DNA of 50,008 bases from a virus. A program made the translations under genes and the position numbers. The stretch is from positions 1-50,008 of the IMG/VR virus record IMGVR_UViG_3300020159_000130. The stretch is one strand, 5' to 3'. The first letter of the stretch is position 1. Each line of letters begins with the position of its first letter. The notes beneath the pieces are model-generated. The model was not told the DNA's origin, searched no databases, and saw nothing but the letters and a program-made list of their open reading frames with translations. Shown piece after piece: positions 1-50,008 of this stretch.

Positions 1-3
1 ATT

Positions 4-993
4 TTAAAGCTCCGCTGAATATGAAACTGATGCGCTTGGAAGAATTGCAAAAGTATAAGAAGTTCCTGCTGTTAATCCAGACGCAACATTAATTTCTATA
101 CTTGTAGTAGTTGCACCATCTCCAGCATACGGCGTAATAGAAGTTACAGTGTAAGAAGATCCAAGATTTACTGTATATAAAAGCAATGTCCCACTAGTAG
201 TAATAGCCATCCCGCCTAAAGGACTTAGTCTCATAGGCACAGGCAAAACAACAGTAGCACCCAAACACCTTGTAGTAGAAATAGCTCCAACTAGTCCAAC
301 ATAATTAGTTGATGCGCCTGTTGGGTTACTTGCTTTATAAAAATACCTCTGACAAAGCGACAACTCAGTACCGTATGGACGATAGTCAAAAGCTGTAGCG
401 GTAGAGCCTTTTTCTAGTTGAAGGTTTGTGTATGTAAATGTGCCAGATGTAAACGCACCAGCGTTGTTTGGCAAAATTTGAAACTGCATACCACGCACAA
501 TAGTAGATGTAGAGCCAGCGGCTATTGTTGCTGTGAATACGGTTGGGGTAGTAGTTACTGAAAACGTGCCTGATGCGATTGTTGCTGTTGTTGCGAAATT
601 GTCAGTTGCTGATGGCACTGTTACAGACCATGCAAATGTTTGAGCAGTTGATGCTGAGAGCGTCAAAGAAATAGTAATTGCACCTCCAGCGCAATCCGCA
701 ATATTTACAGACTCAATTCGTTGACCAGTTGAAACAATGGTGTTTGATGCCGCGCCTGTGACTGTGATTCCGTAAGCGCCAGCAGTGCCTGTACGTTGAG
801 CGGTAACAGCAGCCCCCGTTGCAAAAACAAACATTCGGTCACATGGGTATGCAAGGCCACCAACACCACTACTAACACTAGCACCATTATTCCTCTGGTC
901 AATAACCATTGCACCATTAATAATTCTGTTCTTGAAGCTGTTGTACTGGGCAATACTATCCATCATCCCAGACTGTACGGTTGTTAACGGCAC
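4..993 (-). CDS. Tail adhesin/fibre protein, RIINGA type (copy 1)
   Basis: A 329-residue Ser/Thr/Gly-rich beta protein, probably a receptor-binding tail component. The landmarks KNRIINGAM (about residue 22), QRIESVN, LQLEKGSTATAFDYRPYG and LCQRYFYK occur in the same order in two other proteins here (2000-3484 and 3637-4626), and all three end in SAEL. I know this architecture from tail-fibre regions of aquatic phages, where it is usually unannotated or called tail fibre. It begins 3 bases after the stop of the S74-domain gene and is the last complete gene at the left edge. It lacks the N-terminal attachment domain found in the 494-residue copy, so it may bind the particle through a partner. 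Paralogy is seen directly; receptor binding is inferred. Confidence 0.7.
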   Translation of the reverse strand: MPLTTVQSGMMDSIAQYNSFKNRIINGAMVIDQRNNGASVSSGVGGLAYPCDRMFVFATGAAVTAQRTGTAGAYGITVTGAASNTIVSTGQRIESVNIADCAGGAITISLTLSASTAQTFAWSVTVPSATDNFATTATIASGTFSVTTTPTVFTATIAAGSTSTIVRGMQFQILPNNAGAFTSGTFTYTNLQLEKGSTATAFDYRPYGTELSLCQRYFYKASNPTGASTNYVGLVGAISTTRCLGATVVLPVPMRLSPLGGMAITTSGTLLLYTVNLGSSYTVTSITPYAGDGATTTSIEINVASGLTAGTSYTFAILPSASVSYSAEL

Positions 994-995
994 GA

Positions 996-1829
996 TTAAA
1001 CTCCTTTAAGTGCGGCTATTTCCGCTTTGCATACATCTAGTTCTGCTTTGAGTTCTTGGATTGCTTTGATTAGCATTGGCACAAATACGCTATATTTAAC
1101 AGATTTAGTACCTTCTTGATCTTCCTCAACCATATTAGGGAATATCTGCTCAAGTTCCTGCGCCACAACACCAATCTGTTTTTGCTCATCACCAATCATA
1201 TTAAAATTAACCACACGTACTTGATTAATTTTTTCTAGTTTAGGAGTAGCGTCAATAATGTTTTCTTTAATGCGTTGATCTGACAAAGACCCATAACTGT
1301 TATTTGCATTTAAAACATTACCACTATCTCTAACAATAAAAGAAGTGCCAGCAGGACGAGATGCTGTAATGTAATTATAACTAGCGTTATTTGTATCCCT
1401 AGCGCAATAAATTTGCACTACATCGTTAGTAAAAGATGTGCTTGTGACACGAGCAGAAACAGATGGAGATGCTGTTGCTGACTGAGAAGTAGTAACTAAA
1501 CCTACAACACCAGTAGTTCCAACTAACACATTACCGCTTGAATCAATACGCATACGTTCTGCATTGTTTGTAAAAAACACATGGCTATTTGCGGTATTAG
1601 TTCCAGCAATATAATTTAACTGACCAGCGCTTACACCAAAACCAAAAAAATTACTTGCCCCATCTTTCCACATAGACGCCGTAACACCAGTGCCGGGGGT
1701 GCCATGTACTATACTTCCTAAATCAAGCCTTGTTAAAGGCGTAGTCGTGCCAATCCCCACATTCCCAGATGTGTCTGCGCTTAACGCACCGCTAGATGCT
1801 AATTGAGCTAGTGTCGCTGCCTGAGTCAT
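996..1829 (-). CDS. Tail spike/fibre with C-terminal S74 intramolecular chaperone
   Basis: A 277-residue protein. The C-terminal ~100 residues start at SDQRIKENI and continue through QIGVVAQELEQIFP to a Leu/Lys heptad tail, which is the peptidase S74 (endosialidase-type) chaperone: it trimerises fibres and then cleaves itself off. The serine of the SDxRxKxNI block is the expected nucleophile. The middle holds ERMRIDSSGNVLVGTT, a linker common in such fibres. The N-terminus is short and has no attachment domain, unlike the paralogue at 4626-5849. The start ATG overlaps the stop of the 57-residue gene (ATGA). Confidence 0.85.
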   Translation of the reverse strand: MTQAATLAQLASSGALSADTSGNVGIGTTTPLTRLDLGSIVHGTPGTGVTASMWKDGASNFFGFGVSAGQLNYIAGTNTANSHVFFTNNAERMRIDSSGNVLVGTTGVVGLVTTSQSATASPSVSARVTSTSFTNDVVQIYCARDTNNASYNYITASRPAGTSFIVRDSGNVLNANNSYGSLSDQRIKENIIDATPKLEKINQVRVVNFNMIGDEQKQIGVVAQELEQIFPNMVEEDQEGTKSVKYSVFVPMLIKAIQELKAELDVCKAEIAALKGV

Positions 1830-1999
1830 TCTGTCACCTCATCCGCAGGAGTTGGTACGCCGCCCTCGTCGAGGAATTTTAAGTAGGCTTGGTAGTCGGT
1901 GTTGGCTGGATCAGTAGGAATACAAGCACCATCTTCTACTCGGATAATAGACGTATGTTTAATTCCAGAATCTGATTCAATCTCTGATACTTTATACAT
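1826..1999 (-). CDS. Small acidic protein between fibre genes, 57 aa (paralogue of 3485-3640)
   Basis: An intact 57-codon frame starting MYKVSEIES and ending PADEVTE. It fills the gap between two fibre genes exactly: its ATG abuts the stop of the 494-residue fibre, and its TGA overlaps the next ATG (ATGA). The C-terminal part, DYQAYLKFLDEGGVPTPADE, matches DYPEFKAWIEQGNVPEPAEQ in the 51-residue gene at 3485-3640, so both are real. The Y-x-x-(Y/F)-L/W-x-x-G-x-x-P-x-P-A pattern resembles small proteins beside tail-fibre genes that are sometimes called assembly proteins. A role in fibre folding or assembly is inferred from position only. Confidence 0.75.
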   Translation of the reverse strand: MYKVSEIESDSGIKHTSIIRVEDGACIPTDPANTDYQAYLKFLDEGGVPTPADEVTE

Positions 2000-3484
2000 T
2001 TATAGCTCCGCAGAGAAATTAACATTAGTTGTTGAGTTAACATAAGCCATATAAATATAAGCCGCTGGATTAAATGATGTGTTTAAAACAACATCAACAT
2101 TCCCCCCAACATAATTTAAAACAGTATTTATAGTAGACGTTGTTGAATTTTCAGCTGCTGTTGTACTTATAACATTCCAATTAGTAGACGAACTTGATAC
2201 TGTTGGTGCGGCTCTCATTTCAACTGGAGTTGGGTAAGAAAAGAAAACAGTATTTGCCCCATATCTGCTTGCAATTTTAGTGTTATACCCTGTTTGTTTT
2301 ATATAATATCTATAGCACATCTGCAACTCACGACCATAATCCCTGAACTCGAATGACGTAGCATTGCTGCCACGCTCTAGCTGGACTCCTGTGATGGTAA
2401 TTGTTCCTGACGTAAATGCTCCTGAATTAGCTGGTGCAATTATTAGTTGTAGCCCGTTAGTTACGCCTGAAGGAAGTGACGATATTGTTGCTGTAAAAGT
2501 TGTGGCTGTTGATGTTGTTGACCATGTACCAGAACCAACTGATGTTGTACCAGAATAATTATCTGATGAATTAGCATATGCCAAACTCCAAGCAACAGTT
2601 TGCGAAGCCGAAGTTGCTATATTTGCTTGAATGGTAATCGTTGCGCCTGATAAATCAGAACAATTTAATGATTCAATTCTTTGCGCTACATACATTACTG
2701 TATTTCCTGCAACACCTGTCATTTGCAAAGCATTTTTAAACCCTGTTGGTCCAGTAACTTGAGAAACAGTAGTAGGGGCAGCGCCACCCCAACCTACTAA
2801 CCATCTATCCAATGTATAAGTAATTGATGCCGGTGAAGAAAAACTTGTACCTCTTTGCGCTACTTTCATTTCCCCATTTATTATTCTATTCTTGTAGCCT
2901 GTATAGCCTGATCCGTTAGCGCCGTTAATGCTGACTGTAGAGTTAAATGTAGTCGCACCTGTAACAGTACCGCCTGTAGAAGGCAGCGCATTAGTTAAGC
3001 TCGTTAGGTTGTAGACTTCAATAACTACTATGTCACCTGCTACGCAAGCGTTGTTCAGCACTACAGTCGTACCGTTCGTTGCCGTGTAATCTGCTGGAGC
3101 TAACTGTGAGCCGTTGCGTATAACATTCAAGAAGCCTACTTGATACGTCCCACTTGGTGTAAACGTAGTCTGCCCTGCCGTTGCGGTAAACGATGTCGAT
3201 GAGAAGAACGCAGTGTTACCCGGTGATACTACAGACGTAGCAGGTATGCCTAAATACAGAACAGCAATGTTGTTCGTGCCAGTAGGAGGTGCGGCTGAGA
3301 ACGTCAGCGTTAATCCAGAGATGCCGTATGTATTAGGATTCTGTACTACGCCAGATATAGACACCACCATTGAGGTCGTACTCGCTGGTGCATACGACAT
3401 TGTGAACGCAGTAGTAGTGCCATTACCGCTGAACTGATCGAACGGAAATGCTGCTGTAGAAGGTGAAATTCCTATATACGACAT
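2000..3484 (-). CDS. Tail fibre: N-terminal attachment-like domain plus RIINGA adhesin domain
   Basis: 494 residues in two modules. Residues 1 to ~110 (MSYIGISPST, then FSGNGTTTAFTMS and LTFSAAPPTGTNNIAV) match the N-terminus of the S74 fibre at 4626-5849 and look like a domain that anchors fibres to the particle. From KNRIINGEM (about residue 200) to the terminal FSAEL the protein follows the 329-residue adhesins. It is therefore the full-length version of which 4-993 and 3637-4626 are anchor-less forms. It sits between two tiny genes and abuts both. Fibre function rests on domain pattern and neighbourhood. Confidence 0.75.
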   Translation of the reverse strand: MSYIGISPSTAAFPFDQFSGNGTTTAFTMSYAPASTTSMVVSISGVVQNPNTYGISGLTLTFSAAPPTGTNNIAVLYLGIPATSVVSPGNTAFFSSTSFTATAGQTTFTPSGTYQVGFLNVIRNGSQLAPADYTATNGTTVVLNNACVAGDIVVIEVYNLTSLTNALPSTGGTVTGATTFNSTVSINGANGSGYTGYKNRIINGEMKVAQRGTSFSSPASITYTLDRWLVGWGGAAPTTVSQVTGPTGFKNALQMTGVAGNTVMYVAQRIESLNCSDLSGATITIQANIATSASQTVAWSLAYANSSDNYSGTTSVGSGTWSTTSTATTFTATISSLPSGVTNGLQLIIAPANSGAFTSGTITITGVQLERGSNATSFEFRDYGRELQMCYRYYIKQTGYNTKIASRYGANTVFFSYPTPVEMRAAPTVSSSSTNWNVISTTAAENSTTSTINTVLNYVGGNVDVVLNTSFNPAAYIYMAYVNSTTNVNFSAEL

Positions 3485-3640
3485 TTATTGCTCCGCAGGT
3501 TCTGGGACATTGCCCTGTTCGATCCAAGCCTTAAACTCTGGATAGTCTTCTGTGCAAGTTAAACGACATAAACCATCGTCATCTATACGAGCGTAAATTA
3601 TTTTTTCATTTTCATTGGTATGCAGTATTTTAAAAATCAT
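3485..3640 (-). CDS. Small acidic protein between fibre genes, 51 aa (paralogue of 1826-1999)
   Basis: A 51-codon frame beginning MIFKILHTNENEK and ending GNVPEPAEQ. The ATG overlaps the stop of the upstream adhesin (ATGA) and the TAA lies directly before the ATG of the 494-residue fibre, so it is translationally coupled on both sides. The C-terminal half is paralogous to the 57-residue gene at 1826-1999, while the N-termini differ. Each of the two follows (in transcription order) an adhesin or fibre gene. Function unknown; a fibre-assembly accessory role is a guess from context. Confidence 0.75.
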   Translation of the reverse strand: MIFKILHTNENEKIIYARIDDDGLCRLTCTEDYPEFKAWIEQGNVPEPAEQ

Positions 3641-4626
3641 AGTTCTGCGCTCCATCCTAAATATCCAGCCGTTGTTGCGGTTGCAATTGACCCAGCAGAC
3701 CCGTTACTCAATCCAGAAGCAACAGTAAATGTCACGTTAATATAGTTTGTGGTTGCGGCACTAAATAAAGGAACAGACGAACAAGTTGTATTTGTCGCTG
3801 CACCACCTCTATATATTCTGTAATCACTTGCTGTACCGCTTTGCTCTAAAGCAGAAGGAGCTGCTCTCATAACTACAGGATTTGGAATTACAGCGGTCAT
3901 TCCGACAGTTGAATAACTATAGCCAACAGCCAATTCTGAAGCGGCTGCTGCTGGGGAAATCCTGTAGTAATACCTCTGACACAACGCCAACTCCGTCCCA
4001 TACGGGCGGTAATCGAATGATGTAGCGGTGACACCTTTTTCTATTTGAACTCCTGTGACAAGAAATGTTGCTGCGCCTGATGTATTTGCGTAAATAATTA
4101 TTTGAATGCCATTAGCAATAGCTGAATTAACATTTGTATATGTGGCTGTGTACTGAGTCCATGAAGTAGAACCAGTAAAAGTTGTAGTGCCAATTGGAGT
4201 GGTTGAAGCATAATTATCTGCCGCATTAGGTGAAGCCAAAGAAACCGCTAAACTAGATGCTCCAGCTCCAGATGTTTGTTTAGCCCAAAATGAAACTGTT
4301 ATTGACTGCCCCGGTAAATCAATACAATTAACAGACTCAATTCTTTGATATGTTTGAGGAACATTTGTTCCAGAAATTGATACTGAATATTGGAATCCCG
4401 CTGGAACATCAGTTGATCGTGATGCAGTAATGCTTGTTGCAGCGTAATTAGCCCAACGATCTGCTAAAAAAGTATTAGTAGATGTTGTTGTACCTCGCTG
4501 CCATATACCAAACGCACCGTTAATAATCCTGTTCTTAAACCCCGTATACTGAGCTACAGACGACAAGTCTACTGGCGCTACTGCACCATTCTCAATACTT
4601 GCGCTGACTATTTGACTTAGTGGCAT
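3637..4626 (-). CDS. Tail adhesin/fibre protein, RIINGA type (copy 2)
   Basis: A 329-residue paralogue of 4-993, the same length. Shared blocks are KNRIINGAFGIWQRG, QRIESVNC, VQIEKGVTATSFDYRPYG and LCQRYYYR, and it ends WSAEL. The N-terminus (MPLSQIVSASIEN) is not related to the anchor domain of the 494-residue fibre. Between the shared blocks the sequence differs strongly, as expected for receptor-binding surfaces. The ATG overlaps the stop of the S74 fibre (TAATG). Host-recognition role inferred. Confidence 0.7.
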   Translation of the reverse strand: MPLSQIVSASIENGAVAPVDLSSVAQYTGFKNRIINGAFGIWQRGTTTSTNTFLADRWANYAATSITASRSTDVPAGFQYSVSISGTNVPQTYQRIESVNCIDLPGQSITVSFWAKQTSGAGASSLAVSLASPNAADNYASTTPIGTTTFTGSTSWTQYTATYTNVNSAIANGIQIIIYANTSGAATFLVTGVQIEKGVTATSFDYRPYGTELALCQRYYYRISPAAAASELAVGYSYSTVGMTAVIPNPVVMRAAPSALEQSGTASDYRIYRGGAATNTTCSSVPLFSAATTNYINVTFTVASGLSNGSAGSIATATTAGYLGWSAEL

Positions 4627-5849
4627 TATCTAGCCTCCAATGCTGCGACTTTTGTCTTGAGTTCTTCTATCATTGCTTGTTGCTCTTGGATGGCTTTGAC
4701 AAGATATGGAACCATATCGGAGTACCGCACGGAGTAATACAAGCCATCTTTGCCTTTAACCTGTGTTTCATCTAATACTTCGTCAAATTTACCAACAAGG
4801 CTTTGCGCAGATACACCAATGCGAATAGGGGTTTCGTCAGTATCTATTCCATCCAAATGGTAATTAATACACTCAATGCTTTGAATGTCTGGCAATACAG
4901 AACGCAATGGGGTAATGTTTGTTTTCAGTCTAATATCAGAATACGCTGACCACGCCGTTGCGCCATTTGTAACTTGAACACCAACAGCAGAACCGTTAAT
5001 CAATCTAATAGTTGGGGAAGCGCCTGATAAAACATCCAAAGACCATGCCGCCGCACCATCTGTACCTCTACCAAAATTAATCTCCCCGCCCTCGCTGCCA
5101 GCGCCAAAAGTTCCGGGGCCAAGATAGAGAGTCGTACCATCTCCAACAATAGTCAATTTTGCTCTAACTGTCGTAGTCCCAACCAACAAATTACCGCTTG
5201 AATCAATACGCATACGTTCTGGGGTTGAATTACCAACATCATTAGCCGCAGCACCAACTCCAAACGCTAAGTATTGCGTACCCCAATTACCACCATTAAA
5301 TCCCGCCCAAATATCTGCGGCTCTTCTTGGGATATTATCGCCCGGAGTTGCAACAAAAGTCGGTAAAAAACTTATACCAGCAAGCTGTCCGTTAGCAGTA
5401 CCCAAAGCAGACGCAAGATAACTCGCCGAATAACTATTACCAAAATTTACAACGCTACGAGATGCCCCTATAACATCTAATTTGTAACTTGGCGCAGTCG
5501 TACCAACCCCAACATTCCCACTCGTATCCCAATACAAAGCATTTGGTGTGCTTAATGAGGCTGGAGTTACGCTGCCCTGCTGTGGCGCAATCGTAATTAA
5601 GTTTGTACTCAGATAACGCACATAGATATTGTTTGTACCCGCAGATGGCGCTGCTGTAAAAGTCAGAGTAGATACTGATACGGTGTAAGCAGTAGGTTGC
5701 TGATCTACATTATTAACCACAACCAGAATGTCATTGACGGTACCTACATTACGGCTAAGAGTAAAAGCAACAGTAGTACCGTCACCACTGAAGGTATCAG
5801 TACCCGGCGCAAAAAATTGAGATGCTGGTGGTGAACCTAGATATGACAT
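4626..5849 (-). CDS. Tail fibre: N-terminal attachment-like domain plus S74 chaperone
   Basis: 407 residues. I chose the ATG at 5849 (MSYLGSPPASQ), which overlaps the upstream stop as TAATG and aligns with MSYIGISPST of the 494-residue fibre; a start further upstream would only add eight residues. Residues 1 to ~95 form the shared anchor-like domain (FSGDGTTVAFTLS, LTFTAAPSAGTNNIYV). The middle has ERMRIDSSGNLLVGTT. The last ~100 residues, from SDIRLKTNI through IRIGVSAQSL to a helical tail, form the S74 self-cleaving chaperone. It is probably a trimeric fibre or spike matured by autoproteolysis. Confidence 0.85.
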   Translation of the reverse strand: MSYLGSPPASQFFAPGTDTFSGDGTTVAFTLSRNVGTVNDILVVVNNVDQQPTAYTVSVSTLTFTAAPSAGTNNIYVRYLSTNLITIAPQQGSVTPASLSTPNALYWDTSGNVGVGTTAPSYKLDVIGASRSVVNFGNSYSASYLASALGTANGQLAGISFLPTFVATPGDNIPRRAADIWAGFNGGNWGTQYLAFGVGAAANDVGNSTPERMRIDSSGNLLVGTTTVRAKLTIVGDGTTLYLGPGTFGAGSEGGEINFGRGTDGAAAWSLDVLSGASPTIRLINGSAVGVQVTNGATAWSAYSDIRLKTNITPLRSVLPDIQSIECINYHLDGIDTDETPIRIGVSAQSLVGKFDEVLDETQVKGKDGLYYSVRYSDMVPYLVKAIQEQQAMIEELKTKVAALEAR

Positions 5850-6175
5850 TAGGTGATCTCCAGTAATGAGCAAAACGCATCGCCTGATGAAGCTACGCTA
5901 TTAAGTACATACAGCACATCACCAGTCTGCATAACAACTTTCTGATCGCCACCAACAATTACTAATGCTGAACCTACAGGAACCGTTGCGCCTTCAATCA
6001 AATAGTAGTTAACCGCTGAACGGGTAATGTACGCATCTGTAGTAATCGGGGACGATGTAGTGTTAGCCATAGACAACCCGATGATTGTAGTCTGCGTTGA
6101 AGCTGGACACGTATAAACAGAGGCTGCTGCTGTGCCTACGTTCTTAGATGGATATGATTTAAAAGTATTTGCCAT
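5849..6175 (-). CDS. Conserved small virion-type protein, 108 aa
   Basis: A beta-rich 108-residue protein (MANTFKSYPSKNVGT, VPVGSALVIVGGDQKVVMQTGDVLYV, ending SLLEIT). I recognise the type from tail-fibre neighbourhoods of aquatic phages, where it is a conserved hypothetical. The compact single-domain beta pattern with a GGDQK(V/I)VM turn suggests a small structural or collar protein. It lies between the long fibre (6189-7766) and the S74 fibre, with an overlapping stop and start downstream. Function is not shown by the sequence. Confidence 0.65.
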   Translation of the reverse strand: MANTFKSYPSKNVGTAAASVYTCPASTQTTIIGLSMANTTSSPITTDAYITRSAVNYYLIEGATVPVGSALVIVGGDQKVVMQTGDVLYVLNSVASSGDAFCSLLEIT

Positions 6176-6188
6176 TATTGTTCCTTAA

Positions 6189-7766
6189 TCAGCCAAGCGC
6201 AATTGCCATGGCCACAGCACTGCCAGCCGGATCAACTTGTAATGATGCTTGCGCACCTGCTACCGTAGTAGCTCCCGTACCACCATTTACTAAATTTAAT
6301 GTGCCAGCTAAAGTAATAGTGCCACTCGTTGTAATCGGACCACCTGATGTAGTCAGACCTGTAGTACCACCAGACACATCTACCGATGATACAGAGCCAA
6401 CCGCACCAGCTACCGCAATTGTAATACTGCCATCGCCGTTAGTAACAGATATGTTAGACCCAGCAGTAATAGTAGTCTTAGTTAAACTACCGGCAGTGTT
6501 ACCAATTAATATCTGACCGTTAGAGTATGTTGTCTGTCCTGTACCGCCATACGCAGTAGCAATCGTAGTGCCTTGCCACGTACCTGAATTAATCGTACCC
6601 ACACCTGTTAGCTGACTATACCCACCAATCAATCTACCTGATGGTAATGTTCCTGATGTGATGTTTGACGCATTAGTCGTGTCCGTTGTGGCAGATGCAG
6701 CTAAACCAGACACCGCACCAGCAGATATAGAAATCGCTGTGTTAGTAACCGATGTAAGCTGACCCTGTGCATTAACCGCAAATACTGGAACCTGTGAACC
6801 TGATCCGTATGTGGTGGCAGTAACGCCTGTGTTGGATATATTAAATGTATATGTTGGGGACTCGTTTAAACCTGTACCCGCCGTGTAGGAAAGCGGTGCG
6901 GCAAACTGTTGGAAGACAATCGGCGTTGTACCTATTGTTATCGGGGGTGGAGTCTGCTGCACCCAAGCAGTATTTACGTTAGCTACACCACTCGTAACTA
7001 AAAAGAAATCACCCTCGTCAATCTGGTCAACTCCGGTACCAACAGAATCAAAATCTGTAGCACGAGTCAGTATGTATGGCGTTCCAGCAGAACCAACTTG
7101 AGTAACAGTGTAAACACCGTTGTTTGATTGCGCTGCTTGGTTTTTAACAAGTATTCGGTTTGTAACAACAGTAAGTGTTGAGTCCACAGACAGAGCGCCA
7201 TTAGCGGTTGCAGTTAGCGTTGCCCCAACTCCAGATGCGCCGTTGTTATATGTGTTTGCTGGTAACGCTGCGGTAGTCGCCAAATCCACTGCTTCATGGA
7301 AGTGAATACCAGATGCGATAGCGTCAGCATATTGCTTATTAACAATGTCTGTGTTGGATACTGGGGCTGTAGTAATTGTCCCTGTGGTCAGTGTTATGGA
7401 GTTTGCTGTCAGCGCATCAAAGGCTTGTTGTACCGTATAAACATTGGCGGAATCTTTATAGACTGAACGCCCTGCTGGGTAGGTAACAAATACATCTTTA
7501 CTACCTGTGGTAAACGAGACTAACGCACCGCCATTCGATGACGATAAGACTGTAGTACGGGATAAAGTATTGCCAGAAGACGTGTACGTACCAATGCCTA
7601 CTTCCCACGCACCAGTAGACTGATGGTAGATTGTGTAGTACGTAGAATTACCATTACCTATTACAGAGAACGCTTGAAACCCACTTACTGCACCATTGAG
7701 GGTTATGGTTCCCGTACCGGTTGTAGTTGTAAGTTCTCGTACTCGGTCGAGTAATACTAATGCCAT
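6189..7766 (-). CDS. Long tail fibre protein, 525 aa
   Basis: 525 residues, starting MALVLLDRVRELTTTTGTG, which is typical of phage fibre N-termini. About residues 130-160 contain TDIVNKQYADAIASGIHFH, a fibre motif (IVNKxYAD) found in many phage tail fibres. The C-terminal half is a low-complexity Gly/Ser/Thr repeat region (STYSNGQILIGNTAG, GTINSGTWQGT, LNLVNGGTGATT) typical of a beta-helical shaft. There is no S74 domain, so folding may depend on other factors. It is the first long fibre of the leftward array. Confidence 0.75.
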   Translation of the reverse strand: MALVLLDRVRELTTTTGTGTITLNGAVSGFQAFSVIGNGNSTYYTIYHQSTGAWEVGIGTYTSSGNTLSRTTVLSSSNGGALVSFTTGSKDVFVTYPAGRSVYKDSANVYTVQQAFDALTANSITLTTGTITTAPVSNTDIVNKQYADAIASGIHFHEAVDLATTAALPANTYNNGASGVGATLTATANGALSVDSTLTVVTNRILVKNQAAQSNNGVYTVTQVGSAGTPYILTRATDFDSVGTGVDQIDEGDFFLVTSGVANVNTAWVQQTPPPITIGTTPIVFQQFAAPLSYTAGTGLNESPTYTFNISNTGVTATTYGSGSQVPVFAVNAQGQLTSVTNTAISISAGAVSGLAASATTDTTNASNITSGTLPSGRLIGGYSQLTGVGTINSGTWQGTTIATAYGGTGQTTYSNGQILIGNTAGSLTKTTITAGSNISVTNGDGSITIAVAGAVGSVSSVDVSGGTTGLTTSGGPITTSGTITLAGTLNLVNGGTGATTVAGAQASLQVDPAGSAVAMAIALG

Positions 7767-7775
7767 GTTACCCTC

Positions 7776-8258
7776 TTATGAGTTATCTATCTGCGTCCAC
7801 GTTGTAGGCTGCGAGTTATCTATAGTTGTCCACGTTGTAGTCTGTGCATCGTTTATCTGTACCCAGTTTGCTACTTGATATGTATCAATCGTATCCCAAC
7901 GAACTCGACCATCTATAATATCTACACCTAAAACCGCTTCAGCTATAACTACTAAAAAATCTACCTGCGAATTAGGTAAGTCTTGGAAAGCTACTGTCTC
8001 AGCTAAAACTGGACCAAAATCTACCTGACTATTTATTGCATCAATAACTGCAACCGCTTCGGAAAGATTGCCGCCAAAAGCCAACTGAGCATCTATTGCG
8101 TCTAGTACAGCAATTGAATCCTGCACCGTTAAAAATAATCCTACACTGCCAACATACGTATCACTTACTGCAATTGAATCTTCCATATCCACAAAGTACA
8201 TGTTCTCATCGCCTATGGCGGAGAAAGGAGCAGAAGCAATTGAATCAAATCCAAACAT
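7776..8258 (-). CDS. Repeat-built virion-type protein, 160 aa
   Basis: 160 residues made almost wholly of two internal repeat types. Residues ~25-115 carry about four units of the form (E/D)-(A/S)-(I/V)-A-V-x-D-A-I-x-(S/A)-Q-(V/L)-x-F. The C-terminus carries three Trp/Thr/Asn units (NWVQINDAQTT, TWTTIDNSQPT, TWTQIDNS). The DNA also repeats in the last section. It lies between the long fibre and a probable structural protein, with its ATG overlapping the upstream gene. I do not recognise the family. A shaft or adaptor role would fit, but is inference. Confidence 0.65.
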   Translation of the reverse strand: MFGFDSIASAPFSAIGDENMYFVDMEDSIAVSDTYVGSVGLFLTVQDSIAVLDAIDAQLAFGGNLSEAVAVIDAINSQVDFGPVLAETVAFQDLPNSQVDFLVVIAEAVLGVDIIDGRVRWDTIDTYQVANWVQINDAQTTTWTTIDNSQPTTWTQIDNS

Positions 8259-8764
8259 TACGTCGCATCAGCAGAGAAGGTGTAAGTCACATTAATCGTA
8301 TCGCCATTAACAACAGCACGATCACCAACCGTAAAATTACCAGCCGAGAACAAAGTACCAGCCGTACCACCTTTAGTATTCTCTGATGTAATAAAACCAC
8401 CAGCAATCGTAGCTGAACCCGTCATAGAAAACACGATAGGCGCAGTAGTCTGGATTACAGAAGGATCAGCAGATGTAGGCACAGTAAACGCCATAGCAGG
8501 TCTAGTAGCCTGTAAGTACAACGTGTTCTCTGTCCATCCACTATGTGATGCCATCGTGTTTGATCCAGCGTAAGTAGCGCCAGTATTAATTAGACCCATA
8601 AACCACGAAGCCGTATAAGTAGAAGCCTTAAATACCTGTTGGTTAATGAACTGTAAACCACTATTTACCACGAGGTTATGGAACTCTTCAGTCCACTTTA
8701 CATTACCATCAGCATCACGGCACTCTACCGTAAACACACCGCCAAAACCTACGTTGCTGTCCAT
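8258..8764 (-). CDS. Conserved virion-associated protein, 168 aa
   Basis: 168 residues starting MDSNVGFGGVFTVECRDADG, followed by KWTEEFHNLVVNSGLQFI and a beta-rich remainder. This pattern (…GxxKWxxexxNxVVnxGL) is common in phage tail-region proteins of aquatic phages and is usually unannotated. Its stop overlaps the start of the repeat protein at 7776-8258. Structural role inferred from neighbours. Confidence 0.65.
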   Translation of the reverse strand: MDSNVGFGGVFTVECRDADGNVKWTEEFHNLVVNSGLQFINQQVFKASTYTASWFMGLINTGATYAGSNTMASHSGWTENTLYLQATRPAMAFTVPTSADPSVIQTTAPIVFSMTGSATIAGGFITSENTKGGTAGTLFSAGNFTVGDRAVVNGDTINVTYTFSADAT

Positions 8765-8773
8765 AATAATTCC

Positions 8774-9199
8774 TTAAACAAATCTTAAAAGCGCCGTTGA
8801 CGCTGAGTTAACAGGCATAGTCACCGTATTACTTACAGCACTAAATATCTTATCTGAACCAAAGTCCAACACAGCTACCGACTTATTACTTTGTGAACTG
8901 TTATATATCAACGCACCACGAGCAGTAAAAGAAGCTCCGGGCCAAGATACATTGTTAAAGTTTATGTACACCGTATTTGTAGCTACATCGGTATTAATAG
9001 TCACGCCTGTAAGTGTAACCCCGCCCGCCGTATACCCTGTTCCTACAACTTCATTAGTTGTTGTATAGACCGTAGTAGATGGACCCAACGTAGCAAAACC
9101 ATCATACAAAGCCATCTTTAACGTATTAGCAGAGAGGTCTTGATCCCCTTGCACAATATCGCTTCTAAAGCTTAATGTCTGACCCTGTTGTATCGGCAT
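8774..9199 (-). CDS. Conserved virion-associated protein, 141 aa
   Basis: 141 residues with LKMALYDGFATLGPSTTVYT, TNEVVGTGYTAGG, then NNVSWPGASFTARGALIYN and an all-beta end (VTMPVNSASTALLRFV). I know this layout (KxALY … YTxxNEVxGxGYTAGG … ARGALIYN) from many marine and freshwater phage genomes beside connector and tail genes. No enzyme motif is visible. The ATG overlaps the stop of the connector-type protein at 9199. Confidence 0.7.
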   Translation of the reverse strand: MPIQQGQTLSFRSDIVQGDQDLSANTLKMALYDGFATLGPSTTVYTTTNEVVGTGYTAGGVTLTGVTINTDVATNTVYINFNNVSWPGASFTARGALIYNSSQSNKSVAVLDFGSDKIFSAVSNTVTMPVNSASTALLRFV

Positions 9200-10137
9200 T
9201 ATGGATTAACCTTTATACTAGCTTGGCCCACGCGGTACGCGTCGTTTCGCTCAAGACCAGTACCAAGACGGTTCAACTGAGCAAGGGCATCTTGGAATTT
9301 CTTTTCATAGAACGCCATAATATCAGCCTCACCTTTCATGAAGGTATAAGCCTCTACTAAAGAGCCGTATAACAATACTGGATCGTAGTTATCACCTAAC
9401 CATGATGTACCAGTAGTATTTGTTACGTCTGACACAGTTATCTGGAAACCAGAACCAACACCTAATGATGCTTGGCTTGCGCTTAACACATCACCAACAA
9501 CATACAGTGATCCACCGCTAGTAAGGACTACGTTTGTAACAACACCAGCCGTAACAGTAATGTTTGCTGTTGCCCCAGAACCAGAACCGCCGGTTAGTGG
9601 CACGTTAAAATATGTACCACTTGCATATCCTGTGCCGCCGTTTAAACCACTAAACAAGTTAAGAATACCCTGCACAATAGAAACAGGGTAGTAGTAATAG
9701 TGCATCTCAACCGAATAAGCAGCATCAGGAGTTGGTCCTAGAATAAAGCTCAACTCATTAGTAATCTGTAATCCGGGAGTCGTTGTAGCGCCAAACAAAG
9801 CATAGTACTTAGGAACGCCTGTATCGCTTGGGGTTGGATATGCCTCACGTATATAGTTCACGTCTTTATTTAAAAGATATGTATACGTTGGGGTTCCTGT
9901 GTCGTAGCCCTCAATAACTGCTAAAGAAAACACAGATAAAAAGTCAGACGGTGCTGATAGATACTTATTGCCACCTACCAATACACCCGTCTGATTTCTA
10001 CGTAGGGGTGGTATCTGAACACTGTTGTAAATGCGCTTCTCTGCCTGTTGAACAAAGACAGGCAAACTCTCCAAGAACTCAGTTTCAAAGTTCTGGGTAT
10101 AAGAAGTTATTGCAGATACAAGTTCAGAATAAGTCAC
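9199..10137 (-). CDS. Head-tail adaptor / tail tubular-type protein with a Gly-rich inserted domain
   Basis: 312 residues. The N-terminal ~155 residues (TYSELVSAITSYTQN, FVQQAEKRIYNSVQIPPLRRN, NKYLSAPSDFLSVFSLAV, VEMHYYYYP) and the last ~75 (LLYGSLVEAYTFMKGE) form one helical-plus-beta core, like adaptor or tail tubular A-type proteins of short-tailed phages. Between them, about residues 155-238, sits a Gly/Thr/Ser-rich beta module (LNGGTGYASGTYFNVPLTGG, then VVLTSGGSLYVVGDVLSAS) that looks like an independent domain inserted into the core. It probably joins the head to the tail. Family placement is from memory of the pattern. Confidence 0.6.
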   Translation of the reverse strand: MTYSELVSAITSYTQNFETEFLESLPVFVQQAEKRIYNSVQIPPLRRNQTGVLVGGNKYLSAPSDFLSVFSLAVIEGYDTGTPTYTYLLNKDVNYIREAYPTPSDTGVPKYYALFGATTTPGLQITNELSFILGPTPDAAYSVEMHYYYYPVSIVQGILNLFSGLNGGTGYASGTYFNVPLTGGSGSGATANITVTAGVVTNVVLTSGGSLYVVGDVLSASQASLGVGSGFQITVSDVTNTTGTSWLGDNYDPVLLYGSLVEAYTFMKGEADIMAFYEKKFQDALAQLNRLGTGLERNDAYRVGQASIKVNP

Positions 10138-10146
10138 AGCTATTCC

Positions 10147-10428
10147 TTATGCCATTGGTCCACGTGCTTTTAAACCCTTAGTAGCTGCACCTGTACCACG
10201 AATCTTCATGCCGTCAGTCTTTACATCGTCAGCATTAGGGTCACCCATCGAAACGCGCATAGCAGGCTTGCCGGGTTTAACTTCACGTGCAGACTGTGTA
10301 TTAGGGTCTTTAGCTATGGTAATAGATTCTTTAGCGTTCACTTTACCTCCACTCATAGTGTGTGGCTCCGCATATATAGCAGCATTGCCTACTTCTTTGC
10401 CCATTACCTTTTGTGAAAACTTAGCCAT
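10147..10428 (-). CDS. Small basic Gly/Lys-rich protein, 93 aa
   Basis: 93 residues, basic and probably disordered in its C-terminal half (KPGKPAMRVSMGDPNADDVK, ending KGLKARGPMA). The ATG overlaps the stop of the 57-residue gene to its right (TAATG). It belongs to a set of small Lys/Gly-rich proteins spread over 10.1-13.4 kb. Function unknown; such proteins could be internal virion or DNA-binding components. Confidence 0.6.
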   Translation of the reverse strand: MAKFSQKVMGKEVGNAAIYAEPHTMSGGKVNAKESITIAKDPNTQSAREVKPGKPAMRVSMGDPNADDVKTDGMKIRGTGAATKGLKARGPMA

Positions 10429-10601
10429 TAGCGACTCCGTTGGTTATTAGCACGCGCCATATTACGACCAACTTTTTTCATGTCCATAGAAGTTACGCCG
10501 CCCTTTTTCATACCGTGTAATTTCTTCTCATGACTTTTAACCGCTTTTTTTGCAATCTTTTCCATTACTGGCTTGTCTTGTTTTTTATCCATCTTGTCCA
10601 T
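10428..10601 (-). CDS. Small Lys-rich protein with MKKGG motif, 57 aa
   Basis: A 57-residue intact frame, MDKMDKKQDKPVMEKIAKKA at the start and RANNQRSR at the end, very basic. It contains HGMKKGGV, the MKKGG motif also present in the 129-residue protein at 12248-12637. The stop overlaps the next start (TAATG), and the sequence TAAAAA/GGAG lies upstream of the ATG. It fills an otherwise empty gap. Function unknown. Confidence 0.7.
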   Translation of the reverse strand: MDKMDKKQDKPVMEKIAKKAVKSHEKKLHGMKKGGVTSMDMKKVGRNMARANNQRSR

Positions 10602-10610
10602 TTTTTACTC

Positions 10611-11042
10611 CTAAGAAATTGTTACTGTTCCTACTAAGCATGCTACTGCTAGCGCATTTGGGGTTAATAGTGAATCAAAACTACTTGCGCCACCGACTGG
10701 TCTCCAACCCCACTGAAACACTCTACTACCACCACCCGGATCACCAAACGCATTTTCAGAAGCTGGGTTTGCCGGAGGAGCATTTACTAACTGTAACCCT
10801 GTATAGCCAGACTGATAGTAGCTGTTATCAGGACGTGGTTCCCGTACTGCTTGTGGGTCCTGCACTGGATACATACCTAATTGTAACTGAGGATGATCCT
10901 GTTCCCAACACGTGTGACATACTTTAATGCTGACCTGTTTGGTCTTAATCGTAAGCTTCTTAAGCTCTTTTAACTTGTACCTGAACCCGCAGCGATCACA
11001 TTCCGCAATCGAGTTCTTGGCTGAACTAAACCTATTACCCAT
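10611..11042 (-). CDS. Virion-region protein with a four-cysteine zinc site, 143 aa
   Basis: 143 residues. Cysteines C15-x2-C18 and C42-x2-C45 (ECDRCGFRY … KVCHTCWEQDHPQ) form a likely zinc ribbon; the next segment, LQLGMYPVQDPQAVREPRPD, is strongly conserved in my memory of homologues. The C-terminal half is Gly/Ser/Pro-rich and hydrophobic at the end. It lies between the 246-residue connector-type gene and the small basic genes, and is commonly found there in aquatic podovirus-like genomes. Probably a structural or connector component. The zinc site is seen directly; the role is inferred. Confidence 0.7.
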   Translation of the reverse strand: MGNRFSSAKNSIAECDRCGFRYKLKELKKLTIKTKQVSIKVCHTCWEQDHPQLQLGMYPVQDPQAVREPRPDNSYYQSGYTGLQLVNAPPANPASENAFGDPGGGSRVFQWGWRPVGGASSFDSLLTPNALAVACLVGTVTIS

Positions 11043-11044
11043 GA

Positions 11045-11785
11045 TTAGAAGAACATTTCACGGGGGACTAAACGATCCGCAGCTTTCTCACGGTCTTCAG
11101 TTGATGCCCATTCCCAAGCCTCATCATATGCAGCTTTTAAACCTAATACGCGAGCTGGGTCAACTTCTGGCTTCTTCATTGCAATCATATATGCTAAACC
11201 TGCAGTTAAGCAGTTTAAGAAGCGGAAAGGGATATCGATAACATTAGTACCTGAACCCGCATCATATATACGTTTTAGTCTCCAGTAGTAGAAAACATAG
11301 AACGGACTTCCTACTGAACCTTGATCTGGTGCAGGCCACACATTTATTTCTGGGTTTTTTGGCGTTGCGGCGTTCGAACCAATTTTTTGTCCCGACTGTC
11401 TATTAATCCAAACTTGGATCGGTCTACCTTGTGCTTCTTTGTTGGGGATGGTTGAGTACGTGGATACACTGATCCTAGTAATATTGAGGTCTGTCTGGTT
11501 AGGACCTTGTCCGGAAAAAGTCCGAATAACGTGCTCCACCAAATCAACGGTGTCAACAGGTAGATCATAAGTAGTCTGCCCTTGTACTAAATTAATAGAG
11601 CCTTCTTCAATCGTCCAGAGATTAATACCTCTATTAGCCCACTCAGCCGTCAAGAAATTCATGCTACGACGAGCAGTTCTAAAGTCATAACCCGTACGTA
11701 ACTCTAAGCCACAACGCTCAAAAGCCTCTTCGAATATATCGTTGAGGTCAGGATTAAACGCAGTTGTAGCTGTAGAGTATGCCAT
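11045..11785 (-). CDS. Putative head-to-tail adaptor, 246 aa
   Basis: 246 residues. The N-terminus, FNPDLNDIFEEAFERCGLEL then RTARRSMNFLTAEWANRGIN, and a later FRFLNCLTAGLAYMIAMKKP form a mostly helical protein with a central beta part (TTYDLPVDTVDLVEHVIRTF). This resembles head-to-tail adaptor proteins (P22 gp4-type) and is a frequent neighbour of P22-like portals and of the zinc-site protein in aquatic phages. No catalytic motif. The adaptor function is an inference from family resemblance and position. Confidence 0.6.
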   Translation of the reverse strand: MAYSTATTAFNPDLNDIFEEAFERCGLELRTGYDFRTARRSMNFLTAEWANRGINLWTIEEGSINLVQGQTTYDLPVDTVDLVEHVIRTFSGQGPNQTDLNITRISVSTYSTIPNKEAQGRPIQVWINRQSGQKIGSNAATPKNPEINVWPAPDQGSVGSPFYVFYYWRLKRIYDAGSGTNVIDIPFRFLNCLTAGLAYMIAMKKPEVDPARVLGLKAAYDEAWEWASTEDREKAADRLVPREMFF

Positions 11786-11997
11786 TACATTCTTTCTAAG
11801 GCTTCATAGCCACGTAGTAATGTACGTAGTCTTTCAATCTCAGCATCACGCTCTTCTAACTTCTTAACCAAACTAGCGCTAAGGTCATATGAGTCAACCA
11901 AAACTTTCATACGCTCGTTATGGTCATCCATCATCATTTGATACAACCGCTCGGATGCTTGTATTTGCTTTTGATAAAAGTCGCTCATTGTGGTCAT
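11785..11997 (-). CDS. Small coiled-coil protein, 70 aa
   Basis: 70 residues, nearly all helix-forming and heptad-like (SASLVKKLEERDAEIERLRT). The ATG overlaps the stop of the upstream gene (4 bases) and the stop abuts the next start. A second in-frame ATG lies 9 bases downstream (MSDFYQKQ), and neither has a clear ribosome site. Function unknown; it may chaperone or cap an adjacent structural protein. Confidence 0.6.
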   Translation of the reverse strand: MTTMSDFYQKQIQASERLYQMMMDDHNERMKVLVDSYDLSASLVKKLEERDAEIERLRTLLRGYEALERM

Positions 11998-12248
11998 TTC
12001 TTGGCAGCTCTCATGTTATCTACTAGGTTTGGATACGACCTACCAGCAGCTTTCGCTGCAGCCTTTGCCGACGCTTTCTTGGCAGGGCTTAACTTCTTTG
12101 ACTTACCTAAGTCTTTAGGGCGGGGTTTGTCCCATACTGCCCCACCTTCTTTATACTGAGTGAAGTCAGTATCATCCCTACGGGCTTTTTTAGTACCCTT
12201 AGGCATTTTGGAAGGGTTAATATCACCCATGCCACGCGAAGCTTTCAT
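11994..12248 (-). CDS. Small Lys/Ala-rich basic protein, 84 aa
   Basis: 84 residues from the ATG at 12248 (MKASRGMGDINPSK), which overlaps the upstream stop as TAATG; a TTG six bases upstream is less likely. It is highly basic, with an Ala/Lys tract (SPAKKASAKAAAKAAGRSYP) like histone-type or nucleic-acid-binding tails. It lies in the cluster of small basic proteins. A DNA-binding or internal virion role is inferred only from composition. Confidence 0.65.
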   Translation of the reverse strand: MKASRGMGDINPSKMPKGTKKARRDDTDFTQYKEGGAVWDKPRPKDLGKSKKLSPAKKASAKAAAKAAGRSYPNLVDNMRAAKK

Positions 12249-12637
12249 TAGCAATAACCACCCTTTTTCATACCTTTAGCGCCAGACATAACAACTTGCT
12301 TGGCTTTGGTTTTGCCTTTAGAAGCGATACCGTCAGCTGATTTGTGGCCACCAGCTAAACCGCCACCAGCCATTTTCTTAACTTTGCCGCCCTTTTTCAT
12401 TGCGGAGTCAGATTTCTCGTCTTTATCTTTTGGGGCAAAAATACCCTTTTTCATTTCTTCAACAGATTTTTGTTTCATTGATATAGGCATACGGCCTCCT
12501 GATTTAAAAGTTTTACCTTTATCCGCTTGCGCGAACTCCTTGCCCACTGATTGTGGAACGCCTGCTTTTTTAGCAAACGATGGGTTATGTGCCACCGCTT
12601 CCATAAAATTATGTTGCTTCTTACTAGTGCTAGGCAC
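12248..12637 (-). CDS. Lys/Gly-rich basic protein with MKKGG motifs, 129 aa, GTG start
   Basis: 129 residues starting at a GTG preceded by AGAGGTAAG. The N-terminal block (KKQHNFMEAVAHNPSFAKKA, then GVPQSVGKEFAQADKGK) is a conserved small domain I know from other phages. The rest is Lys/Gly-rich and likely disordered, with MKKGG twice (SAMKKGGKV and GMKKGGYC). It overlaps both neighbours by a few bases, so it is translationally coupled. Function unknown. Confidence 0.7.
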   Translation of the reverse strand: MPSTSKKQHNFMEAVAHNPSFAKKAGVPQSVGKEFAQADKGKTFKSGGRMPISMKQKSVEEMKKGIFAPKDKDEKSDSAMKKGGKVKKMAGGGLAGGHKSADGIASKGKTKAKQVVMSGAKGMKKGGYC

Positions 12638-12944
12638 GAGTCTTACCTCTTATAGCACAACCATCTGCACGAGCTGAAGCGGACTTTACAGAACCACCAC
12701 TTTTCATACCTAAACCTTTTTTGTATGTCTCGCCATACTGCTTAGCGCCTTCAACAAAATCTTTACCAAACTTAGAAGCTTTCTCTTTTACATAGTCGAT
12801 TGCTTCGCCAACAGCTTTACGAGGAGCTTTGTTATCTTCCTCTTCTTGCTTTTCATAACGCTTACGGCCCTCTTCTTGGGCTTTGTCCATTTCTGCGTTC
12901 TTCTGGTCTAGCTTGCTGCTTTCAGATTGTTTATCCTTAGCCAT
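12630..12944 (-). CDS. Charged helical protein, 104 aa
   Basis: 104 residues. The first half is strongly charged and helical (KLDQKNAEMDKAQEEGRKRY). The second half has an amphipathic segment (AIDYVKEKASKFGKDFVEGA) and a Gly/Ser-rich basic tail with two cysteines (MKSGGSVK … GCAIRGK). It overlaps the holin candidate by 8 bases upstream and the GTG-started gene downstream. Possibly a partner of the lysis gene or a minor virion protein; neither is shown. Confidence 0.6.
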   Translation of the reverse strand: MAKDKQSESSKLDQKNAEMDKAQEEGRKRYEKQEEEDNKAPRKAVGEAIDYVKEKASKFGKDFVEGAKQYGETYKKGLGMKSGGSVKSASARADGCAIRGKTRA

Positions 12945-13128
12945 TGTCTTTACCCTTTAAAGTATTTACCCAGCCTTGAACAGTTTTGGTTTCCCAAATG
13001 CGTATGCTTGTCCAGATTATAGTAAACAATGCAGCAATAGCTGGTAGTGCTTCCATTAGTGTACCTAATACAGTTAAAACTGACAACGCATCAACTGCGT
13101 GTTTAGTCGCTTCGTGATGATCTAACAT
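12937..13128 (-). CDS. Small membrane protein, holin candidate, 63 aa
   Basis: 63 residues from the ATG at 13128, which has the ribosome site AGAGGTGG seven bases upstream and overlaps the DUF6321-like gene by 7 bases. Residues ~11-45 are hydrophobic (ALSVLTVLGTLMEALPAIAA, LFTIIWTSIRIW), enough for one long or two short membrane spans, with charged ends (MLDHHEATKH, TLKGKDNG). Small proteins of this form in late phage modules often act as holins that permeabilise the inner membrane. No endolysin gene is recognisable nearby, so the call stays tentative. Confidence 0.55.
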   Translation of the reverse strand: MLDHHEATKHAVDALSVLTVLGTLMEALPAIAALFTIIWTSIRIWETKTVQGWVNTLKGKDNG

Positions 13129-13376
13129 TTCCACCTCTTTAGTGATGCCGCTTTGCGGGTAGGTTTGCCATTTTCGTCTTTCATAGGACCGGGCATACCA
13201 CTCATACGGGCGCAAAATGATTTTTTACGAGGGCCACCTTCGGGCTGTGGAGCCTTCAAGTTTGATCCTGTAGCGGCGTTATATTTAGCACGGCCTTTGG
13301 CAGTCAACCCCGCCCCCTGCTTGACCGGAAGCTTTTCGCCACGACCTACTGCAAGGGATGGAGTTTTCTTAGCCAT
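13122..13376 (-). CDS. DUF6321-like small basic protein, 84 aa
   Basis: 84 residues. GLTAKGRAKYNAATGSNLKA is followed by KSFCARMSGMPGPMKDENGK and ends SLKRWKC, a strongly conserved Gly/Lys-rich layout that I associate with the DUF6321 family of phage proteins. Basic with two conserved cysteines (C55-region and C-terminal). It overlaps the holin candidate downstream. The function of the family is not known to me. Confidence 0.7.
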   Translation of the reverse strand: MAKKTPSLAVGRGEKLPVKQGAGLTAKGRAKYNAATGSNLKAPQPEGGPRKKSFCARMSGMPGPMKDENGKPTRKAASLKRWKC

Positions 13377-13650
13377 AGAACACCGTTGTCGCGCTTACGT
13401 TAGATAAATCTACGTATAGACTTGTTTGGAAAACAATACCCTCGCCGGGTAGTAACACGTAAATAGTAAACGAATCGCTAGTGCCTACATCAAGCTCACA
13501 AAGGATTGGACCAGAGGAGCCACCATCACGAAATCTAACATATCCATCGGATGCGTTCCCCCGATAAGACACACTTTTTAGTCGTGTTCTACCATTAAAA
13601 GCAGTACCTGATGCTGTCAGGTGTGCTGACCTTACGTCTGTTTGCATCAT
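13369..13650 (-). CDS. Conserved small beta-rich virion-type protein, 93 aa
   Basis: 93 residues starting MMQTDVRSAHLTASGTAF, with VSYRGNASDGYVRFRDGG, ILCELDVGTSD and a beta C-terminus ending TTVFYG. The ribosome site GGGAGG precedes the ATG. I recall this small protein in structural modules of many aquatic phages. A jelly-roll-like beta pattern makes a decoration or neck role plausible, without proof. Confidence 0.65.
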   Translation of the reverse strand: MMQTDVRSAHLTASGTAFNGRTRLKSVSYRGNASDGYVRFRDGGSSGPILCELDVGTSDSFTIYVLLPGEGIVFQTSLYVDLSNVSATTVFYG

Positions 13651-13666
13651 GATGATGCCTCCCTAA

Positions 13667-14170
13667 TTAGTTTTGAGTCGAAGTAGGGTTAGCGTTGCCG
13701 TTAGAGTCACGAACAATATATTCAACCGTAACAGTAATGGTGCCAGCAGTAGCATCAGCAGTAGCTGCGGTAAACGTACCAAAGATAATTGCGTCAGTTG
13801 TACCAATATTGTCGTAAACGCCTGAAGTAGCCGCTGCGATGGTAGCTGGGGAAGTCTGAACCGCTGTAGCGCCAGTGTTAACCGTAGCCATGTATAGGTT
13901 TGCAGTGGCGCTGCTACCGATAGTAACGCCGCAGTTAGTAGCGCCGGTCAGGGCTACATTAACTTCAAGACCAAAACGAACAATCTTAGCGCCAGCAGGA
14001 AGCACGAACATTTGCTGGGCTGTTGGGCTTGCCAAAATTACAGAAGCAGGGGCGGTGTAAGTCTGAGCAACGATAGTTGCGCCCATATTACGAATTGATC
14101 CAGCAGTAGTGCCGGTTGTGTTTTTAACAGTGCCGAGTAGCCAAGGGCCGAGATGAGTAGCGAAACCCAT
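13667..14170 (-). CDS. Beta-rich virion-type protein, 167 aa
   Basis: 167 residues from the ATG at 14170 (MGFATHLGPWLLGTVKNTTG), preceded by GAGGAT; a longer reading to 14239 adds residues unlike the rest. The protein is Ala/Thr/Gly-rich beta, with QMFVLPAGAKIVRFGLEVN and TITVTVEYIVRDSNG, resembling a capsid decoration or minor head protein. It is the first gene after the accessory island and has its own promoter candidate upstream (14260-14287). Confidence 0.65.
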   Translation of the reverse strand: MGFATHLGPWLLGTVKNTTGTTAGSIRNMGATIVAQTYTAPASVILASPTAQQMFVLPAGAKIVRFGLEVNVALTGATNCGVTIGSSATANLYMATVNTGATAVQTSPATIAAATSGVYDNIGTTDAIIFGTFTAATADATAGTITVTVEYIVRDSNGNANPTSTQN

Positions 14171-14259
14171 GATAGATATCCTCACATGCGAGTTAAGTGC
14201 GTCAATTTGCATGTTACTAGCCGGGGCTATTTGACACACCGGATTCCCGGAATAGCTAC

Positions 14260-14287
14260 GTTATACCACACCTAATAAAAAAAGCAA
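14260..14287 (-). promoter_or_regulatory. Promoter candidate with extended -10, reading leftward
   Basis: On the minus strand, TTGCTT (14287-14282), a 16-base spacer, then TATAAC (14265-14260) preceded by TGG, an extended -10. It would drive 13667-14170 and the genes left of it after the capsid transcript has ended at 15605-15630. The same gap lies ahead of the plus-strand HNH gene. Sequence match only. Confidence 0.45.
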
Positions 14288-14300
14288 GTACAATATAAAG

Positions 14301-14663
14301 ATGCCACATAAAGATATATCTTCTCGTAGAGCTACAAATCGCCGACATTATGAACGGAACAAAGCTGCCGTTATTAAGCGAAATGCTGAATTTAAAATAG
14401 CCGCAAGAGCTAAATGGGCTGAATTCAAGGCTACCTTAGCCTGCACAAAATGTGGTGAAAACCACCCAGCCACCTTAGACTTCCATCATGTTATCAAGTC
14501 AAAAGACAATATCAAAGTTTATAAATTAACAGCAGATGGGGCGTACAAGAAGGCCCTAGAGGAAATTAAAAAGTGCGTAGTTCTATGTGCAAACTGCCAT
14601 AGGGTCACACATTACGAAGAAGCTCAGGAAAAGAAAAAGGGAGCCGAGGCTCCCCAAGATTAA
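14301..14663 (+). CDS. HNH endonuclease, plus strand inside the late module
   Basis: 120 residues. The C-terminal half has the zinc-binding HNH layout: CTKCGENHPATLDFHHV, then CVVLCANCHRVTHYE, with four cysteines in two CxxC pairs and the catalytic HH. The N-terminus is Arg/Lys-rich (SSRRATNRRHYERNKAAVIK), suited to DNA contact. It is the only plus-strand gene in the 24-kb leftward module and overlaps the hyperacidic gene tail-to-tail by 3 bases. No clear ribosome site precedes the ATG. Probably a free-standing homing-type nuclease. Confidence 0.85.
   Translation: MPHKDISSRRATNRRHYERNKAAVIKRNAEFKIAARAKWAEFKATLACTKCGENHPATLDFHHVIKSKDNIKVYKLTADGAYKKALEEIKKCVVLCANCHRVTHYEEAQEKKKGAEAPQD
14629..14654 (-). 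terminator. Rho-independent terminator for the hyperacidic gene
   Basis: GGGAGC, loop, GCTCCC at 14639-14654 (6-bp stem, 4-base loop), followed on the minus strand by a T-rich run (complement of the A tract 14629-14638). It ends leftward transcription just after the stop of 14660-14899, and lies inside the last codons of the opposing HNH gene. Confidence 0.8.
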
Positions 14664-14899
14664 ACTTCGTTTTGCTCGAAGTTGTAGTACTCTTCTTCGT
14701 CTTCTAACTCTACCCAATCATCTTCATCTTCGTCGAAATAGTACCAAACTGCATCATCTTCGTCGAACCACCAAGCTACACCATCTTCGTCGTATTCGAT
14801 GCCATCTTCTTCATCTTCAAACTCTTCTTCGTCTTCGTACTCATACTCGTACTCTTCTTCAAACATCATTTCATCATCAATATGTATTGTAACTTTCAT
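14660..14899 (-). CDS. Hyperacidic protein, possible DNA mimic, 79 aa
   Basis: 79 residues from the ATG at 14899 (MKVTIHIDDEMM), which has GGAG ten bases upstream. About 40 of the 79 residues are Asp or Glu, against one lysine. From residue ~37 the chain repeats acidic clusters alternating with aromatic pairs (DGVAWWFDEDD, AVWYYFDEDEDD, WVELED). Such charge density is typical of DNA-mimic proteins that block host nucleases or nucleoid proteins, and also of some capsid-associated proteins. It has its own terminator and sits between two HNH genes, next to the capsid gene. Function is inference. Confidence 0.75.
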   Translation of the reverse strand: MKVTIHIDDEMMFEEEYEYEYEDEEEFEDEEDGIEYDEDGVAWWFDEDDAVWYYFDEDEDDWVELEDEEEYYNFEQNEV

Positions 14900-14977
14900 A
14901 ACATTTCTCCGCCAAGAAAAGCAGCCACGTAGCTGCATCGCTATTATACCCCGGTAATGTTACAACTCCAAATATTG

Positions 14978-15547
14978 TTAATCAGTTAATATTTTGTTGG
15001 ATTTCTTTAAGTTCTCTTCTTGTGTAATAACACGTAAATTCCAAGGTACGTGAAGTCCACATACTTCGTGAGAGATCAAAGGGATAATATGGTCAACTAC
15101 GTAGCGTTCTCCAGTAAGTTTAGTTAGCTCCATAGCTTGTAAATATAGTTGCCTCATGGCTAGCTTTTGTTCTGAGGTCACCCAACTAGGTGTAGCAGTC
15201 CGATGACGGCGTTTACGTACGCTAACTAATGCTTTATAAAGTTCAGGATTAGCTTCTTTATATTTATGTTTGTACTGAGTGACTTCAGCTTTAGGTCTAG
15301 CATTTGCCCTAGCTTTTACTGCATCTTTATTCTTTTCATAATATCTACGCCCCGCTGCTTTACTTGCTTCAGATTTTGGTTTTTTACTTCGTTTAACATT
15401 ATCAAGCGCCCAGTCTTCTTTCATACATTCTACGCATGACCCTTTAGTTTTGCGTAACGCAATATGTCCGCGTATGCAGGGTTCTCCTGTGTAGTAGTAC
15501 TTAGCGCCAGATTCTTTTGCCATTTTGCGATTGTTTGGGTATTCCAT
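14978..15547 (-). CDS. HNH endonuclease with N-terminal zinc-finger-like region
   Basis: 189 residues. The N-terminus GEPCIRGHIALRKTKGSCVE, followed by CMKE, is a small Cys/His site known from phage HNH nucleases. The middle is basic (AAGRRYYEKNKDAVKARANA), and the C-terminus holds the HNH core YVVDHIIPLISHEVCGLHVP with NLRVITQEENLKKSNK. A run of Gs (GGGGGAT) before the ATG may serve as ribosome site. It follows the capsid terminator at 15605-15630, so it is probably an independently inserted homing-type gene. Confidence 0.85.
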   Translation of the reverse strand: MEYPNNRKMAKESGAKYYYTGEPCIRGHIALRKTKGSCVECMKEDWALDNVKRSKKPKSEASKAAGRRYYEKNKDAVKARANARPKAEVTQYKHKYKEANPELYKALVSVRKRRHRTATPSWVTSEQKLAMRQLYLQAMELTKLTGERYVVDHIIPLISHEVCGLHVPWNLRVITQEENLKKSNKILTD

Positions 15548-15604
15548 TTTATCCCCCTGTTATACGATACAGGTAATATACCATAAAACAAACATAACAG
15601 TAGG

Positions 15605-15630
15605 AAAAAGAAAAGGGAGCCGAAGCTCCC
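15605..15630 (-). terminator. Rho-independent terminator after the major capsid gene, C(UUCG)G hairpin
   Basis: On the minus strand GGGAGC-TTCG-GCTCCC (15630-15615), a 6-bp stem closed by the very stable C(UUCG)G tetraloop, then TTTTCTTTTT. It lies 30 bases after the capsid stop and separates the capsid operon from the HNH gene. The stem is identical to that at 14639-14654. Confidence 0.85.
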
Positions 15631-15637
15631 TTTAATA

Positions 15638-15656
15638 CCGCATAAACACTAGGTTT
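15638..15656 (+). repeat. 19-bp repeat, copy 1 (second copy 25753-25771)
   Basis: CCGCATAAACACTAGGTTT occurs here, between the capsid stop codon and its terminator, and again in the same orientation in the control region at 25753-25771. The flanks differ on both sides. Its meaning is unknown. Confidence 0.8.
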
Positions 15657-15658
15657 TA

Positions 15659-16570
15659 TCAGGCTGCGCCCGGTGAACCATACATGCCAAGCGGGTCGGA
15701 CCAACCAAATGAATAACGCTCACGGGACTTGTAACGTACGTTCCCTGTATCAAAATCCCCGTCCATCGAGTTAGCCAGTGGGCTACGGATAAAGTGCTTC
15801 ATGCCGTTTGGAACGTCGGTTGTTAAGTACCAGCCGTTGTTGTCGGTCAAGAAGTGATTGATCGTGTAGCCTTCTGGGATCGAACCATTGTTCTTCAATG
15901 CGTTGATGTCGTTGTCAGTAGTACCAACACGGAGTTCGGTCTCTAACAAACGAGTAGCAACGAATTGCAGAGCTGGTGGAACGATCAATTTCTTTGGTTT
16001 AGCAGCGATCAACAGACCACGTTCATCAGTCCAAGCAGCGATCTGAATAACAGCGTTTTCCAACGAAGTCTCATTCAAGTCTGCAGCGGTTGTTGGTGTG
16101 TTGCCGTTGGTGCCACCAGAAACTAAAGGATGCGCAGTGTTGAACAAAGATACGCCGTCGCCGCCGGTATAAGCCGATGAGAAGCCGTTGTTCAAAATGT
16201 TTGCAGCTTTAACTTGCTTGGTGTAAGCCATAGCACGAGCCAAGGCTTTGGTGTAACGAGCGGATAACGAGTCATACAAGTTATCTTCGATTGCTTCTTC
16301 AGTTAAGGAGAAACCCAAAGCGATTGTTTCGTGGTTGTAGCGAGCTGTCCATGCTTCTTGTGCATTGTCGTAACGAATAGCAGAGCCTTCGTTTTTAACA
16401 GGAGCAGCAGAGAAACCTGACAGTTTTGTTTCTTCTTCAAAGCTACGTTCCGATGTTTCGGTTTCGTAGATTTCTTTATGCTCTTCGCCGTAACGAGCAT
16501 ATTCAAGACCAAACAGAGCGTTCAAGCCCGGTAAGAGTTCTTTAAGTAGTTGTGCGCGTGAAATAGCCAT
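15659..16570 (-). CDS. Major capsid protein (Mu gpT-like, HK97-type fold expected)
   Basis: 303 residues. The start SRAQLLKELLPGLNALFGLE, the ETSERSFEEETKLSGFSAAP region and the block TKQVKAANILNNGF then LFNTAHPLVSGGTNG match Mu gpT-type major capsid proteins, which form the shell of the head. The N-terminus is helical and the body beta-rich, with no cleavage protease gene nearby. A strong ribosome site (AAGGAGAAATTAA) precedes the ATG, as expected for the most abundant protein, and a C(UUCG)G terminator follows. Confidence 0.85.
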   Translation of the reverse strand: MAISRAQLLKELLPGLNALFGLEYARYGEEHKEIYETETSERSFEEETKLSGFSAAPVKNEGSAIRYDNAQEAWTARYNHETIALGFSLTEEAIEDNLYDSLSARYTKALARAMAYTKQVKAANILNNGFSSAYTGGDGVSLFNTAHPLVSGGTNGNTPTTAADLNETSLENAVIQIAAWTDERGLLIAAKPKKLIVPPALQFVATRLLETELRVGTTDNDINALKNNGSIPEGYTINHFLTDNNGWYLTTDVPNGMKHFIRSPLANSMDGDFDTGNVRYKSRERYSFGWSDPLGMYGSPGAA

Positions 16571-16581
16571 TTAATTTCTCC

Positions 16582-17412
16582 TTAAGCGATGCTGGTGCCA
16601 GCGTAATACTGATGCTGACCAAAGTTAATCTTGACCAGAATCTCTGGATACTGCATAAACACAAGCGTAGAACTGGCGCCAAAAGCTGCGGCAGGAGCTT
16701 GGTTCAAGATAAACGAGGTAGCACCGGCAGAGGCGGCTGTATCAACAAAAGAACCCGAACTGATATATTGACCGTTCGAACCCAGCGAACCAACATCAGT
16801 GCCAACTGGCAACGCAAACGGCAATGCCGAACAGGTCACAGTAGCAGTAGAAATGCTAGTATATGTTGCCGTACCCAAAGAAACAGCCGTGTCAGTCACT
16901 AAACCAAGCACACGAACTGGCAAGGTATTTGTGGTGGCAGGAGTATCAGTAGGAGCCAAGATTGCGTTCCTAGAGTTGCCGGATGCAAGACTACCTGTAT
17001 TGTTGATCATTGCCAAATTTTGACCGATCATGGCGCGAGCGCCAGAAGCAATAACAGTAGTAGCAGAGCAAACAACGCCCTTGAAAACTGCGTCAGGGTC
17101 GTCAGAAACAATAGCTACTGCATCACCAGCCGCAGTACCAGCAGGCCAGAATTGTTGAAATTGCTTTTGTTTTGTGACGGGGTTGGTAAACGAACATCCT
17201 AAAAAGATGCCGGTTTGGTTACCTGCTGTGCCAGTAGACACAGACAAGCGAACGATTTCACCACGAGACAAGCCTACGTAATCACCGTAGAAAATGTTCG
17301 TAGAATAACCATTAGTGATTGGATATTCACGAGTAGAACCCGCAAATACCTGACCTCCGATCAAATTGACCGGCTGTAGCCCGTAAGGGGCATCTACAAC
17401 AGGATATGCCAT
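16582..17412 (-). CDS. Capsid-associated / decoration-type protein, 276 aa
   Basis: 276 residues beginning MAYPVVDAPYGLQPVNLIGG. It then has FAGSTREYPITNGYSTNIFY and a long beta-rich, Ala/Thr/Ser-rich middle, ending YPEILVKINFGQHQYYAGTS. It lies 12 bases before the capsid gene in the same operon, the usual place for a head decoration protein. I recall homologues next to Mu gpT-like capsids in aquatic phages. No enzymatic motif; role inferred. Confidence 0.7.
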   Translation of the reverse strand: MAYPVVDAPYGLQPVNLIGGQVFAGSTREYPITNGYSTNIFYGDYVGLSRGEIVRLSVSTGTAGNQTGIFLGCSFTNPVTKQKQFQQFWPAGTAAGDAVAIVSDDPDAVFKGVVCSATTVIASGARAMIGQNLAMINNTGSLASGNSRNAILAPTDTPATTNTLPVRVLGLVTDTAVSLGTATYTSISTATVTCSALPFALPVGTDVGSLGSNGQYISSGSFVDTAASAGATSFILNQAPAAAFGASSTLVFMQYPEILVKINFGQHQYYAGTSIA

Positions 17413-17435
17413 AATTTACTCCAAAAAAGTTTAAA

Positions 17436-17882
17436 TTAACCTTTACCAAACGATGTAGACGATTTGCGTTCTGCGAACAGAGGCATACGTACATCATTTT
17501 CTCTCATGAAGCTATTGTCAATTGCAGTAGTCTGAGCTTGAGTCTGGGCTTCAAAATGTTTATTTCGTTGCTCTACAAACTCTTCAGGTGTCTTGCATAA
17601 CAACAACCCACCAATCTCGACATTGTCCTTAAAGCGACTATTCGGATCAATTAGCAGCTGGAATTTCGGTTGTTCCGAGACCTTTACTGGTTCCCACCCT
17701 TCGCGAAGCTTGCCTGACAAGTTGCGGGGGTCGGCCTTATCTAAAGTCGAAATACGAATCCATCTATACGCAAAACCGGGCTGCTTATCTGGTTCTGGTA
17801 ACGTTTCCGCAGGTGCCCATTGCTTAGGGCGCTCTTGCGTTTCACGAGTATCTAGTTCACGAGCGAGTCTGGTATTAGCCAT
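17436..17882 (-). CDS. Head-module conserved protein, 148 aa
   Basis: 148 residues with a charged N-terminus (RELDTRETQERPKQWAPAET), a central YRWIRISTLDKADPRNLSGK and LREGWEPVKVSE, and KDNVEIGGLLLCKTPEEFVE further on. This order is conserved in my memory of phage proteins found between scaffold and capsid genes. Stop and start codons overlap with the scaffold-like gene. Function is not known. Confidence 0.65.
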   Translation of the reverse strand: MANTRLARELDTRETQERPKQWAPAETLPEPDKQPGFAYRWIRISTLDKADPRNLSGKLREGWEPVKVSEQPKFQLLIDPNSRFKDNVEIGGLLLCKTPEEFVEQRNKHFEAQTQAQTTAIDNSFMRENDVRMPLFAERKSSTSFGKG

Positions 17883-18856
17883 TATTGTTTCTCCAATTTA
17901 AGAAATTCTTTAACGTACTGCTCCGGGGTAATTCTCAACTTTTTAATCAGTGCAGATTGCGCTGTAGTGAGCCTTACTTGTTTAGGCGCAGTGCTACGTT
18001 TGGCTGATGCCACAACTGTCGTCTTACGCTGGGGTTTGGAGTCAGCAGAACTATCATCTTCATCAGTAGCATCGTTTGGAAATGCTTCTGGAAACCGTCT
18101 ACGTATGGTACTGTCTATACGGCGGTAATAATCTTCTGTACCCACGTACTCGGGGCCATATTGATTAGCAAGTTTTTCGTGAAGGCCGAGCGCGGCTTGG
18201 GTCATCTCCGGGTCTTTTTGAAACCAAGAGCTATTACGCTCATTCCAATCAACAAATTTGGGATCAGGAGCCGGTTTTCGGGTCGGTTCTGAATATGTCG
18301 GTAGTTGTACATCATTTTCTACATTTTGTAAAGTAGGTTTAAAGTCTTTAGCCTGTTCCGACTTAAGGCTAGCTCTAGTCAACTTCTGCTGAGCTTCTGC
18401 CATCAGGTCAGGGTCACCAGACTCATACGCCTCTTTAAACTGCTTTTTCGCCATCTCAAGGTCTATGTCGGCGGCATACTGCATGGTCGAGATATATTCT
18501 TTCTCGCCGGTTGCCATCGTAGACTTAAGCTGTTTGTTCTCTTCAATCACCTGCTGGGCTAGACGAATAGCCTCTTCTTGCTCCCGCTGCGCTCTCTCTT
18601 TTTCACGACGTTCATCGTGATAGACCTTCTTCATCTGGAGAATGCGTTCTTTAGCTTTCGCAGAATATTCCTCTAACTCGTCCTCTTCTATCTGTTGGAC
18701 GATTTCTTTGGGCATGGGTTTATGCCCGCGATCCTCAGGTGGGGTATCATCCTCCACTGTGATTTGGAATTCTTCCGACTCGTCTTGCTGCACTGCAGCA
18801 TTTTTAGTCTCATCCACCTCATCAGGGAACTTATATTCCTGTTTTTCAAATGACAT
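17882..18856 (-). CDS. Scaffold-like protein, 324 aa
   Basis: 324 residues, highly charged and mostly helical. Residues 15-65 are acidic (DESEEFQITVEDDTPPEDRG), ~65-120 form a coiled coil (KERILQMKKVYHDERREKER), and the C-terminus is basic (TTAQSALIKKLRITPEQYVK). An acidic/coiled middle with a basic helical end that binds capsid protein is the usual plan of internal scaffolds. Position (after the co-chaperonin, before the capsid genes) agrees. It would guide shell assembly and then leave. Confidence 0.7.
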   Translation of the reverse strand: MSFEKQEYKFPDEVDETKNAAVQQDESEEFQITVEDDTPPEDRGHKPMPKEIVQQIEEDELEEYSAKAKERILQMKKVYHDERREKERAQREQEEAIRLAQQVIEENKQLKSTMATGEKEYISTMQYAADIDLEMAKKQFKEAYESGDPDLMAEAQQKLTRASLKSEQAKDFKPTLQNVENDVQLPTYSEPTRKPAPDPKFVDWNERNSSWFQKDPEMTQAALGLHEKLANQYGPEYVGTEDYYRRIDSTIRRRFPEAFPNDATDEDDSSADSKPQRKTTVVASAKRSTAPKQVRLTTAQSALIKKLRITPEQYVKEFLKLEKQ

Positions 18857-18864
18857 TTTGTCTC

Positions 18865-19269
18865 CTATGCTCTAGAAATACCACGTGGATCATCCACAAT
18901 AGCTTCAACTGAATCATCATTAATCAGACGGAACTCACGTCCATGAATCTTCAATCTAGTGCCACTGTTAGGTCGTGCGAGGACAAAATCACCCTCTTTA
19001 CACCAAGGCCCCGAAGCAAACCGTTCACCTTTATAGGCATCCGGTCCTAGTTTTACGACAAAGAAGACTGTACTTAATACTTCTTCATAATGTTTCGTTG
19101 TATCTGCCTTGATTAACCCGCTGTCATATTTATCTTCGACTTCAGGTATCGCCACCAAGATATGGTATCCAGATGGTTCTGGCAGTTGTTTTGCTTTTTC
19201 TTCTGCTGTTTGTGGCAGAACGGTTGAATCTAAACTATCGGGGTTTGAGCCGATTAGAATTTCATTCAT
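18865..19269 (-). CDS. GroES-like co-chaperonin
   Basis: 134 residues from the ATG at 19269 (MNEILIGSNPD), with GGAG eight bases upstream; a TTG one codon earlier is less likely. From about residue 30, LPEPSGYHILVAIPEVEDKY, the loop around SGLIKADTTKHYEE, VVKLGPDAYKGERF, then KEGDFVLARPNSGTRLKIHG follow the GroES beta-barrel with its mobile loop. It likely replaces or complements host GroES so that GroEL can fold the capsid protein, as T4 gp31 does. It lies between portal and scaffold-like genes. The mobile-loop hydrophobic residues (GLI) are present. Confidence 0.85.
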   Translation of the reverse strand: MNEILIGSNPDSLDSTVLPQTAEEKAKQLPEPSGYHILVAIPEVEDKYDSGLIKADTTKHYEEVLSTVFFVVKLGPDAYKGERFASGPWCKEGDFVLARPNSGTRLKIHGREFRLINDDSVEAIVDDPRGISRA

Positions 19270-19456
19270 CAAATTGCTCCAAGTTTTTTGCGAGGTCTAG
19301 TAGATACATCTCCACTGCAGTGAGGCCTCGAATCTCTCCGCAAATGAATTGATACTCTTCGTAGTTTTTAGCTGCCCGACTTGCTAGGGCTTCGGCTAGT
19401 TGAGCCTGTTTATCGCGGATTTGCCGCAGAACTACGTCGATTATGTTGTTGTCCAT
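19262..19456 (-). CDS. Small helical protein between portal and GroES-like gene, 64 aa
   Basis: 64 residues, all helix-forming (DVVLRQIRDKQAQLAEALAS, then RGLTAVEMYLLDLAKNLEQF). It overlaps the start of the GroES-like gene by 8 bases and begins at the portal stop, so it is in one operon with both. Similar small helical proteins commonly follow portals in phages, without known function. Confidence 0.65.
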   Translation of the reverse strand: MDNNIIDVVLRQIRDKQAQLAEALASRAAKNYEEYQFICGEIRGLTAVEMYLLDLAKNLEQFDE

Positions 19457-21954
19457 TACTCACCTTTTTTGGGGGGTTTGTTAGGTTGGTTAGGTTGTTG
19501 GTTACGTTGTTGGTAGTCGCGGTTCTTCATCTGTGCGGCTATACCTTGGCGGAACCCTTCTGTTTCTTGCATCTTGTCCATACGTTCTTTATCAGCCATA
19601 TGTTTTAACGTCATTTGAGCACCTGCGATTTCTGCTTGTGACTCTATGCGCATTTGTTCTATAGCTAACTGCTGTTGCTTCAGAGCGATATCGGCTGCAT
19701 CTTTGTCTGCTTTGCGTTTTTGCTCTGCTGCTTTGATTGCCAACTCTTGCTGTTGCATCTGAATAACAGGGTCTTGTGCCTGTTGTTGTGCTTGCTGTTG
19801 CTGGGCTTCTTGCTGGTTCTTCTGTAACAATTGTTGTGATGCTTGTGCTGCACGACGTGAAATTTCGATCTCCATCTCTTTTGGTATAACTTGATCGTTG
19901 TCTTCGTCGTCGGTGTTAGGTATCTGCATACCCATTACCTGCTCAATCTGTTTGCGGTACTCGTAACCTAAGTGCTCGTTGATATGAGCCATCATTGCCG
20001 CTGCTAATGCCGGAGCTTGTGGGTTGTTTGCTAACAGAGATTGAATCTTTGGATCTTGCATCGTGGCTTGGTGAACCATGATGTGTGCTTGATGGTCTTG
20101 ATAGAAGAACGCTTTGACAGGTTTACCCTTGAGAATGTTTTGGTTCTCTGTTACTGGGTCACGTGGACGTATATCATCTTCCATTGGTACTAACTTCGCA
20201 TAGTTTTTGATGCCTAACACATCTAACATCTGACGATGCAGGAGAGGAAGGTCATATAACTGTGGAGCGCCTTGTGCTAGTTGTAACGCTGCTTGATACT
20301 GAACAACCTTCTGTGACATGGTTGCTGCATTAGGATCAGAAACAGGAATTACATCTACTTGGTCATAGTCTGACTGCTTAGCACGACGTGTACCTTGTGC
20401 TGGCTCATAGCTATACTCTTCTGGTGTGTAATCACGAATGATTGCTTTGAGTAAGCGAAGTTCTTCATGCAGTGCGTAGTGAATACGAGCTTGAACCGCA
20501 CTCATTACCTTCAGAGTTCTTTCCAATATAGCCAGCGTTGTACCAACTGGGCTGTTTGCCGACATATCACTAACTTGTAGATCAGCGGCACTTGCGAAAC
20601 GACGGCCTTCATCAATAATCTGATTCATTAAGCTAGCTAATACTTGGCTTGGCTCTTTATATGGCAGAGGAAGAATGTTGTCTCTGATTGAACCACTTGG
20701 TACGTCTACGTCTCTGAACTCACCGGGGGAGATTGGGGTGTCATCGCCTTTGATCCGCAACCCACGAGATTTAAGTCCACCCGGAAGGTTCGACAAGGTC
20801 CCTGCATCAACGAGTTGACGAAGAATTGATGTGCCTGACTTTGCAAAAGCTCCGATAAGGTGAATGAGACCGAAGCAGTAGAAACCAAAGCCCGGGATAT
20901 ACCCGTAGTGAACGAAATGGTTGCGTTTTTGTTTGCGTTTGTCATCTGGCTCCCAATTACGACGGATAGCTAAGACCTTTTGTGATGCTTTATCGATGGT
21001 GATGACGTAAGGCAATGCTATACCTGTCTCTTCACCCTTCTTATCCTTGTCTTCATAGCCGGGCAAATCATAATCAACATGCATTTCTAAGAGTCTGTAG
21101 CGAGAATCAACTGATGCACGGAAGCCTAACTTCTCAGCTATCTTCTTTTCTACTTCATCTAATGTATTTGTTGGTTCACCAAGCTCTATGTCACGATAAA
21201 AGCCATCAACTTGCAGCTTTCTTAGTTCATTCTCGGTCTTCCTCATTACATGCGTTACACGTTCTGCAGTCTTCAGAGACGATGCACCATAGGGCACCAC
21301 TATATCCTCTGCAGGTACGAAAATAGACATTTGCCGATCAAATGAAGGATCGAAGTACACCTTTTTGAACGCATTACCAGCTAGTCCCAAGCCCCATAAC
21401 ATACGCTCATGCTCAGGTCTGAACTCAGGCATCTCTTCAGTTAAGCGATAGTTCATATCCTCCTGAACACGCTCCGCTGCTTCCTTCTTTTCTTGTGTGT
21501 CTTTGCCAATGATCTTTGTCTTAACAGGACCCGCGGCTGGGAAAGTCTCCATGATCGTTTCTGACTGGAACTTAACAAGCGCTTCGGATAACAAAGGATG
21601 TGTAACACCACAAGCGCCCGCCCATGGTTCAGTTCTTTCTTCTAACTTCATACCCAGAAGGTCTAAACCATCTACGTAAGTCTGAATCCAATCTTTTCTG
21701 CTGCTAATATCGTCTTCAAAAGCATCTGTTAGCTCTGAAGCGATCAGGGATAGCTCATCTTCTCCCATAAACTCAGCTAAGTTAGCATCAAAGTCCTCAT
21801 CGCTGGCTTCTGCTTTCTTCATATCTATCTGTAGACCATCTATACCAATCTCAACAGACTCTGGATCCTCAATAGTTATCTCAACATCGGGTTCTTCCAT
21901 CATTTGCTGGTCGATACCTTGAGGTGCAGCGTACAAGCCTTTGTCAATACTCAT
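19456..21954 (-). CDS. Portal protein, P22-like
   Basis: 832 residues, long as for P22-type portals (about 725). The N-terminus is acidic. The core has RKDWIQTYVDGLDLLGMKLE, EPWAGACGVTHPLLSEALVK, RPEHERMLWGLGLAGNAFKK, YIPGFGFYCFGLIHLIGAFA, and SILRQLVDAGTLSNLPGGLK, typical of this family. The last ~150 residues are Gln-rich and coiled-coil (QQAQQQAQDPVIQMQQQELA), perhaps a barrel into the head. It forms the dodecameric ring at one vertex for DNA passage and terminase docking. Gene order terS, terL, portal supports the call. Confidence 0.9.
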   Translation of the reverse strand: MSIDKGLYAAPQGIDQQMMEEPDVEITIEDPESVEIGIDGLQIDMKKAEASDEDFDANLAEFMGEDELSLIASELTDAFEDDISSRKDWIQTYVDGLDLLGMKLEERTEPWAGACGVTHPLLSEALVKFQSETIMETFPAAGPVKTKIIGKDTQEKKEAAERVQEDMNYRLTEEMPEFRPEHERMLWGLGLAGNAFKKVYFDPSFDRQMSIFVPAEDIVVPYGASSLKTAERVTHVMRKTENELRKLQVDGFYRDIELGEPTNTLDEVEKKIAEKLGFRASVDSRYRLLEMHVDYDLPGYEDKDKKGEETGIALPYVITIDKASQKVLAIRRNWEPDDKRKQKRNHFVHYGYIPGFGFYCFGLIHLIGAFAKSGTSILRQLVDAGTLSNLPGGLKSRGLRIKGDDTPISPGEFRDVDVPSGSIRDNILPLPYKEPSQVLASLMNQIIDEGRRFASAADLQVSDMSANSPVGTTLAILERTLKVMSAVQARIHYALHEELRLLKAIIRDYTPEEYSYEPAQGTRRAKQSDYDQVDVIPVSDPNAATMSQKVVQYQAALQLAQGAPQLYDLPLLHRQMLDVLGIKNYAKLVPMEDDIRPRDPVTENQNILKGKPVKAFFYQDHQAHIMVHQATMQDPKIQSLLANNPQAPALAAAMMAHINEHLGYEYRKQIEQVMGMQIPNTDDEDNDQVIPKEMEIEISRRAAQASQQLLQKNQQEAQQQQAQQQAQDPVIQMQQQELAIKAAEQKRKADKDAADIALKQQQLAIEQMRIESQAEIAGAQMTLKHMADKERMDKMQETEGFRQGIAAQMKNRDYQQRNQQPNQPNKPPKKGE

Positions 21955-21963
21955 GATAAGTCC

Positions 21964-23502
21964 TTAATAATATGCTTTACTTCTCTGTGACTTGAAGAAT
22001 TTCGGCTCGTCCGGCTCGTCACTAGGTAACCGTATGAACCCACCTTGTCTAAATCTTGCCAAAGCTAGTGTAGTAGCATCAACTAAGTCGTCATGCTCAC
22101 CTGAGGGGAACGATGCGATCTCATCTACCAGCTCTTCAGCCCATCTTGTATCTGGAACCCACACTTTACCTGACGCTATTAAGTCAGAAACTGCATTTAA
22201 TCTACTAATTTTATCTTGCCCTTTGCCCGGACTAAACTCCAAAGCAGGGATGCCCATCGCTCTAAACTCATATATCAGAGGAGCGCCTGTTGCTTTCTTT
22301 TCAATCAGTATACTATCAGGTTCCCAATCTTTATAGTGCTCAAATGCAGTGCGTTTTAGTTCTATCCACTCCATCCTAGCCTTGAATGCGTTCAACAGAA
22401 TGATGTTTGGTAGCCCATTATCCTCATCGTTATAGAAAATACCCCATGTTGTACACGCAGAATAGTCGGCGCGAGTGTTTTTCTCGAACGCAGTATCCCA
22501 AGTCTGCAATATATAGTCACATTCAGGCGGTCTATCACTAGGCCACTTCTTCCACCACTCCCTTTTTACAATCGCGGATGAGTCTGATGTGGGTTGTTGC
22601 TGGTACTGAGCCATCCATTTGCCGTTCGGCAACTCAGTATGTAACTTTTCTAACTCATCTAACGACCAAAACTCAGGCCACAGCGGGTTACCACTAGGAA
22701 GGATCGCCGGAAACTCAATAACCTCCCACTCATCACCACCACGCGAGGCACTAGATTTAATAACTTGCCCAGTTAAGTCACGCAACGACCACCTAGTCAT
22801 CACAATAACTATAGACCCACCCGGTTGCAGACGCTGGCGAGGCCCGGATGTGTACCACTCATAGACCTTGTCGTATATCTCAGGGTTTACTTGTGCTAGT
22901 GCTGCCTCTTGTTCACTGTGCGGGTCATCGATTATTAGTATGTCTGCACCCTTACCCGTTACAGCTCCGCCTACACCAATAGCAAAATAGTCACCGCCCT
23001 TACTCGTGTTCCATCGTCCCGCTGCTTTTGAGTCGGCTTGTAGTGCTAGCTCTGGGAAGATTTTTTTGTACGCTTCCGAGTCGACGAGGTTACGGACTTT
23101 TCTACCGAATCCGACTGCAAGTTCTGCTGTGTGCGACGTTTGGATAACTTTTTTGCCCGGGTATTTTCCGAGGAACCATGCTGGGAGGAGATAGGAGGCA
23201 AATTCACTTTTGGTGTGTCGGGGTGGCATATTGATGATAAGACGCTTACATTCACCTCTAGCCACTCTTTCAAACGCTTCAGCCATTCTCGCATGATGCC
23301 TACCTCCAATAAATGTGGGCCACACTTCGTTTACAAAAGACAAGAACTTATCTTGTGCTAATTCTTTACGCTTTAATTCTTGTAGGGTCTCCAGCTCGAC
23401 CAAAAGCTGACGCTGCTCCTGCTCTGTTAACAGAGGGAGAATCTGGGGTATGTCTTTCAACGAGACGCTACTAAGTAGGCTCGGTTTCTGGGTCTGGGTC
23501 AT
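21964..23502 (-). CDS. terL: Terminase large subunit
   Basis: 512 residues. The ATPase has the Walker A-like MPPRHTKSE (about 92-100) and Walker B ADILIIDDPHSEQEA (about 186-200), with a coupling region near VMTRWS (234-239). The nuclease half has TWDTAFE (Asp336), LIEKKATG (about 398-405) and GEHDDLVDA near the C-terminus, which are the acidic residues of the RNase H-like site. It cuts concatemeric DNA and pumps it into the head through the portal. The start overlaps terS by 32 bases. Confidence 0.95.
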   Translation of the reverse strand: MTQTQKPSLLSSVSLKDIPQILPLLTEQEQRQLLVELETLQELKRKELAQDKFLSFVNEVWPTFIGGRHHARMAEAFERVARGECKRLIINMPPRHTKSEFASYLLPAWFLGKYPGKKVIQTSHTAELAVGFGRKVRNLVDSEAYKKIFPELALQADSKAAGRWNTSKGGDYFAIGVGGAVTGKGADILIIDDPHSEQEAALAQVNPEIYDKVYEWYTSGPRQRLQPGGSIVIVMTRWSLRDLTGQVIKSSASRGGDEWEVIEFPAILPSGNPLWPEFWSLDELEKLHTELPNGKWMAQYQQQPTSDSSAIVKREWWKKWPSDRPPECDYILQTWDTAFEKNTRADYSACTTWGIFYNDEDNGLPNIILLNAFKARMEWIELKRTAFEHYKDWEPDSILIEKKATGAPLIYEFRAMGIPALEFSPGKGQDKISRLNAVSDLIASGKVWVPDTRWAEELVDEIASFPSGEHDDLVDATTLALARFRQGGFIRLPSDEPDEPKFFKSQRSKAYY

Positions 23503-24079
23503 CTATGCTTGGGTTTGGATCAAGCCTTGGATCTGGATCGGCGATGCCTAACTCCTCGTCCAAACTATCAGTCAGTGGGGTTACGTCAACAATGTTGGCA
23601 TTAAGTAAGCGTTTGATGCGTTCTTTAATAGCCTCTTCCAATCCTTCGGAAGTTTTGTGGTTAACAGTAATCTCACTACGTTCAGTAAATAAGCCAATGT
23701 CACTATGCTTACCTAATAATTCCAACGCCTTTAATTCAAACTTCGTGTCACCGCAGTTGGCGATTTCCAAAAGTTTAGCCGTGATAGCTGAGCGGACTTC
23801 GTTGGCATCCGCAGCTAACTTATTAGCGTAGGTCTTCAAAAACAATGATGCAGCGAAAGCAGTCTCGGGGCGCTTGAACTCCTTAACAGCTTTTCTAGAC
23901 TTAAACAAATCCACCGTCTTGTCTAGGTCGGCAGTATCGATCTCAATAGAGGCACCGAGTTCTTGCAACAGATCTACTGTGTTGGCAGCAACGACGACTT
24001 GGTCGTGGAAAGTTTTGGCTTCCTCTGGCTCTGTAGTGTAAGGGACCGGCTTGCCCTCTGTGGGTTCGATATTAACCAT
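23471..24079 (-). CDS. terS: Terminase small subunit (probable)
   Basis: 202 residues, first gene of the leftward module and overlapping terL by 32 bases, which is the usual terS place. It is mostly helical (FAASLFLKTYANKLAADANE, LKALELLGKHSDIGLFTERS) and ends in an Asp/Pro tail (DPDPRLDPNPSIDDPDPETE). Small subunits bind the packaging site and direct TerL; the repeat-rich region immediately upstream is a candidate. No ribosome site precedes the ATG, and the promoter places the RNA start at about the ATG, so the mRNA may be leaderless. Confidence 0.75.
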   Translation of the reverse strand: MVNIEPTEGKPVPYTTEPEEAKTFHDQVVVAANTVDLLQELGASIEIDTADLDKTVDLFKSRKAVKEFKRPETAFAASLFLKTYANKLAADANEVRSAITAKLLEIANCGDTKFELKALELLGKHSDIGLFTERSEITVNHKTSEGLEEAIKERIKRLLNANIVDVTPLTDSLDEELGIADPDPRLDPNPSIDDPDPETEPT

Positions 24080-24084
24080 GCCCG

Positions 24085-24115
24085 ATTATATAGCATAAAT
24101 AGTAATGCGTGTCAA
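24085..24115 (-). promoter_or_regulatory. Strong sigma70-type promoter of the leftward (late) module
   Basis: On the minus strand a perfect -35 TTGACA (24115-24110), then 17 bases to TATATA (24092-24087) or 19 to a perfect TATAAT (24090-24085). RNA would start at about 24080-24078, at the terS ATG (24079). Confidence 0.75.
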
Positions 24116-24123
24116 AAACGTTT

Positions 24124-24136
24124 TGGGACTCCTACC
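24124..24136 (+). repeat. 13-bp repeat TGGGACTCCTACC, copy 1
   Basis: Exact direct repeat of 24271-24283, 147 bases away. A run of six Gs follows it (24138-24143). It lies 45 bases from the terS start codon, in a plausible packaging-recognition region. Confidence 0.85.
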
Positions 24137-24187
24137 CGGGGGGTGTTCTGTGGCGAAGTAAAAATAAATGTAGTCTAGAAAAACGAA

Positions 24188-24200
24188 GGGGGGTGGGGGG
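24188..24200 (+). other. G-tract block, GGGGGGTGGGGGG
   Basis: Two six-base G runs split by one T, in an AT-leaning genome. A near copy (six and five Gs) lies at 24294-24305. Could form a G-quadruplex or serve as a protein site near terS. Confidence 0.75.
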
Positions 24201-24270
24201 TATGTAAGACAATGTTAGGGAATTCATGGGGAGTGATATTGGTTGTGCAAATTAGTATGTATGTAGTATG

Positions 24271-24283
24271 TGGGACTCCTACC
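24271..24283 (+). repeat. 13-bp repeat TGGGACTCCTACC, copy 2
   Basis: Same orientation as copy 1 at 24124-24136. The second G-tract block (24294-24305) follows within 11 bases, so repeat plus G run recurs as a unit. Confidence 0.85.
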
Positions 24284-24732
24284 TGCCTATGTTGGGGGGT
24301 GGGGGTGTCGATGCCCCGCTATATTTATTTCGTTATGCCATACCCTCAGTTGTGACCAACGATGTTGCCTTTGCTTTTGATGTTGTCTTCGTAGTCAAGC
24401 CCCGCAGGGAAATTTTATTCTTATTATTGCTTGCGTATTTGTAATACATTTAAGCCTGATTATGTTACATTAGATTCATGGCGAATTATCCCGCTAGTGC
24501 ATAGGATAGTGTAGCGAAGTTGACCGGCGAAACGAGGTCATCAGGTCGCCGCCTTTGTAATGAGGGAGAACTAGGGCGATGGATACAAACTGCAATTAGT
24601 GAAACATTCGAGGGCTTGAGGTTCTGGGTTCTTGAGTAGTGACTAGTTAGCGTGATAAGTACTGAAGCGGAAATAATACCGATTGCTTATCAATATGTAT
24701 TTTGTGTGGTGTATAGGTCGAGTGTGTTGTCT

Positions 24733-24741
24733 TGTGGATAA
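24733..24741 (-). promoter_or_regulatory. Perfect DnaA box (TTATCCACA on minus strand)
   Basis: TGTGGATAA on the plus strand equals the bacterial DnaA consensus TTATCCACA on the minus strand. It lies in the intergenic region ahead of the early genes, so it may mark a replication origin or a DnaA-sensitive promoter. I found only one perfect box here. Confidence 0.55.
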
Positions 24742-24808
24742 CATAGCAGGACTTGACTTATTATGCCAATAGTTAACGGTTTAGAGCCGTGCTATTAAAA
24801 ACACGACA

Positions 24809-24837
24809 TTGACGTTATTTTCGGCTTTGCATACAAC
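24809..24837 (+). promoter_or_regulatory. Promoter candidate for the rightward early genes
   Basis: TTGACG (24809-24814), a 17-base spacer, TACAAC (24832-24837). RNA would start near 24844, giving a leader of ~75 bases that includes the hairpin at 24852-24885. Matches are 5/6 and 4/6. Confidence 0.55.
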
Positions 24838-24851
24838 AGAGCCGGATAACG

Positions 24852-24885
24852 GGATAGGTCAAGGCACTTTGTCTAGTTCCTATCC
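24852..24885 (+). promoter_or_regulatory. Leader hairpin before the first early gene
   Basis: GGATAGG (24852-24858) pairs perfectly with CCTATCC (24879-24885) over a 20-base loop. No T-run follows, so it is not a terminator. It sits at the 5' end of the predicted early transcript, where it may stabilise the RNA or regulate translation. Confidence 0.5.
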
Positions 24886-24918
24886 TCTTATCAATCAAAT
24901 AACGTTAAGGAAACTATC

Positions 24919-25413
24919 ATGACCGCAAATTTACTCACAAAAACCGAAGTAACCGAGTTGGCTAAGTCCGTTGCAGGTAGAGGTAAGTCACTCAATCGTG
25001 ATATCCAGAAGCTAGCAGCTATGGCTATTGGATACGCTAACATTCATGGCGATGTAACTATTGCTCAGGATGTATACACTCAGTTAAGTGTAAACAAGGC
25101 TTTACGCTTGAAGTCCTTTGTTGCCTATTTAGAAACACATGGCAAGTTGGAGTATGACAAGTCAAGCAAGAATTTTATCTATCGCAAGCGTGACGATGTA
25201 GAAACAGATGTAATGTCATTGTTTATCTCGTTGTCAGATTGCCTATGGTACGAAGCACTCAAGGAAGCCGAGCCGGTGTCAATGTATGACCTCTCCGCTA
25301 AGATAGCAGCACTAGTCAAGCAAGCCGAGAAAATGGCAGCGCAAGAATCGACTACTGTTGCTCACCTCGAGTTACTCGAGCCACTCCGTAGCTTAGTAGT
25401 AGCAACCAACTAA
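24919..25413 (+). CDS. First early protein, unknown function, 164 aa
   Basis: 164 residues, mixed helical, starting MTANLLTKTEVTELAKSVAG and continuing SLNRDIQKLAAMAIGYANIH. An AAGGAAAC ribosome site precedes the ATG. I have seen similar proteins (RxIQKxAxxAIGYAxxHGD) at the start of early modules of aquatic phages, with no known function. The layout SVNKALRLKSFVAYLETHGK in the middle hints at a small winged-helix-like or helical fold, but no DNA-binding motif is clear. It is followed by two hairpins and a repeat-rich control region, so it may have its own transcript. Confidence 0.75.
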   Translation: MTANLLTKTEVTELAKSVAGRGKSLNRDIQKLAAMAIGYANIHGDVTIAQDVYTQLSVNKALRLKSFVAYLETHGKLEYDKSSKNFIYRKRDDVETDVMSLFISLSDCLWYEALKEAEPVSMYDLSAKIAALVKQAEKMAAQESTTVAHLELLEPLRSLVVATN

Positions 25414-25421
25414 AAGACGAA

Positions 25422-25455
25422 ACGGGCGCAAGCCCGTCTAACGGTCAAGCCGTTA
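25422..25455 (+). promoter_or_regulatory. Two tandem hairpins after the first early gene
   Basis: ACGGGC-GCAA-GCCCGT (25422-25437, 6-bp stem with a GNRA tetraloop), then TAACGG-TCAAG-CCGTTA (25439-25455, 6-bp stem), one base apart. No T-run follows, so they are more likely a 3' stabiliser, a factor-dependent stop or an attenuator than a classic terminator. Confidence 0.65.
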
Positions 25456-25469
25456 CTGATGAGTCTAAC

Positions 25470-25485
25470 ATGCAATATATTGCAT
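25470..25485. promoter_or_regulatory. 16-bp perfect palindrome, operator candidate
   Basis: ATGCAATATATTGCAT is its own reverse complement. It leads directly into the first TTGTAAGAA site (25485-25493), so it may be part of the same control element. Confidence 0.65.
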
Positions 25486-25840
25486 TGTAAGAAAACAAGG
25501 TGCTTTGTAAGAACTTTTTAGGTGCTTTGTAAGAATCTTACAATACAAAACTCTCTTTAGAATCAATGGGTTACGCTTATATGCCTAACAATGTAAGGTT
25601 GTAAGAACTTTTTTGCAGTGACTTTGGGAAATCGGGTTCGACTGAAGCACCTCGCAAGTCCAGATATGCACAAGCCTCACGAGGGCTTAATTTCTCAAAA
25701 TCTCTTACACTATTACAATATAATAGATATAGTAGGTTGTAAACACCAAAACCCGCATAAACACTAGGTTTAGCTTTGTAAGAAAAAGTTCTTACAATAC
25801 CCCTCAATTTTCTTACAATCTTACAATACATTTCTTACAT
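25485..25840. repeat. Cluster of TTGTAAGAA sites in both orientations (early control region)
   Basis: Forward copies of TTGTAAGAA start at 25485, 25505, 25527, 25599 and 25776. Reverse copies TTCTTACAA are at 25789 and 25810, with near copies at 25535, 25818 and 25832. Two form palindromes: 25527-25543 (8-bp arms, 1-base centre) and 25776-25797 (9-bp arms, 4-base centre). GGTGCTTTGTAAGAA is repeated exactly at 25499 and 25521, 22 bases apart (two helical turns). No credible gene lies in 25,456-25,854. A TATAAT occurs at 25719-25724 with no good -35. It looks like a multi-site protein-binding region that controls the genes from 25,855 on, or an iteron origin. Confidence 0.8.
25753..25771 (+). 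repeat. 19-bp repeat, copy 2 (first copy 15638-15656)
   Basis: Exact copy, same orientation, of the segment between capsid stop and terminator. Here it lies just before a TTGTAAGAA palindrome in noncoding DNA. Confidence 0.8.
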
Positions 25841-25854
25841 TACAAGGAGCTACT

Positions 25855-26019
25855 ATGAAAGCCTCAGATATCCTCATGCTTATAGGCACGGGGTTGCAGC
25901 TTGTGTTCTTAGTTTCAATCATACTTTTCAACGTGCCAGTATTCCCTGCGTGTATGTTAGTAGTGTTAGGCATTGCGTATCAGGTCTACGGTGTTCTAAT
26001 GTCTTACGAGGATAGCTAA
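25855..26019 (+). CDS. Small membrane protein, 54 aa
   Basis: 54 residues, starting MKASDILMLIGTGLQLVFLV and ending YEDS. The ribosome site AAGGAGC lies six bases before the ATG. Two hydrophobic stretches (about residues 6-24 and 29-48) separated by a Pro-containing turn (NVPVFPA) predict two membrane spans. It is the first gene after the TTGTAAGAA cluster and abuts the next gene, so it starts an operon. Function unknown; early phage membrane proteins often act in superinfection exclusion or host takeover. Confidence 0.7.
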   Translation: MKASDILMLIGTGLQLVFLVSIILFNVPVFPACMLVVLGIAYQVYGVLMSYEDS

Positions 26020-26021
26020 TC

Positions 26022-26183
26022 ATGGGCGAACTATTAAACAAAGCATTCATCGATGAGTTAACAGATGAAGAAGAAGCAACACTAAACAGGTTAGAGCAAG
26101 AGTGGCTGCTGATGTGTGCAATGGCAGAATCAACCGAGTGGCAAAACCCTACACCTATTATCAAAGCAACATCATTAAACTAA
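26022..26183 (+). CDS. Small acidic protein, 53 aa
   Basis: 53 residues beginning MGELLNKAFIDELTDEEEAT, then LNRLEQEWLLMCAMAES, a helical acidic protein. The ATG lies two bases after the upstream stop, and the next start codon 11 bases after its TAA. I do not recognise it. Confidence 0.6.
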   Translation: MGELLNKAFIDELTDEEEATLNRLEQEWLLMCAMAESTEWQNPTPIIKATSLN

Positions 26184-26194
26184 TGGAGGACAAC

Positions 26195-26359
26195 ATGATA
26201 ACGCAAGAACTATTCAAGCAATACGTAGGACGTGAGCCACAAGATGATGACCTTGAGCGTTGCAATTGTAACAACGCAGGTAAGGCGGGGCATGGTCAAT
26301 GCGGTTGGAATAATAAACAGAACCTACCTGTGTTTATGGTAGGTAACGAGGGAGAATGA
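26195..26359 (+). CDS. Small Cys-containing phage protein, 54 aa
   Basis: 54 residues from the ATG at 26195, preceded by GGAGG. LFKQYVGREPQDDDLERCNC is followed by AGKAGHGQCGWNN and LPVFMVG. The C-x-C … GxxGHxxCGW pattern is one I know from small proteins in aquatic phages and suggests a metal site (Cys/His). Function unknown. Confidence 0.7.
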   Translation: MITQELFKQYVGREPQDDDLERCNCNNAGKAGHGQCGWNNKQNLPVFMVGNEGE

Positions 26360-26360
26360 T

Positions 26361-26642
26361 ATGCAATGGAGATACGGTATCAAGGCGGTATTGTGGGACG
26401 GGCAACCTGATGGTATTCAAGTCATTGAAGTATACGACGACAATCTACCACCTAGTGGCAGGGCATGGTGCGAAACAGAAATATATGCCGACACATTCGA
26501 GGGTATGTTTGAGCTATTAGAACGTATCAAGCGTGACATCACAAGCCTCAACAATCAACCTGATGTTATTGAAGATGCAATACTTAAACAATGGTGGTGG
26601 TCTGATGCTACTACTAAGCTATACCCAAGCGAGGAGGTGTGA
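26361..26642 (+). CDS. Hypothetical protein, 93 aa
   Basis: 93 residues, starting MQWRYGIKAVLWDGQPDGIQ; the middle (SGRAWCETEIYADTFEGMFE) and a Trp-rich end (LKQWWWSDATTKLYPSEEV) are noted. GGGAG lies before the ATG. One base separates its stop from the next ATG. No family recognised. Confidence 0.6.
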   Translation: MQWRYGIKAVLWDGQPDGIQVIEVYDDNLPPSGRAWCETEIYADTFEGMFELLERIKRDITSLNNQPDVIEDAILKQWWWSDATTKLYPSEEV

Positions 26643-26643
26643 G

Positions 26644-26841
26644 ATGAGACCGTGTTTATTATGTGGCGAAGAAGAACTGTCAACTGCAAGGTGGGCACTA
26701 GGTTACAAGACATGCCTAAAGTGTGGTGAGGACAGAGCCAAGCAAGTCAAGCATTGCATTGCACCTATTAACAAATCAAACTACATGTTCATTAGCGATA
26801 TGGAAACACTCAAACAACTAAACCCAAAGAGGACAACATGA
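26644..26841 (+). CDS. Small zinc-finger protein, 65 aa
   Basis: 65 residues from the ATG at 26644, with AGGAGG ahead of it. CLLCGEEELSTARWALGYKT then CLKCGEDRAKQVKHC gives two CxxC pairs about 20 residues apart, a zinc ribbon similar to TraR/DksA-type fingers but without their coiled coil. The end is APINKSNYMFISDMETLKQL then NPKRTT, a conserved tail in phage homologues I recall. It may bind nucleic acid or RNA polymerase; not shown. Confidence 0.7.
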   Translation: MRPCLLCGEEELSTARWALGYKTCLKCGEDRAKQVKHCIAPINKSNYMFISDMETLKQLNPKRTT

Positions 26842-27062
26842 TAGAGCCAATCACCCCAAGAGGTAAGGCAATAAAGAAAGCATGGGAAGAATACGAGCCT
26901 GAGTTTATGTATGACGATGAGTGTGTATTGCAAAAGAACGAGGACACGCTATACCACTTTGAAGATGTACATGAAACCTTTGTCGATGGTTTTATAGCAG
27001 GGATTAAGTATGCGTCCGACAGATTGTTACAAGAAGCTACTCAACATTTAATGGAGGATTGA
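26838..27062 (+). CDS. Hypothetical acidic protein, 74 aa
   Basis: 74 residues, starting MIEPITPRGKAIKKAWEEYE and ending TQHLMED, acidic and largely helical. The ATG overlaps the upstream stop (ATGA). I do not recognise the family; it is one of a string of short early genes. Confidence 0.55.
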   Translation: MIEPITPRGKAIKKAWEEYEPEFMYDDECVLQKNEDTLYHFEDVHETFVDGFIAGIKYASDRLLQEATQHLMED

Positions 27063-27063
27063 T

Positions 27064-27276
27064 ATGACAACAATTTATATAAACATGAGAGAGTCATTCG
27101 ATGACGAGCAACTTATTACCGAGATGGAAGGGCGGGGCTATGTTGTACTGCCTAAGGATGAACAAGAAGAGAAAGACATACAACGTATATACGAAGCGTT
27201 GTATCTAGGTAAGCAGGACGAAGCAATGATGCGAATGAAAGAATATGTTTGCAATAAATTAGGTAGGGTGTTATAA
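27064..27276 (+). CDS. Hypothetical protein, 70 aa
   Basis: 70 residues, beginning MTTIYINMRESFDDEQLITE, helical towards the end (IQRIYEALYLGKQDEAMMRM). The last codons contain the promoter for the MoxR gene (27249-27277). No family recognised. Confidence 0.55.
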   Translation: MTTIYINMRESFDDEQLITEMEGRGYVVLPKDEQEEKDIQRIYEALYLGKQDEAMMRMKEYVCNKLGRVL

Positions 27277-27277
27277 T
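27249..27277 (+). promoter_or_regulatory. Strong promoter with extended -10 ahead of the MoxR operon
   Basis: TTGCAA (27249-27254), a 17-base spacer, then a perfect TATAAT (27272-27277) preceded by TGT (extended -10). RNA would start near 27284. The two TGTAAGA sites at 27277-27293 overlap the start point. Confidence 0.75.
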
Positions 27278-27293
27278 GTAAGACGATGTAAGA
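27277..27293 (+). promoter_or_regulatory. Paired TGTAAGA sites at the MoxR promoter start, operator candidate
   Basis: TGTAAGA at 27277-27283 and 27287-27293, one helical turn apart, sitting on the predicted RNA start. They match the core of the TTGTAAGAA cluster at 25.5-25.8 kb. A protein bound here would block or modulate this promoter. Confidence 0.6.
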
Positions 27294-27329
27294 AGTATGT
27301 AAACCACAACAACACAACAAGGAGCTAAC

Positions 27330-28397
27330 ATGGCTGAAATTAATTTCGGTAAGACCGTCACACTCAAGCAAGCTGCAAAGATTATCGTAGCATCCCCAAA
27401 GAATCGTTACTTACTACGTGGTGAGCCGGGAATTGGCAAGTCATCCCTAACCGCTACACTCAAAGAGTTACTACCTAAGCATCACGTGGCATACATGGAT
27501 GTACCGAACATGGACTTAGGCGATATCGCCATGCCCGTAGTGGATAAGGACACCAAGACCACACGCTACTACCCCAATGCACGCTTCATGTTTCACACAG
27601 GTGAGCCAGTCATTGTCAATCTTGACGAGTTCACCAAAGGCGCAGAGCCAATCAAGAACATGCTGCACCCACTACTCGAAGCACACAATCCTAGACTAGG
27701 TGACGTGCCAGTGCATAACGAATCAATCATATTCCTTACAGGTAACCTAGCAACAGATGGTGTCGGTGACAACCTCAAGGCACACAGTCTTAACCGTATC
27801 ATTCCATTGAACATCGAGAAGCCTAGCTTTGACGAGTGGGCAGACTGGGCTATGAACAACGGTATCGCACCAGAGATTCTAGCGTTCGGTCGTATGATGC
27901 CGCAGATATTCGCAAGCTATACCGATGCAAGCCAGAAAGAAAATCCATACATCTACAACCCCCTTAAACCTACACAAGCATACGTATCCCCTCGTTCACT
28001 CGAACGTGCAAGTAACATCGTCAATGTAAGACAGCACTTAGATAACGAGAGCGTGATAGCTGCGCTGAGTGGCGCAATCGGTGAATCAGCAGCACGTGAC
28101 TTCCAAGCATACCTTGAGTACTCAGATCAGTTACCTACATGGGAGTCAACGATCAAAGATCCACGAGGTGCGTTAGTACCTAAGTCAGCAGGTGCAGCAG
28201 CTATCGTAGTGTTCGGTGCAATCCAGAAGGTAGACAAGACAACGATCGAGCCATTCATGCAATACCTTGAACGCTTCACCGAAGAGTGGCAAGCAGCGTT
28301 TGCAATCAACATCGCCAAGTCCAAGACCAAGCAGCCCGTAGCGTTTAGCTGCAAGAAGTTCAGCGAGTGGGTAGCTAAGAACGAGGACTTGTTATGA
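27330..28397 (+). CDS. MoxR-type AAA+ ATPase
   Basis: 355 residues. Walker A is GEPGIGKSS (31-39), Walker B is PVIVNLDEF (93-101), and IIFLTGN is a sensor-1 region, with a lid of helices after it. MoxR-type ATPases act as chaperones or metal-insertion factors with a VWA-domain partner; the partner lies two genes downstream (28621-29817). The ribosome site AACACAACAAGGAGCTAA is identical to that of 30091. It leads the operon driven by the promoter at 27249. Confidence 0.85.
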   Translation: MAEINFGKTVTLKQAAKIIVASPKNRYLLRGEPGIGKSSLTATLKELLPKHHVAYMDVPNMDLGDIAMPVVDKDTKTTRYYPNARFMFHTGEPVIVNLDEFTKGAEPIKNMLHPLLEAHNPRLGDVPVHNESIIFLTGNLATDGVGDNLKAHSLNRIIPLNIEKPSFDEWADWAMNNGIAPEILAFGRMMPQIFASYTDASQKENPYIYNPLKPTQAYVSPRSLERASNIVNVRQHLDNESVIAALSGAIGESAARDFQAYLEYSDQLPTWESTIKDPRGALVPKSAGAAAIVVFGAIQKVDKTTIEPFMQYLERFTEEWQAAFAINIAKSKTKQPVAFSCKKFSEWVAKNEDLL

Positions 28398-28624
28398 GAA
28401 AAGAGTTTAAGCACAGCAATTACTTTGTAGCGTGGGTGCGTGAGGACAATGCGGATAAACCCAACCTGCCGTACGAAGCGGCACAAAAAGAATATATGTA
28501 CCGAGTATTCAGGGATGAGTATGGTAGCAGCAAAGCTACATCTATCACAGAAGCAATGCCGTATGACGAAGCACAAGCAAAGAAAAGGGAAATCTGGTTA
28601 CTAACTAAGGGAGAGCTAGTATGA
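28394..28624 (+). CDS. Hypothetical protein between MoxR and VWA genes, 76 aa
   Basis: 76 residues, starting MRKEFKHSNYFVAWVREDNA, charged and mixed, ending EIWLLTKGELV. It overlaps both neighbours by four bases, so it is coupled to the MoxR and VWA genes. Not recognised; an adaptor for the pair is a guess. Confidence 0.6.
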   Translation: MRKEFKHSNYFVAWVREDNADKPNLPYEAAQKEYMYRVFRDEYGSSKATSITEAMPYDEAQAKKREIWLLTKGELV

Positions 28625-29817
28625 GTGACATAGACAAGGAAGAACGTAAGGTTAAGAAAGTCAAGATCAGTCTAATGCGTGAGCCTAAGTTTGCATTATG
28701 GCAGGGTGCAATGATGATCGGCAAGACTAGCATCGAGGACGATATACCCACAGCAGCAACCAACGGTCGTGATGAGTTCTATGGGCGGGAGTTCGTCAAG
28801 GACTTGACCGAGAAGGAACTGGCATTCGTTGTCCTCCACGAATGTATGCACAAAATTTACCGGCACTTAACTACGTGGAAGAAGCTGTATGACGAGGACA
28901 AATACCTAGCCAATTGCGCTTGTGACTTTGTTATTAATCTCGAGCTGTTCGACATGGACAAGGAAGGTAAGTACTTAGCCAGACCTGTTAAGAACGGTAA
29001 GCCTATCGGGTTACTTGATGAGAAGTATCGTGGCATGAACACCAAGCAGGTCTACGACTTGTTGAAAGAAGAGATGGACAAGGATGGTGAAGGGTTCGGT
29101 AATAACTTTGACGAGCATGACTGGGACGGTGCTGAGAACATGACCGATGAGGAGAAGAAAGAGTTATACAAGGAAGTCGAGCAAGCCATACGTCAAGGTG
29201 CAATGACACACCATAAGCTTAACGGTGGTGGCGCAGGTGGAATGAGTCGTGAGATGGGTGAGTTGCTTGAACCAAAAGTTAATTGGCGTGAGCAGCTACG
29301 TGAGTATGTTAAATCAATTTGTGCAGGGAAGGACGCATCATCATGGCGACGAGTAAACCGCAGGTACATTGGGCAAGACATCTATATGCCCACGTTAATC
29401 AGCGAACGAGTAGGACACATAGTAATCGGGATAGATACAAGTGGGTCTATCGGGGGCAAGGAATTAAACGACTTCCTTTCTGAAGTTAAGGGTGTAGCTG
29501 AGGAAGTATCACCTGAGAAGGTTGACTTGTTGTACTGGGACTGTGAGGTGGCGGGACATGAAACATATGATGCAGCAACAGTGGGTTCGATCGTTGATTC
29601 TACTAAGCCAAAGGGTGGCGGTGGCACTTCACCTAGTTGCGTTAGCGAATACCTTAAGGATAAAGGAATCAAGCCTGAATGCACGATCATGCTCACAGAC
29701 GGGTATGTTGGTTCGGATTGGGGTAGCGATTGGGAATCACCAGTACTCTGGGTTGTCGTGGGTGGCAACACTGCCACTGCACCTAATGGCAAAACTATTC
29801 ACATCAAGGGAGACTAA
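28621..29817 (+). CDS. VWA-domain protein with metallopeptidase-like N-terminus (DUF2201-type)
   Basis: 398 residues. The N-terminal part has LHECMHKIY (HExxH at 73-77), a zinc-peptidase motif; the C-terminal part, from about 265, has the MIDAS signature IDTSGS (D272, S274, S276), then GGGGTSPS and LTDGYV, a von Willebrand A fold. This is the layout of the putative metallopeptidase plus VWA-like (DUF2201) family, the usual partner of MoxR ATPases. The pair may remodel or cleave a host or phage protein. Whether the HExxH is catalytic is unknown. Confidence 0.85.
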   Translation: MSDIDKEERKVKKVKISLMREPKFALWQGAMMIGKTSIEDDIPTAATNGRDEFYGREFVKDLTEKELAFVVLHECMHKIYRHLTTWKKLYDEDKYLANCACDFVINLELFDMDKEGKYLARPVKNGKPIGLLDEKYRGMNTKQVYDLLKEEMDKDGEGFGNNFDEHDWDGAENMTDEEKKELYKEVEQAIRQGAMTHHKLNGGGAGGMSREMGELLEPKVNWREQLREYVKSICAGKDASSWRRVNRRYIGQDIYMPTLISERVGHIVIGIDTSGSIGGKELNDFLSEVKGVAEEVSPEKVDLLYWDCEVAGHETYDAATVGSIVDSTKPKGGGGTSPSCVSEYLKDKGIKPECTIMLTDGYVGSDWGSDWESPVLWVVVGGNTATAPNGKTIHIKGD

Positions 29818-29818
29818 G

Positions 29819-30067
29819 ATGGCTAAGGTAGTGGTAGAGATGGGGTATAAGTCATTCGTTATGGATACTAAAGATGGTGTAGCTTTGATGGATGTACTAG
29901 GTAGGGCTGAGCTATACGAAGAGAAGTATCACAGAGAAGAAGGTGAAACACAGGCAGGTTATACATACCACGTGTACCCGATGGATGTTCGTAGCGGGAT
30001 AGCAATGCGGTTATTGAGTGATGACTTGTATACGATGTACAAGATGGCAGGTAAGCCACAAGACTAA
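29819..30067 (+). CDS. Hypothetical protein, 82 aa
   Basis: 82 residues from the ATG at 29819 (MAKVVVEMGYKSFVMDTKDG), with GGGAGACTAAG ahead and two bases after the VWA stop. It ends LYTMYKMAGKPQD. The central part is mixed alpha/beta. Not recognised; co-transcribed with the VWA gene. Confidence 0.6.
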   Translation: MAKVVVEMGYKSFVMDTKDGVALMDVLGRAELYEEKYHREEGETQAGYTYHVYPMDVRSGIAMRLLSDDLYTMYKMAGKPQD

Positions 30068-30090
30068 TTAAACACAACAAGGAGCTAATC

Positions 30091-30948
30091 ATGGGTATAT
30101 CATCAAGCGCAGTACTAGTAGAGTTAAACGTATCTAACTGGGGTGCAAGCAAGTTAGACCGTAACGTAGCAGATACAGTGAATGCAAATCATAACGCAGT
30201 ACACGATGCAAGTAAGGTGTACAAGAACTTAACAGCAGGATCAACACTATGCTCAGACATAGGCAAGTACGCAGCTAAGATTCGCCTGTACCACAATGAC
30301 ATGACTATGCCGTGGGCATCCAAAGGCGCAAGGCTTCTACCTACCAGCTTAGTCTTAGAGTACAAGCAACAGATCAACAACATGAAGATTACATACGAGA
30401 CGATGTGTAATAACTTCTTCAATCAATACCCAACGATAGTATCCAATGCACAGCAACACTTAGGCGCATTGTTTAAAGCAGATGACTACCCAACACTTGA
30501 CGAGATCAAACAGAAGTTCGGTTTCAAGATAGTGTTCTCACCGTTACCCGAAGCAGGTGACTGGAGATTAGATGTAGGTAACGAGGACTTACGTGAGTTA
30601 GCCGCAAGCTACGAAGCAGACTTCAATGACAGGTTAGCCGAAGCAGTACGTGCCCCGTGGGATAAGTTACATAAAGAATTGACCGCACTATCCACTAAGT
30701 TGAATGACGAAGGTGCTGACCCTGACAAGAAGAAACGATACCACGATAGCTTGATTGAGAACCCGCAAGAACTATGCAGATTACTCACTCACTTGAATGT
30801 AACCAATGACCCTAAGTTAGAGGAAGCAAGACGTGACCTTGAACGTGCCTTAGTAGGTGTAGACATCGAGGACATCAAGGAGCATGAGACAGCACGTAGC
30901 GATGTGAAGAAACGTGTCGATGCAATCTTAGATAAATTCGATTGGTAA
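30091..30948 (+). CDS. DUF3150-like protein of the MoxR/VWA cassette
   Basis: 285 residues, starting MGISSSAVLVELNVSNWGAS, then LDRNVADTV, AAKIRLYHNDMTMPWASKGA, RLLPTSLVLEYK, IVSNAQQHLGALFKADDYPT and PLPEAGDWRLDVG. I recall this pattern (LVELNxSxWxxxKLDxxV … PWxxxGxRLLPxxxxxxY … PxPExGDxRxD) from the DUF3150 family, which tends to accompany MoxR and VWA genes in phages. The rest is helical (RLAEAVRAPWDKLHKELTAL). The ribosome site is the shared AAGGAGCTAA type. Role unknown. Confidence 0.7.
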   Translation: MGISSSAVLVELNVSNWGASKLDRNVADTVNANHNAVHDASKVYKNLTAGSTLCSDIGKYAAKIRLYHNDMTMPWASKGARLLPTSLVLEYKQQINNMKITYETMCNNFFNQYPTIVSNAQQHLGALFKADDYPTLDEIKQKFGFKIVFSPLPEAGDWRLDVGNEDLRELAASYEADFNDRLAEAVRAPWDKLHKELTALSTKLNDEGADPDKKKRYHDSLIENPQELCRLLTHLNVTNDPKLEEARRDLERALVGVDIEDIKEHETARSDVKKRVDAILDKFDW

Positions 30949-30971
30949 TGTGGAAGAAAAGGAGAGCTAAC

Positions 30972-31352
30972 ATGGGATACCGAAGCGATGTAGTAGCACT
31001 GCTATACACAAACAAACCTGAACACGTACCACTACTTAAGTTATGGCTAACAGCTAACTTCCCCTTAAAAACTTTTGAGAAGAGTATCAAGTGGTTTGAT
31101 AGAGGGATCATACTTAGGGAATATAACACTAAGTGGTATGACGACTACGAAGAAGTTAAAGCATATAACAGCGCAGTATATAAGTTTGTCGAAGAGTTCT
31201 GTAAAGCTAAGGGAGCGTTCGATGGTGCTTATGAGTTTATGCGTGTAGGTGAAGATGATGGTGATATAGAGCATGACTCAGCAGGTGACTACGATTACTT
31301 ACTTAGTTTAGAACGATCAATCAATATAGATATAAACTTAGAGGGAGCATAA
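30972..31352 (+). CDS. Hypothetical protein, 126 aa
   Basis: 126 residues from the ATG at 30972 (MGYRSDVVALLYTNKPEHVP), with AAAGGAGAGCTAAC ahead of it; an upstream ATG lacks a site. The protein is alpha/beta with KTFEKSIKWFDRGIILREYN and YEEVKAYNSAVYKFVEEFCK. I have seen similar MGYRSDV proteins in phages, with no known role. Confidence 0.65.
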   Translation: MGYRSDVVALLYTNKPEHVPLLKLWLTANFPLKTFEKSIKWFDRGIILREYNTKWYDDYEEVKAYNSAVYKFVEEFCKAKGAFDGAYEFMRVGEDDGDIEHDSAGDYDYLLSLERSINIDINLEGA

Positions 31353-31353
31353 C

Positions 31354-32247
31354 ATGGGATACGGAGCTAACTATAGAAACAGTGGGATACATCGCTTGTA
31401 TGGTTACAAGGAAGCAAGCGACTGGTACGAATCAACACAACCTATCAGGGGTACAGGTAGGAACGCAGGGCTAAAGCCTTTAGGACATCGTAGCCGTACA
31501 CACTTTCAAATACTCAAGGGTACTGAGGGTGAGATCAAGTGCAGACTATATGACACCGATGTTGTTACGTTCTACCCTGATGACACAATCAAGATTACTG
31601 ACGCAACATACACAACACAAACAACAGCTAACTTTATTGTTGACGTGTTAGGTATAGGCGCAGCAGTTAGAGACCACGACATTGTAATTAGTATGCACGG
31701 TAAGAGTTATCGTTTAGGTGATGGTGTGGTAATGAAGCGTGACGAGCAAGGCATCTTGCAGGTACTCAAGGTTGACAAAGCATATGTGCACACCATTGAC
31801 CGCAAGGTTATGAAAGAGCTACGCAACAACGTCAAAGACTTCATGCAGTATCTTAACGGTAGCATCAAGATCAGAGACAATGGTAGGTTTAATGAGGAAG
31901 AGAAGGAAGCATTGTTAGAACATCTGGGTATGGATGACTATGGCTTTGGTCTTGCTGCTGTACCCACATGGCGCAATGAAACAGATGACCTACGTAAAAG
32001 ATTGGTAATGTTCTTTGATATGGTTAAGAGTGGGGATATGGAGAACTGGTATAGGGCTTCTTGTTGGATGGCTTTCTCACAATACACGTGGGTTAAAGCA
32101 ACTAGCCTAACAGTAAAACAAGCTAAGATTACTATGGATAACTTCATACTAGCATCGAATCCAGAAGCACTAATTAAACAAGAAGTACCAGAAGGTATGG
32201 TTAAACGTGACCGCTACAGACAAGTAGCATTGATGAGTGGAGCTTAA
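31354..32247 (+). CDS. Hypothetical protein, 297 aa
   Basis: 297 residues, starting MGYGANYRNSGIHRLYGYKE. About residues 25-125 have RSRTHFQILKGTEGEIKCRL then a beta-rich part (YRLGDGVVMKRDEQGILQVL). The second half is helical. No enzyme motif is evident to me. The start codon is one base after the upstream stop, so it belongs to the same operon. Confidence 0.6.
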   Translation: MGYGANYRNSGIHRLYGYKEASDWYESTQPIRGTGRNAGLKPLGHRSRTHFQILKGTEGEIKCRLYDTDVVTFYPDDTIKITDATYTTQTTANFIVDVLGIGAAVRDHDIVISMHGKSYRLGDGVVMKRDEQGILQVLKVDKAYVHTIDRKVMKELRNNVKDFMQYLNGSIKIRDNGRFNEEEKEALLEHLGMDDYGFGLAAVPTWRNETDDLRKRLVMFFDMVKSGDMENWYRASCWMAFSQYTWVKATSLTVKQAKITMDNFILASNPEALIKQEVPEGMVKRDRYRQVALMSGA

Positions 32248-32248
32248 C

Positions 32249-33109
32249 ATGGCATATAAATACCCAAACGTAATATCAAACACAAAGAACATATCGTATG
32301 GCGATGAGAATGACATAGATGTACACGAGGACATAGTACCATTTATAGATGCCCTAGCCGTGAAGTATCCGCAGTGGGAGTTTGTCTCTACTGGAGTTAG
32401 ATACACAGGTGATAACAACGAGATACCCAAGTCGATTAGGTTTGCAGTATTTAACGATGCTAACCCACGTGAGCAAGTAGGTGAGGTCAAAGGTGAATAT
32501 AAATATAACAATAATGGTAATAGAGTGCCGTCGTATATAGTGTACAACCAAAGATTAGCGCATGATAGGGAGCGAGGTCATCAGCTTGAGACTACTAAGT
32601 TACCTGTAGCTATGAAAGCTGTACATAAATACTTTAACCCTCCGCCCGTTACAGCCCTGCTTGAACAAGTAATGACAAGAGGTGTAGGTCAGTTCAATCA
32701 CTTGGTGGCACACAAGGAAAGGTTAGCAAGGAACACTGAGTACCAATTGGGAGCATCTAAGGAAGAGTTTATCAAGGCTAACTGGGACAAGTATTTAGAT
32801 AGTCTAGCTGATACGCTACTAAATGTAGCCTGCAAGTACAAAGAAGAGTTCGATGAGTACCTGCGACTGTTCAACGTACAAAGAAATAATCATGCTCTTG
32901 CAGTTGTCATACAGAATGATAAATATGTGGTATCCTGTAACGACAAGATAACTACCTACGATGTAAACACTATCCCGATTGATCTAAGAGCGCAGCTAGG
33001 TCTGCTTAAATTGATGGAGGAAAATGATGTGTTAGAGGATGTAGGTGTACGTACTAAAGATGGTTTCCTAGTATTTTTACCTAAGGATAAGAAAGATGAA
33101 GTGTCCTAA
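32249..33109 (+). CDS. Hypothetical protein, 286 aa
   Basis: 286 residues from the ATG at 32249 (MAYKYPNVISNTKNISYGDE). The first half has PQWEFVSTGVRYTGDNNEIP and VGEVKGEYKYNNNGNRVPSY; the middle is helical (FDEYLRLFNVQRNNHALAVV). It overlaps the zinc-ribbon gene downstream by 14 bases. I do not recognise it. Confidence 0.6.
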   Translation: MAYKYPNVISNTKNISYGDENDIDVHEDIVPFIDALAVKYPQWEFVSTGVRYTGDNNEIPKSIRFAVFNDANPREQVGEVKGEYKYNNNGNRVPSYIVYNQRLAHDRERGHQLETTKLPVAMKAVHKYFNPPPVTALLEQVMTRGVGQFNHLVAHKERLARNTEYQLGASKEEFIKANWDKYLDSLADTLLNVACKYKEEFDEYLRLFNVQRNNHALAVVIQNDKYVVSCNDKITTYDVNTIPIDLRAQLGLLKLMEENDVLEDVGVRTKDGFLVFLPKDKKDEVS

Positions 33110-33416
33110 GTGTGGCGATGAGCATACGAAAGTAACTCAGACTGAGAAGCGTGGCACTGGGGTGTGGCGCAGACGCAAGTGCGTGGAGTGTAGCCATAAC
33201 TTCCAATCATTTGAGGATTTGTATACCCCCAAACAGCGTACACAGAAAGCACCTGTACTACCTAAGATGCACAGTGATAAGAAGCAACCCGCAATGCCCA
33301 AGAAGGATAAAGACTTAATCAAGAAAATTAAGACTGAGATTAGACATAAGAACGAAGATAGAAGAAGCAAAGTAGCAGACTATTACATCGAAGATGATTA
33401 CGATGATATTTATTAA
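33096..33416 (+). CDS. NrdR-like zinc-ribbon protein, 106 aa
   Basis: 106 residues. The first 40 (MKCPKCGDEHTKVTQTEKR, then VWRRRKCVECSHNFQSFED) copy the zinc ribbon of NrdR, with cysteines at 3, 6, 29 and 32. The ATP-cone domain that follows in NrdR is missing; instead there is a Lys-rich linker and an acidic end (DYYIEDDYDDIY). So it is not a classical ribonucleotide-reductase repressor, but may bind nucleic acid. Confidence 0.75.
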   Translation: MKCPKCGDEHTKVTQTEKRGTGVWRRRKCVECSHNFQSFEDLYTPKQRTQKAPVLPKMHSDKKQPAMPKKDKDLIKKIKTEIRHKNEDRRSKVADYYIEDDYDDIY

Positions 33417-33430
33417 CCAAAGGAGCTAAT

Positions 33431-33715
33431 ATGTTAATTGAACAACAGCAGGTCTATCTACAATCCGTAGCTAAGCATGGGGTAGATGAGATTGATAAGG
33501 TAACAAAGATGATACACCGCATGAGTCCAGAGTTATTCTTAAATGAGTCTAAGGCTGTTATGAAAGAGCGTAAGTTCTTTGACCAACCTGCATCTCTTAT
33601 ATTAGGTGAGGACTATGCTAGCCACGAAGTAGACATGGTTGATGGGCATAAGCGTTACGCTATACATGAAGCACGTAGTATCAAAATCTTACGTAGAGGG
33701 ATGGGATACAAATGA
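33431..33715 (+). CDS. Hypothetical protein, 94 aa
   Basis: 94 residues, starting MLIEQQQVYLQSVAKHGVDE. It is mostly helical, with a mixed end (MVDGHKRYAIHEARSIKILR). AGGAGCTAAT stands right before the ATG, the common early ribosome site. Not recognised. Confidence 0.6.
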   Translation: MLIEQQQVYLQSVAKHGVDEIDKVTKMIHRMSPELFLNESKAVMKERKFFDQPASLILGEDYASHEVDMVDGHKRYAIHEARSIKILRRGMGYK

Positions 33716-34065
33716 ACGAGCAAACAGAAAACATAGATGAATTAGAAGATGTAGAAGCTATAGATGACAAGGAAGAAAAGCTATTCGCTAAGGAGATAGA
33801 GAGACAAAAGTCTTTAGCCCTTGAAGAATCTAAAGTAGCACGAGATGAATTCGTAGTGTGGTATCAAAACACTATAGCTAAGGAAGTAGCATGGGATCAT
33901 CCTGTTACTAACTTAATGTATCACGCATGGATAGCGTCACATGGTCAGAAGAAGTGGGAGTCACAAGAGAGTATAGAGAAACGCAAACTCGTTAGGTTAA
34001 AACGAGCTGAGACTCTGGCTAAGAACAAAGCATTACAAGCTGAAAAGGAGAAACGACATGGCTGA
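33712..34065 (+). CDS. Charged helical hypothetical protein, 117 aa
   Basis: 117 residues, strongly acidic at the start (ENIDELEDVEAIDDKEEKLF) and basic at the end (AETLAKNKALQAEKEKRHG). The middle contains VVWYQNTIAKEVAWDHPVTN and YHAWIASHGQKKWE. It is coupled to both neighbours through overlapping codons. Not recognised. Confidence 0.6.
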   Translation: MNEQTENIDELEDVEAIDDKEEKLFAKEIERQKSLALEESKVARDEFVVWYQNTIAKEVAWDHPVTNLMYHAWIASHGQKKWESQESIEKRKLVRLKRAETLAKNKALQAEKEKRHG

Positions 34066-34258
34066 TAGATTTGACTTAGAACATAACATACTTAATTGCT
34101 GGGGTATCCTCGATGAGATGAAGATGCTTGATGAGCAAGGAGCTAGCGTTGCTGACATGAGATGCTTAGTAATCCTGTACGAGTATAAGTTCCAGAAGTT
34201 ATGGACTGTGTTCGAGGATATGGTACACGAGGGTAAGTTTAAGAAGCGGGAGGAGTGA
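34058..34258 (+). CDS. Small acidic helical protein, 66 aa
   Basis: 66 residues (MADRFDLEHNILNCWGILDE, then MKMLDEQGASVADMRCLVIL). It overlaps the start of the next gene as TGATG. Similar small helical phage proteins exist in my memory (HxILxCWxxxDDxxxL), with no known function. Confidence 0.6.
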   Translation: MADRFDLEHNILNCWGILDEMKMLDEQGASVADMRCLVILYEYKFQKLWTVFEDMVHEGKFKKREE

Positions 34259-34464
34259 TGACAAGCAAAGAAATAGAAGAACTCGCAGGGCACAGACAAG
34301 TACCTGCATGGGTTGTGAAGTTAGTTGCTGATGCTGTAGCGATAGAGCGTGAAGCGTGTGCGAAGGTGTGTGAAGCAGAAGCAGAGAGTTTAATTGGTAT
34401 GGCGTATGAGGGTATTGCGCTTGGCTGCGCTGAAAATATTAGAGCAAGGGAGAAGAACACATGA
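34258..34464 (+). CDS. Small helical protein, 68 aa
   Basis: 68 residues from the ATG at 34258, which overlaps the upstream TGA. The sequence ELAGHRQVPAWVVKLVADAV then EREACAKVCEAEAESLIG is helical and Ala/Glu-rich; EREACAxVC is common in small phage proteins. A GTG one codon earlier is less likely. Confidence 0.6.
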   Translation: MTSKEIEELAGHRQVPAWVVKLVADAVAIEREACAKVCEAEAESLIGMAYEGIALGCAENIRAREKNT

Positions 34465-34685
34465 AAGAAAAGATTATGAACGACTTAGCTACAATTTGGT
34501 TAGGGCTTATGGGTTTTTGTTTAGCTGCAATTATATGCAAGCTTACCTATGATTTTGTAGGCGCACCAAATGTATTCGCAAAGAAAGAAGAAGTACTAAG
34601 TCAAAAGCAAAAAGATGACATGTGCGTAGCATGGTGGTTTGATTCTGACTTAACCGCAGCTAGAAAGCGAGTATGTGGTAAATGA
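34461..34685 (+). CDS. Single-span membrane protein, 74 aa
   Basis: 74 residues. Residues ~10-31 (ATIWLGLMGFCLAAIICKLT) are hydrophobic and likely span the membrane; the C-terminus is charged with three cysteines near the end. The start overlaps the upstream stop, and its stop overlaps the next small gene (ATGA). Function unknown. Confidence 0.65.
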   Translation: MKEKIMNDLATIWLGLMGFCLAAIICKLTYDFVGAPNVFAKKEEVLSQKQKDDMCVAWWFDSDLTAARKRVCGK

Positions 34686-34789
34686 CTTGGTTACAAGCTA
34701 TGTTTATATTCATAGGTATCTTCTTTGGTATATCTATGGCTGCTTGTGCAGCATTGTGTATACTATATAAATTTTTTAATCAGGAGTAG
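34682..34789 (+). CDS. Tiny membrane protein, 35 aa
   Basis: 35 residues, MTWLQAMFIFIGIFFGISMA followed by ACAALCILYKFFNQE, nearly all hydrophobic. The ATG overlaps the stop of the previous membrane-protein gene (ATGA). The last codons hold CAGGAG, the ribosome site of the next gene, which supports a real coupled reading frame. Function unknown. Confidence 0.55.
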   Translation: MTWLQAMFIFIGIFFGISMAACAALCILYKFFNQE

Positions 34790-34793
34790 AAGT

Positions 34794-34973
34794 ATGTCAA
34801 CCGTAGTAACAAGGCAGTCTAAAAAGATACGCATGAAGTCTATGACTATCCGAGTACCAGAACATATCATCGATCATTTCAGAGACAACTACTCTAACGG
34901 TAGTAAGAAAGTGAGAGAGGTATTGCAAGCCTTTATTCAAAAGCAAGGAGCTAAGGATGGAAAAGAAACATGA
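34794..34973 (+). CDS. Ribbon-helix-helix-like DNA-binding protein candidate, 59 aa
   Basis: 59 residues from the ATG at 34794 (MSTVVTRQSKKIR), with CAGGAG ahead. The segment MKSMTIRVPEHIIDHFRDNY, then SNGSKKVREVLQAF, has a beta strand followed by two helices with the spacing of Arc/MetJ-type ribbon-helix-helix proteins, and a basic N-terminus. Such proteins bind short repeated operators as dimers, so it is a candidate for reading the TTGTAAGAA sites. That link is not shown. Confidence 0.6.
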   Translation: MSTVVTRQSKKIRMKSMTIRVPEHIIDHFRDNYSNGSKKVREVLQAFIQKQGAKDGKET

Positions 34974-35166
34974 TGTAGTTAATAACCCTGACCACTACAC
35001 AGCAGGTGGTATAGAAACTATTGATTTCATAGAAGCTAAAGGATTAGACTATCACTTGGGTAACGTAGTTAAGTATGTTAGCCGTGCAGGTAAGAAGAGT
35101 GCAGATAGTTTAGAGGATTTAAAGAAAGCACAATGGTATTTAAATCGAGCTATAGAGAAGAGGTAA
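34957..35166 (+). CDS. DUF3310 protein, 69 aa
   Basis: 69 residues. VVNNPDHYTAGGIETIDFIE, LDYHLGNVVKYVSRAGKK, then LEDLKKAQWYLNRAIEK is the DUF3310 pattern, found in many phages, often near nucleotide and DNA-metabolism genes. It is helical with conserved His and Tyr. Its function is not established. It overlaps its RHH-like neighbour by 17 bases. Confidence 0.85.
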   Translation: MEKKHDVVNNPDHYTAGGIETIDFIEAKGLDYHLGNVVKYVSRAGKKSADSLEDLKKAQWYLNRAIEKR

Positions 35167-35168
35167 TC

Positions 35169-35465
35169 ATGGCTATGACACCCGAAGCAAAAGTAAAAGC
35201 GCAAGTAGTTAAGCTACTAAGAAGGTACGACGCATACTATTTTTTCCCCGCAGCAAATGGCTACGGACGTGCGGGTATACCTGACATCATCTCTTGTGTT
35301 AACGGTAAGTTCATAGCTATAGAGTGCAAGGCAGGGAGTAACACAACAACAGCACTACAGAAAAAAGAGCTTGATGAGATTCAAGAAGCTAAGGGTATAG
35401 CCGCAGTGATTAACGAAACCAACATAGACCTAATAGAGCAGATACTAAAGGAGCTTACACAATGA
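35169..35465 (+). CDS. VRR-NUC-type nuclease, 98 aa
   Basis: 98 residues from the ATG at 35169, three bases after the DUF3310 stop. NGYGRAGIPDIISCVNGKFI then AIECKAGSN shows the PD-(D/E)XK core G-x-P-D … E-C-K with Asp about 20 residues in front of Glu-x-Lys. VRR-NUC proteins in phages act as structure-specific or Holliday-junction nucleases during replication and packaging. Length agrees with single-domain members. Confidence 0.8.
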   Translation: MAMTPEAKVKAQVVKLLRRYDAYYFFPAANGYGRAGIPDIISCVNGKFIAIECKAGSNTTTALQKKELDEIQEAKGIAAVINETNIDLIEQILKELTQ

Positions 35466-35902
35466 GCGAAGAATTTTGCGATGGGGTAAAGATACTTCTT
35501 AAGCGTATGGAATCTAATCCTGAAGAGTTTAAGGGGTATGATAGTAAGTGGCATAACGTAGTGCCTACTCCGACAGGGCATGGAGAATGGAGTCATGCAC
35601 TTAGCCCCGAAGAGTTACAAGCACTTAAAGATGGGATACGTAAGATATACCGTAAAGTCTATACCGATCTAGTTATGTCTACGCTGCTATATGAGACGGA
35701 AGAAAAGCTGGCACAAGTACAACCCGGTACGTGGGTTAATGTTGGTGGTACAGGTGGGGGTGGTAGCGGGATGTTAGCAACAAACAGTATAACAGCATAC
35801 AACCCATATCTGAACTCAATTACATACCCGAACCAAACAAACACAGAAGTAAAGAAACCAACACTAGGCGAGATGTTAAAAGCAAAGTTAGCCCTACTAT
35901 GA
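35462..35902 (+). CDS. Hypothetical protein before DNA polymerase, 146 aa
   Basis: 146 residues, starting MSEEFCDGVKILLKRMESNP. The C-terminal half has a Gly-rich linker (WVNVGGTGGGGSGMLATNSI) and ends TLGEMLKAKLALL. It overlaps both neighbours by four bases. Not recognised. Confidence 0.6.
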   Translation: MSEEFCDGVKILLKRMESNPEEFKGYDSKWHNVVPTPTGHGEWSHALSPEELQALKDGIRKIYRKVYTDLVMSTLLYETEEKLAQVQPGTWVNVGGTGGGGSGMLATNSITAYNPYLNSITYPNQTNTEVKKPTLGEMLKAKLALL

Positions 35903-37725
35903 AGATAATCGCACTTGACTTTGAGACTTACTACGATAAAGAGTTTAGTCTATCAAAGATAACTACTGAAGAATACATCCGTGACAAACGGTTTGAGACT
36001 ATAGGGGTAGGGGTAAAGGAGGATGGAAAAGATGCTGAATGGTTTAGCGGAACACAGACCCAGATTGAGAGCTATCTCCAGTCACTCAATCTTGAACAAC
36101 ACCTTGTACTGGCTCACAACGCTATGTTTGATGCCGCTATACTTAGTTGGCGTTTTGGGATTAGTCCTCGGGGGTGGCTCGATACGCTTAGCATGGCACG
36201 TGCACTACACACTATTGAAGTGGGTGGAAGCCTTGCTGCGCTTGCCGAATATTACGAGCTTGGTAAGAAAGGAACGGAGGTTGTCAATGCACTCGGAAAA
36301 AGACGTGTGGACTTCACCGCCCAAGAGCTAGCAGAGTATGGCGAGTACTGCAAGAACGACTGCCACTTAACACTAGAGCTATTCAAGATACTGTCACAAG
36401 GCTACGACAAGGATGAGCTTAAGCTTATTGACTTGACCATACGTATGTTTAGTGAACCAGTATTGCGATTAGATAGCGGTGTATTAAGTGAGCATTTACT
36501 ACATGTTAAGAACAACAAAGAACAGTTAATGAATGCGGTTGAATCAGTTGGTAGAGATCAACTCATGTCTAATGATAAGTTTGCTGAGATGTTGAGGAAG
36601 CTACAGATTGATCCACCTAAAAAGATAAGTGCTGCTACAGGTAAGGAAGCTTATGCGTTTGCAAAATCTGATGAAGAGTTCAAAGCTTTACTAGAACATC
36701 AAGACCCACGAGTGCAAACTCTTGTAGCTGCGAGACTAGGTGTTAAGTCTACGTTGGAAGAAACAAGAACCCAACGCTTCATTGACATTGCCGCCAGAGG
36801 ATCTATGCCAGTTCCCCTACGCTACTATGCGGCTCACACAGGACGGTGGGGTGGTGACGAGAAAGTTAATTTACAAAACCTTCCCAGAAGTTCTTCGATT
36901 AAGTACGCTATATATGCGCCACGTGGTTACAGGATGATTGACTCTGACTCATCACAGATTGAAGCACGGACACTTGCTTGGTTGTCTGAGCAGAATGATC
37001 TTGTTGATGCTTTTGATAGGGGGGAAGATGTATATAAGAAGATGGCAGCTGCCATTTATAATAAAGCGGAAGATGATATTACTAAGAGTGAGAGGTTTGT
37101 TGGTAAGACAACGATTCTTGGGGCAGGGTACGGTATGGGCGCGGCTAAGTTCCAGACACAACTTAAGACGTTTGGAGTGCAGGTTGACGAAGATGAATGC
37201 AAGAGGATCATACAGGTCTACCGGCAGACTTACCCAAAGATACCTGAGTTCTGGAAGGCTGCGGGCAGAGCGTTAGATTGTATAAAAGACAATGTATTCT
37301 GTTATCTTGGTCGTGATGGTATTTTGACAGTTGAAGGCAGCAAAGGAATCAAGCTACCGAACGGTATGTACCTTAAATATCCGAACCTACGCAAGGTAAT
37401 TAAGGAAGACGGTAATACAGAAATGGTGTATGATACGAAGAAGGGTAGAGCAATTATACCTAATAGGATATACGGCGGTAAGGTAACAGAGAACGTATGT
37501 CAAGCATTAGCAAGGATAGTTATTGGTAAGCAGATGTTATTGATAGCTAAGAAGTATAAAGTCGTGATGACTGTACATGATGCGATAGCTTGTATCGTAC
37601 CAGAAGAGGAAGTAGAAAATGCACAAGAGTTTGTTGAGATGTGCATGAAGGTAAGACCTGACTGGGGTTTAGACTTACCCTTGAACTGTGAAGCTGGAAA
37701 CGGCATGAGTTATGGAGCGTGTTGA
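35899..37725 (+). CDS. Family-A DNA polymerase with 3'-5' exonuclease
   Basis: 608 residues, similar to T7 polymerase rather than the 900+ residue bacterial PolA, and lacking a 5' nuclease. Exonuclease motifs are LDFETYYD (D7, E9), HNAMFDAAI (D78) and YCKNDCH (Y150, D154). Polymerase motifs are HTGRWGG, SDSSQIEAR (motif A), KTTILGAGYGMG (motif B) and MTVHDAIA (motif C, about 558). It copies the phage genome; whether it needs a thioredoxin-like factor is unknown. The next gene starts immediately after its stop. Confidence 0.95.
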   Translation: MKIIALDFETYYDKEFSLSKITTEEYIRDKRFETIGVGVKEDGKDAEWFSGTQTQIESYLQSLNLEQHLVLAHNAMFDAAILSWRFGISPRGWLDTLSMARALHTIEVGGSLAALAEYYELGKKGTEVVNALGKRRVDFTAQELAEYGEYCKNDCHLTLELFKILSQGYDKDELKLIDLTIRMFSEPVLRLDSGVLSEHLLHVKNNKEQLMNAVESVGRDQLMSNDKFAEMLRKLQIDPPKKISAATGKEAYAFAKSDEEFKALLEHQDPRVQTLVAARLGVKSTLEETRTQRFIDIAARGSMPVPLRYYAAHTGRWGGDEKVNLQNLPRSSSIKYAIYAPRGYRMIDSDSSQIEARTLAWLSEQNDLVDAFDRGEDVYKKMAAAIYNKAEDDITKSERFVGKTTILGAGYGMGAAKFQTQLKTFGVQVDEDECKRIIQVYRQTYPKIPEFWKAAGRALDCIKDNVFCYLGRDGILTVEGSKGIKLPNGMYLKYPNLRKVIKEDGNTEMVYDTKKGRAIIPNRIYGGKVTENVCQALARIVIGKQMLLIAKKYKVVMTVHDAIACIVPEEEVENAQEFVEMCMKVRPDWGLDLPLNCEAGNGMSYGAC

Positions 37726-37995
37726 ATGAGAAGACTTAGTATACGTGACAGAATTAGCGGATTGTTTGAATCTAGAGGTGATATTACGCTAATCAGTAGA
37801 CCTGAAGTAGATCCCCGCACTCGCATAACTATGTATAACGCAATTAACGGCAAGGTTATAGAGGTAGCTACGTACGACCCTAAACCGCATTCAAATGACC
37901 CTGACTGGGAGCATGAGTTTTATGTTGTACCAGAAGGCGAATCACTTAGTGCGGCTGTGTCTACAGTAATGACGATGAAAGGTCTAACCAAATGA
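37726..37995 (+). CDS. Small protein, tandem paralogue pair member 1, 89 aa
   Basis: 89 residues. NAINGKVIEVATYDP and DPDWEHEFYVVPEGESLSAA are matched by GLNGRILEIAVHST and HSDWEYEFYSVPEGETLSTA in the next gene. The C-terminus is MTMKGLTK. The pair seems to come from duplication. Fold likely alpha/beta; function unknown. Confidence 0.65.
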   Translation: MRRLSIRDRISGLFESRGDITLISRPEVDPRTRITMYNAINGKVIEVATYDPKPHSNDPDWEHEFYVVPEGESLSAAVSTVMTMKGLTK

Positions 37996-38279
37996 TAAAG
38001 CTTATTAAAAATTTTATTTCTACGCTGACTAAGATAAACGAAATGCAGGTTGCGGATAACGTTAAGCACACAAGCCCCCACAATACTAACCCGTCGCTTA
38101 AGGTTTCTTTGTATCATGGGCTTAACGGTAGGATACTAGAGATAGCAGTACATTCCACTGTAAAGCAAGGCAGCTTTAGCCATTCTGATTGGGAGTATGA
38201 GTTTTATTCTGTTCCTGAAGGTGAGACACTGAGCACTGCCATAGCGACTGCGTTTAAGCTAAAGGAAATTTCAAAGTGA
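37992..38279 (+). CDS. Small protein, tandem paralogue pair member 2, 95 aa
   Basis: 95 residues, paralogous to the preceding gene over its C-terminal ~60 residues (DWEYEFYSVPEGETLS), but with an unrelated N-terminus. The ATG overlaps the upstream stop, and its own TGA overlaps the GTG of the nuclease gene. Function unknown. Confidence 0.65.
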   Translation: MIKLIKNFISTLTKINEMQVADNVKHTSPHNTNPSLKVSLYHGLNGRILEIAVHSTVKQGSFSHSDWEYEFYSVPEGETLSTAIATAFKLKEISK

Positions 38280-38947
38280 CAGTGCCAGCTTGGTCTTACA
38301 GCAGTATTAAAACTTTCGATCAATGTCCTAAGAAGTACTATCACTTACGGATACTCAAAGATGTCAAAGATTCGGATACTACTGCGACAGTCTACGGTAA
38401 GGAGCTTCATACAGCAGCGGAGTTATTCATACGTGATGGCACGGAAATACCCGCTAAGTTCAGTTTTATTAAGACGACACTTGAGGCTCTTAACAAGATC
38501 GAAGGCGAGAAGTACTGTGAGATTAAGCTAGGTGTAGCAAAGAAAGATGGAGAGTTCATACCATGTGAGTTCTTTGACGAGGATGTATGGTGGCGAGGTA
38601 TAGCTGACTTACTCATAGTAAAGGGTGAGAAGGCTTTCTTAGTCGATTATAAAACCAGTAAGAACGCGAAGTATGCAGATACTAAACAGCTAGACTTGCT
38701 TGCAGGAGCAGTGTTCACACATTACCCTCAGGTCAAAACCATAAAGTCGGCACTGTTATTTGTAGTAAGTAACGAGGTGGTACAGAAAGAGCATGATGCT
38801 TTATTTAGAACCGCCTATCTATCAGCGATGCAACCAGAGCTAACAAGACTGGAAGCCGCAATTAATAACAATGTATGGAACCCCAATTCTGGTCCGCTAT
38901 GTAAGTACTGCCCAGTCGTAGAGTGTCCGCATAATAGAAGAGGTTAA
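38276..38947 (+). CDS. Cas4/RecB-type PD-(D/E)XK nuclease with likely iron-sulfur cluster, GTG start
   Basis: 223 residues starting at GTG 38276 (GTGA overlap). WRGIADLLIV then AFLVDYKTSK is the nuclease core (Asp … Asp-Tyr-Lys). One cysteine near the N-terminus (FDQCPKKYYH) and three near the C-terminus (LCKYCPVVECPHN) have the spacing of Cas4/AddB-type Fe-S nucleases. In phages these usually process DNA ends for recombination and replication; no CRISPR array is present. It lies between the polymerase and helicase genes. Confidence 0.85.
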   Translation: MTVPAWSYSSIKTFDQCPKKYYHLRILKDVKDSDTTATVYGKELHTAAELFIRDGTEIPAKFSFIKTTLEALNKIEGEKYCEIKLGVAKKDGEFIPCEFFDEDVWWRGIADLLIVKGEKAFLVDYKTSKNAKYADTKQLDLLAGAVFTHYPQVKTIKSALLFVVSNEVVQKEHDALFRTAYLSAMQPELTRLEAAINNNVWNPNSGPLCKYCPVVECPHNRRG

Positions 38948-38949
38948 TC

Positions 38950-39225
38950 ATGCCGTACGTAAATAAGAAGCGTCCTTACAAAAAAGAATATGAGCAGCAA
39001 GTAGAACGTGGTGAACATGAGACGAGGATGGATAGGCAACGTGCTCGTAACGAGATGGACAAGAAAGGTATAGACCGTAAAGGTAAGGATATAGATCATG
39101 CTGTGCCACTATCTAAAGGTGGTACTAATGCACCATCTAACCTGAAACTAAAATCACCTAGTGCTAACAGATCGTTTAGTCGTAACTCAGACCATACGGT
39201 TAAAGTAAACAAACCAAAGAAATAA
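38950..39225 (+). CDS. HNH-like nuclease, 91 aa
   Basis: 91 residues with a basic N-terminus and the core KDIDHAVPLSKGGTNAPSNL, then KLKSPSANRSFSRNSDH, an HNH pattern (DH … N … H). No CxxC pairs, unlike the HNH genes at 14-15.5 kb. It lies between the Cas4-like nuclease and the SNF2 helicase, three bases after one and two before the other, so it may act in DNA processing rather than homing. Confidence 0.8.
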   Translation: MPYVNKKRPYKKEYEQQVERGEHETRMDRQRARNEMDKKGIDRKGKDIDHAVPLSKGGTNAPSNLKLKSPSANRSFSRNSDHTVKVNKPKK

Positions 39226-39226
39226 A

Positions 39227-40789
39227 ATGCAAATCGTAGATGATAAATTGTTGGTCGTGCGAACTCGCCGTCCTCACCTAGTAACAGAGAAGATTAAGCG
39301 TAGTAAAGTTGTACAAGTCTTAGTCGATGGGTTGCATGACGTAGCTGTGTACTGGGGGTTGAAGGAAGCACAAGACTTAGCCGGTCTAAAGATTAAGAAC
39401 GTACCGTCTACGATTAACCGTGACTACGAATATCCCGGTCAGTTTAAACCCTTTGCACATCAGAAAGAAACAGCAGCGTTCCTAACACTACGTAAGAGAG
39501 CCTTCTGTTTCAACGAACAAGGTACAGGTAAGACAGCAGCAGTTATATGGGCGGCTGATTATCTAATGAAGCTAGGTCTTATCCGTCGTGTACTTATTAT
39601 TGCGCCCCTATCTATCTTGAAGTCAGCATGGCAACAAGACTTATTCCGTTTTGCTGTACACCGTAGCTGCGACATAGCCTATGGTAAACGTGAGATACGT
39701 AAAGAAATTATTAGAGGCGAAGCTGAGTTTGTTATTATTAATTTTGACGGTCTTGATATTGTTAAGGACGACATCATAGAAGATGGTAGGTTCGATTTGA
39801 TCGTAGCTGATGAAGCTTCTGCATACAAGAACATGCAGACTAATCGTTGGAAAGCATTGAAGTCCACAATAACACCTGATACATGGTTATGGATGTTGAC
39901 AGGTACACCGGCTGCACAGTCACCAGTAGATGCGTATGGTCTAGCTAAGTTAGTTAACCCTGATGGTATCCCTAAATTCTTTGGTCAGTTCCGTGACAAG
40001 GTAATGGAGAAGGTCGGTCAGTTCCGTTGGGTTCCACGTCCTAATGCTGAGGTGATTGTACATAACGCACTGCAACCAGCTATTAGATTTGAAAAGTCAC
40101 AATGCCTAGACTTACCGGATGTTACTTTTGTAGAACGTGAAGCACCACTCACACCACAACAGAAGATGTACTACAAGACTTTAAAAGACTTGATGGTTAT
40201 GGACGCGGCAGGTGAAGAGGTTACAGCTATTAACGCAGCGGTAAAGCTTAATAAGTTGTTACAGATATCCGGTGGCGCAGTTTATTCAGATACAAAAGAA
40301 GTTATCGAGTTTGATGTTAGTAATAGGTTAAATGCAGTTCAAGAAGTTATTGAAGAGGCGAGTCAGAAGGTGTTAGTGTTCGTGCCTTTTTCCCATACGA
40401 TTCAACTACTTAAAGAACATCTAACTAAAGCAAGTATCAAGGCAGAGATTATTAGCGGTCAAGTTCCTGTTAACCAACGCAACGACATCATCAAGCGTTT
40501 CCAAGAACAGCAAGACCCTAAGGTGTTAATCATTCAACCACAAGCTGCATCACATGGTTTGACATTGACCGCCGCAGATACTATAATATGGTACGCACCT
40601 GTCACCTCAGTAGAAACATACTTGCAAGCTAATGCTCGTATCAATAGACCGGGACAAAAACATCCTATGACTATTGTGCATATTAAAGGTAGTGAAGTAG
40701 AGACAAGGATGTACCACATGTTGCGTAACAACATTAAGAATCACAATCGAATCATTGAACTCTATAAACAAGAATTATCGGAAAAGTAG
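39227..40789 (+). CDS. SNF2-type (SF2) DNA helicase/translocase
   Basis: 520 residues. Motif I NEQGTGKTA (Lys102), motif Ia LIIAPLSIL, motif II ADEAS (194-198), motif III LTGTPAA (224-230), and motif VI QANARINRPGQ define a Snf2-like SF2 ATPase, as in phage recombination or replication-restart helicases (UvsW-like roles are possible). No extra domain. It ends the gene block before the structured leader at 40.8 kb. Confidence 0.9.
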   Translation: MQIVDDKLLVVRTRRPHLVTEKIKRSKVVQVLVDGLHDVAVYWGLKEAQDLAGLKIKNVPSTINRDYEYPGQFKPFAHQKETAAFLTLRKRAFCFNEQGTGKTAAVIWAADYLMKLGLIRRVLIIAPLSILKSAWQQDLFRFAVHRSCDIAYGKREIRKEIIRGEAEFVIINFDGLDIVKDDIIEDGRFDLIVADEASAYKNMQTNRWKALKSTITPDTWLWMLTGTPAAQSPVDAYGLAKLVNPDGIPKFFGQFRDKVMEKVGQFRWVPRPNAEVIVHNALQPAIRFEKSQCLDLPDVTFVEREAPLTPQQKMYYKTLKDLMVMDAAGEEVTAINAAVKLNKLLQISGGAVYSDTKEVIEFDVSNRLNAVQEVIEEASQKVLVFVPFSHTIQLLKEHLTKASIKAEIISGQVPVNQRNDIIKRFQEQQDPKVLIIQPQAASHGLTLTAADTIIWYAPVTSVETYLQANARINRPGQKHPMTIVHIKGSEVETRMYHMLRNNIKNHNRIIELYKQELSEK

Positions 40790-40806
40790 ATTGCATTGTA
40801 AGAAAA
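40790..40806 (+). promoter_or_regulatory. 17-bp copy of ATTGCATTGTAAGAAAA, control-site candidate
   Basis: Exact copy of 25479-25495, the junction between the 16-bp palindrome and the first TTGTAAGAA site. Here it follows the helicase stop codon directly (40789). A weak -10-like TAGAAT/TAAAAT lies 9-16 bases downstream, so it may sit over a promoter for the structured RNA. Confidence 0.65.
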
Positions 40807-40834
40807 TGGTGTAGAATAAAATTTAGTAATAAGC

Positions 40835-41006
40835 CTGAGAGCTAGGATGTTGTATTTGTTTATAGCATAGCAAAAGCGATGGGAATCCTTTCCCTAGTTC
40901 TCAGACCTATTACACGACCCCAGCCGGAGGTGGGGCTAATAACACCGGCAGTGGGAGCTAAGCCCTTCCTTTCTGTATTTAGTAATACTAGGCTTAGTGA
41001 TCCCAC
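40835..41006 (+). ncRNA. Highly structured RNA leader or small RNA upstream of 41029
   Basis: About 172 bases with three strong pairings. (a) CTGAGAGCTAGG (40835-40846) with CCTAGTTCTCAG (40893-40904), 12 bp including one G-U. (b) CCCCA/TGGGG (40918-40935) or, as an alternative, GCCGG/CCGGC (40923-40949). (c) GTGGGA-g-CTAAGCC (40951-40964) with GGCTTAG-tga-TCCCAC (40991-41006), 13 bp with a small internal loop. The RNA ends 12 bases before the free AAAAGGAG ribosome site of the next gene. It has no coding potential by the right frame usage and is not a terminator. A riboswitch-like leader or small RNA is inferred; I do not recognise a known class. Confidence 0.65.
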
Positions 41007-41028
41007 ATATAAACTAAAAGGAGCTAAT

Positions 41029-41430
41029 ATGGAAGAAGATGAAATACCCGCAGACAAATTAGTGAAAGCGTACATAAGAATACGTGATGCTAAATCAGAA
41101 TTAGTAAAGCAGCACGAAGCAGAGTTGGCTAAGTTAGAAGAGCAAATGGATGTACTGTCTAAGAAGATGCTAGATATTTGCAAGGATAATGGAGCTGATT
41201 CAATCAAGACTAATGCAGGTACTATTATGCGTAGTGTGTCCACAAGATACATGACCAATGACTGGGATAGCCTGTATAAGTTTATCAAAGAACATGATGC
41301 AATTGGGTTACTCGCAAAGTTTATCCATCAAGGCAACATGAAGCAGTTCATCGAAGAAAACCCCGATGTGTTCCCACCCGGCATGTTAGTTGACAGCCAA
41401 TATAAAATCGTTGTGAGGAGAAGTAAATGA
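41029..41430 (+). CDS. Conserved early protein, 133 aa
   Basis: 133 residues from the ATG at 41029 with AAAAGGAGCTAAT ahead; a longer frame runs through the structured RNA but has no ribosome site. Residues ~15-50 form a coiled coil (HEAELAKLEEQMDVLSKKML). The second half, TRYMTNDWDSLYKFIKEHDA, then FIHQGNMKQFIEENPDVFPP and YKIVVRRS, is a pattern I recall from phages next to SSB-like genes. Function unknown; possibly a recombination or replication accessory. Confidence 0.75.
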   Translation: MEEDEIPADKLVKAYIRIRDAKSELVKQHEAELAKLEEQMDVLSKKMLDICKDNGADSIKTNAGTIMRSVSTRYMTNDWDSLYKFIKEHDAIGLLAKFIHQGNMKQFIEENPDVFPPGMLVDSQYKIVVRRSK

Positions 41431-42329
41431 GCGAAGTCTCTATTTTTAAGAACCGTGCAGTTGTAGTAGGCGGTAAGAAAGCACCTAGTGCCTTAACCCA
41501 ATCGCTAATGAAGGCGAACTCGGGTAGCCGTATCCCACGTATTTCACCACGTAATGGTATGTTCAAGCGTATTGTTAACGGCGAAGACGTAGGTAAGTTG
41601 AAGAGTCCTTTACGTGTAGTTATTGTGGGTGTAGCACCTGCGACTGCACAGCGTACGTTCTATGCTAAGACATGGGATCCAAATGCAGAAGCAGCTCCAC
41701 CAGATTGCTGGACTAACGATGGTCAAAAGCCTGACGCTAGCATCAAAGCACCTCAAGGTAAGAACTGCGAAACATGCCCACAGAACGTAAAAGGTTCAGG
41801 TCAAGGCGATACTAAAGCTTGCCGTTTCAAACGTCGTATTGCTGTGATCTTGCCAGAGGAAACTGAAGGTAACAACAGCGGTCAGGTGTATCAGTTTGAA
41901 GCAGCATCTAAGTCTATCTTTGGTAAGGGCAACAACCATGTGTTCCCACTGAATGCTTACATCGACTACATCATTGCTAACGGTGAAGACATTGATGGTG
42001 TTGTTACTGAAATCTCTTTCAATGAGAACAACGACAACCAAAGCGTTCTGTTCCGTGCAGTTGACTTTGTAGGTAGCGATCCAGACTTAGCGGAAGTTGT
42101 AGCTAAAGCAGTTGAGTCTACCGAAGCACACAAAGCAGTTATGTTGACTGCCGGTGCTATCGACAAAGGCGAGACTGAAATCCCTAAAGCTATCGCAGCA
42201 CCACAGGTAGCCGATGAACCTGAAGAGCCAGTAGCTGCACCTACCAAGCGTGTCAGTAAGAAAGCCGAAGTAAGTGAAGCACCGAAAGCCAACCTAGCCG
42301 ATGTGGTTAGCGCTTGGAGCGACGACTAA
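41427..42329 (+). CDS. Single-stranded-DNA-binding-type protein candidate, 300 aa
   Basis: 300 residues. The middle has PPDCWTNDGQKPDAS, NCETCPQNVKGSGQGDTKAC and RFKRRIAVILPEE, giving a likely metal site from four cysteines. The C-terminus is a long Ala/Pro/Glu linker ending LADVVSAWSDD, an acidic tip like those SSBs use to bind partners. I recognise the core from phage genomes, where it is unannotated or called a DNA-binding protein. SSB function is inferred from tail and neighbours (helicase, primase). It is followed by a strong terminator. Confidence 0.6.
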   Translation: MSEVSIFKNRAVVVGGKKAPSALTQSLMKANSGSRIPRISPRNGMFKRIVNGEDVGKLKSPLRVVIVGVAPATAQRTFYAKTWDPNAEAAPPDCWTNDGQKPDASIKAPQGKNCETCPQNVKGSGQGDTKACRFKRRIAVILPEETEGNNSGQVYQFEAASKSIFGKGNNHVFPLNAYIDYIIANGEDIDGVVTEISFNENNDNQSVLFRAVDFVGSDPDLAEVVAKAVESTEAHKAVMLTAGAIDKGETEIPKAIAAPQVADEPEEPVAAPTKRVSKKAEVSEAPKANLADVVSAWSDD

Positions 42330-42355
42330 ACTAACTGTCCCGCACGTAGCGGCTT

Positions 42356-42377
42356 GGGGGGCTTGCCCCCCTTTTTT
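42356..42377 (+). terminator. Rho-independent terminator after the SSB-like gene
   Basis: GGGGGG-CTTG-CCCCCC (42356-42371) followed by six Ts (42372-42377). Very strong signature. The primase-helicase ATG lies only 14 bases further on, so its expression needs read-through or a separate start. Confidence 0.9.
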
Positions 42378-42391
42378 ACCTCTATAAAAAC

Positions 42392-45253
42392 ATGGCTAAC
42401 TTTGACCTATTAGATACAGTACTTGCTACTGAAGGGTGGTACGCTGTTGTGGGTATTAAGGAAAAGTCAGTACTACAAGAATTAGTTCAAACTCGTGAAG
42501 AAGTAGACGCATTAGTAGCTAAGTTTCTAGCAGCAGAACGTAACGTATATTTTGGATGTGCCAAGTACGAGACAGGCGAGAACCGTAAGAAAGAAAATGC
42601 TAAGTACTTCAAAGCGTTCTGGATGGACATTGATTGTGGTGCGGACAAAGCAGTACCAGACCCCACGACTGGAAAAGTAGACGGCTATATAGACCAAGCT
42701 ACAGGTTTAGCTGAGCTACAAAGATTTTGCAAAACTATAGGATTACCAAGACCAACATTGGTTAACTCAGGACGTGGTATACACGCATACTGGGTGTTGG
42801 ATGAAGCTATATCAAGAGAAGAATGGGAGCCTGTATCTAATCGAATACACGCACTCTGCGATATACATGACCTGTTAGCAGACCCATCGTGCTTTGAGGC
42901 TGCGCGTATCCTGCGTATACCTAACACGTTAAACTTTAAAGATTCACCCCCCTCGAATGTCGAGGCTATCTCTTTAGGTAAGACCACAAGTCTTGCCCAA
43001 ATGCGCGAGTTACTAGGTGTGGTGGATGAGCCTAAAAAGCTTTTCACCCCTCGCCCATTGCGTCAACGTAGTGCTTTGACCATGTCCCTTATGGGTAACC
43101 GTGTGTCAAAGTTTAAGACAATCATGATTAAGTCAGCACAAGGTCAGGGTTGTCAGCAGTTAGTCCATTGCTATCAGAACCAAGATTCCATTAGCTACAA
43201 TCTATGGCGCTCGGCTATGTCGATAGCGGCTTTCTGTGAAGAAGGTGTTAACGCAGCACACAAGATGTCTGAGAACTATCCGGGCTATAACCCTGAGGAA
43301 GTGGAGACTAAAGTCCATGACCTACAGCGTAACGGTGGTCCTCATTTCTGTGAGACGTTTGAGAAGGAAAACCCCGGTGGCTGTGATGGCTGCATACACA
43401 AGGGCAAGATCAAGACACCTATAGTATTAGGCAAAGAGATTGCACGTGATGAACCAACGGAAGAAGGTTATGTAGTTGAGGTGGAAGCGGAGGAAGAGGA
43501 AGAAGTCGAGCAGTATGTAATCCCAACGTACCCATTCCCATTCTACAGAGGTAAGGCAGGTGGTATATACAAGCAAGCTAAGGATGACGATGCTGAAGAT
43601 GATCTAGTCTATGAGCATGACTTGTACGTAGTTAAGCGTATGAAAGACCCAGAGCTGGGTGAAGTTGCTTTGATGCGCTTACACCTGCCACGTGACGGTG
43701 TTGCTGAGTTTACTGCACCACTTGACCACATCATAGCTAAGGATGACTTACGTAAAATCTTGGCTAAACGTGGTGTAGCAGGATACCCAAAACAGATGGA
43801 ACTACTAGCACAGTTTGTGTTAGCTAGCATAAAAGAACTACAGCTTGAACGAAAGGCGGAGCTTATGAGAACACAATTTGGATGGGCAGATAACGATAGT
43901 AAATTTATTATTGGTGACCGTGAGATAACAGCAGAAGGTATATATTACAGTCCACCTTCATCGCAGACTACGGCTATAGCACACTACATGACACAAGTCG
44001 GTACACTAGAAGCTTGGAAAGAATGCTTTAACATGTATAATCGACCCGGACTAGAACCAAACGCGTTTGCTGCGCTGACAGGATTCGGCTCACCGTTGTT
44101 GAAGTTTACAGGGCTGAGTGGTGCTATTGTTAACGTGATCTTCAAGAAGTCAGGCTCAGGTAAATCTACTACATTAGCAATGTGTAACAGCATTTATGGG
44201 CATCCTACTAGGTTGATGGCTATGCCTAGAGATACAATGAATGCACGTATGCAGAAGCTAGGTGTGATGAATAACCTGCCTTTCACGATGGACGAAGTCA
44301 CTAACATGAAGTCAGACGAGTTCTCGGATTTAGCCTACGCTATGTCCCAAGGAAGAGGTAAGGATCGTCAGAAATCGTCCGCCAACGAACTGCGCCTTAA
44401 CCTCACTTCTTGGCAAAACTTATCCCTCTCCAGTGCTAATGCCAGCTTCTATGAGAAGTTAGGTTCCTTAAAGGCTACACCTGACGGTGAGCGTATGCGC
44501 TTTATTGAGTATGAGATTGGTTATACCGATGCTATATCTACTGAGGAAGGTAAGCGTGTATTTGACCACGAGCTGTTACAGAACTATGGACATGCCGGTG
44601 ACATCTATGCACAATGGCTAGTAGCTAACAGAGAAGAAGCTATTCGTAACCTTCTTGAAGTACAAGCTAAGATTGATAAAGAATTACGTCTTACCCAGCG
44701 TGAGCGTTTCTGGTCAGCAGTCGTAGCGTGTAATATCACCGGTGGCTTGATTGCTAAGTCGTTAGGTTTAATTAACTACGACATGAAAGCAATTTATAAG
44801 TGGGCTACTACGATGGTACGTGACGTTCGTGAGGATACTGTTGCCCCAGTTGATGATGCTTCTAATATTATTGGTGACTACATGAACCGCCACTTGCGTA
44901 ATATCCTAATCGTTAATGGTGAGACAGACGCTAGGACTAAGCTGGCACCTGCACCACTGCAAGAACCATACGGTGAGTTAGTTATACGGTATGAGCCAGA
45001 TACCAAGAAGATGTTTATTGTATCTAAGCACTTTAGAGATGACTGCGTAGAACGTCAGGTTAACTACAAGGACACCCTAAAGCAGCTTACAGCTCGTGGG
45101 GTATATCAGGGAAGCACTACACGTCGCATGACTACAGGCACTAAGATTAAGGGGCCTCCTGTTCATGTAATGCAGTTTAACTGTGATACCCCAGACTTCA
45201 TTAGCGTGGATGATTACTTAGATGCGAGTACAGGGAATACCGTATCAGATTAA
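42392..45253 (+). CDS. Primase-helicase: AEP-type primase with SF3/DUF927-like helicase
   Basis: 953 residues. The N-terminal part has WMDIDCGAD (D79, D81) and NSGRGIHAYWVL (H131), the DxD and xxH motifs of archaeo-eukaryotic-type primases of the RepB-like kind, then ARILRIPNTLNFKD. The C-terminal part has Walker A KSGSGKSTT (586-594) and Walker B LPFTMDEV, with AYAMSQGRGKDR, as in DUF927-type helicases. Such fusions prime and unwind the replication fork. No ribosome site is visible ahead of the ATG, and a terminator stands just upstream. Confidence 0.85.
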   Translation: MANFDLLDTVLATEGWYAVVGIKEKSVLQELVQTREEVDALVAKFLAAERNVYFGCAKYETGENRKKENAKYFKAFWMDIDCGADKAVPDPTTGKVDGYIDQATGLAELQRFCKTIGLPRPTLVNSGRGIHAYWVLDEAISREEWEPVSNRIHALCDIHDLLADPSCFEAARILRIPNTLNFKDSPPSNVEAISLGKTTSLAQMRELLGVVDEPKKLFTPRPLRQRSALTMSLMGNRVSKFKTIMIKSAQGQGCQQLVHCYQNQDSISYNLWRSAMSIAAFCEEGVNAAHKMSENYPGYNPEEVETKVHDLQRNGGPHFCETFEKENPGGCDGCIHKGKIKTPIVLGKEIARDEPTEEGYVVEVEAEEEEEVEQYVIPTYPFPFYRGKAGGIYKQAKDDDAEDDLVYEHDLYVVKRMKDPELGEVALMRLHLPRDGVAEFTAPLDHIIAKDDLRKILAKRGVAGYPKQMELLAQFVLASIKELQLERKAELMRTQFGWADNDSKFIIGDREITAEGIYYSPPSSQTTAIAHYMTQVGTLEAWKECFNMYNRPGLEPNAFAALTGFGSPLLKFTGLSGAIVNVIFKKSGSGKSTTLAMCNSIYGHPTRLMAMPRDTMNARMQKLGVMNNLPFTMDEVTNMKSDEFSDLAYAMSQGRGKDRQKSSANELRLNLTSWQNLSLSSANASFYEKLGSLKATPDGERMRFIEYEIGYTDAISTEEGKRVFDHELLQNYGHAGDIYAQWLVANREEAIRNLLEVQAKIDKELRLTQRERFWSAVVACNITGGLIAKSLGLINYDMKAIYKWATTMVRDVREDTVAPVDDASNIIGDYMNRHLRNILIVNGETDARTKLAPAPLQEPYGELVIRYEPDTKKMFIVSKHFRDDCVERQVNYKDTLKQLTARGVYQGSTTRRMTTGTKIKGPPVHVMQFNCDTPDFISVDDYLDASTGNTVSD

Positions 45254-45416
45254 CTGGAAAGCATTCAAGCCGGGGACTTCGTTCTTTATCCCTTGCTTGG
45301 ATACCAAAGCTGCTGAGGAAGAGATAAGTTTTATTGTCGCTAGATTACAGATGACTGTGGTTATCAAAGTTGTAATCGAGGATGGTGTGCAAGGTGTGCG
45401 CGTCTGGCGAGTTTAG
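45222..45416 (+). CDS. Small protein overlapping the primase end, 64 aa
   Basis: 64 residues (MRVQGIPYQINWKAFKPGTS, then FFIPCLDTKAAEEEISFI, ending VQGVRVWRV). It overlaps the primase gene by 32 bases in another frame. I recall phage proteins with W-x-x-(F/M)-x-x-G-T-S-x-F-I-P … G-(V/L)-R-V-W-R, so it is probably real. Ends the rightward module before the terminator at 45487. Function unknown. Confidence 0.65.
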   Translation: MRVQGIPYQINWKAFKPGTSFFIPCLDTKAAEEEISFIVARLQMTVVIKVVIEDGVQGVRVWRV

Positions 45417-45486
45417 GCTATACTATTTCTCAGCGGCTTTTAGTTAGCTCCTTTAAGTCGTTTATTCTCCTTCACAGAGAACTTCG

Positions 45487-45511
45487 CCCCCGGTACGTCC
45501 GGGGGTTTTTT
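45487..45511 (+). terminator. Rho-independent terminator at the end of the rightward module
   Basis: CCCCCGG (45487-45493), 5-base loop, CCGGGGG (45499-45505), then six Ts (45506-45511). Only the plus strand has a T-run. The stop codon of the leftward giant gene lies in the T tract, so transcripts from both sides converge here. Confidence 0.9.
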
Positions 45512-48500
45512 ATTTAGTCTCTTCGTCCAATAACTTTTCAGTGCGATCTTGTAAGTCAAGTAAGTTCGAAAACTTCTGCTCTTGCGTAACGCCTCTAATA
45601 TTATTCTGAAGTAACTTCATACGACGGTCAAAAGCACGTTCTATATCTTCATACTCAATAGCTAACTCAGGATTAGGATACATAGAGTTAAACAGTAAAG
45701 CTTTGTCTATCATGGCTTGGAAACGATCATCTCTATCTAACTCAGCAGAACGTTCTATCTGTTTAATAATATCCGCACGTTTAGCATCAATCTTTTGCTT
45801 TTCGTTGTTGTAGGTAAAGATATCTTTTTGACGTTCAGCAAGACCTTTAGTTTTATAACCAAGTGCTTGCATTGCTAACTGTGCCCTAGTAAATTCATCA
45901 GCTTCTTTAATTATCTGCAAGTTACCAGCACGTGCGCCCTCTTGCGTATATCTAACATCAGTTAGTAGCCCACGGAACATAGCAGGTGTCCACTTCTCAA
46001 AAGCTTTAACCCAATCACCATTCTGGGCATCTTTAACACCCTTAGCCCACGTATCTACCAACCCTACTGAAGCACCGCCCCAATCAACCAGAGTATCAGC
46101 AACAAAGTTACCCCAGTCAGATGGTGGAGATTCATCGCTAAACCAGAAGTCCATAGACAAGCTAGAAGATATATCGTAGCCCGTTAGGTTATCTATAGTA
46201 CCCGTCAACATCAGTTCACTTAGTGGAACCCCGCCAATCGTAGGTTCGCCAAACATCTCAGGCAGCCATACGTTCTCAAAATATTTCTTAAAGTTAGTTT
46301 GCCACAACTCTAACTCATCATCGTCATCACCAGCCATACGTATTAAGTTAATCATGCCTTGTATAGTACCCATAATTACACTATACATAAACGTTCCACG
46401 GATACCAGTAAGTAACGCAGTCATACCTAACGTACCAGTAAAGGCTTTCAATGCACCTATACGTTGTTCCTTAGGTAGGTTACTAAACATTTCCATGAAG
46501 TTACGGCATAAAAACTCTACGTTAAACACTTGGAACTTACGATACTGCGCCGCTACTCTGACCGGTGTACTACGCATTAACTCAGGAGTATTAGCGTCGC
46601 TATAGTCAAACAAACCTTCTTTTGTAATCTCTAAGGCTAAGTCAATAGACTTGTTAACCCTAGCGTTGTGGTCTGGAATACTTGCAAATTTATCCATAGC
46701 AAGACTAAACGCAGACATAAACGTAATCTCTCTCGACATACGTTCGCCAAAGTGGAATGGCGCAGTCATGAACGCTTCTAAAGTGCTTATTACTGGTGAG
46801 TAATTTTCGCTAGCTGTTTTCTTTCTATTAGCTAAGTCCATAGTTCTAGTAGCATCTTGCACACCACTCTCACGTAAAGCTCTAAACGCCTTAACCAAGT
46901 CTGGGTTACTTTGTACTATTCTTGAGGAGCCAATAGATGGAGCTGTATAGATAATATTACCCTTAGCATCTTTACTTGTAATACCCACCTGCTTATACGC
47001 ATCTCTTGCCATCCGCATCATCTCAGCCGTGGTCTTACCGTAGCCAAAGTGTTTCCACATGACAGGCATTGCGTGAGTAATAACGCTGAACTGTTGGGCT
47101 ACAGCGGATTTAATAGCCGTCATCTGCCATATAAAGGCGCTCTTAGTCGCTGTACGGGCTATCTTTTCACCTATAGTATCCATCTCTGGAGGGTTAAGTT
47201 CTTCTTCCGCACGTGCAGCTATACGGTTTACAAACATCTCCATCCGTGCTTTGTTAGGGTTCTTCTCAATAGAAGCTCTAGCACCGCTAATGCCATTACG
47301 AATCTTTGGTGAGTACTTAATCCCAGATAACTGATTTGCAAACCGATTACCCATCACGATAAAGTTACGCATAGCGTCTCTACTATAACCAGCTGTATTT
47401 TGACGCGGCATGAACTGCTTACGGAACGTACCTTCAGGCATAGCTACCAAGTGCATGGTAAATATGTCTTTCTTTATTTCTTCTTTAGTAGCAGTATCAG
47501 TTGCAGTAATACCATCAACCATAGTGAATAGCTTCTTCAAAATCTCACTAGACTGCATAGCTTCTCTTTGTAGAGACTGCATATCTTGACCGAGCTTGAT
47601 GTCACCATCCACAATCATTTGGTCTTTAGTACGGCGATCACCCTTCATGTTTTGCTCTTTGACGTACTCGTCTATCAAGAAGTCACGATGTTGTCCGGCC
47701 TCACGCATAATAAACTGCTTGTTCTCACCCCTACCTAACGTAGTCCAGTACTTACCATAACGCATAATAGGGAAGTAAGGGGCTAACTTAGCACCAGTCT
47801 CATACAACGCACGTACTTCATCCATCAACATCTGCTTAGCAGGTCCAGTTATATTTGCGTTTGCTATGCGTTGGTTCAGTAGCCCACGGTATAAGTTGTA
47901 GTTGTCGGTATAAAAATCACGTGCGTCTGTATATACTTGTTTAGCTTTATCAGATAAGCTATTCCATACTGCATTTAGTTTAGGGTCAGACTTATTAACT
48001 GATGGGTCAACCTGCGCCATAGTAGATACGTGCATTAGATCAGACACACGTTGTGATTCTTTACCTTTAAGCTTAACCCAACCACGGACTATATCTTCTA
48101 CTTTATGGATGGTGCGCATACGGAAGGCATTCTTTTCTTCGATACCTTTTTGTATATCGTTGATCGAGTCTTCACCCACACCAATTTCTTTTGCTATACG
48201 GTATAGACGATTTGTTGTAGAAGCCTTAAGCATTATGTCCAGTTTTTCTGGGTTCATATACTTCCACTTAAGCTTAATGTAATCCCCCCATAGGCTAGGA
48301 TCACGTGCTACTTTAGATAGAGAGCCAAGAGCATTGAGTCTTTCTTCTGCTGTTTTACTGGCATTTAGTTTCTCTATTGCTTTGTCAACATCAGTCTTCT
48401 TAGATTTAGCTTTTTGTCTTAAAGCTGTATCAGCCATACTTAATAGCTGCTTACCACTAGGAGCTTTAGCCCCCATAATCTCATGCGAGATAAGTACTAA

Positions 48501-50008
48501 ATCTTTTAAACCTGACTGTACTTTAGGATCAATACCAAACAGCTGCAATAAAATATTAACAAACGTATCAAACCCAGAAGTCTTGGTTGTTGTACCGGGG
48601 ACTTTGGTAAGGAGGAACTCCTTCATTGTTGGGTCAGTCAGACCGTAAGCATAGAACTCTTGTATGTCTGTGAATGCTTCGGCTTTGTTTAAGTGGTTAA
48701 GTTTAAAGTTACGCTCACCACGTGGCAGTGCATCAAATGCAGCCTTAGCTCTTTCCATCAACATCTGTAACTCAGCAACTGCCGCTGCTAGCTTAGGCTC
48801 TACTGGTTGTCCTTGTTCTATGGCTAACTGCGCAAATGCAATCTTCTTAGACCCTGTAGCGTGCATAGCCTCATGCAAAACAATCTCAGGGTTTATGCCT
48901 TGTTCATTCTCTCCATAGCTTTCGCCACGTACGTAGACCATATTGTCTTTGGAGGTAGGCACAAAATACCCAACTGCATCACTATCTAACTCAGCTTTAA
49001 TATCCGATGGGATGTCTTTGTCATTAACTTCTACAACACGGAACCCAACAGTATTAACTGTACCTAAGTTATCAGGCTGCAACAACCTAGCCGCTATCAT
49101 TTGTTCTAACGGATTGGCAGAACTAAATATATGTAACAAAGCATCTTTAAGAGTTTTAAATTTCTTAAATATTGGATCAGGCTCCATACCTAATTGTTGC
49201 TCAGCTTCGTACGGTGTTTGTTCCGTTACTTCTGCTTTTACTGTACTACGTGCAGCTTGTGGTTTTAATGCCGCAGCTTTCCTAGCTTCATAGACTGTCT
49301 TTGCACGTGCTAGCTCCGCAGGTTTTAAACCACGTATGTAATCTTTAGCAAGAACATAACCTGTCTGTGGGTTCTTAGATTGTGCTAGGCGATATAACTC
49401 AGCCCGCATCTGTTCAAGCATATTGACACGTTGCTCTTCTTTTGTATCTAATTCTTCTTGCGTAGCAAACGTACCAAACTCTTGGCGCTGAGCAAACTTA
49501 GTTGCTGCGTTTATTAATGTCTTAACATCACGGTTAAACTGATTGATCTCATTAACTTGCTGACGACGTTCTTCCGTTGTCTTAGCAGTTTCAGATTTCT
49601 TACGACCACCACCCGGCGCACGTTTCTTTACTTCCTTGTCTACCGCTGCCTCTGACTTAGCAACTGACTTAACCTCAGGTGGCTCAACTTCTATTGCCTC
49701 GTTGCGTGTAGACTCTAGCTCTAGTGGAGCAGGTTCTTCTACTACTGCGGGTGCGGCTGGCTCGGCTGCGGGTACTTCTTGTCTTTCTTCTTTTGCTTGG
49801 ACGGCTTTAGGGGTTTCAGCGACACGTGGTGTTTCCTTTACGGGTTGTGCAAATTCAGGTCTTTCACCATTCAATTCTTCCAGACGAGCATAAGCAGCAT
49901 CTTGATATTCTTCAGGTGTTGGGTTTCTTGATAAAGCTTGACGAGTCCAGTCTGCACCTAGTAGTACACCTAAGTCTGGATATGCTTCACGATTAAATGC
50001 TTGTGATA
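45510..50008 (-). CDS. Giant virion-type protein with HExxH metalloprotease domain (5' end cut by window)
   Basis: The frame is open to the right edge, so at least 1,498 residues; the in-frame codon at 49874 is an internal TTG, not a convincing start. Numbering from that codon, residues 1-100 are Pro/Glu-rich and disordered. EIVLHEAMHATG has the zinc motif H334-E-x-x-H338, with DIQEFYAYG (E406) as possible third ligand. The long remainder is helical (KSAFIWQMTAIKSAVAQQFS, then a hydrophobic stretch at about 1,150-1,190, GTFMYSVIMGTIQGM). Large polyvalent proteins of this type are often carried in the head and injected with DNA. Late-type leftward orientation agrees. Function of the protease is unknown. 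Confidence 0.8.
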   Translation of the reverse strand, partial: SQAFNREAYPDLGVLLGADWTRQALSRNPTPEEYQDAAYARLEELNGERPEFAQPVKETPRVAETPKAVQAKEERQEVPAAEPAAPAVVEEPAPLELESTRNEAIEVEPPEVKSVAKSEAAVDKEVKKRAPGGGRKKSETAKTTEERRQQVNEINQFNRDVKTLINAATKFAQRQEFGTFATQEELDTKEEQRVNMLEQMRAELYRLAQSKNPQTGYVLAKDYIRGLKPAELARAKTVYEARKAAALKPQAARSTVKAEVTEQTPYEAEQQLGMEPDPIFKKFKTLKDALLHIFSSANPLEQMIAARLLQPDNLGTVNTVGFRVVEVNDKDIPSDIKAELDSDAVGYFVPTSKDNMVYVRGESYGENEQGINPEIVLHEAMHATGSKKIAFAQLAIEQGQPVEPKLAAAVAELQMLMERAKAAFDALPRGERNFKLNHLNKAEAFTDIQEFYAYGLTDPTMKEFLLTKVPGTTTKTSGFDTFVNILLQLFGIDPKVQSGLKDLVLISHEIMGAKAPSGKQLLSMADTALRQKAKSKKTDVDKAIEKLNASKTAEERLNALGSLSKVARDPSLWGDYIKLKWKYMNPEKLDIMLKASTTNRLYRIAKEIGVGEDSINDIQKGIEEKNAFRMRTIHKVEDIVRGWVKLKGKESQRVSDLMHVSTMAQVDPSVNKSDPKLNAVWNSLSDKAKQVYTDARDFYTDNYNLYRGLLNQRIANANITGPAKQMLMDEVRALYETGAKLAPYFPIMRYGKYWTTLGRGENKQFIMREAGQHRDFLIDEYVKEQNMKGDRRTKDQMIVDGDIKLGQDMQSLQREAMQSSEILKKLFTMVDGITATDTATKEEIKKDIFTMHLVAMPEGTFRKQFMPRQNTAGYSRDAMRNFIVMGNRFANQLSGIKYSPKIRNGISGARASIEKNPNKARMEMFVNRIAARAEEELNPPEMDTIGEKIARTATKSAFIWQMTAIKSAVAQQFSVITHAMPVMWKHFGYGKTTAEMMRMARDAYKQVGITSKDAKGNIIYTAPSIGSSRIVQSNPDLVKAFRALRESGVQDATRTMDLANRKKTASENYSPVISTLEAFMTAPFHFGERMSREITFMSAFSLAMDKFASIPDHNARVNKSIDLALEITKEGLFDYSDANTPELMRSTPVRVAAQYRKFQVFNVEFLCRNFMEMFSNLPKEQRIGALKAFTGTLGMTALLTGIRGTFMYSVIMGTIQGMINLIRMAGDDDDELELWQTNFKKYFENVWLPEMFGEPTIGGVPLSELMLTGTIDNLTGYDISSSLSMDFWFSDESPPSDWGNFVADTLVDWGGASVGLVDTWAKGVKDAQNGDWVKAFEKWTPAMFRGLLTDVRYTQEGARAGNLQIIKEADEFTRAQLAMQALGYKTKGLAERQKDIFTYNNEKQKIDAKRADIIKQIERSAELDRDDRFQAMIDKALLFNSMYPNPELAIEYEDIERAFDRRMKLLQNNIRGVTQEQKFSNLLDLQDRTEKLLDEETK

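Follow-up and report, generated by a model that had tools for sequence, protein, structure and literature searches.

The window, that is, the whole stretch of 50,008 nucleotides of viral DNA analysed here, is a phage contig and carries genes for a DNA polymerase A, a PD-(D/E)XK nuclease, an HNH protein and an SNF2 helicase, the last of which lies directly 5' of a noncoding interval that holds two RNA elements, A and B (Table 1). On the other side of this interval is a gene for a DUF7307 / Gam-Gp157-like protein, followed by an "SSB-like" gene, whose product has 300 aa and an acidic C-terminus, and, 3' of the latter, by a DUF927 primase/helicase gene. A first-pass annotation, made from the letters alone, had placed a ribosome site for the next gene close behind the last stem, and a Shine-Dalgarno (SD) sequence is indeed found there. 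Just 5' of the RNA elements, a weak TTGCAT ... TAGAAT pair is suggestive of a promoter, but only suggestive; it was not among the calls of a consensus promoter scan, and relatives show better promoter-like forms, e.g., TTGACA-16-TATAGT in L008. A perfect TTGACA-17-TATAAT is located within the helicase gene (40559-40587, +), where the sequence probably codes for a helicase motif, and may be due to chance.

Table 1. Positions of genes and RNA features in the window
Feature	Position	Strand	Remarks
DNA polymerase A gene	35899-37725		
PD-(D/E)XK nuclease gene	38276-38947		
HNH gene	38950-39225		
SNF2 helicase gene	39227-40789		
Noncoding interval	40790-41028		
Promoter-like pair TTGCAT ... TAGAAT (weak)	40791-40817	+	15-nt spacer; sequence reading
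Element A, hairpin cassette	40826-40912	+	fold z -5.4 and covariation
A, outer stem	40827-40831/40908-40912		
A, 12-bp stem CTGAGAGCTAGG/CCTAGTTCTCAG	40835-40846/40893-40904		one G-U
A, inner hairpin	40847-40854/40861-40868		
Element B, pseudoknot + P3 RNA, conserved family	40917-41006	+	model R1 87.9 bits, E 1.7e-19; covariation
B, S1	40918-40934 (40918-40920 with 40932-40934)	+	outer pair flips C-G/G-C in 13/34 sequences; 100% paired
B, S2	40923-40949 (40923-40927 with 40945-40949)	+	98.8% paired
B, L3 loop GCTAATAACA	40935-40944	+	near-invariant; AUAAC invariant in A2
B, P3 hairpin	40951-41006	+	outer 40951-40956/41001-41006, inner 40957-40964/40991-40998 (6 + 8 bp)
B, GA bulge in P3	40999-41000		conserved G-U pair 40957-40998 beside it
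B, UUCCUUU in P3 loop	40966-40972	+	matches 16S anti-SD end (conserved as CUCCU/UCCUU); loop statistics
SD AAGGAG of next gene	41018-41023	+	11 nt past last P3 stem base
DUF7307 / Gam-Gp157-like gene	41029-41430	+	133 aa; no obligate partner of element B
DUF927 primase/helicase gene	42392-45253		

In the window no Rfam family was matched at gathering score, ARAGORN reported neither tRNA nor tmRNA, and cmscan up to an E value of 10 returned no plausible riboswitch, tRNA, tmRNA or ribozyme family. An open frame (40879-41430) crosses element B in the window phage. A coding role for the element was considered and rejected, the frames (27/26/24) not being kept in relatives and 6 of 77 being open; no conserved protein is encoded, in agreement with the noncoding character assigned to the interval at the outset.

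The first-pass annotation had treated positions 40835-41006 as a single structured RNA, and all of the stems listed there are present, including the 12-bp stem with one G-U. These coordinates, however, join two independent RNA elements. This follows from 70 loci collected with relatives of the two downstream proteins, in which the helicase-to-gene intervals were read: element A is restricted to close relatives and absent from the intervals of L008-L019, and in L002 and L025 it occurs in several copies or together with other modules, whereas element B is also kept by more distant relatives; in L012 and L024 it stands 5' of a different inserted gene. The homologue of the 41029 gene is present in L026-L069 with no element before it. 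In three of these loci (L047, L048, L049) an ORF of GIY-YIG-like appearance, judged by eye, lies between the helicase and the 41029 homologue, at the place where the close relative L070 has the element.

The surmise that so much complementarity exceeds chance was borne out by RNAfold, since the region 40820-41030 folds at -67.1 kcal/mol versus -51.9 ± 4.5 for shuffled sequences (z -3.4; 0 of 200 shuffles as low). Taken separately, 40826-40912 gives z -5.4 and 40917-41006 gives z -1.6; the score of the whole region thus stems mostly from the first stem, and the modest value for element B reflects the fact that RNAfold cannot draw pseudoknots. For both elements the comparative evidence, i.e., abundant compensatory changes among homologues of the kind that the annotation had proposed to look for, is far stronger than the fold energies.

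Element A is an RNA cassette in its own right, placed by coincidence 5' of element B in this lineage. Across 25 pairs in 23 sequences, 93.5% of the cells are paired, with 33 double-sided changes versus 10 in shuffled and 2-7 in slid controls. Its pattern matches 34 stretches in IMG/VR, scattered over phage contigs and some of them next to tRNAs, with the copies in L242 and L249 directly between tRNA genes; no Rfam match was obtained among the loci scanned. The closing motif recurs in modules with a different interior (L025, L252, L253, L256). Along these lines, a second family of phage RNA cassettes can be recognized (window 40826-40912; L242, L249, L252, L253, L256, L025) that has the common ends CCAA.ACGCAUGAGG ... 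CCUCAGUCGUGUUGG and interchangeable interiors, some with a T-arm-like GGUUCGAAUCC.

That a conserved structured RNA exists at this locus is near certain. As shown by comparison of its copies, element B, a compact noncoding RNA of tailed phages, folds into an H-type pseudoknot, with an S1 of 3 bp and an S2 of 5 bp crossing it, followed by the 14-bp hairpin P3, and the presence of the pseudoknot as such can hardly be doubted. Two 5-bp pairings, CCCCA 40918-40922 with TGGGG 40931-40935 and GCCGG 40923-40927 with CCGGC 40945-40949, had originally been described as competing and possibly switching; both exist, but S1 and S2 covary independently and fit together, so that they coexist as one pseudoknot. 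The A-rich L3 completes this core, and GUGA is invariant in A2. The last stem, first given as 13 bp with a small internal loop, does have a small internal asymmetry, namely a GA bulge, but comprises 14 bp. The palindrome TAGTAATACTA noted in its loop at 40980 is present in the window and is not conserved in relatives.

In 34 aligned copies of element B, 94.5% of the cells are paired, and 147 double-sided compensatory cells were counted, the shuffled controls giving 44 and the slid ones 9-24. In S2, two pairs show CG/GC/AU/UA and GC/UA/AU exchanges, and in P3 double-sided changes occur at 12 of 14 pairs while the G-U is kept in 33 of 34 sequences. Because the search pattern GTGGSGCTAATAACNNCNGC fixed parts of S1, L3 and S2, the invariance in these regions is partly ascertained; the covariation in S2 is unbiased, since the pattern placed no constraint on its variable pairs (columns 9/31 and 11/29). 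The covariation evidence for element B is decisive.

Several variations on this architecture were encountered. In part of the family, at many loci (e.g., L169, L184, L143, L120), P3 is succeeded on its 3' side by another hairpin, P4, whose loop is CGUAA or GAAAGA, and a terminator-like hairpin or U-run comes after P3/P4 in L135, L148, L164, L208 and L211, P4 of L135 ending in a U-run; the window has no clear terminator 3' of P3. In L200 (G023), L3 contains an extra small hairpin, and in L071, L006, L011, L109 and L129 a conserved module with a variable interior, GGGGAAAGCGGAUGC ... GCAGCGAGUACCCC, lies directly 5' of element B.

The pattern matched 112 stretches in IMG/VR, a few of which, judged by the missing flanking core, are not real elements. 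De-duplication on the core plus 60 nt left 92 distinct copies; IMG/VR supplied most of them, genomes a few and an isolate one. When 20 records were searched whole, 19 carried element B, 18 of them in exactly one copy and G014 in two, one strong and one weak; the exception, G003, was a relative already known to lack the element. Outside IMG/VR, a search of 84,980 species genomes of bacteria and archaea with a strict pattern gave 5 stretches, and model R1 detected the element in 5 of 398 Pseudomonadota genomes; one Endozoicomonas assembly, already known as a carrier, had 5 copies by R1. Among GenBank phages, blastn with the consensus query retrieved one isolate, Cronobacter phage JK004, whose copy scores weakly, and none when queried with the stretch from the window or with the core of ACCCC type. 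R1 had no match in Xp15, Effie, KPP25 and HHU4; its weak matches in Rollin and RHph_TM3_14A (E 0.02-0.08) were taken as chance.

The genes beside element B differ and include, among others, those for helicase, SSB-like protein, OB-fold SSB (L169), HU (L164), DNA ligase (L149), Rz (L141), terminase small subunit (L133) and CsrA (L101, L135), although these identities are a reading of sequences, the ORF calls being mechanical and some flanking ORFs doubtful. The core starts 5-9 nt past the upstream stop codon in 30 of the 48 copies that have a stop within 30 nt, a position that may indicate a 3'-UTR origin or simple compactness.

A second recurrent feature is the pyrimidine stretch in the P3 loop. 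CUCCU or UCCUU, the 16S anti-SD sequence, occurs in 37 of 54 de-duplicated, yet phylogenetically non-independent, P3 loops versus 6.4 expected (0 of 2000 shuffles), and UCCUUU alone in 24 of 54 versus 1.5 expected. Of 30 copies without an SD and start within 70 nt downstream, 20 retain the motif, as do 44 of 62 with them; pairing with an adjacent SD therefore does not explain the conservation of the loop, which argues for pairing in trans over pairing in cis. On the other hand, RNAduplex pairing of the window loop with the SD regions of 53 predicted genes gave a mean of -6.82, equal to that of shuffled loops, so that composition alone could account for SD pairing.

The structure of element B comes from comparison, and its function we infer. 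Preference is given, tentatively and at somewhat less than even confidence, to a phage-encoded, trans-acting structured RNA that would present an anti-SD seed. The RNA would be released from, or end within, a phage mRNA, usually just past a stop codon; the pseudoknot together with the G-U/GA motif may serve as a scaffold or a docking site for a host factor, and the P3 loop could pair with SD sequences in trans, such that translation is damped or redirected during infection. In favor of such a role are the roughly one copy per phage, the unrelated neighbors and the anti-SD loop, and among the three options initially offered (riboswitch-like leader, small RNA, packaging signal) a small RNA fits best. 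Against it, an SD and start lie close downstream in 62 of 92 copies, so that pairing in cis is possible, and the invariant core seems too elaborate for a scaffold that simply presents a seed.

These same 62 copies, together with the 11 nt that separate P3 from the SD in the window and an invariance of the core that is aptamer-like, are what recommends a translational leader acting in cis, in which UUCCUUU of the P3 loop would pair with AAAGGAG (41017-41023), the SD that serves the next gene, and might be toggled via the pseudoknot by a ligand, a protein or a terminating upstream ribosome, as in an orphan riboswitch or an autoregulatory leader. This reading is a serious alternative, if a less probable one: no conserved downstream gene or pathway, as expected for a cis riboswitch, was found, the downstream genes being unrelated between phages; the loop motif is equally kept without an SD and start; MAYSQK-type downstream genes with no recognizable SD retain the loop; and often over 180 nt lie between the element and the next start. 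The initial suggestion of a leader serving the 41029 gene specifically is not supported, as the neighbors change completely and L026-L069 have the gene without the element.

The placement regardless of gene identity would be accommodated by a cis-acting transcript element that is independent of the gene, either a modifier of RNA polymerase resembling put of HK022, whose antiterminator RNAs modify RNA polymerase, or a processing or exonuclease-blocking element in a polycistronic mRNA. The core position shortly behind the stop codon and its invariance are consistent with such an element, which is about as serious an alternative as the leader. Against it, there is one copy per phage and not one per operon, and a purely cis role would leave the anti-SD loop unexplained.

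Far less probable is a self-cleaving ribozyme, possibly cutting near the invariant GUGA. In the Pistol ribozyme (RF02679), a hairpin loop is pseudoknotted downstream, and next comes a helix that contains an asymmetric internal loop, the same general order of parts, but the likeness is one of topology; cmscan gave no Pistol match at E up to 10, nor a plausible match to any other Rfam ribozyme family. Least probable is a DNA-level packaging, origin or recombination site, as the single copy per record, the location among replication genes in the window and the position after Rz, toward the terminase region, in some lambdoid-like contigs might suggest, for the position varies freely, the packaging signal proposed earlier shows no consistent terminase link, and pseudoknot covariation that preserves a G-U pair is a signature of RNA.

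Among known systems, the leader of T4 gene 32 is a pseudoknot near an SSB gene, and in the window element B is likewise an H-type pseudoknot near an SSB-like gene, but it is not tied to SSB across phages. Staphylococcal RNAIII and RsaE are SD-targeting small RNAs with C-rich loops; element B shares with them the pyrimidine loop complementary to SD sequences and has no homology to either.

The closest relationship is to Proteo-phage-1 (RF03044), which Rfam lists as "sRNA"; none of the papers searched names Proteo-phage. The window scores 14.6 bits against RF03044 (cut-off 42), with the pseudoknot core aligned, and weak RF03044 matches coincide with element B in G018, G007, G005 and W01. A chain of intermediates, in which RF03044 and R1 match one and the same stretch, is formed by L204 (43.5 bits, above the cut-off, and 24.6 bits, E 4e-5, respectively), L208 (27.7 and 32.5 bits) and L216 (43.2 and 16.3 bits); in these loci S1 is extended to about 6 bp and followed by S2, an AG linker and P3. 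In the locus of L216, a type II hammerhead ribozyme (1361-1437, -; 53 bits) was noted 63 nt past the end of the Proteo-phage-1 match, along with sub-threshold C4 and isrK-like matches.

Given the bridging sequences that match both models, element B very probably belongs to the Proteo-phage-1 class as a divergent branch, the window falling under the Rfam cut-off and lacking the 5' hairpin. The initial description as undescribed is half right: the window scores below the cut-off of every Rfam family, but the bridging sequences tie element B to a catalogued family. Both have the core AGCCGG..GUG..AAC.CCGGCAG (in element B an S1 hairpin loop with AGCCGG..GUG, then AAC.CCGGCAG), phage or prophage settings and, in L204, L208, L209 and L216, the order S1/S2, AG, P3. 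They differ in S1, which has 5-6 bp in Proteo-phage-1 and 3 bp in element B; in L3, which in element B reads GCUAAUAACA, unlike Proteo-phage-1; and in the 5' hairpin (model 7-37; CCaGg..CguaaG..CuGG), which is missing from the window and most relatives, its place in the window being taken by element A, unrelated in sequence. Furthermore, the structure annotated in the Rfam alignments for RF03044 does not include the S2 pairing, and the model stops short of P3.

A catalogued, unexplained RNA motif can thus be extended to a larger class whose fold is defined (pseudoknot, G-U/GA P3, anti-SD loop) that is found in many unrelated phages, about one copy each. It is conceivable, if doubtful, that element B and Proteo-phage-1 make up one widespread class of mimics of the 16S rRNA 3' end, in which the scaffold would dock a conserved host partner and the loop would control translation initiation in trans for many proteobacterial phages. 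Should the anti-SD loop prove functional, it would give phages an RNA tool of general use that is directed at translation initiation.
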